From positions 1 through 42,010 of the forward strand of contig JARFTV010000036.1 in NCBI GenBank assembly GCA_029289325.1: a stretch of DNA of 42,010 bases, in the 5' to 3' direction. The translations under genes were made by a program, and so were the position numbers. The first letter of the stretch is position 1. Every line of letters starts with the position of its first letter. The notes beneath the pieces were generated by a model, which saw only the letters and a list, made by a program, of their open reading frames with translations, searched no databases and was not told the DNA's origin. Origin of the DNA: Alphaproteobacteria bacterium. Its GTDB lineage: Bacteria > Pseudomonadota > Alphaproteobacteria > Rhodobacterales > Rhodobacteraceae. Shown piece by piece: positions 1-42,010 of the stretch.

Positions 1-732
1 TTTCAGGAAGTTCATCGACGGGCTGCCGATGAACTGGGCGACAAATTCGTTCTCGGGCCGCTCATAAAGCTCCAGCGGGCTGCCGACCTGACTGATCCCG
101 CCCCCCGCGAGCACGACGATCCGGGTCGCCAGCGTCATCGCCTCGACCTGGTCATGGGTCACGTAGATCATCGTCGAGTTCGGCATCGCCTCTTTCAGCT
201 GGGCGATCTCGATCCGGGTTGCGACGCGCAAGGCGGCGTCAAGGTTCGACAGCGGCTCGTCGAAAAGATAGACCTTGGGGTCCCGCACGATCGACCGCCC
301 GATCGCCACCCGCTGCCGCTGTCCGCCCGACAGGGCCTTCGGCAGACGGTCGAGATAGGGGGTCAGTTGCAGGATCCGCGCGGCCTTGTCGACGGCGGCG
401 TCGATCTCGGTCTGGGATTTCTTCGCCAGCTTTAAGGCAAAGCTCATGTTGTCCCGCACCGTCATGTGCGGATAAAGCGCGTAGCTCTGGAACACCATCG
501 CGATCCCGCGCTGCGCCGGGGGGACGTCGTTCATCCGCACCCCGTCGATGCTGAAATCACCGCCGGTGATCTTCTCCAGCCCCGCGATCATCCGCAGGAG
601 CGTGGACTTGCCGCAGCCCGAGGGGCCGACAAAGACGATTAGCTCGCCCGTCTTGATGTCAAGGTTGATGTCTTTCAACACCTTGACCTCGCCATAGGCC
701 TTTTCGACGTTCTTCAGGACCAGATCGGCCAT
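1..732 (-). CDS. aglK: Alpha-glucoside ABC transporter ATPase AglK (3' end beyond window)
   Basis: This is the cytoplasmic ATPase that powers sugar uptake through the two permeases encoded just upstream. The ATG at 732-730 opens [20 protein letters not shown]. Visible motifs are Walker [10 protein letters not shown], a Q-loop ([12 protein letters not shown]), signature [14 protein letters not shown], Walker [13 protein letters not shown] and an H-loop ([19 protein letters not shown]). These give the MalK/UgpC-type nucleotide-binding domain. About 244 residues are present. The C-terminal regulatory OB-like part expected in this family (normally 330-370 residues) runs off the left edge. It is the last visible gene of the leftward operon, 14 bp after aglA. 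The family is certain; substrate class is taken from the neighbours. Confidence 0.93.
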
Positions 733-746
733 GTGTTCCCTCTCCC

Positions 747-2384
747 TCAGACCCGTTTCGCCAGGCAGACGCCCCAGGGCGGCAGGCTTGCCCGCCCGGC
801 GGCGACCGGCTGGCTGCCGAGTTCCGTTCCGATTGTCATCCAGTTCCCCGCCGGCAGCAGGACCTCGGCCGGGCCGTCGCCAAGATTGAAGGCGCAGAAC
901 AGCTCCTCCTCCCCGCGCCGCAGGAAGCTCGCCGCTTCGCCCTGCGCCCGGATGTCCTCCATCGCCCCATGCCGCAGCGTGGGATGCGCCCGGCGGAAGG
1001 CCAGCGCCCGGCGGTAGTGCGCGAGGGTCGATCCCGCATCCCCCGCCTGCGCCGCGACCGAGAGCGGCAGATGCGGCGGCTTCACCGGAAGCCAGGGGCG
1101 GCCGTGGCTGAACCCGCCATTCGCATTGTCCGTCACCCAGACCATCGGCGTCCGCGCCCCGTCGCGGCCCTTGAACTCGGGCCAGAACTGGATGCCGTAG
1201 GGGTCGCGCAATTCGTCCAGCGCCAGCTCCGCCTCGGGCAGGCCCAGCTCTTCCCCCTGATAGAGGCAAAGCGAGCCGCGCAGGCAGACCAGCAGCGTCG
1301 CATAGGTCCGTGCGGCCTCGTCCGACAGGTTCCAGCGGGTGATGTGGCGCACCGTGTCATGGTTGGAATAGGACCAGCACGGCCAGGCATCGGGCGCCGC
1401 CGCCCGCATCCGGGCAAAGGTTTCCTCCAGCAGGGGCGCTGTCAGCCGCGTCGGCTGCAGCATCTCGAACGGATAGCACATCTGCACCTTGTCGCCGCCC
1501 GAGGTATATTCGGCCATGATCTCCAGCCCCCGCTGGGCATCACCCACCTCGCCCACGGCCGCGGCATGGAAGGGATTCAGCACCGCGCGGAATTTCCGCA
1601 GGAATTCAAGGTTTTCCGGCTGGTTCTTTGAGAAGATGTGCAACTGGTGGTTATAGGGGTTCACGCTTGGCGCGATCGAGTCATTGCGCAATTCTTTCGG
1701 AAGCGAAGGATTGTCGCGCAAGTATTTGTCGGCGAAGTAGAAATTGATCGTATCCAGCCGGAACCCGTCCACCCCGCGCTTCAGCCAGAAGCGGGCCACG
1801 TCCAGCAGCGCCTCCTGCACCGGTTCGTGGTGCAGGTTCAGGTCGGGCTGACTGGCCAGGAAGTTGTGCAGGTAATACTGCTCGCGCCGGCCGTCCCATT
1901 CCCAGGCCGACCCGCCAAAGACCGACAGCCAGTTGTTCGGCGGTGACCCGTCCGGCTTGGGATCGGCCCAGACATACCAGTCGGCGCGGGCATTGCTGCG
2001 GTTCTGCCGGCTTTCCTTGAACCACGGATGCTGGTCGCTGGTATGCGACAGCACCAGATCGATCATCACCCGCAGCCCCAGCCCATGCGCGCGGGCGACC
2101 AAAGCATCGAAATCGGCAAGCTTGCCGAACATCGGATCGACGTCGCAATAGTCGCTGACGTCATAGCCAAAGTCCTTCATGGGCGAGGTGAAGAACGGGC
2201 TGATCCAGATCGCATCCGCGCCAAGCTCCGCGATATGGTCCAGCCGCCCGGTGATCCCGGCCAGATCCCCCACCCCGTCGCCATCGCTGTCCTGAAAGCT
2301 GCGCGGATAGATCTGATAGATCACCGCGCCCCGCCACCAGTCGGGGTCCGCCGCCAGCACCTTACGCCCCTCAACATCCATCAT
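747..2384 (-). CDS. aglA: GH13 alpha-glucosidase (oligo-1,6-glucosidase type)
   Basis: This is a cytoplasmic glycoside hydrolase that should cleave imported alpha-glucosides (maltose, sucrose or isomaltose-like) to glucose. It has 545 residues, the usual size. GH13 regions are clear: [23 protein letters not shown] with nucleophile Asp211, VGEVGD with acid/base Glu279, and SNHDTVRH with the third acidic residue Asp343. There is no signal peptide. The frame stays open far upstream, to 3452, but that extension lies antiparallel in frame to nothing conserved and covers aglG. The ATG at 2384 (2 bp after the aglG stop) or the next ATG at 2381 is the sensible start. The exact sugar cannot be told from sequence alone. 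Confidence 0.95.
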
Positions 2385-2386
2385 CG

Positions 2387-3526
2387 TCACTTGACCGACC
2401 CCGCCAGCAGACCGCGCACCAGGAAGCGCTGCATCGAGAAGAAGACCACCAGCGGCACCGCGATCGAGACGAAGGCCGAGGCCGACAGGATCTCCCAGTC
2501 GCCACCGCGGCTGCCCATCAGGTTCACGATATTCCCGGTCAGCACCTGCTGGTCGTTCGAGGTTCCCAGGAACACCAGCGCCACCAGCAGGTCGTTCCAG
2601 GTCCAGAGGAACTGGAAGATCGCGAAACTCGCCAGCGCCGGGAAGGACAGGGGCAGGATGATCTTGGTGAAGATCTGGAAATCCGTCGCCCCGTCGACCT
2701 TGGCATTCTCGATGATGTCGCGCGGCAGGCCGACCATGTAGTTGCGCAAGAGGTAGATCGCGAGGGGCAGCCCGAACCCGGTATGGGCCAACCAGATGCC
2801 CAGATAACCCTTGCCGATCCCGACCGCATTGTGGATCTGGAGCAGCGGGATCAGCGCCAGTTGCAGCGGCACGACCAGCAGGCCGACAATCGCCGCAACC
2901 AGCAGCGCCCGGCCCGGAAACTCCATCCAGGCCAGGGCATAGGCCGCGAAGGCCGCCACAAGGATCGGGATGATCGTCGCCGGGATCGCCACGGTCGCGG
3001 TGTTCATGAAGGCCTGGAAGATCGACTGACCGGCCATCGGGCTGAACAGCACCGTATTGTAGTTGCGCGTCGTGAACTCGGGCGGCGTCGCCGCCGTGGT
3101 GAAGATGCGCGGCAGGCGCGTGCCCTCGGTCGTCTCGGCCGAAGTGAAGACATAGGCCCCGTCCTCTTGCACCGTCACCGTCTGCCCCTCGCCCAACTCT
3201 GCCACGGCCCCCGGCTCGAAGGCCGCAGGCTCGCGCGAGTTGATGCCCCAGGCGCTGACCACCGCGCCTTCGCCGGCGAAAAGGCGCCCCTCGATGACGA
3301 AGACGCCATCCCGCTCCACTTCCGCCCCGCCGATGCGGATCGGCGCCATCTGCTGTTCCTGCGTGAACAGGGCATCCCACCAGCCCGAGGACACGATCTG
3401 GTCGCCCGACCGGAAGGAGGACACCAAGAGCCCCAGCGTCGGGATCACCCACAGCAGCACCAGAAGCCCTACCGACAGATGCACCGCCCAGGTCAGCGCG
3501 GGCTTTTTCCCTGCGATATTGTCCAT
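2387..3526 (-). CDS. aglG: Sugar ABC transporter permease AglG (MalG type)
   Basis: This is the second inner-membrane permease subunit of the alpha-glucoside importer, 379 residues. An N-terminal membrane segment (about residues 14-36) is followed by a periplasmic insert of about 100 residues. The rest is a five-helix binding-protein-dependent permease core, with the EAA loop visible as ENAKVDGATDFQIFTKIILP. It ends in QRFLVRGLLAGSVK, typical of MalG-type subunits. The insert is a feature of the AglG subfamily. It sits between aglF (1 bp gap) and aglA (2 bp gap), so translation of the operon is tightly coupled. Confidence 0.94.
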   Translation of the reverse strand: MDNIAGKKPALTWAVHLSVGLLVLLWVIPTLGLLVSSFRSGDQIVSSGWWDALFTQEQQMAPIRIGGAEVERDGVFVIEGRLFAGEGAVVSAWGINSREPAAFEPGAVAELGEGQTVTVQEDGAYVFTSAETTEGTRLPRIFTTAATPPEFTTRNYNTVLFSPMAGQSIFQAFMNTATVAIPATIIPILVAAFAAYALAWMEFPGRALLVAAIVGLLVVPLQLALIPLLQIHNAVGIGKGYLGIWLAHTGFGLPLAIYLLRNYMVGLPRDIIENAKVDGATDFQIFTKIILPLSFPALASFAIFQFLWTWNDLLVALVFLGTSNDQQVLTGNIVNLMGSRGGDWEILSASAFVSIAVPLVVFFSMQRFLVRGLLAGSVK

Positions 3527-3527
3527 C

Positions 3528-4751
3528 TCAGCGCATCTCCTTCCGGGCGTTCCAGACGTTCCAGACCAGGATCGGCGTGACCAGCAACAGGATGATCATC
3601 GCAGAGGCCGAACCGACGCCCCAGTCGACCGCCACGAAAAGCTTGTCATACATGTAATTCGCCAGCACCTGCGTCTCCTGCTGGCCCCCCGTCATGGCCC
3701 GGACGATGTCGAAGACCTTGAGCACGACGATGGTGATCGTGGTCCAGACCACGACGATCGTGCCCATGATCTGCGGCACCTTGATCTTGAAGAAGATCTG
3801 GAACGGGTTGGCCCCATCGATGATCGCAGCCTCGATCGTATCCTCGGGCACCCCGCGCAGCGCGGCCGAAAGGATCACCATGGCAAAGCCCGTCTGCAGC
3901 CAGACCAGCACCGCCATTAGGAAGAAGTTGTTCCAGAACGGGATCTGCAACCAGAACTGCGGCCGGCCATAGGGCAGATCGGCCGTCGCCGCCCCCCAGG
4001 CCCAGGACACCGCGACCCAGGCCAGCCAGGCCCCCACCAGGATGCCCGCTCCGCGCAGCACCCGTGCCAGCAGCGCACCCTGTGCCAGAGCCCGGACCTG
4101 CCCCCAGAGCACCCACAGCAGCGCCAGCGCCACAGCAAGAAGCAACACCGCCGGCAGGACCCGCAGGATCAGCACCGACCAGATCCCGCCCTCGAACTGC
4201 AGCCAGAGCGCGTTCAGAAGGCCGATCTGCGTCTGCCCCGCCTCGCGGGTGTCATAGATCAGCTTCCAGATCACCGAGGCGCCGACGAAAGAGATCGCCA
4301 TCGGCATGAAGATCATGGATTTCGCCAGATTGCCCCAGCGGATGCGGTCGGTCAGCTGCGCCGCCAAAAGCCCGAAGGCGGTTGCCAGCGCGGGCACCAC
4401 GATCAGCCACAGCATGTTGTTGCGCAGGGATTCCCAGAATTTCGATTCCCCGAACATCTGCCGGTAGTTGTCGAAGCCGACAAAGGCCAGCTCGCCCCCG
4501 ATGTTTCGGTTCAGGGACAGCCAGGCGGTCGCAAAGACCGGATAGGCCAGATAAAGCCCCAGCGCGAGCAGGGCGGGAAACAGGAACAGCCAGGGACGCA
4601 CCATATTGGCGCGGCTGATGTTCCGCCCGGCCTGGAGGCCACGCGCCGGAAAGATCACCTTGTCCAGAATGATGTTCGACGCCCAGAAATAACCCACGCA
4701 ACCGCCTACGCCGATCACGATGGTTACCAGCGCCAGGAAAGCCTGGTCCAT
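3528..4751 (-). CDS. aglF: Sugar ABC transporter permease AglF (MalF type), with an internal insertion
   Basis: This is the first inner-membrane permease subunit of the importer. It has 407 residues, whereas AglF-type proteins are usually about 330. The core is clear: membrane segments near residues 5-25 and 52-75, then MIFMPMAISFVGASVIWK, and the EAA loop EAAIIDGANPFQIFFKIKVP at about 307-326. Between residues ~186 and ~262 there is extra sequence holding two strongly hydrophobic stretches (about 191-216 and 233-253). These interrupt the usual run from GLLNA to WLQIPFWNNFFLM. The reading frame is intact, so this looks like a real insertion. It follows aglE after a 97-bp gap containing a hairpin. 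Confidence 0.93.
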   Translation of the reverse strand: MDQAFLALVTIVIGVGGCVGYFWASNIILDKVIFPARGLQAGRNISRANMVRPWLFLFPALLALGLYLAYPVFATAWLSLNRNIGGELAFVGFDNYRQMFGESKFWESLRNNMLWLIVVPALATAFGLLAAQLTDRIRWGNLAKSMIFMPMAISFVGASVIWKLIYDTREAGQTQIGLLNALWLQFEGGIWSVLILRVLPAVLLLAVALALLWVLWGQVRALAQGALLARVLRGAGILVGAWLAWVAVSWAWGAATADLPYGRPQFWLQIPFWNNFFLMAVLVWLQTGFAMVILSAALRGVPEDTIEAAIIDGANPFQIFFKIKVPQIMGTIVVVWTTITIVVLKVFDIVRAMTGGQQETQVLANYMYDKLFVAVDWGVGSASAMIILLLVTPILVWNVWNARKEMR

Positions 4752-4812
4752 TCGCCCCTCCCTAGACCCGAGCCATACCTATCGTCCGGTTCATCCGGCT
4801 TCTGGTCTTGTA

Positions 4813-4838
4813 CCCCCGGACCCGATCGGGCCCGGGGG
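4813..4838 (-). other. GC-rich intergenic hairpin between aglE and aglF
   Basis: The 97-bp gap between binding-protein and permease genes holds a near-perfect inverted repeat. CCCCCGG pairs with CCGGGGG, and an inner CCC-GATC-GGG pairs too, with a single A/C mismatch between. There is no T run. In many sugar ABC operons a hairpin here stabilises the upstream binding-protein mRNA and lowers permease expression; that role is inferred. Confidence 0.6.
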
Positions 4839-4848
4839 AAGTCTCAGG

Positions 4849-6195
4849 TCACTTCGGCCAGCTCGCCTGCACCGCGTCGGCCACTTCCTGCGCCGACTTG
4901 CCGCCGACATAGTCGACCATGGCGGTCCAGAAGCTGCCCGCGCCCACGGCGCCCGGCATCAGGTCCGACCCGTCGAAGCGGAAGGTCGTCGCATTCGCCA
5001 GGATCTCGCCCTGCTTCTTCAGCGCCTCCGACCCGTAAAGGTCGTTGTTCACCCCGGTATGCGGCGTGACAAAGCCGGTCTGCGCCATCCAGACCTCATG
5101 CGCGATCGGAGTCTTCAGGAACTCGATGAAGGCGCGCGCCGCCTCGCTGTCCTTCATGATGAAGGCCAGCGTGCCCGCGCCCAGCACCGGCTGGCCCAGG
5201 TCCTTTTCGGCATAGGCCGGGAAGTAGAAGAAGTCCGCATCCGTGCCCAGTTCCGTACCTTCCGGGAAGAAGGACGGGATGAACGACGCCTGACGGTGCA
5301 TGTAGCAGCCCGGAGGCGAGGAGAAGAGCCCCTTCGGGCTGTCGCGGAAGTCGGTCGAGGCCACAGCCGCCGCGCCGCCCTGCACGAAGGCGTCATTCTT
5401 GGCGAACCAGCCGAATTCCTCGATCGCGCCCATCACTTCGGGGCTGTTGAACGCCAGCTCGTTGGTCACCCAGCGGTCATAGACGTCCGGCGCCTGCGTG
5501 CGCAGCATCATGTCCTCGACCCAGTCGGTCGCCGGCCAGCCGGTCGCGCCGCCCGAGCCCAGACCGATGCACCAGGGCGTGCCACCGTCGGCCACGATCT
5601 GCTCGGTCAGCGCCTTCAGCTCTTCCATCGTCGTGGGCACGGCGTAACCCGCATCCTCGAAGTTTTCCGGGCTGTACCAGACCAGCGACTTCACGTCGGC
5701 CTTGTAGGGGAAGGCGAACAGGGCTTCCGCACCGTCCCTGCCCTTGTAGGTCCCCAGCGCCGCCCACGAGGCGCCCGCGCCGTAATTGGCGGTCAGCCAC
5801 TGCTTGGTTTCGTCCCCCAGCGGCTGGATGAAGCCCTTGGCCGCGAGATCCGCGATCAGGCCCGGCTGGGGCAGGACCGCGACATCCGGCGGCGAGCCCG
5901 CCTCGGCGTCGATGATGATCTGCTGCTCATAGCCTTCCGAGGAGGAATAGTTCACGGTCACGCCCGAGGCGGCCTCGAAATAGGCCAGCATCGATTCGAC
6001 CAGCACCTGGTCCTCACCGCGCCAGGGGCCGAAGATCGTCAGGCTCTGGCCATCCAGGTTGGTGGCCTCGTCATAGGCCGTGTAGCTGTCCCAGTTGAAG
6101 GCGCCCTCGCCCACCGGGAATTTCAGGTCCTGCGCGACCGCCCCACCGGCGGAAAGCGCCAGCGCCGCGGCGCTGACGAGGAGTTTCGTCTTCAT
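4849..6195 (-). CDS. aglE: Alpha-glucoside ABC transporter periplasmic binding protein AglE
   Basis: This is the extracytoplasmic solute-binding protein (family 1, MalE-like) that captures the sugar for AglF/AglG. It has 448 residues. The N-terminus MKTKLLVSAAALALSAGGAV followed by AQ is a classic Sec signal peptide with cleavage near residue 22. The mature part shows the alternating-lobe fold pattern (GQSLTIFGPWRGEDQ, PPDVAVLPQPGLIADLAAKG). The ATG at 6195 is preceded by GGGAGG with a 6-base spacer, which favours it over a TTG two codons upstream. It is the first gene of the leftward operon. A GC-rich hairpin (6213-6231) lies in its 5' leader just before the ribosome binding site. Confidence 0.95.
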   Translation of the reverse strand: MKTKLLVSAAALALSAGGAVAQDLKFPVGEGAFNWDSYTAYDEATNLDGQSLTIFGPWRGEDQVLVESMLAYFEAASGVTVNYSSSEGYEQQIIIDAEAGSPPDVAVLPQPGLIADLAAKGFIQPLGDETKQWLTANYGAGASWAALGTYKGRDGAEALFAFPYKADVKSLVWYSPENFEDAGYAVPTTMEELKALTEQIVADGGTPWCIGLGSGGATGWPATDWVEDMMLRTQAPDVYDRWVTNELAFNSPEVMGAIEEFGWFAKNDAFVQGGAAAVASTDFRDSPKGLFSSPPGCYMHRQASFIPSFFPEGTELGTDADFFYFPAYAEKDLGQPVLGAGTLAFIMKDSEAARAFIEFLKTPIAHEVWMAQTGFVTPHTGVNNDLYGSEALKKQGEILANATTFRFDGSDLMPGAVGAGSFWTAMVDYVGGKSAQEVADAVQASWPK

Positions 6196-6259
6196 AAGCA
6201 ACCTCCCGATTCCCCCGCCCTCATGGCGGGGCGATTTCCCAACTGCGGCAGAATCGCCT

Positions 6260-6271
6260 CAAACCGCTTTG
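6260..6271. promoter_or_regulatory. Putative AglR operator O1 at the aglE promoter
   Basis: CAAACCGCTTTG is an imperfect palindrome with the central CG typical of LacI-family operators. It begins about 8 bases downstream of the proposed aglE -10 box, at or just after the expected transcription start. It matches the site next to aglR (AAACCG-Y-TTTG in common). Confidence 0.55.
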
Positions 6272-6279
6272 GATGGTTC

Positions 6280-6308
6280 AGCCTGTCCGATCCGGACTCA
6301 CAAGTCAA
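6280..6308 (-). promoter_or_regulatory. Putative sigma70 promoter of aglEFGAK
   Basis: Read on the minus strand: -35 TTGACT (6308-6303), a 17-base spacer, and -10 CAGGCT (6285-6280). The start would fall near 6273, directly at operator O1. The -10 box is weak by E. coli standards but resembles the TAGGNT boxes found elsewhere in this window. Confidence 0.5.
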
Positions 6309-6310
6309 TC

Positions 6311-6322
6311 CAAAGCGCCTTC
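6311..6322. promoter_or_regulatory. Possible auxiliary AglR site
   Basis: CAAAGCGCCTTC matches operator O1 at 9 of 12 positions and keeps the central CG. It lies just upstream of the aglE -35 box. It is weaker than the other two sites. Confidence 0.25.
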
Positions 6323-6393
6323 AAACTACCCAACGCGCCAGTTGCAGCGGCATCGAGGACCCCGTAAACGTTATAGGGCGCCCCTCATACCTT

Positions 6394-6422
6394 TTGACGC
6401 GGCGCGCCCGCCTGACTACAGT
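6394..6422 (+). promoter_or_regulatory. Putative sigma70 promoter of aglR
   Basis: TTGACG, a 17-base spacer, then TACAGT. The transcription start would be near 6429, giving a leader of about 28 bases that contains operator O2. Confidence 0.6.
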
Positions 6423-6432
6423 CGCAGGCTAT

Positions 6433-6446
6433 TGAAACCGTTTTGA
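6433..6446. promoter_or_regulatory. Putative AglR operator O2 in the aglR leader
   Basis: TGAAACCGTTTTGA is an imperfect palindrome centred on CG. It lies between the proposed aglR transcription start and its ATG at 6457. It shares its core with O1 (6260-6271), about 174 bp away, which suits autoregulation and possible looping. Confidence 0.55.
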
Positions 6447-6456
6447 GCCTCCAGCG

Positions 6457-7485
6457 ATGAATCTCAAGGAACTCGCCACCAAACTGGGACTGTCGCCCAC
6501 CACGGTGTCGCGCGCCCTGAACGGCTATCCGGAGGTGAACGAGGCCACCCGTGCCCGCGTCATCGCCGCGGCCAAGCGGCACAACTACCATCCGAACACC
6601 CGGGCGATCCGACTGGCCACCGGCCGGGCCATGGCCGTGGGCCATGTCATTCCCATCGCCACCCGGCATGAGATCGTGAACCCCGTCTTCGCCGATTTCA
6701 TCGCCGGCGCGGGCGAGACCTACAGCCGCAATGACTATGACATGATCCTCTCCGTCGTGCCCGACGAGGATGAGGAAGCCACGTACCGCGGCCTGAAATC
6801 AAAGGGCAACGTCGATGGCGTCATCGTCCACGCCCCCCGGATGAACGACCCCCGCATCGCGCTTCTGCGCGAGATCGGCCTGCCCTTCGTCGTCCACGGC
6901 CGCGCGACCGGCAGCTCCGAGCCCTATTCCTGGCTGGACGTGAACAACCGCCGCGCCTTCCAGCGCGCGACCGAATTCCTGCTCGACCTCGGCCATACCC
7001 GGATCGGTCTGGTGAACGGGTTGGAGTTCATGGACTTCGCGATCCGCCGCCGCACCGGCTATGTCGACGCTCTGACCGCGCGCGGCATCACGCCGGACCC
7101 TGCACTGATGTTCTCGGACGAGATGACCGAAGTGGCAGGCTTCCGTGCCACCCAGGCGATGCTGGCCCTGCCCCAGCCGCCGACCGCGCTCCTTTGCGCC
7201 TCGATGATCTCGGGCATGGGCGCGCGGCGGGCGGTGGAAAGCGCGGGGCTGACCGTGGGCCGCGACGTGTCGATCATCATACACGACGACGACCTGTCCT
7301 ACATGAAGAACGGTGAGGACGTGCCGATCTTCACCGCCACCCGCTCCTCCGTCCGCGAGGCCGGGCGTCTGGCCGCCGAAATGCTCCTCGGCCTCATCGC
7401 CCACCCCGAGGACGCCCCCCAGCAGCGCCTGCTCGAGGCCGAACTCATCATCGGCCAGTCCACCGGCCCCGCACCGAAAGCCTGA
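6457..7485 (+). CDS. aglR: LacI/GalR-family transcriptional regulator AglR
   Basis: This is a DNA-binding regulator, probably the sugar-responsive repressor of the divergent transport operon and of its own operon. It has 342 residues. The N-terminal helix-turn-helix plus hinge is classic LacI: NLKELATKLGLSPTTVSRAL followed by NGYPEVNEATRARVIAAAKR. The rest is a periplasmic-binding-protein-like effector domain (from about residue 60 on: AVGHVIPI, DGVIVHAPRMND, HTRIGLVNG). The GH1 gene starts 3 bp after its stop, so they are co-transcribed. No strong Shine-Dalgarno is seen. The name rests on position beside aglEFGAK; the effector is unknown. Confidence 0.9.
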   Translation: MNLKELATKLGLSPTTVSRALNGYPEVNEATRARVIAAAKRHNYHPNTRAIRLATGRAMAVGHVIPIATRHEIVNPVFADFIAGAGETYSRNDYDMILSVVPDEDEEATYRGLKSKGNVDGVIVHAPRMNDPRIALLREIGLPFVVHGRATGSSEPYSWLDVNNRRAFQRATEFLLDLGHTRIGLVNGLEFMDFAIRRRTGYVDALTARGITPDPALMFSDEMTEVAGFRATQAMLALPQPPTALLCASMISGMGARRAVESAGLTVGRDVSIIIHDDDLSYMKNGEDVPIFTATRSSVREAGRLAAEMLLGLIAHPEDAPQQRLLEAELIIGQSTGPAPKA

Positions 7486-7488
7486 CCC

Positions 7489-8814
7489 ATGCTCTCGCGC
7501 TTCGACTTCCCCGCAGGCTTCGTCTTCGGAGCCGCCACCGCCGCCTACCAGATCGAAGGCTCGGCCTTCGGCGGCGCGGGTTCTTGCCACTGGGACAGCT
7601 TCTCGGCCACCCCCGGCAACGTGGTGCGCGGCGAATCCGGCGCGCGGGCCTGCGACCACTACCACCGCTGGGAGGCCGATCTCGACCTTCTGAAATCCGC
7701 CAACCTTGACGGCTACCGCTTCTCCACCTCCTGGGCGCGGGTCATGCCGGACGGCGTGAACGTCAACCCGGAAGGAGTTGATTTCTATGACCGTCTCGTC
7801 GACGGTATGCTCGCCCGCGGCCTCAAGCCCTTCCAGACGCTCTACCACTGGGAGATGCCTTCGGCCCTGGCCGACCTTGGCGGCTGGACCAACCGGGACA
7901 CCTGCCACCGCTTCGCCGATTTCGCCGAAACCATCACCCGCCGCCTCGGCGACCGGGTCGCCTCCATCGCCACGATCAATGAACCGTGGTGCGTCGCCTG
8001 GCTGTCGCATTTCATGGGTATCCACGCCCCCGGCCTGCGCGACATCCGCGCCGCCGCCCGGGCGATGCACCACATCCTTCTGGCCCACGGCCTTGCCGTC
8101 GAACGCCTGCGCGGCATGGGCCAGCCGAACCTCGGGATCGTGCTCAACTTCGACTACGCCCAACCCGCCACGGACAGCCCCGAGGATATCCAAGCCGCCG
8201 CCCGCTGGGACGGAATCTTCAACCGCTGGTTCATCGAGGGCATCACCCGCCAGACCTACCCCGAGATCGTGCTGGAGGGCCTCGCCCCCCATATGCCCGC
8301 GAACTGGCAGGACGACATGCCGATGATCGGGCAGAAGCTCGACTGGCTCGGGGTGAACTACTACACCCGTCACCTGCACGCCCATGACGCCAGCCAGCCC
8401 TGGCCGCATCTCCGCGATGTGCCGGGCGACCGGCCCAAGACGCAGATGGGCTGGGAAATCTACCCCGAGGGCCTGCAGCATTTCCTGACCCGCATGGCGA
8501 AAGACTACGTCGGGGACCTCCCGCTTTATGTCACCGAGAACGGCATGGCCAATGCCGACCAACTTCAAGATGGTGCCGTAAGCGACCGTATCCGCGAGGA
8601 ATTCCTGTTTTCTCACCTCGCTGCGACCCATCGTGCCATCGCCGAGGGGGCCAACGTCACGGGCTTCTTCTACTGGTCGCTCCTCGACAACTACGAATGG
8701 GCCGAGGGCTATGACAAGCGCTTTGGCCTTGTCCATGTCGATTACGACACGCTGGTGCGGACGCCCAAATCCTCGTATCACGCGCTCGCCCGGGCCTTGG
8801 CCCGCAACGACTGA
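7489..8814 (+). CDS. bglA: GH1 beta-glucosidase
   Basis: This is a family 1 glycoside hydrolase that removes beta-linked glucose (e.g. from cellobiose), releasing free glucose for the kinase encoded next. It has 441 residues, the normal size for bacterial GH1, and no signal peptide, so it is cytoplasmic. Landmarks: FPAGFVFGAATAAYQIEG at the N-terminus, acid/base Glu165 in ATINEPW, nucleophile Glu350 in YVTENG, and FFYWSLLDNYEWAEGYDKRFG near the C-terminus. It lies between aglR and glk with 3- and 7-bp gaps. The pairing with an alpha-glucosidase suggests the locus serves both alpha- and beta-glucosides. Confidence 0.95.
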   Translation: MLSRFDFPAGFVFGAATAAYQIEGSAFGGAGSCHWDSFSATPGNVVRGESGARACDHYHRWEADLDLLKSANLDGYRFSTSWARVMPDGVNVNPEGVDFYDRLVDGMLARGLKPFQTLYHWEMPSALADLGGWTNRDTCHRFADFAETITRRLGDRVASIATINEPWCVAWLSHFMGIHAPGLRDIRAAARAMHHILLAHGLAVERLRGMGQPNLGIVLNFDYAQPATDSPEDIQAAARWDGIFNRWFIEGITRQTYPEIVLEGLAPHMPANWQDDMPMIGQKLDWLGVNYYTRHLHAHDASQPWPHLRDVPGDRPKTQMGWEIYPEGLQHFLTRMAKDYVGDLPLYVTENGMANADQLQDGAVSDRIREEFLFSHLAATHRAIAEGANVTGFFYWSLLDNYEWAEGYDKRFGLVHVDYDTLVRTPKSSYHALARALARND

Positions 8815-8821
8815 GGACAAG

Positions 8822-9793
8822 ATGACCCTCTCGATCCTTGCCGATATCGGCGGCACCAATACCCGGGTCGCCCTGGCCGAAGGGCGCGACGTGTGCATCG
8901 ACTCCATCCGCCGTTTCCCAAATGGCGACTATCAGGCGCAAGGCAAGGATATTGCCCACGTCCTGCGCGACTATCTTGACCAGACCGGCGCGCAGGTCTC
9001 GGGCGTCTGTGTCGCTGCGGCCGGGCCGGTGCAGGACGGCGTGGCGACGATGACCAATCTCGACTGGGTGATCGACGGCGCGAAACTGACCGCTGCGACC
9101 GGGGCCTCACGGGTCGCGATCCTGAATGACCTCCAGGCGCAGGGCCAGGCCCTCGGCCATATCCCGGCCGCGAACCTGCGGACCGTGATCCCCGGCCCTG
9201 TCACCCAGGGCCCGATGCTGGTCGTGGGCCTTGGCACCGGCGTCAACGCCGCCCCGGTCCACCCCGGCCCGCAAGGCCGCGTCGTCCCGCCCTCGGAATG
9301 TGGCCATGTCAACATGCCCGTCCGCACCGAAGAGGACTTCCTCCTCGCCCGCTTCATCGAACAGAAACTCCGGGCCGAAGGCGACGTGCCCCATGCCGGT
9401 GTCGAAGAGGTTCTGGCGGGCCGCGGCCTTGCCAATCTGCACGCCTTCGCCGCCCATGCCGCGGGCCACCCGGCGACGATGACCTCGGCGCAGGTCCTTG
9501 CCGCGCTTGATCAGGGCGATGCCACCGCCGCCCATGCCGCGCGGCTTTACGTTCATATCCTTGGCCAGATGCTGGCCGATCTGGCGCTTGTGCATCTGCC
9601 CTATGGCGGGATCTATCTGATCGGCGGCATGTCCCGCGCGATGACCCCGCATTTCGACCGCTTCGGCCTGACCAGCCAGTTCCGCGAGGCGCGACGCGTC
9701 GATCTCCTCCTCAACGATTTCTCGGTCACCGTGGTTGAGGATGATTACGCTGCCCTCACCGGCTGCGCGGCCTATCTGGCAAGCCAGACCTAG
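8822..9793 (+). CDS. glk: Glucokinase
   Basis: It phosphorylates glucose to glucose 6-phosphate with ATP, feeding sugar released by AglA and the GH1 enzyme into central metabolism. It has 323 residues, the size of E. coli-type glucokinase. The ATP-binding phosphate-1 motif LADIGGTNTRVAL opens the protein. VAILNDLQAQGQALGHIP and LVVGLGTGVNAA match the sugar-binding and hinge regions of the Glk family, and IYLIGGMSRA lies near the end. The frame is open upstream into the GH1 gene, but the motif at the N-terminus fixes the ATG at 8822. It is the third gene of the aglR-bglA-glk unit. Confidence 0.93.
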   Translation: MTLSILADIGGTNTRVALAEGRDVCIDSIRRFPNGDYQAQGKDIAHVLRDYLDQTGAQVSGVCVAAAGPVQDGVATMTNLDWVIDGAKLTAATGASRVAILNDLQAQGQALGHIPAANLRTVIPGPVTQGPMLVVGLGTGVNAAPVHPGPQGRVVPPSECGHVNMPVRTEEDFLLARFIEQKLRAEGDVPHAGVEEVLAGRGLANLHAFAAHAAGHPATMTSAQVLAALDQGDATAAHAARLYVHILGQMLADLALVHLPYGGIYLIGGMSRAMTPHFDRFGLTSQFREARRVDLLLNDFSVTVVEDDYAALTGCAAYLASQT

Positions 9794-9798
9794 GCGAA

Positions 9799-9821
9799 GA
9801 ACAGCCGCCAACCGGCTGTTC
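9799..9821. terminator. Bidirectional terminator hairpin between glk and the TPM gene
   Basis: GAACAGCCG and CGGCTGTTC form a perfect 9-bp stem with a 5-base CCAAC loop between two convergent genes. The flanks are only mildly T-rich. Confidence 0.6.
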
Positions 9822-9824
9822 CTG

Positions 9825-10703
9825 CTACCATTTCCCGCTTGCGCCCCCGCCCGAGGATCGCCCGCCGCCAAAGCCGCCGCGGCCGCCGTCACCCCCGGAC
9901 CGGAGGCCGAGCCTGCCCCCAACCGCCGTCCCGCGCAGGGTGAATGTCTCCCGGTCGGTATGGCCGCAGCTGGAACAGATGCGATGCTCGATCCCGCTGC
10001 CCGTGGACAGCAACCCCGGCGGCACGATCACCTCGCGCGTCCGCTCCAGCCGCAGCGCCCCGCATTTCGGGCATTTCCGCCGCGCCCGCGACCGCCACAG
10101 GATCAGCGCAAGAATCCCGCCGATCCCGCCGCCACCGATCAGCCAGGGCACGGCCGCCTCGCCCAGCCGGGTTTCCGGCGCGAAACCGTCGGTCAGCCCG
10201 ACCAGCCGCCCTTCAAGGAACGGCAGCACCAGCCGTTCCCGGGCCGAGGCGATCCCGGCCTCGATCCCCGCCGCCAGCCGCCCTTCGCGGAAGTCCGGCA
10301 GGACGGCGGTGGACAGGACCCGCGCCGCGCGCCCGTCATAGACCGCGTCATAGCCCGCCCCCAGCGCGATCCGCGCCTCACGCGGCGTGGTGACGACCAG
10401 AAGGAGGATCCCGTCATTGCGACCGGCAGCGCCAATACCCCAGGCGTTGAACAGGTCCTTGGCATAGGCTTCCAGCCGCCGCCCCTCGCCGCCATGCGCC
10501 TCCAGCGTGGGCATTGTGACCACGACCATCTGCACCCCGGTCTCGTCCCGCAGCGCCTGCAACGCCCGGTCGATCCGCCCCTCCTCGGTCGCATCCAGCA
10601 CCTCGGCAAAGTCCGAGACGGTGTCGCTGACAGGTGCCGGCAGCTCCTGTGCTACAGCGGTCGCGGTCAGGCCAAGCCAAAGCGCAAGGACGCGGAGAAT
10701 CAT
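9825..10703 (-). CDS. TPM-domain (YgcG-like) membrane protein with zinc ribbon
   Basis: It has 292 residues. A signal peptide (about 1-19, ending TAVAQ) leads into a TPM domain (about 25-160) with VSDFAEVLDATEEGRID, MVVVTMPTLE and NDGILLLVV. These are typical of the YgcG/TPM phosphatase family, some members of which are periplasmic acid phosphatases or photosystem repair factors. A membrane segment (about 185-203) follows. Next come a four-Cys zinc ribbon (C211-x2-C214 and C243-x2-C246) and a Gly/Ser-rich tail ending SSGGGASGKW, which is common in this family. The ATG overlaps the decarboxylase stop (ATGA), so the two are translationally coupled. Exact function is unknown. Confidence 0.85.
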   Translation of the reverse strand: MILRVLALWLGLTATAVAQELPAPVSDTVSDFAEVLDATEEGRIDRALQALRDETGVQMVVVTMPTLEAHGGEGRRLEAYAKDLFNAWGIGAAGRNDGILLLVVTTPREARIALGAGYDAVYDGRAARVLSTAVLPDFREGRLAAGIEAGIASARERLVLPFLEGRLVGLTDGFAPETRLGEAAVPWLIGGGGIGGILALILWRSRARRKCPKCGALRLERTREVIVPPGLLSTGSGIEHRICSSCGHTDRETFTLRGTAVGGRLGLRSGGDGGRGGFGGGRSSGGGASGKW

Positions 10704-12085
10704 CGGGCAAGCATTTCACTGACAACCTTGGCGATCAGCATGACATCTTCCCTTGTGCAGTCAAACGATCCGACCTGCACCCGAATCGCAAACCGCCCGT
10801 CAACCCGGGTCTGGGTCAGGTAAATCCGCCCGTCATCGTTGATCCGCGCCAGCAGCGCCTCGGTCGCGGCCTCCGTGTCCAGCGCGAAGGAAAAGAGCGA
10901 CAGGCGCGGCTCGGTCACGATCTCGACCCCCGGCAGTGCGGCCAGCTGGTTCCGCGCCTCCTCCGCCCAGGCGACATGGTTGCGGATACGGTCGCGCAGC
11001 CCCTCCAGCCCATAGGCGCGCAGCACGAACCACAGCTTCAGCGCCCGGAAGCGGCGGCCGAGTGGCACCGTCCATTCGTTGAAATTGACCATCTCCTCCC
11101 GCCCCGCCGTCTCCAGATAGGTCGGCCGCAGCCCCAGCGTGCGCACCTGTGCCCCCGGATCGCGCAGGAACTGGACCGAGCAGTCGAACTGCGCCCCCAG
11201 CCACTTGTGCGGGTTCAGCACCACCGAATCCGCCCCCTCGACCCCTGCCCAAAGCGCCCGGAACTCCGGGCAGATCATCGCCGACCCTGCCCAGGCCGCA
11301 TCGACATGGGAAGGCACGCCCTCCTCGCGGCAGACCGCCAGACAGTCCGCGATCCGGTCGAAGGCCCCCACGCTCGTCCCTCCGGCGCACAGGATCACCC
11401 CCGCCGGCACCATCCCCGCCGCGCGGTCGGCCCGGATCGCCGCCCGCAGCGCCGCCCCGGTCATCCCGCGGCTCTCATCCACCGGCACCTTCACCAGGTT
11501 CCGCTGCCCGATCCCCGCCACGCGGATCGCCTTGTCCACGCTCGAATGCGTCTCCGCACTGGCATAGAACCGCAACACCGGCTGAGCCGAAAGCCCCTCG
11601 TCCAGCCCCCGCCACTCCAGCGCCCGCTCGCGCATCGTGAGGACCGCCGACAGGGTCGCCACCGTCGCCGTGTCATGGATCGTGCCCACGAATCCCTCCG
11701 GCAGCCCCACCGCCTGGCGCAGCCAGTCGATCATCACCTGCTCCACCTCGGTCGCGGCCGGAGAGGTCTGCCAGATCAACGCGTTCGACGCCATCGCATT
11801 GACCAGTTGCTCCGCCAGCATCGAGGCAGGCGCGGCATTGGCCGGGAAATAGGCGAAGAACCGGGGATGCTGCCAATGCGTCATACCGCCCGGCACGATC
11901 CGCTCGAAATCCGCCCAGATAGCGTCCATCGGCTCGGCCGCTTCCGGAGGCGCTTCGGGCAACTGCCGCGCGACCGCGCCGGGCACCAGCGGCGCCCGTA
12001 CCGGCCGGTCCCGCAGATCCGCGTGATAGTCCGCCGCCCAGTCCGCCGCCCGCTTCGACCACAACCGCAGGTCCTCGTGATTCAT
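10700..12085 (-). CDS. PLP-dependent group II amino acid decarboxylase family protein
   Basis: This is a pyridoxal-phosphate enzyme of the aromatic-L-amino-acid/glutamate decarboxylase superfamily, 461 residues. Family landmarks are HPRFFAYFPAN near residue 80, HSSVDKA, HVDAAWAGSA (the Asp that contacts the PLP ring nitrogen) and NPHKWLG (the PLP-binding lysine). The order and spacing resemble dopa/tryptophan/phenylalanine decarboxylases, but substrate cannot be assigned. The ATG at 12085 is preceded by GGGAGG with a short spacer. The open frame extends upstream to 12211 without conserved sequence. It overlaps the TPM gene by 4 bp; no functional link between these two families is known to me. 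Confidence 0.88.
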   Translation of the reverse strand: MNHEDLRLWSKRAADWAADYHADLRDRPVRAPLVPGAVARQLPEAPPEAAEPMDAIWADFERIVPGGMTHWQHPRFFAYFPANAAPASMLAEQLVNAMASNALIWQTSPAATEVEQVMIDWLRQAVGLPEGFVGTIHDTATVATLSAVLTMRERALEWRGLDEGLSAQPVLRFYASAETHSSVDKAIRVAGIGQRNLVKVPVDESRGMTGAALRAAIRADRAAGMVPAGVILCAGGTSVGAFDRIADCLAVCREEGVPSHVDAAWAGSAMICPEFRALWAGVEGADSVVLNPHKWLGAQFDCSVQFLRDPGAQVRTLGLRPTYLETAGREEMVNFNEWTVPLGRRFRALKLWFVLRAYGLEGLRDRIRNHVAWAEEARNQLAALPGVEIVTEPRLSLFSFALDTEAATEALLARINDDGRIYLTQTRVDGRFAIRVQVGSFDCTREDVMLIAKVVSEMLAR

Positions 12086-12167
12086 CCTCGCCTCCCGTTC
12101 CAGCCGCAAAAAGGCATCATCGCGGCAAAAGGGCAAGCTGCGTGCCGGATCGCGACACGGCAAGTCC

Positions 12168-12196
12168 TTGTTGCGGCCATGGTGACTTCGTAGGAC
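12168..12196 (+). promoter_or_regulatory. Possible promoter of the lipoprotein gene
   Basis: TTGTTG, a 17-base spacer, then TAGGAC. The predicted start near 12203 gives a leader of about 38 bases. The rest of the 155-bp gap to the divergent decarboxylase gene shows nothing else I recognise. Confidence 0.35.
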
Positions 12197-12240
12197 GCGC
12201 AGGCAAAACAAGAATCGTACTGCTGCACAAGGTTGCTTAC

Positions 12241-12858
12241 ATGTCGCTTACCCGTCGTATCGCCCTTCTTGGCGCCGTTACCCTGCTTCTGTCCGCCTGC
12301 GTCGGCGGCGGCAGCTTCAAGACCGACTACACCCCCCTCTCTGCCGATGTCTCCCGTAGCTGGAACCTTGCGGACGTCCGCGTGACCGTACCGACCTCCC
12401 TCACCGTCAGCGAGGCGAAGACGCTTCTGCCCAATGCCGACATCGTCTGGCGCGAGGATCCGCTTGGCGACCGCTATGCCCAGGTCGCCAGGATCATGGA
12501 TGACGCCGTCACCCGCGGTGCCCAGGGCCTGCGCGGCAAGCGTCCGGTCTTTATCGATGTCACCGTCACCCGCTTCCACGCCCTGACGTTCGAGGCAGAG
12601 CAGCGCGGCCAGACCTGGGGCGTGCACAACATCAAGTTCACCGCCCAGGTCACCGACGCCCGCACGGGCGAGGTGCTGATCCCCGCCACCCCGATCCGCG
12701 CCGAACTGCCCGCGCTCTCGGGCCAAGAGATGCGCGACGCCCGCAAGAAGGGCGTGACGCAGAAGTCGATGATCAGCAACCATGTCGCCAAGACCGTCGC
12801 GGGCTGGCTTGCGATCGGCCCCGACAACCGCGGCGAATTCTCGCGCCAGGGTAATTGA
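12241..12858 (+). CDS. Predicted lipoprotein, DUF6778-like
   Basis: It has 205 residues. The N-terminus MSLTRRIALLGAVTLLLSAC is a lipoprotein signal with lipobox LSAC and acylated Cys20, followed by VGGGS. The mature part is soluble, with no further membrane segment. It carries strings such as SWNLADVRVTVPTSLTVSEA, RGKRPVFIDVTVTRFHALTF and VTDARTGEVL. This resembles a lipoprotein family conserved in Rhodobacteraceae that I associate with DUF6778; that label is from memory. The expected location is the periplasmic face of a membrane. Function is unknown. A strong hairpin follows 5 bp after the stop, so it is probably a single-gene unit. Confidence 0.85.
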   Translation: MSLTRRIALLGAVTLLLSACVGGGSFKTDYTPLSADVSRSWNLADVRVTVPTSLTVSEAKTLLPNADIVWREDPLGDRYAQVARIMDDAVTRGAQGLRGKRPVFIDVTVTRFHALTFEAEQRGQTWGVHNIKFTAQVTDARTGEVLIPATPIRAELPALSGQEMRDARKKGVTQKSMISNHVAKTVAGWLAIGPDNRGEFSRQGN

Positions 12859-12863
12859 ACCCA

Positions 12864-12906
12864 GGCCCGGCCCCCGGATTTCCGCCGGAGCTTCGGGGGC
12901 CCGGCC
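12864..12906 (+). terminator. GC-rich hairpin after the lipoprotein gene
   Basis: GGCCCGGCCCCCG (12864-12876) pairs with CGGGGGCCCGGCC (12894-12906) with one mismatch and a 17-base loop. It lacks a T run, so it could be a weak terminator or an mRNA 3'-end stabiliser. Confidence 0.5.
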
Positions 12907-13083
12907 CGCGGCAGGGCGCTTGCGCCGCGCCCGCCGACCGTGTTAGGCCAACCACATGACGACATTGCGCAACATCTGCATCTGCTGCATTACCCGCTGA
13001 CTTCGGTCGCGCGGGCGCTTCGTCATTCCCAAGGATGGACAAGCCGAACCCCGCGCGGGATGCCCGCGTGCGAAGGGACTGAC

Positions 13084-14478
13084 ATGGTGACGATCCGCCT
13101 GACCAATTCGAAGACCCGCCGGAAGGAGGACTTCCAGCCGATCGACCCGTCGCATCTGCGGATGTATGTCTGCGGCCCCACCGTCTATGACCGCGCCCAT
13201 CTTGGCAACGCCCGTCCCGTGGTCGTCTTCGACACCCTCTACCGGCTTCTCCGGCATGTCTACGGGCCGGATCGCGTCACCTATGTCCGCAACTTCACCG
13301 ACGTCGATGACAAGATCAACGCCGAGGCACTCCGCCGCCAGCAGGCCGGCGCGCCCGGCACGCTGGAAGAGCTGATCCGCCAGCGGACCGAGGAAACCAT
13401 TGCCTGGTATCATGCCGACATGGACGCGCTCGGCGCGCTGCGGCCGACGCATGAACCGCGCGCCACCGAATATATCGGCCAGATGATCGGCATGATCGAA
13501 GGACTGATCGCCTCCGGCCATGCCTATGCGCGTGAGGGTCACGCCCTCTTCCGCGTCCGCTCCTACCAGGATTACGGCAAGCTCTCGGGCCGTTCGGTCG
13601 ACGACATGATCGCCGGGGCCCGGGTGGAGGTCGCGCCCTTCAAGGAGGATCCGATGGACTTCGTCCTGTGGAAACCCTCCTCCGGTCAGGAACCCGGCTG
13701 GGACAGCCCCTGGGGCCGCGGCCGCCCCGGCTGGCACATCGAATGTTCCGCCATGAGCCACGAGCTTCTGGGAGAGAGTTTCGACATCCACGGCGGCGGG
13801 CTTGATCTGCAATTCCCCCACCACGAGAACGAGATCGCCCAATCCGCCTGCGCCCATCCGCATGGCGATTTCGCGCGCTATTGGCTGCACAACGAGATGC
13901 TGCAGGTCGAGGGCAAGAAGATGTCCAAGAGCCTTGGCAACTTCTTCACCGTGCGGGATCTCCTGGACCAGGGCATCCCCGGTGAGGTGATCCGCTTCGT
14001 CTTCCTGATGACGCATTACCGCAGCCCGATGGACTGGACGGCGGAAAAGGCGCGGCAGGCCGAGGCGACCTTGCGCAAATGGCGCGCGGCGACCGCATCC
14101 GTCACGGCCTCTGTGCCCCTACCGGGCGTGGTCGAGGCGCTCGCCGACGACCTGAACACCGCCGGCGCGCTGGCGGCGCTGCACGCGGCCGCCGGAGAGG
14201 CAGACTGGTCCGGCCTCAAGGCCTCGGCCGCGCTCCTTGGGCTCCTTGGCGATGACATGGGCGACTGGGCCCTTGCGCCGCAGGTCGATCTGTCGGCGCT
14301 GACGGAACGGCTGGCCGCTCTGCGCTCTGCCGCGATGGCCACCAAGGACTTCTCCGCCGTCGACGCCCTGAAATCCGCCCTGATCGCCGCCGGGGTCGAG
14401 GTCCGCATGTCCAAGGCCGGGGTTGAACTGGTCCCCGGCCCCGACTTCGACCCGGCCAAGCTGGAGGCGATCCCATGA
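13084..14478 (+). CDS. cysS: Cysteinyl-tRNA synthetase
   Basis: It charges tRNA-Cys with cysteine in the cytoplasm. It is a class I synthetase of 464 residues, the usual size. The HIGH-like motif is HLGN (39-42) and the KMSKS loop is KKMSKSLGN (K279-S283). Zinc ligands are Cys30 ([10 protein letters not shown]), Cys221 (HIECSAMS), His246 and Glu250 ([10 protein letters not shown]). The open frame runs upstream, but the ATG at 13084 gives the standard N-terminus [17 protein letters not shown]. It is followed by two tandem hairpins. Confidence 0.97.
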
Positions 14479-14496
14479 CACCCCTCGCGCCGGTTT

Positions 14497-14520
14497 CAAA
14501 TTCCTTAAGCAAGGAATTTG
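14497..14520. terminator. First of two tandem hairpins after cysS
   Basis: CAAATTCCTT-AAGC-AAGGAATTTG is a perfect 10-bp stem with a 4-base loop, starting 18 bp after the cysS stop. The A/T arms give U-rich 3' ends on both strands, so it can act as a bidirectional intrinsic terminator. It is a sharp AT-rich island in GC-rich DNA. Confidence 0.55.
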
Positions 14521-14521
14521 T

Positions 14522-14545
14522 CAAAATCCTTGCTCAAGGATTTTG
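14522..14545. terminator. Second tandem hairpin after cysS
   Basis: CAAAATCCTTG-CT-CAAGGATTTTG is a perfect 11-bp inverted repeat (a 4-base loop in practice). It lies one base after the first hairpin and shares the CCTT/AAGG core. It ends in TTTTG. Confidence 0.6.
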
Positions 14546-14571
14546 CTGTTCCACGGCAAACCTCGTTAACA
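14543..14571 (+). promoter_or_regulatory. Possible promoter of cimA
   Basis: TTGCTG, a 17-base spacer, then TTAACA. The -35 box overlaps the arm of the preceding hairpin. The start near 14578 would leave a leader of about 64 bases that includes the palindrome at 14621-14636. Confidence 0.3.
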
Positions 14572-14620
14572 CCACCCTAACGCGCCCTCGCAACCCTTTG
14601 AAATCGCTCGCCCCGAAATC

Positions 14621-14636
14621 CTGTCCAGCGTGGACA
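14621..14636. repeat. Short palindrome CTGTCCA..TGGACA, copy 1
   Basis: CTGTCCAGCGTGGACA lies 6 bases before the cimA ATG. A near-identical 16-mer follows efp at 30139-30154, differing only at two central bases. The upstream in-frame GTG (14630) falls inside this palindrome, which argues for the ATG at 14642 as the cimA start. Confidence 0.5.
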
Positions 14637-14641
14637 CGCCC

Positions 14642-16264
14642 ATGACCCGCGACCGCCTCTACCTCTTCGACACCACGCTGCGCGACGGCCAGCAGACCCA
14701 GGGCGTCCAGTTCTCGACCGCCGAGAAGGTCCAGATCGCCCGCGCTCTCGACGCCCTCGGGATCGACCAGATCGAGGGCGGCTGGCCCGGTGCCAACCCG
14801 ACCGACAGCGATTTCTTCGCCGCCCCCCCGCCCCTGAAGGCCACCCTGACCGCCTTCGGCATGACTCGCCGCGTCGGCCGCTCGGCCGAGAATGACGACG
14901 TCCTCGCCGCCGTCCTGAACGCCGGCACCCCGGCGGTCTGCCTTGTCGGCAAGACTCACGACTTCCACGTCACCACCGCCCTCGGCGTCACCCTCGACGA
15001 GAACCGCGACGCCATCGCCAGCTCGATCCGCCACCTTGTCGCCAAGGGCCGCGAGGCCCTATTCGACGCGGAACATTTCTTCGACGGCTACCGCGCCAAC
15101 CCCCGCTACGCCCTCTCCTGCCTCGAAGCCGCCCTCGAGGCCGGCGCGCGCTGGGTCGTCCTCTGCGACACCAACGGCGGCACGCTGCCCGCCGAAGTCG
15201 GCCGCATCACGGCCGAGGTCATCGCCGCCGGCATCCCCGGAGACCGGCTGGGCATCCATTGCCATGACGATACCGGGAACGCCGTCGCCAACTCGCTGGC
15301 CGCCGTTGAAGCGGGCGCCCGCCAGATCCAGGGCACCCTGAACGGATTGGGGGAGCGCTGCGGGAATGCCAACCTGACCACCCTCATCCCCACCCTGCTC
15401 CTCAAAGACCCCTATGCCAGCCGCTTCCAGACCGGCGTGACGAAAGAGGCTCTGGCGGGGCTCCTCAAGACCAGCCGGATGCTGGACGACATCCTGAACC
15501 GCGTCCCGCTCCGCTCCGCGCCCTATGTCGGCGCCTCGGCCTTCGCCCACAAGGCGGGGCTTCATGCCAGCGCGATCCTGAAGGACCCGACCACCTACGA
15601 ACACATCGACCCCGCCCTCGTCGGCAATGAACGCATCATCCCGATGTCGAACCAGGCTGGCCTGTCGAACCTCCGCGCCCGCCTCGCCGCCGCCGGGATC
15701 GATGTGGACCCGAAAGACCCGCGCCTCGGCCGGATCATCGAGACGGTGAAGGCCCGCGAGGACCAAGGCTATGCCTATGACGGCGCGCAGGCCAGTTTCG
15801 AACTGGTCGCCCGACGGGAGCTGGGCCTCTGCCCGGAGTTCTTCGAGGTCAAGCGTTACCGGGTCACGGTCGAGCGGCGGAAGAACAAGTATGACCGGAT
15901 GATCTCGCTCTCCGAAGCGGTGGTGGTGGTCAAGATCGGCGACCGGAAGAACATGTCGGTCAGCGACAGCATGGACGAGGACGGTCACGACCGTGGCCCG
16001 GTCAATGCGCTGGCCAAGGCGCTTGGCAAGGACCTCGGCCCCTATCAGGCCTGCATCGACGACATGAAACTGGTGGATTTCAAGGTCCGCATCACCAACG
16101 GCGGGACCGAGGCCGTCACCCGCGTGATCATCGACAGCGAGGATGGCCAGGGCCACCGCTGGTCGACCGTCGGGGTCAGCGCGAACATCATCGACGCCTC
16201 GTTTGAGGCGCTGCTCGACGCGATCCAGTGGAAGCTGATCCGCGATTTCGGAGCGCCGAGGTGA
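14642..16264 (+). CDS. cimA: (R)-citramalate synthase
   Basis: It condenses pyruvate with acetyl-CoA to citramalate, the first step of the pyruvate route to 2-oxobutanoate and isoleucine. It has 540 residues with the HMGL-like TIM barrel of the LeuA/CimA family. FDTTLRDGQQTQGVQFS opens the active site. IHCHDDTGNAVANSLAAVEA carries the metal-binding HxH, and QIQGTLNGLGERCGNANL follows. A C-terminal allosteric domain holds the feedback region. The long linker and the DGQQTQG form indicate CimA rather than isopropylmalate synthase; homocitrate synthase is a less likely alternative. The stop overlaps the next start (GTGA). Confidence 0.92.
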   Translation: MTRDRLYLFDTTLRDGQQTQGVQFSTAEKVQIARALDALGIDQIEGGWPGANPTDSDFFAAPPPLKATLTAFGMTRRVGRSAENDDVLAAVLNAGTPAVCLVGKTHDFHVTTALGVTLDENRDAIASSIRHLVAKGREALFDAEHFFDGYRANPRYALSCLEAALEAGARWVVLCDTNGGTLPAEVGRITAEVIAAGIPGDRLGIHCHDDTGNAVANSLAAVEAGARQIQGTLNGLGERCGNANLTTLIPTLLLKDPYASRFQTGVTKEALAGLLKTSRMLDDILNRVPLRSAPYVGASAFAHKAGLHASAILKDPTTYEHIDPALVGNERIIPMSNQAGLSNLRARLAAAGIDVDPKDPRLGRIIETVKAREDQGYAYDGAQASFELVARRELGLCPEFFEVKRYRVTVERRKNKYDRMISLSEAVVVVKIGDRKNMSVSDSMDEDGHDRGPVNALAKALGKDLGPYQACIDDMKLVDFKVRITNGGTEAVTRVIIDSEDGQGHRWSTVGVSANIIDASFEALLDAIQWKLIRDFGAPR

Positions 16265-17013
16265 GTGTCGACGCCTGTGCCGGGCTGGTCAGCCGGGGCG
16301 ATCCGGACCGCTTCCTCGCGGTGCTGGCCGCCCCGGCCCCGGTGCGGGCACGGCTTTTCCCGCTATACGCCTTCAACCTTGAGGTCGCCCGCGCGCCCTG
16401 GGTCACGCAAGAGCCGCTGATCGCGGAGATGCGCCTGCAATGGTGGCGCGATGTGGTGGAGAATGCCGCCTCGGGTGCCGCGAAGGCGCATGAGGTGGCC
16501 GGGCCGCTGCATGAGGTGATCCGGGACTTCGGCCTGCCCATCGCGGTCCTTGACAAGCTGGTCGCCGCCCGACGCTGGGACATCCATCGTGACCCGCATG
16601 AAGGTATAGACGGGCTGGAAACCTATCTGGAGGACACCGGCGCGGGGCTGATGTGGCTGGCGGCACGGACGCTTGGCGCGTCCGAGGTAGCGGAGGCTCC
16701 GATCCGGGCCTATGGCTGGGCCACGGCGGCGGCGGGCTATCTGCGCGCGGCCCCCGAACTTGCCGCGCGCGGGCGGCAGCCCTTGCCCGAGGGCATCACT
16801 TCCCAGGACCTCGCGCGGCGGGGGCTGGAGCGGCTGGCCGAGGCCCGGGCAGCGCGGCGGCTGGTGCCGAAGGCGGTGGCCCCGGCGCTGCTGGCGGGAT
16901 GGCAGACGGAAGGGATCTTGCGTCAGGTGGTTGCGGGGATTTCTTCACCCGAATTGCCCGAGGCGCAGAAGCGGTGGCGGCTGATGTGGCAGGCGTTCAG
17001 CGGCCGCTGGTGA
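16261..17013 (+). CDS. Squalene/phytoene synthase-like protein, NDUFAF6 type
   Basis: It has 250 residues and starts with GTG overlapping the cimA stop. It belongs to the squalene/phytoene synthase superfamily. RARLFPLYAFNLEVARAPW and MRLQWWRDVVENAASG occupy the first helices, and GLETYLEDTGAGLMWLAAR and AYGWATAAAGYLRA follow. The paired Asp-rich diphosphate-binding motifs of true carotenoid synthases are not seen. The QWWRD form matches the alphaproteobacterial relatives of NDUFAF6, a mitochondrial complex I assembly factor. It may therefore act in respiratory complex assembly rather than pigment synthesis; this is inference. No other carotenoid gene is nearby. Confidence 0.82.
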   Translation: MSVDACAGLVSRGDPDRFLAVLAAPAPVRARLFPLYAFNLEVARAPWVTQEPLIAEMRLQWWRDVVENAASGAAKAHEVAGPLHEVIRDFGLPIAVLDKLVAARRWDIHRDPHEGIDGLETYLEDTGAGLMWLAARTLGASEVAEAPIRAYGWATAAAGYLRAAPELAARGRQPLPEGITSQDLARRGLERLAEARAARRLVPKAVAPALLAGWQTEGILRQVVAGISSPELPEAQKRWRLMWQAFSGRW

Positions 17014-17099
17014 CGCTTACGGGTCGCTCATCGCGCAGCTTCGCCTTCGCATCACGGCTCCCCCGGCGATGGGCGCGTGAAATGCGACGAAAAGCCCCC

Positions 17100-18308
17100 T
17101 CAGGCGCGCCGGCTGTCCTGCGGGCGCAGCCAGAGCCAGATCAGCGCGCCCCCCGCGAGGATCAGGAAGGGCAGCATCGCCAGGTTCACCAGCTGCCAGC
17201 CCGCCTGCACCGACCCGCCCGAGCAGTTCATCAGCCCGCCGGAGGAGAAGCTCGCCAGCGTCACCCCACCGAAGACCACGAGGTCGTTCAGGCCCTGCAG
17301 GCGGCCGCGCTCCTCGGGTCGCTGGGCCGCGGTCAGCATCGCCGTCGCCCCGATGAAACCGAAGTTCCAGCCAAGGCCAAGCAGGACCAGCGCGACAAAG
17401 AAATTCTCTAGCTGCACCCCCGCCATCGCCACCGCGCCCGAGGCGGCGAGGATCGTGAGACCAAGCGCGATGATCCGCTCCGTGCCGAAACGGGCAATCA
17501 GGTGGCCGGTGAAGAACGAGGGCGCATACATCGCCAGCACATGCGCGGTCACAACGTCCGCGGCGCTACCCTTGTCAAAGCCGCAGCCGACCACGGCCAG
17601 CGGCGAGGAGGTCATCACCAGGTTCATCAGCGCGTAAGAGACCGTGGCGCAGATCATCGCGACCAGGATCGTGGGGTTGCGGATCAGCTCGGCCCGGCTG
17701 CGGCCGATGGGGCTGCCCTCAGCCGGAGGCTTGGGCTTGGGGATATCGAGGGCCAGGAACAGGAAGGACCCCAGCAGGTTCAGGACGATGACGGCAAGGT
17801 AGGAGCCAAGGAAGGGCACGGCCATCTCATCCGCCGTGACCTTCACCAGTTGCGGGCCGACGACAGCGGAGAGCAGGCCCCCGGCCATCACCCAGCTGAT
17901 CGCCTTGGGCCGGAAGGCCTCGGACGCGGTGTCGACGGCAGCGAAGCGGTAGAAGCCCTGCGCCGACATGTAGATGCCGGTGAAAAGCCCGCCGATGCAG
18001 AACAGAAGGAAGCTGCTGGTCATCAACCCCCAAGCCCCGATCGCGGCCCCGAGCGCCCCGCCAAGCGCACCGACGACAAAGCCCGCCCGGCGGCCATGGC
18101 GCTGCATCAGCGCCGAGATCGGCGTCGCGGTCAGCATCGAGCCGATCACGGTCATCGAGATCGGCAGCGTGGCCCAGCAGGTGTTCGGTGCCAGCGATGA
18201 TCCCGCGAGACCCGCAATGGTGAAGATCATCGGCATCTGCGCCCCCAGGATCGCCTGGGCGGCGACGAGGACGATCACGTTGCGGCGGGCGGTGGAGTCG
18301 CTGGTCAT
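17100..18308 (-). CDS. MFS transporter
   Basis: This is an inner-membrane major facilitator carrier of 402 residues with about 12 hydrophobic segments. The loop between helices 2 and 3 reads ALMQRHGRRAGFVVGALGG, the classic MFS signature. A cytoplasmic link (IPKPKPPAEGSPIGRSRAEL) separates the two six-helix halves. Landmarks in the second half are RFGTERIIALGLTILA and TAAQRPEERGRLQGLNDLVV. The ATG at 18308 is preferred; an upstream start would add 25 residues with no membrane character. It is divergent from the glycosylase gene. The substrate is unknown. Confidence 0.87.
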   Translation of the reverse strand: MTSDSTARRNVIVLVAAQAILGAQMPMIFTIAGLAGSSLAPNTCWATLPISMTVIGSMLTATPISALMQRHGRRAGFVVGALGGALGAAIGAWGLMTSSFLLFCIGGLFTGIYMSAQGFYRFAAVDTASEAFRPKAISWVMAGGLLSAVVGPQLVKVTADEMAVPFLGSYLAVIVLNLLGSFLFLALDIPKPKPPAEGSPIGRSRAELIRNPTILVAMICATVSYALMNLVMTSSPLAVVGCGFDKGSAADVVTAHVLAMYAPSFFTGHLIARFGTERIIALGLTILAASGAVAMAGVQLENFFVALVLLGLGWNFGFIGATAMLTAAQRPEERGRLQGLNDLVVFGGVTLASFSSGGLMNCSGGSVQAGWQLVNLAMLPFLILAGGALIWLWLRPQDSRRA

Positions 18309-18392
18309 GCGGCATCGGTACGAGCCTTGCAGCGGAACGGCAAGGGTCGATGTCGGTTGTCTCATGCCGGGATCTTCGGGCAAGGAGGAGAT

Positions 18393-19022
18393 ATGGTAGG
18401 TCGCATCATCACATCGCTGGACTGCGTGGCCGAGGGGGCCGAGTGGCTTGCCGCGCGCGAAGAGCGGTTTGCCGAGGCCCTGCCGCTGGTCGGACCCCTG
18501 CCGTTGCGGCGCGAGGCGGACGGGTTCGCAGCGCTGTTGCGGGCGATCGTGGGCCAGCAGGTTTCGGTGGCAAGCGCCCGCGCGATCTGGGCGCGGCTGG
18601 AGGCGGCAGGGCTGACCGAGGCGGCGGCGATGGCCCTGGCCACGGACGAGGATCTGCGGGCGGCTGGTCTGAGCCGCCAGAAGGCGCGCTATGGTCGGGC
18701 CTTGGCGCAGGCCGGGATCGACTTTGACGCGCTGCGGTCCGCGCCGAATGCCGAGGTGGTGCGCGCCCTCGTCGCGGTGCCGGGGATCGGCGTCTGGACA
18801 GCCGAGATCTATGCGATGTTCGCGCTGGGTCGGGCGGATGTCTTTGCGCCCGGCGACCTCGCGCTGCAGGAGGCCGCGCGGGTGCTGTTCCGGCTTGAGG
18901 CGCGGCCGACCGAGAAGCAGCTGCGCGCGATGGCCGAGGCCTGGTCGCCCTGGCGCTCGGTTGCGGCGCGGCTCCTTTGGGCCTACTACCGCGTCGCCAG
19001 GAACCGCGAAGGGATCATGTGA
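18393..19022 (+). CDS. alkA: DNA-3-methyladenine glycosylase II (AlkA/HhH-GPD family)
   Basis: This is a base-excision repair enzyme that removes alkylated bases. It has 209 residues, matching the short bacterial AlkA-like glycosylases without the extra N-terminal domain of E. coli AlkA. The helix-hairpin-helix is VPGIGVWTAEIYAMFALGR (about 129-147), followed by FAPGDLALQE with catalytic Asp155. IVGQQVSVASARAIWARL marks the first helices. The ATG at 18393 follows a near-consensus AAGGAGG (18382-18388). Its stop overlaps the hydrolase ATG by one base (TGATG). Confidence 0.92.
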   Translation: MVGRIITSLDCVAEGAEWLAAREERFAEALPLVGPLPLRREADGFAALLRAIVGQQVSVASARAIWARLEAAGLTEAAAMALATDEDLRAAGLSRQKARYGRALAQAGIDFDALRSAPNAEVVRALVAVPGIGVWTAEIYAMFALGRADVFAPGDLALQEAARVLFRLEARPTEKQLRAMAEAWSPWRSVAARLLWAYYRVARNREGIM

Positions 19023-19675
19023 TGCGTACGCTGAAATTTGCCCGCAAGGGGCCGGAAAAGGCCTCGGGGCTGGTCATCTTCCTGCACGGCTATGGCGCGG
19101 ACGGGGCGGATCTCCTTGGTCTGGCCGATGTGCTGGCGCCGCATCTGCCGGGCGTGGCCTTCGTGGCCCCCGACGCGCCGGAGCGTTGCGTGGGCGGCGG
19201 GTTCGGCTTTCAGTGGTTCCCGATTCCCTGGCTGGACGGCTCACCCCAGGCGGCGGCAGAGGCGGGGCTGGTCGCGGCGGCCGAGGATCTGAACGGCTTT
19301 CTTGACGCGCAACTGGTCGCCGAGGGGCTGTCACCGGACCGTCTGGTGCTGGTCGGCTTCAGTCAGGGCGCGATGATGAGCCTGCATGTCGCGGTGCGCC
19401 GCGCCAAGCCGGTCGCGGGCGTGGTCGCGATCTCGGGCCGACTTCTGGCGCCGGAGCGGCTTGAGGCGGATGCGGTCTCGAAACCTCCGGTCCTGCTGGT
19501 GCATGGCGACCAAGATCCGGTGGTGCCCTTCGCCGACATGGGCAAGGCGGGCGACGCGCTGGTCGCGGCGGGGTTCCAGACCTTTGGCCATGTGATGCGC
19601 GGCACGGGCCACGGCATTGCCCCGGACGGCCTGGGCGTGGCGCTGCAGTTCATCAAGGAACGTCTGGAAAAGTAG
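19022..19675 (+). CDS. Alpha/beta-hydrolase, carboxylesterase/phospholipase family
   Basis: It has 217 residues and the fold of the bacterial carboxylesterase II/acyl-protein thioesterase family (YpfH-like). The oxyanion region is IFLHGYGADGADLLGLA. The nucleophile is Ser114 in GFSQGAMM, with Asp165 in HGDQDPVVP and His197 in RGTGHGIAPDG. There is no signal peptide, so it is cytoplasmic. It is co-transcribed with alkA by a one-base overlap. The natural substrate is unknown. A bidirectional hairpin follows directly. Confidence 0.9.
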   Translation: MRTLKFARKGPEKASGLVIFLHGYGADGADLLGLADVLAPHLPGVAFVAPDAPERCVGGGFGFQWFPIPWLDGSPQAAAEAGLVAAAEDLNGFLDAQLVAEGLSPDRLVLVGFSQGAMMSLHVAVRRAKPVAGVVAISGRLLAPERLEADAVSKPPVLLVHGDQDPVVPFADMGKAGDALVAAGFQTFGHVMRGTGHGIAPDGLGVALQFIKERLEK

Positions 19676-19699
19676 GGCCGCCCCCGGAAGGGACGGCCC
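19675..19699. terminator. Bidirectional terminator hairpin
   Basis: GGGCCG-C-CCC pairs with GGG-A-CGGCCC across a 5-base loop, with one C/A mismatch, between two convergent genes. There is no clear T run. Confidence 0.5.
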
Positions 19700-19707
19700 G
19701 AAATGAC

Positions 19708-20307
19708 TTAGAAGCGCAGCGCGACCTTGGCTTTCACCGTGGTCGCATCGATGTCGACGCCCGTTGCGTCGAAGTCGTCGAACTTGTGCTTCAGCACTTC
19801 GCCACCGACGGTCCAGCGGTCATTGACCGCATAGTCGAAGCCAGCACCGAAGAGCCAGCCGTTGTCGGAATAGTCCTCGCCGTCGACCGTCGCGCTGGCG
19901 TGGGCCGCGCCGACCGTGCCGTAAACCAGGCTGCGACCGATCTCGGTGCCGACCATCAGTTTCAGGCGCGCCACATCGTCCACCGAGCCAAGGACCGGAT
20001 CACCCAGGTCGATGTCAGCGGTGTCCCAGTCGACCTCGGCGCCGGCAACGATGCTGCCCATGTCCCAACGATAGCCGGCATGGATGCCACCGATCATACC
20101 GTCACCATCATAGAGGGAGCCGTTCGAATCGACATCGGCGTAGCCGAGCTGGACACCGGCATAGGCGCCGGTCCAGTCCATGCCCGAAGCGATGACGGGC
20201 TGTGCGATCGGGGTAACAGTGGGTTCGGGCTCAACGGCGACCGGGCCGCCAGCCAGCGCGGGCGAGGCAATGGCAACGGTAGCCAGAAGTGCTGCGATAG
20301 ATCTCAT
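19708..20307 (-). CDS. Outer-membrane beta-barrel protein (Omp25/opacity-like)
   Basis: It has 199 residues. The signal peptide MRSIAALLATVAIASPALAG is followed by a short Pro-rich linker and an eight-strand barrel. The barrel has alternating patterns (WTGAYAGVQLGYADVDSNG, GGIHAGYRWDMGSIVAGAEV, GWLFGAGFDYAVNDRWTVGG) and ends in Phe (KVALRF), as outer-membrane barrels do. It resembles the small surface porin-like proteins of alphaproteobacteria. AAGGAGA lies 7 bases before the ATG at 20307. The open frame continues upstream without support. A hairpin (20324-20349, CCGGCAG/CTGCCGG) sits in the leader just before the ribosome site, which could affect mRNA stability or translation. Confidence 0.88.
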   Translation of the reverse strand: MRSIAALLATVAIASPALAGGPVAVEPEPTVTPIAQPVIASGMDWTGAYAGVQLGYADVDSNGSLYDGDGMIGGIHAGYRWDMGSIVAGAEVDWDTADIDLGDPVLGSVDDVARLKLMVGTEIGRSLVYGTVGAAHASATVDGEDYSDNGWLFGAGFDYAVNDRWTVGGEVLKHKFDDFDATGVDIDATTVKAKVALRF

Positions 20308-20323
20308 TTTTTGTCTCCTTGTT

Positions 20324-20349
20324 CCGGCAGCCCGGACGTGGTCTGCCGG
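20324..20349 (-). promoter_or_regulatory. Leader hairpin upstream of the OMP gene
   Basis: CCGGCAG and CTGCCGG form a perfect 7-bp stem with a 12-base loop. It ends 4 bases before the AAGGAG ribosome site on the minus strand. The rest of the 183-bp gap to the ABC-F stop shows no gene. Confidence 0.4.
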
Positions 20350-20490
20350 GCGGCTCGCGCAGGAGGGTGGGGGTTGGCGCAGCCACCCGCAATGGCTTCT
20401 CACGTTTGCTTGATCAGCCGTGTGCAACCTGCGCGGGTCTTGGCGCATCAAGGGCGAGCCTATCGGCTGGAATTCGCTGGTTCCCGGCCC

Positions 20491-22293
20491 TTACGCCCGA
20501 TCGGCAAGATTCAGCCATTCGGTTTCCGCGGCCTCCAGCGCAGCCTGACGCTCGGTCAAGGCTTCGGTCGCCTTGCGGAACTTCACCGGCTCACGCGTGA
20601 AGAGATCGGGATCGGCAAGGAGCGTCGAGAGCTTGCCGATCTCGCCCTCCAGCCGTTCGATCAGGGCCGGCAGCTCCTCCAGGCGCTTCTTCTCGGTGAA
20701 GGACAGGCCGGACGCGCGCGGGGCCTCGACCTTGGGGGATTCGGCCGGTTTCGCTGCAGGCTTCACGGCCACGGCCGCCTCGGGCGCGGGGCGCTGGCGG
20801 GCATAGTCGGACCAGCCGCCGGGGTAGACCGTCGCTCTGCCCTGCCCCTCCAGCGCGACGGTGGTGGTCGCCACACGGTCGATGAAATCCCGGTCGTGGC
20901 TGACCAGAAGAACGGTCCCATCATATTCGCCGAGGATGTCCTGCAACAAGTCAAGCGTCTCGACGTCCAGATCGTTCGTCGGTTCGTCAAGGATCAGGAG
21001 GTTCGAGGGCTGCGCCATCAGCTTGGCAAGCAGCAGTCGCGCCTTCTCGCCGCCCGACAGGCTGCGCACCGGCGCGCGGGCCTGGATGTCGTCAAACAGG
21101 AAGTCCTTGAGATAGCCCACCACATGCCGGGGCTGGCCCCGTACCATGACCTGATCCGCCGCGCCCGAGACCCGCATCAGCGGGTCGCCGGTCAGATTCT
21201 CCCAAAGGCTGGCTTCGGAGTCGAGCCGCGCCCGGGTCTGGTCGAAGACGGCAATTTCCAGGTTGGTCCCCAGCGTGACATTGCCCTTGTCCGGTTGAAC
21301 TTCGTCCGTCAAGAGCTTGAGAAGCGTGGTCTTTCCGATCCCGTTCGGCCCGACGAATGCCACCCGGTCCCCGCGCAAGACACGCAGGCTGAAGTCGCGG
21401 ATGATGCACTTGTCGCCATAGGTCTTGCTGATCGCCTCGGCCTCGATCACCTTCTTGCCCGAGGTGGTTCCGGCTTCGAAGGCCAGCGCCGCCGTCCCCT
21501 GCCGCCGGATCTGCGCTGCCCGGTCGGCACGCAGCTGTTGCAGCGCCCGCACCCGACCCATGTTGCGCTTGCGCCGGGCGCTGATGCCTTCGACGGCCCA
21601 CCGCGCCTCGGCCTTGATCTTGCGGTCAAGCTTGTGGCGTGCCTCGTCCTCTTCGGCCCAGACCGTCTCGCGCCAGTCCTCGAACCCCTCGAATCCCGCC
21701 TCGCGCCGGCGCATCACCCCCCGGTCAAGCCAGAGCGTCGCCTTCGTCAGCGCCCGCAGGAAGGCCCGGTCGTGCGAGATCAGGACAAAGGCCGTCCGGG
21801 TGTCGCGAAGCTCCGCCTCGAGCCATTCGATCGCCTGGATGTCCAGGTGGTTGGTCGGTTCGTCCAGCAGCATCAGCTCCGGCGCCTCGGCCAGGAGTTT
21901 GGCCAGCGCGGCACGGCGACGCTCCCCGCCACTGGCGGTGGCGACCGGGGTCTCGGGGTTGAACTTCAGCCCCTCGGCCACCACTGCCAGCCGGTATTCC
22001 TGTCCTTCCGGCAGGGCCGAGGCGGCGAAATCGCCCAAGGTGGCAAAGCCCGACAGGTCCGGGTCCTGCTCCATATAGCCGACCGTCACCCCGGGGGGCA
22101 CGGTCCGCACCCCGCTGTCGGGCTCGACCAGCCCCGCCATCAGTTTCATCAGCGTCGACTTGCCCGAGCCATTGCGCCCGACCAGCGCCAGCCGGTCGCC
22201 GGGCTGCACGGTCAGCGAGACCTCGTCCAGAAGCGGGTTGCCGCCGAATGTCAGCGAGACGGAATTCAATTGCAGAAGGGGTGCGCGTGCCAT
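20491..22293 (-). CDS. uup: ABC-F family ATPase, Uup type
   Basis: This is a soluble ABC-F protein of 600 residues with two nucleotide-binding domains and no membrane segment. Domain 1 has GRNGSGKST, ASGGERRRAALAKLL and LMLLDEPTNHLD. Domain 2 has GPNGIGKTT, LSGGEKARLLLAKLM and LLILDEPTNDLD. The linker between them (about 190-290) is highly charged, as in ribosome-acting ABC-F proteins. The C-terminal part (about 510-600) is a Pro/Ala linker followed by a coiled coil (FTEKKRLEELPALIERLEGE), the mark of the Uup branch. It probably acts on ribosomes or DNA intermediates rather than in transport. It has no Shine-Dalgarno and may be leaderless. Confidence 0.93.
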   Translation of the reverse strand: MARAPLLQLNSVSLTFGGNPLLDEVSLTVQPGDRLALVGRNGSGKSTLMKLMAGLVEPDSGVRTVPPGVTVGYMEQDPDLSGFATLGDFAASALPEGQEYRLAVVAEGLKFNPETPVATASGGERRRAALAKLLAEAPELMLLDEPTNHLDIQAIEWLEAELRDTRTAFVLISHDRAFLRALTKATLWLDRGVMRRREAGFEGFEDWRETVWAEEDEARHKLDRKIKAEARWAVEGISARRKRNMGRVRALQQLRADRAAQIRRQGTAALAFEAGTTSGKKVIEAEAISKTYGDKCIIRDFSLRVLRGDRVAFVGPNGIGKTTLLKLLTDEVQPDKGNVTLGTNLEIAVFDQTRARLDSEASLWENLTGDPLMRVSGAADQVMVRGQPRHVVGYLKDFLFDDIQARAPVRSLSGGEKARLLLAKLMAQPSNLLILDEPTNDLDVETLDLLQDILGEYDGTVLLVSHDRDFIDRVATTTVALEGQGRATVYPGGWSDYARQRPAPEAAVAVKPAAKPAESPKVEAPRASGLSFTEKKRLEELPALIERLEGEIGKLSTLLADPDLFTREPVKFRKATEALTERQAALEAAETEWLNLADRA

Positions 22294-22299
22294 GGCGCC

Positions 22300-22328
22300 G
22301 AGGTAGAGGCGCGCGCGTCCGGCGTCAA
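22300..22328 (-). promoter_or_regulatory. Putative uup promoter giving a leaderless mRNA
   Basis: On the minus strand: TTGACG (22328-22323), a 17-base spacer, TACCTC (22305-22300), then six bases and the ATG at 22293. The expected start coincides with the ATG itself. This fits the lack of any Shine-Dalgarno. Confidence 0.45.
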
Positions 22329-22432
22329 CGACCCGTCGGTGCCGGAATAGTCACGACAGGTGCCGCTTCCAGCGCTTGCAACCCGCCCGGTGCGGTTTAC
22401 AACCGCGTGGCGCAAGACGAATGGGCCTGGAA

Positions 22433-24472
22433 ATGACCGACGACGCACTCGTGATCTTCACCCCCTCGGGCAAGCGGGGGCGGTTTGCCCTTGGCACGCC
22501 GGTCCTCACCGCCGCTCGGCAACTGGGGGTGGACCTGGACAGCGTCTGCGGCGGGCGTGGCATCTGTTCCAAGTGCCAGATCACCCCCGGCTACGGCGAG
22601 TTTCCCAAGCATGGCGTCACCGTGGCCGAGGATGCGCTGTCCGACTGGAACGCGGTCGAGGATCGCTACAAGCGCATTCGGGGGCTGATGGATGGGCGGC
22701 GTCTGGGCTGCCAGGCCAAGGTCATGGGCGACGTGGTCATCGACGTGCCACCGGAATCCCAGGTCCACAAGCAGGTCATCCGCAAGTCGGCCACCGAGCG
22801 GGTCATGGTCATGGATCCCGCCACCCGCGCCGTCTATGTCGAGGTGGAAGAGCCCGACATGCATGAACCCACCGGCGATTTCGAACGCCTGGCCCGGGCG
22901 CTGGCCGCGCAATGGCAGGTCGAGAAGATCGAGGCCGATCTGTCCGTCCTGCGCAAGCTCCAGCCGGTCCTGCGCAAGGGTGAATGGAAAGCGACCGTGG
23001 TCCTGCACAAGGGCAACCACGACACCGCGACGCGGGTTCTGGACATCTTCCCCGGCTTCCATGAAGGCCCGCTTCTGGGCCTTGCGGTCGACCTTGGCTC
23101 CACCACCATCGCGGCGCATCTTTGCAACCTGACGGACGGGCGGGTCCTCGCCTCCAGCGGGTTGATGAACCCGCAGATCCGCTTCGGCGAGGATCTGATG
23201 AGCCGCGTCAGCTATGCGATGATGAACCCCGGCGGCGACGTCGAGATGACCCGCGTGGTGCGCGAGGCGATCGACACTTTGGCCAAGGGCATCGCCGAGG
23301 AAGCGGGCGTCGATCCGGCCGCGATCTACGAGATGGTCATCGTCTTCAACCCGGTGATGCACCACCTCTTCCTCGGCGTCGACCCGGTGGAACTGGGCCA
23401 GGCCCCCTTCGCGCTGGCAACCTCCGGCTCCTTGTCGCTAGATGCCCGCGACGTGGACCTCACCAACCTCAACCGGAACGCCCGGGTCTATGTGCTGCCT
23501 TGCATCGCGGGCCATGTCGGCGCGGATGCGGCGGCGGTGGCTCTGTCGGAAGAACCAAACAAATCCAAGGACATGGTCCTGATTGTTGATGTTGGCACGA
23601 ATGCCGAGATCCTACTCGGGAACGAAAGCCGCGTCCTTGCCTGTTCTTCGCCTACCGGCCCCGCCTTCGAGGGGGCGCAAATCAGCTCGGGCCAGCGCGC
23701 CGCGCCGGGGGCCATCGAGCGGGTGGAAATCGACCCGGCCACCAAGGAGCCGCGTTTCCGGGTGATCGGCTCGGACCTCTGGTCGGACGATCCCGGTTTT
23801 GCCGAGGCGACCAAGGCGACGGGAGTGACCGGAATCTGCGGCTCGGGCATCATCGAAGCGGTGGCCGAGATGCGGCTTGCGGGACTTCTGGACGCGGGAG
23901 GGTTGATCGGCGGGCCGGACCAGACCGGCACCGCGCGCTGCGAGGCGACGGGACGGACCCACAGCTACCTGTTGCACGACGGCAGCGCCGAGGGCGGCCC
24001 GCGCATCAGCGTCACGCAGGGTGACATCCGGGCGATCCAGCTGGCGAAATCTGCGCTTTACGCCGGCGCGCGGCTTTTGATGGACGAGATGGGCGTCGAC
24101 ACGGTGGACCGGGTGACGCTGGCGGGCGCCTTCGGCGCGCATATCAGCCCGAAACATGCGATGGTGCTGGGGATGATCCCCGACGTGCCGCTGGACAAGG
24201 TCACCAGCGCCGGGAACGCAGCCGGGACCGGCGCGCGGATCGCGCTGTGCAACGTCGCGGCGCGGGATCAGATCGAGGCGACGGTGCACCAGATCCACAA
24301 GGTGGAAACCGCCATCGAACCCCGCTTCCAGGAGCATTTCGTCAACGCCAACGCCATCCCCCATGCCGTCGACCCGTTCCCGAACCTGAACGGCATCGTC
24401 ACCCTGCCGGATGTCAGCTTCAACACCGCAGGCCAGGGCGGCGACGGCGGGCGGCGGCGACGCCGGGGATGA
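22433..24472 (+). CDS. RACo-like corrinoid-reactivation protein (2Fe-2S plus ASKHA domain, DUF4445)
   Basis: It has 679 residues. The N-terminal ferredoxin domain binds a 2Fe-2S cluster through Cys39, Cys45, Cys48 (DSVCGGRGICSKCQ) and Cys93 (RLGCQAKV). The large C-terminal part is an ASKHA-type ATPase domain with LAVDLGSTTIAAHL (about 216-229) and LIVDVGTNAEILLGN. This is the layout of RACo/RamA proteins, which reduce inactive Co(II) corrinoid at the expense of ATP. In Rhodobacteraceae, genetic work on Phaeobacter linked such a protein to methionine synthesis with a split MetH; I recall this but cannot check it here. It is followed by an Arg-rich tail. The ATG at 22421 is an alternative start. 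Confidence 0.88.
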   Translation: MTDDALVIFTPSGKRGRFALGTPVLTAARQLGVDLDSVCGGRGICSKCQITPGYGEFPKHGVTVAEDALSDWNAVEDRYKRIRGLMDGRRLGCQAKVMGDVVIDVPPESQVHKQVIRKSATERVMVMDPATRAVYVEVEEPDMHEPTGDFERLARALAAQWQVEKIEADLSVLRKLQPVLRKGEWKATVVLHKGNHDTATRVLDIFPGFHEGPLLGLAVDLGSTTIAAHLCNLTDGRVLASSGLMNPQIRFGEDLMSRVSYAMMNPGGDVEMTRVVREAIDTLAKGIAEEAGVDPAAIYEMVIVFNPVMHHLFLGVDPVELGQAPFALATSGSLSLDARDVDLTNLNRNARVYVLPCIAGHVGADAAAVALSEEPNKSKDMVLIVDVGTNAEILLGNESRVLACSSPTGPAFEGAQISSGQRAAPGAIERVEIDPATKEPRFRVIGSDLWSDDPGFAEATKATGVTGICGSGIIEAVAEMRLAGLLDAGGLIGGPDQTGTARCEATGRTHSYLLHDGSAEGGPRISVTQGDIRAIQLAKSALYAGARLLMDEMGVDTVDRVTLAGAFGAHISPKHAMVLGMIPDVPLDKVTSAGNAAGTGARIALCNVAARDQIEATVHQIHKVETAIEPRFQEHFVNANAIPHAVDPFPNLNGIVTLPDVSFNTAGQGGDGGRRRRRG

Positions 24473-24480
24473 CCTCGGGA

Positions 24481-24505
24481 TGCGACGGCGTCTTCTTGTC
24501 GGGGG
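24481..24505. repeat. Dispersed hairpin repeat TGCGACGGC..GTCGGG, copy 1
   Basis: This 25-base stretch matches 37702-37726 at 21 positions. CGACGG can pair with TTGTCG using two G-U pairs. In the other copy the same stem is all Watson-Crick. It lies 8 bases after the RACo-like gene. Confidence 0.4.
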
Positions 24506-24566
24506 TGCGCCCCTCGCAAGGACTGCATGAAATGCATGGACGGGCCCAGCTGGCATGGCCAACCCC

Positions 24567-24594
24567 TTGCGCGGGGGACGAAAATCCGTAACTT
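24567..24594 (+). promoter_or_regulatory. Possible promoter of the ECF operon, leaderless
   Basis: TTGCGC, a 16-base spacer, TAACTT, then six bases and the ATG at 24601. No Shine-Dalgarno precedes the ATG. An ECF-specific self-activated promoter would be expected instead, and I cannot define one, so this is tentative. Confidence 0.3.
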
Positions 24595-24600
24595 CGCCTG

Positions 24601-25134
24601 ATGGACGACCCCGTTGCCGACCTGATCGCAAGATGCGCCGCTGCCGACAGGGCGGCGTTCCGCAGCCTCTATCATACGACCTCGATGAAACTCATGGGGG
24701 TCCTGCTGCGTATGCTGGGCGAACGCGCAGAGGCGGAGGATGCCTTGCAGGAGGTCTATACACGGGTCTGGCTGCGCGCCGGACGCTATGATCCGGCCAA
24801 GGGCCGGGGCATGACCTGGCTCATCGCCGTGGCGCGGAACCTGGCCATCGATCGCCTGCGTGCCCGGCCGCAGCCCTCGGGCGACGCGGAGATCGAGACG
24901 GTCGCCGACACCGCCCCCCGCGCCGAGGCCCGGCTTGTCGCGCAAGGCGACGCACGGCGCGTCAGCGAATGTTTCGAAACGCTGGAGCCTGATCGCGCCC
25001 AGGCCGTGCGCGGGGCCTATCTCGACGGGCTCTCCTACCTGCAACTGGCCGACCGCCACGGGGTTCCGCTCAACACGATGCGCACCTGGCTGCGGCGGAG
25101 CCTGCTGAAACTGCGGGAGTGTCTGGACCAATGA
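24601..25134 (+). CDS. ECF-family RNA polymerase sigma factor
   Basis: This is an alternative sigma factor of 177 residues. Region 2 (about 10-78) includes AEDALQEVYTRVWLRAGRYD and GRGMTWLIAVARNLAIDRLR. Region 4 (about 120-175) includes GLSYLQLADRHGVPLNTMRT, the helix-turn-helix that reads the -35 box. There is no region 3, as in all ECF sigmas. It overlaps the next gene by 4 bp (ATGA), and that gene encodes a membrane anti-sigma of the RskA type. The pair therefore forms an envelope-signal switch. The group is SigK/RskA-like by partner; the signal is unknown. Confidence 0.93.
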   Translation: MDDPVADLIARCAAADRAAFRSLYHTTSMKLMGVLLRMLGERAEAEDALQEVYTRVWLRAGRYDPAKGRGMTWLIAVARNLAIDRLRARPQPSGDAEIETVADTAPRAEARLVAQGDARRVSECFETLEPDRAQAVRGAYLDGLSYLQLADRHGVPLNTMRTWLRRSLLKLRECLDQ

Positions 25135-25787
25135 CCGACCTCCCCCTCAGCGTCAACGATGCCGACGACATGCTGGCCGCCGAGTATGTGCTTGGCGTGC
25201 TCGACCTGCCCGAACGTGCGGCGGTTGAAGCGCGGCTGAAGCGGGACCCGGATTTCGCGGCCCGGGTGGTCGCCTGGGAAACGCGGCTTGAGGGTCTAAA
25301 CGACGGCTACGCCGAAGCCCCGGCCCCCGACCTCCTCCCCCGGATCGAGGCGCGGCTCTTCCCGACCCCGTCCCCTCCGCCCGCGCGGTCGCTGCCTTTG
25401 CTGCGCTGGCTTTCCGGCATGGCCTTCGGCGCGGTGCTGGTGATCCTGACACTCGCCACCCTTGGTCCGCCAAGCATGTTGCCGGTCGTCGTCCTTGCCA
25501 CCGCCGACAACCGCCTGGCCTACGAAGTCGCCAGCATGGGCGACAGCCTGCGGATCACCCGCATCGCCGGTGTTCCCGCCGTCGCCGGCCAGGTGCACGA
25601 ACTCTGGGTGATCGCCCCGGACGCGGCTCCGGTCTCGCTGGGCTTGCTGGAAGAGGATCCGCTGATCGTCGGCTACCCCACACCACCCGCGGGCTGGGTC
25701 ATGGCCGTCTCGATCGAGCCGGAGGGCGGCTCGCCCACCGGATTGCCGACGGGCCCGGTGATCCTGACCGCTCTGGTCGGCGGCTGA
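25131..25787 (+). CDS. RskA-family membrane anti-sigma factor
   Basis: It has 218 residues. The cytoplasmic N-terminus (about 1-85) carries AAEYVLGVLDLPERAAVEAR followed by AWETRLEGLN, typical of RskA-type anti-sigma domains. There is no HxxxCxxC zinc motif. One membrane segment lies at about 90-112 (WLSGMAFGAVLVILTLATLG). The outer domain contains VAGQVHELWVIAPDAAPVSL and GPVILTALVGG, the conserved RskA C-terminal fold. It should hold the upstream sigma factor inactive at the inner membrane until released by proteolysis. The start ATG overlaps the sigma stop. Confidence 0.9.
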   Translation: MTDLPLSVNDADDMLAAEYVLGVLDLPERAAVEARLKRDPDFAARVVAWETRLEGLNDGYAEAPAPDLLPRIEARLFPTPSPPPARSLPLLRWLSGMAFGAVLVILTLATLGPPSMLPVVVLATADNRLAYEVASMGDSLRITRIAGVPAVAGQVHELWVIAPDAAPVSLGLLEEDPLIVGYPTPPAGWVMAVSIEPEGGSPTGLPTGPVILTALVGG

Positions 25788-25849
25788 TCACGACCGCGTG
25801 AACCGCGCGACCGCGCGAAACTTCGCGAAAAACCCTCCGTTTCTCGGAA

Positions 25850-25876
25850 GGCAAGGCGGGACTGACCCCGCCTGCC
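25850..25876 (+). promoter_or_regulatory. Leader hairpin upstream of the fasciclin gene
   Basis: GGCAAGGCGGG pairs with CCCGCCTGCC with one bulge, 20 bases before the ATG at 25896. A smaller palindrome, CGCGAA-AC-TTCGCG, lies at 25814-25827. Either could shape the mRNA or terminate read-through from the anti-sigma gene. Confidence 0.35.
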
Positions 25877-25895
25877 AACCCGTGAAACGGAGAGC

Positions 25896-26453
25896 ATGAT
25901 GAAATCCCTGACCCTTGCGAGCGCGATCCTGGCCCTGTCCACCGGCCTTGCCCTTGCCGAAGCTCACGGCAACCCCGATGTCGGCGGCGCGCCGATGTTC
26001 ATGGACAAGAACATCGTCGAGAACGCGGTCAATTCCGCCGACCACACCACGCTGGTCGCCGCCGTCCAGGCCGCGGGCCTGGTCGAGACCCTGTCGGGCG
26101 CGGGCCCCTTCACCGTCTTCGCCCCCACCAACGACGCCTTCGCCAAACTTCCCGCCGGAACGGTCGAAACGCTGCTCAAGCCGGAAAACAAGGACCAGCT
26201 CACCAAGATCCTGACCTGCCATGTCGTCGCGGCGAATGCCCTCGCGGCCGATATCGACAAGATGGTGGCCGATGACGGCGGGATGCACACGGTTGCCACC
26301 GTCGGCGGCTGCGAGTTCACCGCGATGGTCGAGGACGGGATGGTCAAGATCAAGGACGGCCAGGGCAATGTCGCCACCGTCACCATCGCTGATGTGAAGC
26401 AGTCGAACGGCGTGATCCATGTGATCGACACCGTGCTCCTGCCCGCGGGCTGA
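25896..26453 (+). CDS. Secreted fasciclin (FAS1) domain protein
   Basis: It has 185 residues. The signal peptide (MMKSLTLASAILALSTGLAL then AEAHG) sends it to the periplasm or outside. One FAS1 domain fills the rest: VAAVQAAGLVETLSG, the H1 box GPFTVFAPTNDAFAKLPAGT, LTKILTCHVVAANAL and the H2 box GVIHVIDTVLLPAG. FAS1 domains mediate adhesion or surface interactions. Genes of this family often lie beside ECF sigma/RskA pairs, so it is a likely target of the sigma factor 108 bp upstream. It has two ATG candidates (25896, 25899) behind CGGAGAG. Confidence 0.93.
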   Translation: MMKSLTLASAILALSTGLALAEAHGNPDVGGAPMFMDKNIVENAVNSADHTTLVAAVQAAGLVETLSGAGPFTVFAPTNDAFAKLPAGTVETLLKPENKDQLTKILTCHVVAANALAADIDKMVADDGGMHTVATVGGCEFTAMVEDGMVKIKDGQGNVATVTIADVKQSNGVIHVIDTVLLPAG

Positions 26454-26509
26454 TCTGCGCGCCACCTGCACGGCGGGTCACGACGTCGGGCAGGGACGGG
26501 CAGCCGGGT

Positions 26510-26538
26510 CCGGAGGGTGTGTGTCCCCTCGCCTCCGG
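26510..26538 (+). terminator. Hairpin after the fasciclin gene
   Basis: CCGGAGG and CCTCCGG form a 7-bp stem with a 15-base loop, about 57 bases after the stop. There is no T run, so this is a weak call. Confidence 0.3.
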
Positions 26539-26555
26539 GCTCGGTCCCGACTTGG

Positions 26556-26585
26556 TTGACCGCGCTGGCCGCCCCGACCTAGGCT
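26556..26585 (+). promoter_or_regulatory. Putative promoter of the VWA gene
   Basis: TTGACC, an 18-base spacer, then TAGGCT. The predicted start near 26592 leaves a 22-base leader. The boxes closely match those of the tRNA-Gly promoter at 28270. Confidence 0.55.
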
Positions 26586-26613
26586 TTGCCGCATCCCTCG
26601 GTCGGAGCCTGTC

Positions 26614-28254
26614 ATGCGCCCTGCCCTTGCCGCCTGCCTCCTGTCGTTGCTTCCTGCCGGCCCGATCCTGGCCGATGGCCGGTCGATCATCGTCCTCGAC
26701 GGATCCGGCTCGATGTGGGGCCAGATCGACGGCCGCGCGAAACTGGAGATCGCGCGTGAGGCCTTGGACTCCGTGCTATCCGCCCTCGACCCGGTGACCG
26801 AGATCGGCCTCATGGCCTATGGCCACCGCGAGAAGGGCGCTTGCGGCGATATCGAGCTTGTCGTCCCCCCCGGCCCCGGCACCGCGCAGGCGATCACCGA
26901 GGCGGCCAATCGCATGAAATTCCTCGGCAAGACCCCCTTGACCGAAGCCGTCCGCCGCGCCGCACTCGAGCTGCGCTCGACCGAGGCGAAGGCCACCGTG
27001 ATCCTGATCACGGACGGGATCGAAACCTGCGCCGCCGACCCCTGCGCCCTTGGGGCGGAACTGGAAGCCTCGGGCGTGGATTTCACCGCGCATGTCGTGG
27101 GCTTCGGCCTGACCGATGACGAGGGCCGTGCCGTCGCCTGCCTGGCCCAGACCACCGGGGGCCGCTACATCGAGGCCCGCGATGCACGTCAGCTGGTTGC
27201 GGCCTTGCAGTCCACCGTCGCATCGGTCCCCGCTCCCACCTCGCCCTCCGGCGCGGTGGAGGCAACTGTCGATCCCGTCCTTCTCCTGATCGAAGGGGGC
27301 GAGGAACCGGAGGAGCGCCTCCTCGACGACGCCACCTTCGCCTTCTTTCCTATCGCCGCCGATGGCACGGTCGCCACCGATCCCGTGGAACGACTCCACG
27401 GCAGCCGCACAGTCAGTCTGCCCGAGGGCCGCTACCAGATGCGCACCAACCTGCATGAGGCCGAGGTGATGCAAGAGGTGAGGATCGGCCCCGGTTCCGC
27501 GCCGTCGACCCCAACAGCGGTGCTTGACGCCGGTATCCTGAACCTGACCCTGCGCCCCGCGCCCGAGGCCGCCCCGGACCCCGAGGCGCATTGGTCGCTT
27601 CGCGGTCCGGACGGGGTTACGGATGCGGGCTACCAGACGGCCTACCGCGTGTTTCCGGCCGGGGAATACAGCCTGATCGCCACGCTCGGCGCGGCCGAGA
27701 TCAGCCAGACGGTGACGATCGAGGCAGGCAGGATCACCGATGTCGACCTTGTGGTCGGTGTCGGTGAGGCGGTGGTGGAGGCCCTTTACCTGCCGGGGCT
27801 GAAGGTCGAGGGCAGCGAATTCTTCGTCCAGATCTTCGCCCCGGACCCAGATGCGGAGGGGACGCGCAGGCCCGTCGCCCATGCCTATGGTCCGGGTGCC
27901 CGCTTCGACCTTCCCGCCGGCGACTATCTCGCCGTGGTGACGCTCGGCCAGGCCGTCGCGGAAGAACCCTTCACCGCAAGGCTGGGCGAACGGATCGCGC
28001 TGGAAATACCCCTGAACGCTGGTGTGGCGGCCTTCACCTTCGGCGACTCGGGCACGCTGCTGCAGGTTTACGCGACCGAGACGGACCCGGCGGGCAACCG
28101 CAAGGCCTTTGGCCAGGGTTTCGGCCCCGAATGGCAGTCGACCTATCCGGCCGGGGATTACCTCGCCGTGATCGACTTTGGCGGGCGCGTGACCGAGACC
28201 CCTTTCACCGTGACCGCCGGCGAGCGGCTGGAACTGATGATCTCCGCGCCCTGA
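26614..28254 (+). CDS. Secreted VWA-domain protein with four C-terminal repeats
   Basis: It has 546 residues. A signal peptide (1-20) is followed at once by a von Willebrand A domain with an intact metal site: D29-x-S31-x-S33 (LDGSGSM), Thr in KTPLT (106-110) and Asp134 in ITDGIET. Cysteines at about 77, 139, 144 and 176 could form disulfides. After a Pro-rich linker (206-214), four similar segments recur at about 267-295, 344-372, 430-458 and 508-536. Each carries a P-x-G-x-Y core (LPAGDYLAVVTLG) and ends near a Gly, in a 78-86-residue period. No membrane anchor is seen. The role is unknown; ligand binding at the surface or in the periplasm is likely. Confidence 0.88.
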   Translation: MRPALAACLLSLLPAGPILADGRSIIVLDGSGSMWGQIDGRAKLEIAREALDSVLSALDPVTEIGLMAYGHREKGACGDIELVVPPGPGTAQAITEAANRMKFLGKTPLTEAVRRAALELRSTEAKATVILITDGIETCAADPCALGAELEASGVDFTAHVVGFGLTDDEGRAVACLAQTTGGRYIEARDARQLVAALQSTVASVPAPTSPSGAVEATVDPVLLLIEGGEEPEERLLDDATFAFFPIAADGTVATDPVERLHGSRTVSLPEGRYQMRTNLHEAEVMQEVRIGPGSAPSTPTAVLDAGILNLTLRPAPEAAPDPEAHWSLRGPDGVTDAGYQTAYRVFPAGEYSLIATLGAAEISQTVTIEAGRITDVDLVVGVGEAVVEALYLPGLKVEGSEFFVQIFAPDPDAEGTRRPVAHAYGPGARFDLPAGDYLAVVTLGQAVAEEPFTARLGERIALEIPLNAGVAAFTFGDSGTLLQVYATETDPAGNRKAFGQGFGPEWQSTYPAGDYLAVIDFGGRVTETPFTVTAGERLELMISAP

Positions 28255-28269
28255 GCCCACGTCGGCCGC

Positions 28270-28298
28270 TTGACCTTGGGTTGCGCTTCGCTTAGGTC
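28270..28298 (+). promoter_or_regulatory. Promoter of tRNA-Gly
   Basis: TTGACC, a 17-base spacer, then TAGGTC, with the expected start near 28305, 5 bases before the mature tRNA. It is a good local example of the housekeeping promoter. Confidence 0.65.
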
Positions 28299-28309
28299 AG
28301 GGGCAGCGG

Positions 28310-28383
28310 GCGGGTGTAGCTCAATGGTAGAGCAGAAGCTTCCCAAGCTTACGACGAGGGTTCGATTCCCTTCACCCGCTCCA
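28310..28383 (+). tRNA. tRNA-Gly (anticodon CCC)
   Basis: This is a 74-base tRNA with encoded CCA. The acceptor stem GCGGGTG pairs with CACCCGC, with discriminator T. The D arm is GCTC..GAGC with the AATGGTA loop. The anticodon loop TTCCCAA gives anticodon CCC (28342-28344), reading GGG codons. The T arm GAGGG-TTCGATT-CCCTT is complete. The top pair of the anticodon stem is a G/A mismatch (28335/28351), the only imperfection. It has its own promoter and terminator. Confidence 0.97.
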
Positions 28384-28388
28384 ACCGC

Positions 28389-28423
28389 AACCGCCGCCCC
28401 TGACCGGGCGGCGGTTTCGTTTT
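28389..28423 (+). terminator. Intrinsic terminator of tRNA-Gly
   Basis: AACCGCCGCCC and GGGCGGCGGTT form a perfect 11-bp stem with a 6-base loop, followed by TCGTTTT. It starts 6 bases after the tRNA. It also lies just after the epmA stop on the other strand. Confidence 0.85.
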
Positions 28424-28429
28424 GCGGCG

Positions 28430-29482
28430 TCAGGGAACGGGCGTCCAGAGGACGTCGTCGATCCGCGGCGCGCCGGTGGCAAGCATCACCACCCGGTCAA
28501 AGCCCATCGCGATTCCGGCTGCGGGCGGCATCAGGGCCAGTGCGGCGAGGAAATCTTCGTCCAATGGATAGGTCTCGCCATAGACCCGGGATTTTTCCGC
28601 CATCTCGGCCTGGAAACGCAGGCGCTGTTCGGTGGGATCGGTCAGCTCCCCGAACCCGTTGGCCAGCTCCACCCCGCAGGCATAGACCTCGAACCGCTCT
28701 GCCACCCGCGCATCGCCGGGCACCTTGCGGGCCAGCGCGGCCTCGGCGGCGGGATAGTGGTCAAGGATCGTCACCCTGCCCTGCCCCAGCTGCGGCTCGA
28801 CCTTCTCGGACAGGACGCGGCTCAGCATGTCCGACCAGGTATCATCCGGCGCGCGGCGAAGGCCGATCCGGTCCAGTTCCCCGGCCAGCCGGGCCGCGTC
28901 GGTCGTGCCGTCGGCACGGATCGAGCCGAGGAGGTCCACCCCGGCATGAAGCCGGAACGCCTCGGCCACCGAGAGCCGTTCCGGCTCGGCAAAGGGGTCG
29001 CAGGTCCGGTCGCGGAAACGCAGGCTGCCAGCCCCCGCCTCGCGCGCGGCAAGGCGGAGGAAGGCCATCGTGTCCTGCATCAGGACCTCATAGCCCTCGC
29101 CCACCCGGTACCATTCGAGCATCGTGAATTCCGGGCTGTGCAGCGGCCCCCGCTCGCGGTTGCGCCAGACATGGGAGAAGGCGTGGATTCGGGTCTCGCC
29201 CGCCGCGAGCAGTTTCTTCATCGCGAATTCGGGCGAGGTGTGCAGGTACATCGGCCGGGGCTGGCCGTCATTGCCGATCGCCTGGGTGGCGAAGCCGTGC
29301 AGATGGGCCTCGTTGCCGGGGGAAATGGCCAGGGCTGCGGGGTCCACCTCGGTGAAGCCCTCGCCGGCCAGCCAGCCCCGGATCGCAGCCTGAATGCGGT
29401 TGCGGGTCATCAGAACAGGGCGGCGGTCGGCGTGGCGGCTGGGCGCCCACCACGGGCTGGACGAAGGGGGTGCGGGATTCAT
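28430..29482 (-). CDS. epmA: Elongation factor P--(R)-beta-lysine ligase EpmA
   Basis: It attaches a lysine (beta-lysine) to a conserved lysine of EF-P, which helps ribosomes pass polyproline stretches. It has 350 residues: a stand-alone class II lysyl-tRNA synthetase catalytic core without the anticodon-binding domain. Motif 2 is visible in [20 protein letters not shown] and motif 3 in [29 protein letters not shown] binds substrate. The ATG at 29482 gives the N-terminus [20 protein letters not shown], whose PWW..HADRR is typical of EpmA. It is divergent from its substrate gene efp across 88 bp. The lysine 2,3-aminomutase gene epmB is not in this window. Confidence 0.93.
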
Positions 29483-29570
29483 CTGGAAATTCCGGTCGGG
29501 ATCGGTTACGGGCGCGGGCAGATGCCGGTCGTTCAAGGACCGGTCCCCCGTTACAACAAGGACCCGACCT

Positions 29571-30137
29571 TTGAAAGTCATCGCCTCCTCGCTCCGCAAG
29601 GGCAACGTCGTCGAGATGGACGGCAAGCTCTACGTCGTCCTCACCGCCTCGAACTTCCACCCCGGCAAGGGCACCCCCACCACCAGCGTCGACATGCGCC
29701 GGATCTCGGACGGGACCAAGGTGAGCGAACGCTGGCGGACGACCGAGATGGTGGAGAAGGCCACCGTCGACGAGCGGGAGTATGACTTTCTCTACGAGGA
29801 CAGCGAGGGCTTCCACTTCATGGAGCCGACCACCTACGAACAGGTCGTCGTGACCGAGGACGTGATGGGCGCGAACAAGCCCTACCTCCAGGAAGGGATG
29901 AAGTGCTACGTCAAGACCTTCGAGGGGATCCCGATCGCGCTGGAGGTCCCGCAGAAGATCACCGTCGAGATCGTCGAGACCGAGCCGGTCACCAAGGGGC
30001 AGACGGCCTCGTCCTCCTACAAGCCCGCGATCACCGACAACGGGCTCAGGGTCATGGTGCCGCCCCATATCGGGCCGGGCACGCGGATCGTCATCAACAC
30101 CGATGACGACAGCTATGTCGAGCGCGCCAAGGACTGA
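29571..30137 (+). CDS. efp: Translation elongation factor P
   Basis: It binds the ribosome E site and relieves stalling at polyproline. It has 188 residues and three beta-barrel domains. The modifiable lysine is Lys33 in HPGKGTP, in the loop recognised by EpmA. The C-terminus [20 protein letters not shown] and [19 protein letters not shown] is diagnostic. No ATG fits: the start is TTG at 29571, behind AAGGA with an 8-base spacer, giving [20 protein letters not shown]. This is the form usual in Rhodobacterales. A leader hairpin (29525-29543) and a strong terminator (30220-30245) bound the transcript. Confidence 0.96.
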
Positions 30138-30138
30138 T

Positions 30139-30154
30139 CTGTCCACGGTGGACA
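30139..30154. repeat. Short palindrome CTGTCCA..TGGACA, copy 2
   Basis: CTGTCCACGGTGGACA starts 2 bases after the efp stop. It matches the copy at 14621-14636 except for two swapped central bases. Confidence 0.5.
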
Positions 30155-30219
30155 ATCCGCGCTTGTCTTGATTTATCAAGCAGTTGCCTGCGGACGTTAA
30201 GGATCTGGAAAGGTTTGGA

Positions 30220-30245
30220 AAGGCGTGCCGCGGGGCGCGCCTTTT
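30220..30245 (+). terminator. Intrinsic terminator of efp
   Basis: AAGGCGTGCC pairs with GGCGCGCCTT (10 bp, one G-U pair) with a GCGG loop, then more T (TTTTCGCTTT). It lies 83 bases after the stop. Confidence 0.75.
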
Positions 30246-30297
30246 CGCTTTGCCGGGCGCGGCACGAGGTTATGCTGCGGGCAAAGCGGAGGTGGGG

Positions 30298-31077
30298 ATG
30301 CCCGGAGATCATGACGCTTACAAGCCCGCCGAGATCGCGGCGCTGATCGAGACGGCGGGAGTCGCGAAGGCCGCCTTGCCACTGCACCGGATGGCCACGC
30401 TGGCGATGCTGGCCGGGGCCTTCATCGGCTTTGGCGCGGCCTTCTGGTGCATGGCCATGGTCGGGGCCGATCCCGGTTTCGGGCCGCAAAGGGTGCTGGG
30501 GGGAGCGGTCTTCGCCCTGGGGCTGATCCTGGTGGTGGTGGGAGGGGCGGAGCTGTTCACCGGCAACGCGCTGATGGTGATGGCGGCGGTGGACCGGCGG
30601 ATCACGCCGGGGGCCCTGATGCGGAACTGGGGCATCGTCTACGCGGGCAATCTGGTCGGCGCGGTCGGGCTTGCGGTTGCCTTCGGCCTGTCGGGCCTTC
30701 TGGAGGGGCCGATGGGCGAGGTTGCGGCGCGGGCGGCGGCGGCCAAGGCGGCTTTGCCGCCGTTGGAGGCCTTCGTGCGCGGGGCCTTGTGCAATGCGCT
30801 GGTCTGCCTCGCCGTCTGGCTGAGTTTCGCGGCGCGGACGGCGACGGACAAGATCCTCGGGGTGCTGTGGCCGGTAACCGCCTTCGTCGCGCTGGGGCTG
30901 GAACATTCGGTGGCGAACATGTTCCTGTTCCCGGCGGGACTTTGGGCCGGATCAGAGGCGCCCGTGGTCGGCGTGTTGGGGAACCTTCTGTGGGTCACGC
31001 TGGGGAACATCGTCGGCGGCGCGGGCGGCGTGGCGCTGGCCTATCGCTATGCCTATGGCGCGATGCGGGAAACGTAG
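30298..31077 (+). CDS. Formate/nitrite transporter (FNT) family channel
   Basis: This is an inner-membrane pentameric channel for small monovalent anions such as formate, nitrite, lactate or hydrosulfide. It has 259 residues with six hydrophobic segments. The FNT marks are AELFTGNALMVMA in the second helix region, LMRNWGIVYAGNLVGA, GALCNALVCLAVWLSFAAR and FVALGLEHSVANMFLFPAGL. The ATG at 30298 follows GGAGG. The TAG stop lies inside a 30-bp palindrome. No metabolic gene beside it tells which anion is carried; the EF-P gene upstream is separated by a terminator. Confidence 0.92.
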   Translation: MPGDHDAYKPAEIAALIETAGVAKAALPLHRMATLAMLAGAFIGFGAAFWCMAMVGADPGFGPQRVLGGAVFALGLILVVVGGAELFTGNALMVMAAVDRRITPGALMRNWGIVYAGNLVGAVGLAVAFGLSGLLEGPMGEVAARAAAAKAALPPLEAFVRGALCNALVCLAVWLSFAARTATDKILGVLWPVTAFVALGLEHSVANMFLFPAGLWAGSEAPVVGVLGNLLWVTLGNIVGGAGGVALAYRYAYGAMRET

Positions 31078-31102
31078 GGTGGGCGATATCGCCCACCCTA
31101 CG
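31073..31102. repeat. 30-bp perfect palindrome, copy 1 (REP-like, terminator-like)
   Basis: CGTAGGGTGGGCGAT is followed directly by its exact reverse complement. The FNT stop codon (31075-31077) is inside it. It separates two convergent genes and could end transcription from both sides. An identical 30-mer occurs at 41300-41329. Confidence 0.85.
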
Positions 31103-31125
31103 CGCCAGCAACGCGCAGCATGGGG

Positions 31126-31866
31126 TCAGGGGGCAAGCTCGCCCGCCTCGATGCGGAAGGGCAGGATGTTGCCGGGCGGCGGCAGCGGACAGACTGCGAA
31201 ATCGGTGAAGGCGCAGGGCGGCGAGATGGCCCGGTTGAAATCGAGGGTGATCCCGCGGTCCGTCGCATCCTCGCCGAAGAGAAAGCGGCAGGCCGGGTAG
31301 GTCTCGCCCGCGGTGGCATCGCGGAAAACGAACATCGGCTTGCCGGATTTCCAATGCGTCGGCGTCAGGATCACGGTCTTGCCCTGATGCTGGAACGTCG
31401 CGCGGTGGGTCACGGTCGCGGCAGCGGTGGAGCCGTCTTTCATCGTGATTTCAGTGACTTCCGGGGCGAGGCTGTCCCATGTGGCGCGGATCGTCCAGTC
31501 GGGCGCATCGGGAAAATGGCGCAGCGTCACGGTCGGATGCCGCGTCAGGTCGCGGACGCGCAGGGCGGGTGTGCCGTCGACGCTGTGAATTTCCAGCAGG
31601 AACGGATCGACGCGCAGCTGCGGGAAGCCGTCGGGGACCGGCTGGAAGGGGCGCGGGTCTTCGCCCGGCCGGGCGAAGCTCGCCCCGGTCTGGCCGAGGT
31701 CCAGCGTGCCAAGAAGCTCGGGCCCCGAGGGCAGCCGGACTTCTTGCGCCGCGCCGACGCGGTGGCGGCCCGGGGCAAGGTCGATCCGGGCCACAAGGTT
31801 AAGCCAGCCGTCGGGCGCGCTGAGCGCGGCAAGGCGGGCGGCGCGCCAGTCGGGCAAGGGCAGCAC
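31126..31866 (-). CDS. DUF1684 family protein
   Basis: It has 246 residues. The C-terminal half carries the conserved DUF1684 blocks: FVFRDATAGETYPACRFLFG, ITLDFNRAISPPCAFTDF and CPLPPPGNILPFRIEAGE. HFPDAPDWTIRATWD and KTVILTPTHWKSGKPMFVF precede them. No catalytic residues are known with certainty, and there is no signal peptide. The most likely start is GTG at 31866, one base after the murI stop, which places both in one leftward operon. The open frame extends into murI without support. Function is unknown. Confidence 0.85.
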   Translation of the reverse strand: MLPLPDWRAARLAALSAPDGWLNLVARIDLAPGRHRVGAAQEVRLPSGPELLGTLDLGQTGASFARPGEDPRPFQPVPDGFPQLRVDPFLLEIHSVDGTPALRVRDLTRHPTVTLRHFPDAPDWTIRATWDSLAPEVTEITMKDGSTAAATVTHRATFQHQGKTVILTPTHWKSGKPMFVFRDATAGETYPACRFLFGEDATDRGITLDFNRAISPPCAFTDFAVCPLPPPGNILPFRIEAGELAP

Positions 31867-31867
31867 T

Positions 31868-32680
31868 CTAGGCGGCCTCGAAGGTGATCTTCCGGCGCAG
31901 GAATTGCGTGGCCTTGTTCGAGACATAGGCCGGATCGCCGGTGGTCAGGAACTTCGACTGCGTGCCGGGGCCGAGGAATTCGCGGCGGCGGGTCAGATAA
32001 TCGGCGAGGGCCTCTGCCACGAGGTTTGCCTGGGAATAGACCTTGACGCCCTGCCCCAGCGCCTCCTGGAAGGTCTTTTCCATCAGGGGGTAATGGGTGC
32101 AGCCCAGGATCGCGGCCTCGGGGTTCGGCATCCGGCGTTTCAGCGCCTCGACATGGGAGCGGACCAGGGCCTCGGCCAGGATCTCGTCGCCCTGTTCGAT
32201 GGCGTCGACCACGCCGCCGCAGGGCTGGGCCTCGACATCGACGCCGATGGCACGGAAGGCCAGTTCGCGCTGGAAGGCACGGGAGGCGACGGTGGCGGGG
32301 GTGGCGAAGAGGGCCACGTGCTTGACCGCGACCTCGCGGGGCGGCGAATTGTCGCCCCACTGGCGTTCGGTCAGCGCCTCGATCAGCGGGACGAAGACGC
32401 CGAGGACGCGCTTTTCGGGCGGGAGCCAGGTCTCCTGCATCCGTTTCAGCGCGGCGGCGGAGGCGGTGTTGCAGGCAAGGATCACCAGATCGCAGCCCTC
32501 GTCCCACAGCCGCTCGGTCGCGGCGCAGGTCAGGGCGAAGATGTCGTCATGGTCGCGGACGCCATAGGGAGCGTGGGCATTGTCGCCGAAATAGACGAAG
32601 GGGACGTCCGGCAGGCGCCGGGTCAGGGCGTCCAGCACCGTGAGCCCGCCGAGGCCCGAATCGAACACTCCCACCGCCAT
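31868..32680 (-). CDS. murI: Glutamate racemase
   Basis: It converts L-glutamate to D-glutamate for peptidoglycan. It has 270 residues in the two-domain Asp/Glu racemase fold. The catalytic cysteines are Cys70 in LACNTASA and Cys194 in ILGCTHYPL. The N-terminal [14 protein letters not shown] supplies Asp7 and Ser8, and [11 protein letters not shown] binds substrate. It is first in a leftward pair with the DUF1684 gene. It is divergent from the LysR regulator across 190 bp. Confidence 0.96.
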
Positions 32681-32797
32681 GGCCTGCCCTTTCCCTTGCG
32701 GCGCGCGGCGGGTGCCGTCGCCTGTTGCGCGCGATCATAGGGTGCTTGGACGCGCGGTGAAAGAGGCACTCCCGCCCGGAAGATGGGGAAAGCCGCG

Positions 32798-32825
32798 TTG
32801 AATTGTGATCGCGTATCCCTATCTC
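32798..32825 (+). promoter_or_regulatory. Possible promoter of the lysR gene
   Basis: TTGAAT, a 16-base spacer, then TATCTC, giving a start near 32832 and a 39-base leader. The remainder of the 190-bp divergent gap shows no other clear signal. Confidence 0.3.
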
Positions 32826-32870
32826 GGCCGGGGCATGCTAGGGTGCCCTGCGTATTGGATGGGTCGGAAC

Positions 32871-33776
32871 ATGGACTGGGACAAGCTGAGGATCTTTCAC
32901 GCCGTGGCCGAAAAGGGCAGCCTGACCCATGCCGGCGATGTGCTGCACCTGTCGCAATCGGCCGTGAGCCGCCAGATCCGCGCGCTGGAGGAAAGCCTGA
33001 ATGTCACGCTTTTCCACCGCCACGCGCGGGGGCTGATCCTGACCGAACAGGGCGAGTTGCTGTTCGATGCGACGCAGGCGATGGTCAAGCGGCTGGACGC
33101 CACCGCCGCGCGGATCCGCGACAGCGAGGACGAGGTCTTTGGTGAGCTGCGGGTGACGACCACGATGGGATTCGGGACCCTGTGGCTCGCCCCGCGGCTG
33201 GCGCGGTTGTACGAGAAATATCCGGCGCTGAAGATCGACCTGATGCTGGAGGAGCGGGTGCTGGACCTGCCGATGCGCGAGGCGGATGTGGCGATCCGGA
33301 TGAAGGAGCCCTCGCAGGCCGACCTGATCCGCAAGCGGCTGATGAACATCAAGATGCAGCTGTTCGCCACGCCCGAATATCTGGCCAGCCACGGCACGCC
33401 GAAGTCGATGGACGATTTCAGCAGCCACCGGCTGATCAGCCAGCATGCGGGGACGCCGCAGGTCGCGGCGGGGGCGCTTCTGGTGGCGGAGCTGATGACG
33501 CATGACATCCCCTCGACCCTGACGGTGAACAACTATTTCGGGGTCTTGCAGGCGGTCCTGAATCACCTGGGGATCGGGGTCCTGCCGGATTACCTGGCCG
33601 AGGATTTCCCCAATCTGGTCCGCGTCCTGCCGGATGTGGAAAGCGCCGAGGTGCCGGTCTTCCTCGCCTATCCCGAGGAGCTGCGCCATTCCAAGCGCGT
33701 GGCGGCCTTCCGGGACTTCGTGACCGAGGAGATCATGGCCTTCCGTCGCCGTCAGGCCGAGGATGCGGCGGCCTGA
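32871..33776 (+). CDS. LysR-family transcriptional regulator
   Basis: It has 301 residues, a standard LysR protein. The N-terminal winged helix-turn-helix reads [20 protein letters not shown] then [20 protein letters not shown]. The effector domain begins about residue 90 ([20 protein letters not shown]). The ATG at 32871 gives the usual start just before the helix-turn-helix. LysR proteins usually control a divergent gene, here murI-DUF1684, but that link is not supported by a recognised site. Ligand unknown. A palindrome and an sRNA gene follow. Confidence 0.92.
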
Positions 33777-33778
33777 CA

Positions 33779-33795
33779 TTGCTGCCATGCAGCAA
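33779..33795. promoter_or_regulatory. Palindrome TTGCTGC-CAT-GCAGCAA, possible PhaR-type site
   Basis: A perfect 7-bp inverted repeat with a 3-base centre, 2 bases after the lysR stop. Its core CTGC-N3-GCAG is the form reported for PhaR, the polyhydroxybutyrate regulator of Rhodobacter. It could equally be a terminator stem for lysR, though no T run follows. It lies about 40 bp upstream of the sRNA -35 box. Confidence 0.35.
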
Positions 33796-33834
33796 GTGCA
33801 TATCGGGATTGCCGATTTTGCGGGCACCCTGCCC

Positions 33835-33863
33835 TTGTTTGCAGCACGGCTCCGGCCTATTTG
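33835..33863 (+). promoter_or_regulatory. Putative promoter of the small RNA
   Basis: TTGTTT, a 17-base spacer, then TATTTG. The expected start is near 33870, exactly at the base of the 5' hairpin. Confidence 0.55.
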
Positions 33864-33869
33864 CAGTCT

Positions 33870-33949
33870 CGAAGCGGCGATGAGCGTGCTCTCGCCCCTT
33901 CGTACCTCCCTGTTGGACTTGGCCGAGCGGAAGCTCGGCCTTTTTTTTT
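33870..33949 (+). ncRNA. Probable trans-acting small RNA of about 80 nt
   Basis: No protein is encoded here, yet the structure is striking. At 33870-33902, CGAAG, GGCGA and GAG pair in turn with CTTCG, TCGCC and CTC, with only a C/C mismatch and one bulged T. The linker 33903-33920 reads TACCTCCCTGTTGGACTT and holds ACCTCCC, complementary to Shine-Dalgarno sequences. At 33921-33949 an 8-bp perfect stem GGCCGAGC/GCTCGGCC with a GGAA tetraloop and nine T ends it. Two hairpins around an anti-SD linker are typical of alphaproteobacterial Hfq-type sRNAs. It may be related to the suhB/MmgR or CcsR-like families; I could not test that. Confidence 0.72.
33921..33949 (+). terminator. Intrinsic terminator of the small RNA
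   Basis: GGCCGAGC-GGAA-GCTCGGCC followed by nine T: perfect stem, GNRA loop, longest T run in the window. Confidence 0.92.
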
Positions 33950-34018
33950 GGCCGACGGTTCCCCGGTGCGGGCGGCAACTTTTCTGCGAAAAATTGGCGT
34001 CGGGCGCGGGGTGGCGGT

Positions 34019-34047
34019 TTGCCCTTGCGCAACCTTTCCCGTATGAG
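34019..34047 (+). promoter_or_regulatory. Putative purL promoter
   Basis: TTGCCC, a 17-base spacer, then TATGAG. The start near 34054 gives a leader of about 33 bases. It is independent of the small RNA, which is closed by its terminator. The rest of 33950-34018 shows nothing recognisable. Confidence 0.45.
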
Positions 34048-34086
34048 GCGCGAAAGCCGCCATTCGCGCCTGCCCAAGGGGATGCC

Positions 34087-36248
<2,162 letters not shown>

Positions 36249-36249
<1 letters not shown>

Positions 36250-36746
36250 TGCTGCGCCGGGCGACGCGGGCGGATATCCCCTTCATCCGCAGCCTGACGA
36301 CCCGGCCCGATTACATGCCCTTCATCGGCGATGCCGAGACGGCGCAGCTTATGGCCTGGATCGACGCGCCGGGTTCGGAGATCCTGATCTGGGAACAGGG
36401 CCCGGCGCGGGCCTTCGCGATCCTGCATGGGCTGGACAAGCCCGGCCGGGTGATCGAGATCTTCCGGCTGGCGCTGGAACCGGCGGGGGGCGGGCACGGC
36501 CGGGATTTCATGGCCGCCTTGGTCGAGCATGGGTTCCGCGAGTTGGGAGCGGCCCGCCTGTGGCTGGATGTGAGCGCGGAAAACCCGCGCGCCTTGCGCT
36601 GCTATCTGGCGGCGGGATTCCGGCAGGAAGGCACCCGGCGCCGCCACTGGTTCCGCCCGGCACTGGAGCGGGCGGTGGATCTGCACATGCTGGGGCTCAT
36701 GCGGGAAGACTGGGAGGCCCTTGAACCGGGCCGGGTCGAAGCCTAG
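36249..36746 (+). CDS. GNAT-family N-acetyltransferase
   Basis: It has 165 residues. LRRATRADIPFIRSLTTRPD starts the fold, as in many GNAT enzymes. EIFRLALEPAGGGHGRDFMA carries the acetyl-CoA loop (a loose Q/R-x-x-G-x-G/A). LWLDVSAENPRALRCYLAAG followed by FRQEG is the conserved N-x-x-A-x-x-x-Y-x-x-x-GF motif. It begins on the last base of the purL stop (TGATG), so it is translated with purL, although no link to purine synthesis is known. The substrate is unknown. Confidence 0.9.
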
Positions 36747-36776
36747 GGTTGAAGGCGGAAGAAGGAGACCCCGGCG

Positions 36777-37013
36777 ATGCCCATCGAAGCCCGCGACATC
36801 GAAGCCCTGCTGCGCGAAAGTTTTCCGAACGCGAAGATCAGCGTTCAGGGCGATGATGGCGCGCATTTCGCCGCCGAGGTGATCGACGAGTCGTTCCGGG
36901 GGATGAACCGTGTCCAGCAGCAGCGCGCGGTCTATGCGGCGCTGAAGGGCAGGATGGACGGCCCCAACGGCGCGCTGCATGCGCTGGCCTTGACGACCAA
37001 GGCCCCGGACTGA
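36777..37013 (+). CDS. bolA: BolA/IbaG-family protein
   Basis: It has 78 residues. The class II KH-like fold of BolA is seen in DIEALLRESFPNAKISVQGD, GAHFAAEVIDESFRGMNRVQ and QQRAVYAALKGRM. The BolA signature H-F-x(n)-F is present and the short length fits the IbaG/YrbA branch. BolA proteins bind monothiol CGFS glutaredoxins and help handle Fe-S clusters; such a glutaredoxin is encoded 309 bp downstream. AAGGAG precedes the ATG at 36777. It is the first gene of a bolA-small membrane protein-grxD unit. Confidence 0.94.
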   Translation: MPIEARDIEALLRESFPNAKISVQGDDGAHFAAEVIDESFRGMNRVQQQRAVYAALKGRMDGPNGALHALALTTKAPD

Positions 37014-37088
37014 GGCCATGCTTCCCTTGCGTGTCACGGGGCGGGCCCCCATCTCTGGGCCCTGGTGAAGGGGCTGAAAGGCGGCGCG

Positions 37089-37325
37089 ATGGCTATGGGC
37101 GCAGGATGGGGCGGGCTGGTGACGGTCCTGCTGCCGCTGATCGGGATCGCAACGGTCCTGCGGGCGCGCGCGGCGCGCCGGCGGGGCGGACCGGAGGTGG
37201 ACGCGACCCTTGCGGCGCGACAAGCTGCCACCCTGGAATCAGAGCGCCGCATGGCGGCCTATCTGGCGCAGCGCAGCGCCACGCGTTATGACGTCACCGA
37301 TGACGAACAGGAGATCAGGCGATGA
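37089..37325 (+). CDS. Small single-pass membrane protein between bolA and grxD
   Basis: It has 78 residues from the ATG at 37089 (86 from a GTG at 37065). A hydrophobic segment near the N-terminus (WGGLVTVLLPLIGIATVLRA) is followed by a basic patch (RARAARRRGG) and a charged tail (YDVTDDEQEIRR), giving an N-out, C-in topology by the positive-inside rule. It overlaps grxD by 4 bp (ATGA), strong evidence that it is translated. I do not recognise a family. Its place between two Fe-S partner genes suggests a related role at the membrane, which is inference. Confidence 0.7.
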   Translation: MAMGAGWGGLVTVLLPLIGIATVLRARAARRRGGPEVDATLAARQAATLESERRMAAYLAQRSATRYDVTDDEQEIRR

Positions 37326-37681
37326 GCGCTGAGGCGACGATCCGCGAGACGATCGAGAAGAACGATGTGGTGCTGTTCATGAAGGGCACCAAGATGATGC
37401 CGCAATGCGGGTTCTCGTCCCGCGTCGCGGGGGTCCTGAACTTCATGGGCGTGGAGTTCCAGGACGTGAACGTGCTGGCCGATGCCGAGATCCGTCAGGG
37501 GATCAAGGATTTCAGCGACTGGCCGACGATCCCGCAGCTTTACGTCAAGGGCGAGTTCGTGGGCGGCTGCGACATCGTCACCGAGATGACCCTGTCGGGC
37601 GAGCTGGACCAGCTGCTGGAAGCCAAAGGCGTGGCCTTCGACAAGGCGGCGGCGGACAAGATCCGCGAAGCGAACGCCTGA
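37322..37681 (+). CDS. grxD: Monothiol glutaredoxin, CGFS type (Grx4/GrxD)
   Basis: It binds and passes on a glutathione-ligated 2Fe-2S cluster, with BolA as partner. It has 119 residues. The active-site loop is KGTKMMPQCGFSSRVAGVLN with Cys in CGFS. The glutathione-binding residues WPTIPQLYVKGEFVGGCDI are intact. It is the last gene of the unit. A perfect hairpin terminator follows 94 bp later. Confidence 0.97.
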   Translation: MSAEATIRETIEKNDVVLFMKGTKMMPQCGFSSRVAGVLNFMGVEFQDVNVLADAEIRQGIKDFSDWPTIPQLYVKGEFVGGCDIVTEMTLSGELDQLLEAKGVAFDKAAADKIREANA

Positions 37682-37701
37682 GATCGGGCGCGGCCTTCTT
37701 G

Positions 37702-37726
37702 TGCGACGGCATCTTCCCGTCGGGAG
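37702..37726. repeat. Dispersed hairpin repeat TGCGACGGC..GTCGGG, copy 2
   Basis: It matches 24481-24505 at 21 of 25 bases. Here CGACGG and CCGTCG pair fully. It lies between the grxD stop and its terminator. Confidence 0.4.
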
Positions 37727-37775
37727 GACGCCGAGCGAGGACCGACGCAACCATCGACGCCACTGGAAGAAAGGG

Positions 37776-37801
37776 AAGGGTCCGCTTAGGCGGACCCTTT
37801 T
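37776..37801. terminator. Terminator after grxD
   Basis: AAGGGTCCGC and GCGGACCCTT form a perfect 10-bp stem with a TTAG loop, followed by two more T. It sits between convergent genes and can serve both. Confidence 0.85.
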
Positions 37802-37854
37802 CAGTGTCGTAAACGCTCGGCATCAGGTCGATCGACCTGTGGAATGGCGCCAGG

Positions 37855-38169
37855 TCATCCGGCCTGGCAGGCCAAGAGCGGCGCCTCGCCCTCGGGCGTT
37901 TTCCAGTACAGCGTCGCCGCATCGCCCTTGGTCCACCAGACGTAGCCCGACCCGTCCGAGGGCCAGCCATAGCGCGCGCCGGACGCCGCGACCTCATTCA
38001 GCAGCGTGATCTGGCGGCCATCGACATGGATAACCGCCAGGCTTTGTTCCGGGCCGTTCACATAGGTCGCCGGGATTTCCACCCCGCGATCGCAGGTATA
38101 GGTCGCGGTCGAAAAATCCTGCGCCAGGGCGCCGCCCGGCAGGAGCGCGACTGCCAGAACCGCCCTCAC
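37855..38169 (-). CDS. mliC: MliC-family lysozyme inhibitor
   Basis: This is a periplasmic inhibitor of c-type lysozyme. It has 104 residues with signal peptide MRAVLAVALLPGGALA. The mature domain shows YTCDRGVEIPATYVN, YGWPSDGSGYVWWTKGDAAT and LYWKTPEGEAPLLACQAG. Cys26 and Cys101 can form the family's disulfide. There is no lipobox, so it is soluble rather than membrane-linked. It starts with GTG overlapping the zapA stop (GTGA). Confidence 0.88.
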   Translation of the reverse strand: MRAVLAVALLPGGALAQDFSTATYTCDRGVEIPATYVNGPEQSLAVIHVDGRQITLLNEVAASGARYGWPSDGSGYVWWTKGDAATLYWKTPEGEAPLLACQAG

Positions 38170-38531
38170 GCCCGCACCTGTTCCTCGACCCGGGCGGCCA
38201 TCGCCTCGGCCCGGGCGGCGATCTCGGCCAGCGTCTCCACGACCTGCGGCGGCACGACGGGCACATCGCGGGTGGCGACGGGACGGGCCTCAAGCTCGGC
38301 CACGCGGGCGCGGAGGGTGCGCAGCTCATCCTCGACCGCGGCGGTCTTGTCGGCGAGCATCAGGCCGGCCATCAGCAGCATCCGCGCTTCGGGCAGGCGG
38401 CCAAGCTGTTCAACCAGCGGCGAGGCCTCGGCATCCAGCATCCCGGCGGCGGCGCGCAGGAACTGCTCCTCCCCCGCCTGGCAGGAGACGGTGAAGCTGC
38501 GGCCGCCGATGGTGACTTCGATCTCGGGCAT
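38166..38531 (-). CDS. zapA: Cell division protein ZapA
   Basis: It binds FtsZ and promotes its bundling at the division ring. It has 121 residues. The N-terminal domain is EIEVTIGGRSFTVSCQAGEE then FLRAAAGMLDAEASPLVEQL. A C-terminal coiled coil (TAAVEDELRTLRARVAELEA) allows tetramer formation. It is the middle gene of a leftward trio. In many proteobacteria 6S RNA follows zapA; here mliC overlaps its stop and leaves no room for it. Confidence 0.92.
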   Translation of the reverse strand: MPEIEVTIGGRSFTVSCQAGEEQFLRAAAGMLDAEASPLVEQLGRLPEARMLLMAGLMLADKTAAVEDELRTLRARVAELEARPVATRDVPVVPPQVVETLAEIAARAEAMAARVEEQVRA

Positions 38532-38532
38532 G

Positions 38533-39042
38533 TCAGGCCTCCGTCAGATGGGGTTCGAGGGCGGCGAGAATCTCGTCCATCTCGGCCATTTCGGTCAGGC
38601 GCAGCGCGCGGAGCGCATCGAGTTCCGCAGCCATTGCCTTGTTGATCAGCTGCGGCTCGGTCACCCCGGCGGCCTGGGCGGCGCGGAGCGCGGCAAGCTG
38701 GTCGCGCAGGGCGGCATTGGTCCGGCGCATCCGCTGCAGCTCCAGCCCCTGAACGTCAAGCTGCTGGGTCAGGAGGTCGATCTTGTCCTGCTGGTCGGCC
38801 TTCACCTCCCGCTCTTTCAGCGAGCGCAGGCGGTCCTTGAGCTGGGCGGTGAGGGATTTTTCCTCGGCCAGCTGGGCGCGCAGGGTCTCATCTGCGGCGG
38901 GGGCGGGTTCGGATGCAGCGGGTTCGGGGGCCGCGGGGGCCACCGGGGCCGCACCGGGCGTGGCGGAAAGGCGGTCGACGCCCTTGCCGATCCGTTCCAG
39001 CGCGGCCGTGATGCGCTGTTCAAGTTGCGAGATTTCCTGCAT
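38533..39042 (-). CDS. Coiled-coil protein upstream of zapA
   Basis: It has 169 residues. The N-terminal helix (MQEISQLEQRITAALERIGK) is followed by an Ala/Pro-rich linker (about 29-50). A long coiled coil (about 53-120, e.g. EEKSLTAQLKDRLRSLKERE) and a final helical segment (LRALRLTEMAEMDEILAALE) complete it. No catalytic motif or membrane segment is seen. It lies one base upstream of zapA, so it may be a division-ring partner by analogy with ZapB, without detectable homology. The ATG at 39042 has AAGGGG 5 bases upstream; a GTG 6 bases earlier is less likely. Confidence 0.8.
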   Translation of the reverse strand: MQEISQLEQRITAALERIGKGVDRLSATPGAAPVAPAAPEPAASEPAPAADETLRAQLAEEKSLTAQLKDRLRSLKEREVKADQQDKIDLLTQQLDVQGLELQRMRRTNAALRDQLAALRAAQAAGVTEPQLINKAMAAELDALRALRLTEMAEMDEILAALEPHLTEA

Positions 39043-39208
39043 CGCCACCCCTTATGAGCTGTTCCTTCGGGCCTGCCGACTTTCCGCCGGTCGGGTCCGT
39101 GCCTGTCCTGTCAACTGTCCGAATCGGACCCTGCGGGTCAAGACCGATCTTAACGCGAAACCCGGCGAAGGGGACGGGCCTTTCTTCCCAAGGGTTTGGG
39201 GTCCGAGC

Positions 39209-39237
39209 TTGATCTTGCCCGGTGCCGTCGTTAGGAC
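39209..39237 (+). promoter_or_regulatory. Possible tkt promoter
   Basis: TTGATC, a 17-base spacer, then TAGGAC, with a start near 39243 and a leader of about 37 bases. The 237-bp gap to the divergent coiled-coil gene shows no other clear feature. Confidence 0.35.
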
Positions 39238-39279
39238 GCTGGGCCAAAGCCCCTGCCCTTGCCCGAAGGAACCCGTGCC

Positions 39280-41295
39280 GTGGATATCCAGACCCTCCGC
39301 CAGACGCACCCCGACCACTGGATGCGCGCAACCGCGATCCGCGCCCTGACGCTGGATGCGGTGGCGGCGGCGAACTCCGGCCATTCAGGGATGCCGATGG
39401 GCATGGCCGATGTGGCGACCGTGCTGTTCGAAAAGCATCTGAAGTTCGACCCGAAGGCTCCGCGCTGGCCGGACCGCGACCGCTTCATCCTGTCGGCGGG
39501 CCATGGCTCGATGCTGATCTACTCGCTCCTCTACCTCACCGGGTATGAGGACATGACGCTGGACCAGATCAGGAACTTCCGCCAGTGGGCCGCGATCACG
39601 GCCGGTCATCCGGAATACGGCCATGTCGCGGGGGTCGAGACGACGACGGGGCCGCTGGGCCAGGGCATTTCCAACGCCGTGGGCTTCGCGATGGCCGAGG
39701 AGTCGCTGCGGGCGCGTTGGGGCGCGAAGGTTCAGGATCATTACACCTGGGTCATCGCCGGTGACGGCTGCCTGATGGAGGGCGTGAGCCAGGAGGCGAT
39801 CGGTCTGGCGGGCAAGCAGCAACTGAGCCGCCTGATCGTCCTGTGGGACAACAACGGGATCACCATCGACGGCAAGGTGTCGATCGCCGACGTGACCGAC
39901 CAGAAGGCGCGATTCGCGGCCTCTGGTTGGGACGTGTTTGAATGCGATGGCCATGATCCGGTGGACATCGACCGGGCGCTGACGGCGGCCAAGGCCAGCC
40001 CCCGCCCGGCGCTAGTCGCCTGCGCGACGCATATCGCGCTGGGTCACGCGGCGCAGGACACGTCAAAGGGCCACGGCGCGCTGACCGACAAGGCGCAGCT
40101 GCAGGCGGCAAAGGATGGCTATGGCTGGACCGGCGGGCCTTTCGAGGTCCCCGCAGAGGTAAAAGCCTGGTGGGAGTCGCTGGGCGCGCGCGGGGCCAAG
40201 GCCCGGGCGGAGTGGGAGGCGCGGCTGGCCGCCCTGTCGCCCGCCAAACAGGCGGAATTCGCGCGGATCTTCGCGCTGGAGGCTCCGGCGAAGCTGGCCT
40301 CGGCCATTCGCGGGGTGAAGAAGCAGGCCGTGGCCGACCTGCCGAAGCTCGCAACGCGGGCGGCCTCGGAAAAGGTGCTGGCGGCGGTCAACCCGATCCT
40401 GCAGGAGACCATCGGCGGCTCGGCCGACCTGACCGGGTCGAACAATACCAAGACGGCGGATCTGGGTGTCTTCACGCCCGAGGACCGCAAGGGCCGTTAC
40501 GTCTATTACGGCATCCGCGAACATGGCATGGCCGCGGCGATGAACGGGATGGCCCTGCATGGCGGCGTGCGGCCTTACGGCGGGACCTTCATGTGCTTCA
40601 CCGACTACGCGCGTCCGTCCATGCGTCTGTCGGCGCTGATGGGGGTGCCGGTCGTCTATGTGATGACGCATGACTCCATCGGCCTTGGCGAGGATGGGCC
40701 GACCCACCAGCCGGTCGAGCATCTGGCGATCAGCCGGGCGACGCCGAACACGCTGGTGATCCGTCCGGCCGATCTGGTCGAGGTCGCGGAAGCCTGGGAA
40801 ATCGCGCTGACCGAGAAGACCCGGCCCACCGTGCTGGCGCTGAGCCGCCAGAACCTGCCGGCGGTGCGCAAGAGCCATACCAACGCCAACCTCGTCTCGC
40901 GCGGGGGCTATGTGCTGGCCGAGGCGACGGGCAAGCGGCAGGTGATCCTGATGGCGACCGGGTCGGAGGTCGAGATCGCGCTGAAGGCACGCGAGGCGCT
41001 GGAAGCAGAGGGGATCGGCACGCGCGTCGTGTCGATGCCGTCGATGGAGCTCTTTGCCGCGCAGGACGAGGCCTACCGCAAGAAGGTGCTGCCGGCCGGG
41101 CCGGTCCGCGTGGCGGTGGAAGCCGGCGTGCGGATGGGCTGGGATCGCTGGCTTCTGGGCGAGCGCGGGCGCGAGGCGAAGGCCGGGTTCGTCGGCATGT
41201 CCTCCTTCGGCGCTTCGGCCCCGATGGAGCGGCTGTATCAGGAATTCGGTATCACCGCCGAAGCCACCGTCGCGACGGCAAAGTCGCTGCTCTGA
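39280..41295 (+). CDS. tkt: Transketolase
   Basis: This is a thiamine diphosphate enzyme of the pentose phosphate and Calvin pathways that moves two-carbon units between sugar phosphates. It has 671 residues. The domains follow the usual order: diphosphate-binding ([57 protein letters not shown] with the metal-binding Asp), pyrimidine-binding ([20 protein letters not shown] with the catalytic Glu, [20 protein letters not shown]) and C-terminal. There is no good ATG. The GTG at 39280, behind GAAGGA, gives [15 protein letters not shown]; a TTG at 39259 is possible. A REP-like palindrome follows 5 bases after the stop. Confidence 0.96.
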
Positions 41296-41299
41296 CGAT

Positions 41300-41329
41300 C
41301 GTAGGGTGGGCGATATCGCCCACCCTACG
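41300..41329. repeat. 30-bp perfect palindrome, copy 2
   Basis: Identical over all 30 bases to 31073-31102. It lies 4 bases after the tkt stop and 24 bases before the next gene, so it may terminate or stabilise the tkt mRNA. Confidence 0.85.
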
Positions 41330-41353
41330 TGACGGATCCCGGCAAGACGAGCG

Positions 41354-42010
41354 ATGCGCGGCATGGCCTGGTGGCGGGGACTGGCTCCGGCAATGGCGGG
41401 GCCAAGGGCATCGGACCTTGCCCGGGCCGGGCTGGGGGCCGGGATCGGATTGTTCCTTGCGGGACTGGCACTGCGGGGCGGCGGGCTAGGCTGGCTCATC
41501 GCGCCGTTCGGTGCCTCGGCCGTGCTGGTCTATGCCATGCCCAACAGCCCGCTTGCCCAACCCTGGTCGGTGGTCGTCGGCAACACGTTTTCGGCCTTGA
41601 TGGCGCTGGTGGTGGGCCTCGCCCTGCCCCAGACGGATCTGGCGCCGTGGTCGGTGCCGCTGGCGGTCGGCCTGGCGATCGCGGCCATGCTGAGCTTGCG
41701 CGCCCTGCACCCGCCGGGGGGAGCGGTGGCCCTGCTGGTCGCCGTCACGGGCGCGGCGGAACCCTTGCGGATGCTCGCCTCGGTCGCGGCCGGATCCTGC
41801 CTTCTCGTCGGGATCGGCATCCTGTGGAACCGCGCGCTTGGCCGGGTCTACCCGTTCCGCCAGTTGGACCGGATCGGCGCGCATGGCACGCAGGATCCCT
41901 CACCGGCGGCGCGGATCGGCCTTGATCCTGCCGAACTGGCGGCGATCCTGGAGGAATACCGCCAGTCGGCCAACCTTGGCGTCGCGGACCTTGCCCGGCT
42001 GGTCGGCGCG
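41354..42010 (+). CDS. HPP-family membrane protein (3' end beyond window)
   Basis: 219 residues are visible with no stop. After the basic N-terminus (MRGMAWWRGLAPAMAGPRAS) there are about four membrane segments. The conserved HPP block is LRALHPPGGAVALLVAVTGA. WLIAPFGASAVLVYAMPNSP and LAQPWSVVVGNTFSALMALV are also typical of the family. After about residue 160 the chain becomes soluble (LDPAELAAILEEYRQSANLG), which often leads into CBS domains in HPP/CBS fusions, but the rest lies outside. HPP proteins have been linked to nitrite transport in some phototrophs; that is not shown here. ATG 41354 or 41363 may be the start. Confidence 0.85.
   Translation, partial: MRGMAWWRGLAPAMAGPRASDLARAGLGAGIGLFLAGLALRGGGLGWLIAPFGASAVLVYAMPNSPLAQPWSVVVGNTFSALMALVVGLALPQTDLAPWSVPLAVGLAIAAMLSLRALHPPGGAVALLVAVTGAAEPLRMLASVAAGSCLLVGIGILWNRALGRVYPFRQLDRIGAHGTQDPSPAARIGLDPAELAAILEEYRQSANLGVADLARLVGA

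Follow-up and report, generated by a model that had tools for sequence, protein, structure and literature searches.

The small RNA (sRNA) SorY of R. sphaeroides is described as a transcript that depends on RpoHI/RpoHII, originates from its own promoter, is not processed and is bound by Hfq (PMC5036791, PMC8307010, PMC6238624). Hfq binding is reported together with an induction by singlet oxygen (PMC5036791, PMC8307010), and SorY cuts malate import via the takP mRNA (PMC8307010, PMC6238624, PMC9670543); a further paper also underlies the reading of SorY that is used here (PMC7866481). The 5' ends of SorY and of a second sRNA, SorX, have been mapped to positions 1,632,642 and 2,598,224 of R. sphaeroides, respectively (PMC6238624). 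Another group of sRNAs with a similar architecture is alphaR8 (MmgR/suhB). A paper of 2025 on its members SisA-D names MmgR as the first and so far only other characterised alphaR8 RNA, and SisA is reported to pair just upstream of a start codon through its core (PMC12559287).

The window analysed here, i.e., the whole stretch of 42,010 nucleotides from a member of the Rhodobacteraceae, contains an element between a lysR-type gene and purL that an earlier note had proposed to be a complete transcription unit. The promoter, a hairpin of 33 nt, an ACCTCCC linker and an 8-bp terminator with a GNRA loop and nine T are all present where that note had located them. The locus is composed as follows:

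32871..33776, plus strand: lysR-type regulator gene, upstream (Pfam HTH_1 and LysR_substrate)
33834-33949, plus strand: the sorY-containing stretch, with promoter, 33-nt 5' hairpin, ACCUCCCUGUUGGACUU linker and terminator
33834..33862, plus strand: RpoH-type promoter CTTGTT-N16-CCTATTT, a motif read from the sequence
33870..33948, plus strand: SorY small RNA, about 79 nt, its start inferred by aligning it with the 5' end mapped in R. sphaeroides
33870..33902, plus strand: 5' hairpin, 33 nt, variable in sequence, fold kept
33903..33920, plus strand: single-stranded seed/linker TACCTCCCTGTTGGACTT; ACCTCCC begins at 33904
33921..33949, plus strand: intrinsic terminator with 8-bp stem, GGAA (GNRA) loop and nine T (stem-loop 33921-33940, T run 33941-33949)
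34087..36249, plus strand: purL, downstream (Pfam AIRS, AIRS_C and FGAR-AT_linker)

The stretch 33870-33948 folds with -37.2 kcal/mol (z -4.44), an energy that none of 200 shuffles attained, and the terminator was recovered by a terminator scan. The order lysR - RNA - purL, with all three on the same strand, is shared with an R. sphaeroides-like locus (L157). An open frame in phase with purL reaches back to 33763 and runs across the whole small RNA (33763-36249), and automatic gene calling could wrongly stretch PurL over sorY.

Judged by its place, promoter, fold and linker, the RNA is the orthologue of SorY (RSs1543). Very probably, the locus as a whole is best explained as a sorY gene for a stress-made, Hfq-dependent RNA whose linker pairs with ribosome-binding sites. 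The earlier note had called the RNA unannotated, and at the curated cut-offs of Rfam only a tRNA is indeed found in the window, while the small RNA is absent; nevertheless, it is not a new RNA. When the region 33780-34090 was searched at a lowered threshold, the SorY model RF02651 matched positions 33872-33948 with 55.2 bits (E 1.2e-10), which lies below its gathering score of 111 bits. The SorX model RF02784 gave 44.3 bits (E 9e-10; cut-off 46.6), and the suhB/MmgR model RF00519 gave 24.4 bits (E 0.0045 on 311 nt, 0.014 genome-wide; cut-off 41).

One of the family genomes (G106) serves as the reference for this assignment. Its SorY scores 115 bits at C4:1,632,645, 3 nt away from the 5' end published for SorY, and the core of its SorX lies at 2,598,257. 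One of its proteins matches PDB 2hzk with 848 bits over all 365 residues; the entry itself is titled SmoM, and we take it to be R. sphaeroides TakP. From the SorY and SorX coordinates together with the 2hzk match, G106 is R. sphaeroides 2.4.1 or its twin. Its SorY is flanked by lysR and purL, with 82.8% and 87.6% identity to those of the window, respectively.

At E<=1e-5 the SorY model finds a match in 343 of 394 family genomes, a count that may include SorX, which is also matched by this model. A score above 111 bits is reached in a single genome of the 394, G106, and this is the reason why Rfam misses the SorY of the window. The gathering score of 111 nearly equals the R. sphaeroides self-score of 115, and therefore orthologues in other genera remain unannotated. 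The cut-off admits one species and not the gene, and hence it was not treated as defining. A single Rfam threshold thus conceals a conserved stress RNA in most sampled genera of a large bacterial family.

The distribution of the RNA was also analyzed independently of its own sequence. A protein search with the LysR of the window yielded a homolog at E<=1e-100 in 378 of the 394 family genomes. The DNA downstream of lysR was collected from 60 genomes, each representing another genus and chosen without regard to the RNA; they were drawn from the best roughly 150 of the 378 matches and hence represent nearer LysR relatives. Within 700 nt past lysR the core CCTCCCTGTTGGACTT is present with at most two mismatches in 57 of these 60 genomes, in 44 of them exactly, while the best matches in shuffled loci (20 shuffles for each of the 60) had three to five mismatches. 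As to the three misses, the contig ends in one locus (L202), and the other two genomes (G337 and G301) carry the RNA about 1 kb downstream. A link to photosynthesis was considered as well. The genome of the window carries photosynthetic reaction-centre genes, but such genes exist in only 166 of the 394 family genomes and are absent from 37 of the 60 LysR-anchored genomes, and the SorY RNA is present in the latter as in the others, which rules out this link.

The earlier note had seen in this stretch a small RNA with a promoter and a single-stranded anti-Shine-Dalgarno linker, and had suggested aligning relatives and looking for compensating changes. Such changes were found, and the relatives preserve the two stems as well as the linker. 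This supports a conserved small RNA, apparently with its own promoter, and the loss of stems and linker in relatives that would have refuted the note is not observed. In the window itself, a 5' hairpin, an unpaired ACCUCCCUGUUGGACUU linker and an intrinsic terminator are all present. The same-genus alignment A1 comprised 29 of 30 loci (L011 was excluded because of an assembly with 9% contamination and a second copy). In these 29 sequences 98.8% of the structure cells are paired and six pairs have changed on both sides (22 cells). None of 500 shuffles reached the paired fraction or the double-change values; among the five measures of covariation, the count of pair types stood out less clearly and was reached by 26 of 500 shuffles. 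Structures slid along the 29 sequences had only 37-51% of their cells paired. For the 5' hairpin taken separately, 5 of 13 pairs have changed on both sides and 98.1% of the cells are paired.

RNAalifold, applied to a cross-genus alignment of 63 sequences, returned the terminator and a 2-bp artefact and did not recover the hairpin, because the hairpin sequences of different genera are too diverged to align. Therefore, the hairpin was tested sequence by sequence and within the genus. Folded singly, the 5' parts of 57 orthologues from other genera have a mean z of -3.02, with z<-1 in 55 of them. Three pairs of the terminator keep pairing via double changes across genera. Of the 63 cross-genus sequences, 62 carry the linker ACCTCCCTGTTGGACT without any change (the exception is L239), and within the genus one sequence (L030) has one change at the end of it. 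Conservation thus concerns the shape of the hairpin, whose sequence varies, and the very letters of the linker. This is the pattern that a seed behind a protective cap would be expected to show.

The promoter had been read in the earlier note as TTGTTT (33835-33840) and TATTTG (33858-33863). The spacing of 17 nt between these two hexamers is correct, but the implied sigma-70 type is not, since a sigma-70 promoter scan of 33000-34600 gave no match and the motif resembles RpoH promoters. An ordinary sigma-70 promoter was thus rejected in favor of the RpoH reading. In the SorY gene of R. sphaeroides, CTTGAA-N16-CCTAAAT is as far from CGAAGC as the promoter is in the window, and the S. meliloti RpoH1 consensus is given as CTTGAA-N15-16-CCTATAT (PMC4843759). 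The window promoter is RpoH-like and close to this consensus, the dependence on RpoH being judged from the motif. A CTTG-N16-20-[CA]NTA motif lies upstream of the RNA in 52 of the 57 LysR-anchored orthologues, compared to 2.0% of shuffles and none of the 57 downstream windows, and this conservation agrees with the papers that place SorY under RpoHI/RpoHII.

The same motif bears on the alternative that the RNA is the terminator region of lysR or a processed lysR 3' UTR, analogous to SorX. That the RNA stays close to lysR in 57 of 60 genomes would fit this explanation, as would the derivation of its relative SorX from a 3' UTR (PMC6238624). However, in 52 of 57 genomes the promoter motif is situated between lysR and the RNA, and the SorY of R. 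sphaeroides is reported to arise from its own promoter without further processing (PMC8307010, PMC6238624). We regard a 3' UTR origin as very improbable, although it fares best among the alternatives to a sorY gene.

SorX is clearly a relative of SorY: all 20 SorY loci tested are matched by its Rfam model, with a worst E of 1.5e-4. The window RNA is not located in the 3' UTR of the OmpR-like gene (RSP_0847), the place of SorX. The genome of the window has a SorX of its own beside a response regulator gene, at C118:15399-15473 on the minus strand (L187 3400-3474), and its score of 75.1 bits is above the cut-off. About 200 nt upstream there is a second, tandem SorX copy with a poorer U-run (C118:15598-15680, minus strand; L187 3599-3681; 44.4 bits), and several relatives likewise have two SorX matches that are separated by about 100-250 nt. 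Another stretch of the same genome (L336; G000:C30, about 16266-16370, plus strand) combines CTTCCTCCCTGTTGAACTGG with a strong terminator beside an open frame with a putative signal peptide; the same candidate is found in G016 at C1:640013, and it is possibly an additional sibling RNA. A further candidate copy on contig C37 of the window's genome (G000) has no U-run and was therefore excluded from the count.

The relation to alphaR8 is more distant. The suhB model yields E<=1 for 15 of 20 SorY loci and E<0.01 for 3 of them, and conversely the SorY and SorX models yield E<=1 for 2 and 1 of 13 alphaR8 loci, respectively. Two reciprocal covariance models were restricted to core and terminator, and their E-values are rough. 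The first model (R1), built from 36 SorY sequences (36 of the 63 rows of the cross-genus alignment), matched each of the 16 alphaR8 loci once, at the right place, and had no other match in the 80.7 kb searched, with E<=0.01 in 11 loci, below 0.05 in 15, and 0.97 for the weakest. The second model (R2), built from 12 alphaR8 sequences (12 of the 16 loci searched by R1), recovered 32 of 32 SorY loci (30 of the 60 LysR-anchored loci, the window and L157) as well as two of two SorX loci, all with E between 2.8e-9 and 0.031; two other matches had E 0.32 and 0.42. In the alphaR8 majority CCUCCCU is followed by AGACUU, in SorY by GUUGGACUU. GACUU follows the alphaR8 core in 6 of 12 rows and ACU in 12 of 12. 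This ACU stretch is part of neither the anti-Shine-Dalgarno sequence nor a stem, and it argues, although not decisively, against mere convergence. From these sequence comparisons, SorX/SorY and alphaR8, which are separate in Rfam and in the literature searched, look like relatives.

That the window RNA is itself a direct MmgR/suhB (alphaR8) orthologue instead of SorY is even less probable than the 3' UTR origin. It could draw on the reciprocal covariance-model matches and on the suhB match (E 0.0045 on 311 nt, 0.014 genome-wide). However, the score of 24.4 bits stays under the suhB cut-off of 41, the linker reads CCUCCCU-GUUG-GACUU here and CCUCCCU-AGACUU in the alphaR8 majority, and the place differs, with a homolog of FGase in 10 of 13 alphaR8 loci as opposed to lysR and purL here. 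The earlier note had considered membership in suhB/MmgR as possible; a link to this family is real, but distant. The 10-mer UUUCCUCCCU, by which alphaR8 is defined (PMC12559287), is replaced in the window by GUACCUCCCU, with agreement in 8 of 10 letters.

The fetched stretches of 10 of the 13 alphaR8 loci contain the FGase homolog, which is not a neighbor of the RNA in the window, where lysR and purL adjoin. Such adjacency is not required of paralogues, as SisB-D lie elsewhere (PMC12559287). At the best FGase locus of the window's own genome (L288) no CCTCCC occurs on either strand in the 3.7 kb searched, and an alphaR8 RNA was seen at the best FGase locus neither of this genome nor of G106. 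Both genomes may have lost the FGase-linked copy and kept SorX and SorY, as far as can be judged from the best FGase locus only.

Taken together, we lean towards a joint reading, which we regard as fairly probable. SorX and SorY would form a Rhodobacteraceae branch of the alphaR8 siblings, marked by a seed that an insertion of 3 nt into the linker has made longer (CCUCCCU-AGACUU to CCUCCCU-GUUGGACUU). Within the family, SorY would be a stress regulator of near-universal occurrence that has settled beside lysR, is controlled by RpoH and is linked neither to photosynthesis nor to takP. The literature searched contained no paper that joins SorX/SorY with MmgR; the connection is possibly made in Lagares 2016 or in the original SorX/SorY papers, which lay outside its scope, and one review has SorY in its text and MmgR in the title of a reference. 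If the two groups are kin, seed mutants, sponges and Hfq data could be transferred between them.

The neighborhood of sorY was compared in a set of lysR-purL loci, many of which had been chosen via the core, so that its count of 117 core-bearing loci among 119 includes such loci. Where the core is present, it follows the lysR match at a distance of 105 to 410 nt, and the distance from the end of the lysR match to purL, where both were found, ranges from 264 to 5903 nt. In one locus (L152) the core is separated from lysR by 155 nt, with purL 5.9 kb away. The start of purL is present in 40 of the 60 LysR-anchored pieces. Thus, lysR is the steadier neighbor of SorY, and purL is next to it in many, but not all, relatives. 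An attenuator in the purL leader, i.e., a purine-responsive 5' untranslated element that stops transcription before purL, could account for the terminator that precedes purL on its own strand and for the in-phase open frame that begins at 33763, crosses the RNA and continues into purL, but it is the least probable of all alternatives, because the RNA stays by lysR where purL has moved up to 5.9 kb, because insertions and deletions in the hairpin would break a reading frame, and because the SorY of R. sphaeroides is reported to be short, unprocessed and equipped with its own promoter (PMC6238624, PMC8307010). The lysR-purL stretch of one further genome (L191, G032) has two SorY-like copies, at 3608-3659 and 3791-3841 on the minus strand.

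For a sorY gene, the following mode of action can be proposed. Under stress, a SorY of roughly 79 nt would be made in the organism of the window and held by Hfq, for which the U-tail of the terminator is the presumed site, and the 5' hairpin would act as a cap that is kept for its shape. The linker ACCUCCCUGUUGGACUU would pair with the ribosome-binding sites of transporter mRNAs, takP first, which would lower translation and mRNA level and direct less carbon into the TCA cycle.

The pairing with takP, the known target of SorY, is convincing in R. sphaeroides and only suggestive in the genome of the window. With at most two mismatches allowed, the 14-nt core has 26 complementary sites in G106, compared to 18 for the reversed control; two of the 26 are sorY and sorX themselves, and one is the ribosome-binding site of takP (C4:1807948-1807961, six bases before the start at 1807968). 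Among 1000 shuffles each, 7 of the target and 5 of the linker equalled the latter duplex. In the genome of the window there are 30 sites and 28 in the reversed control, which is no clear excess. Its takP homolog (G000 C89) pairs with the 19-nt linker at -31 to -3, which was equalled by 75 of 1000 target and 201 of 1000 linker shuffles. At 22 takP-like places taken together, z averages -1.33 and nine have p<0.05, and for purL starts the values are -0.52 and 5 of 40; three takP start codons are doubtful (L302, L317, L318), and without them p<0.05 applies to 8 of 19. The TRAP protein assigned as TakP was placed by NCBIfam in the DctP family only.

A match to TakP at E<=1e-120 exists in only 20 of 149 family genomes, and takP is thereby ruled out as the general reason for the conserved linker. 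Therefore, SorY should have other targets, and it is likely that further conserved ones exist. Because the linker is nearly invariant also in genomes that lack a reaction centre, and takP is rare, the main conserved targets have probably not yet been found. SorY may have ancestral targets beyond takP, and a CrfA-like sponge may exist.

Two genes of the window had been named as possible local targets, as GGGAGG precedes them. This motif is indeed present in front of both (minus strand, 6207 and 12096) and also in front of two more open frames (4762 and 25144). Pfam identifies the first gene, for which the earlier reader had used the name aglE, as encoding a solute-binding protein and the second as encoding a pyridoxal-dependent decarboxylase. 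However, the pairing was no better than with shuffles for either gene (161 of 500 shuffles were as good for the first, 160 of 500 for the second), so that these two are not supported as targets. A transporter permease gene (Pfam BPD_transp_1; minus strand, start at 4751, GGGAGG at 4762) forms a predicted duplex of -20.3 kcal/mol with the linker, equal in energy to that of the takP of this genome, and is weakly better, with 45 of 500 shuffles being as good.

Several described sRNAs can be compared with the RNA of the window. CcsR1-4 of R. sphaeroides, to which the earlier note had pointed, have a CU-rich linker. By their description in the papers, they are stress-induced, RpoH-dependent and Hfq-binding like SorY, but unlike SorY they are cotranscribed with ccaF1 and matured from its transcript (PMC8307010). 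The alphaR8 RNAs (MmgR/SisA-D) share with the window the 5' hairpin, the single-stranded CCUCCCU core followed by ACU, the terminator and, presumably, Hfq. They differ in having UUUCCUCCCU then AGACUU in the majority of cases, where SorY has UACCUCCCU then GUUGGACUU; furthermore, they are mostly FGase-linked and have other promoters, and the window RNA is below their Rfam cut-off. Core and terminator are also common to SorX (RSs2461). In contrast to the window RNA, SorX is released from the 3' UTR of the gene in front of it, which encodes an OmpR-like response regulator, and its target is a spermidine transporter (PMC6238624, PMC8307010).

The greatest similarity is to the SorY of R. sphaeroides, which has the same lysR-purL place, the same architecture, an RpoH-type promoter with N16 spacer and, letter for letter, the linker UACCUCCCUGUUGGACUU. 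Compared to it, the window RNA has a shorter 5' hairpin of other sequence, one G fewer before the terminator and GGAA instead of UUCU in the terminator loop; it scores 55 bits with the SorY model, as opposed to 115, and its takP site pairs less well relative to shuffles. The SorY gene itself is known, and the parts of interest are its conservation across genera and its link to alphaR8.
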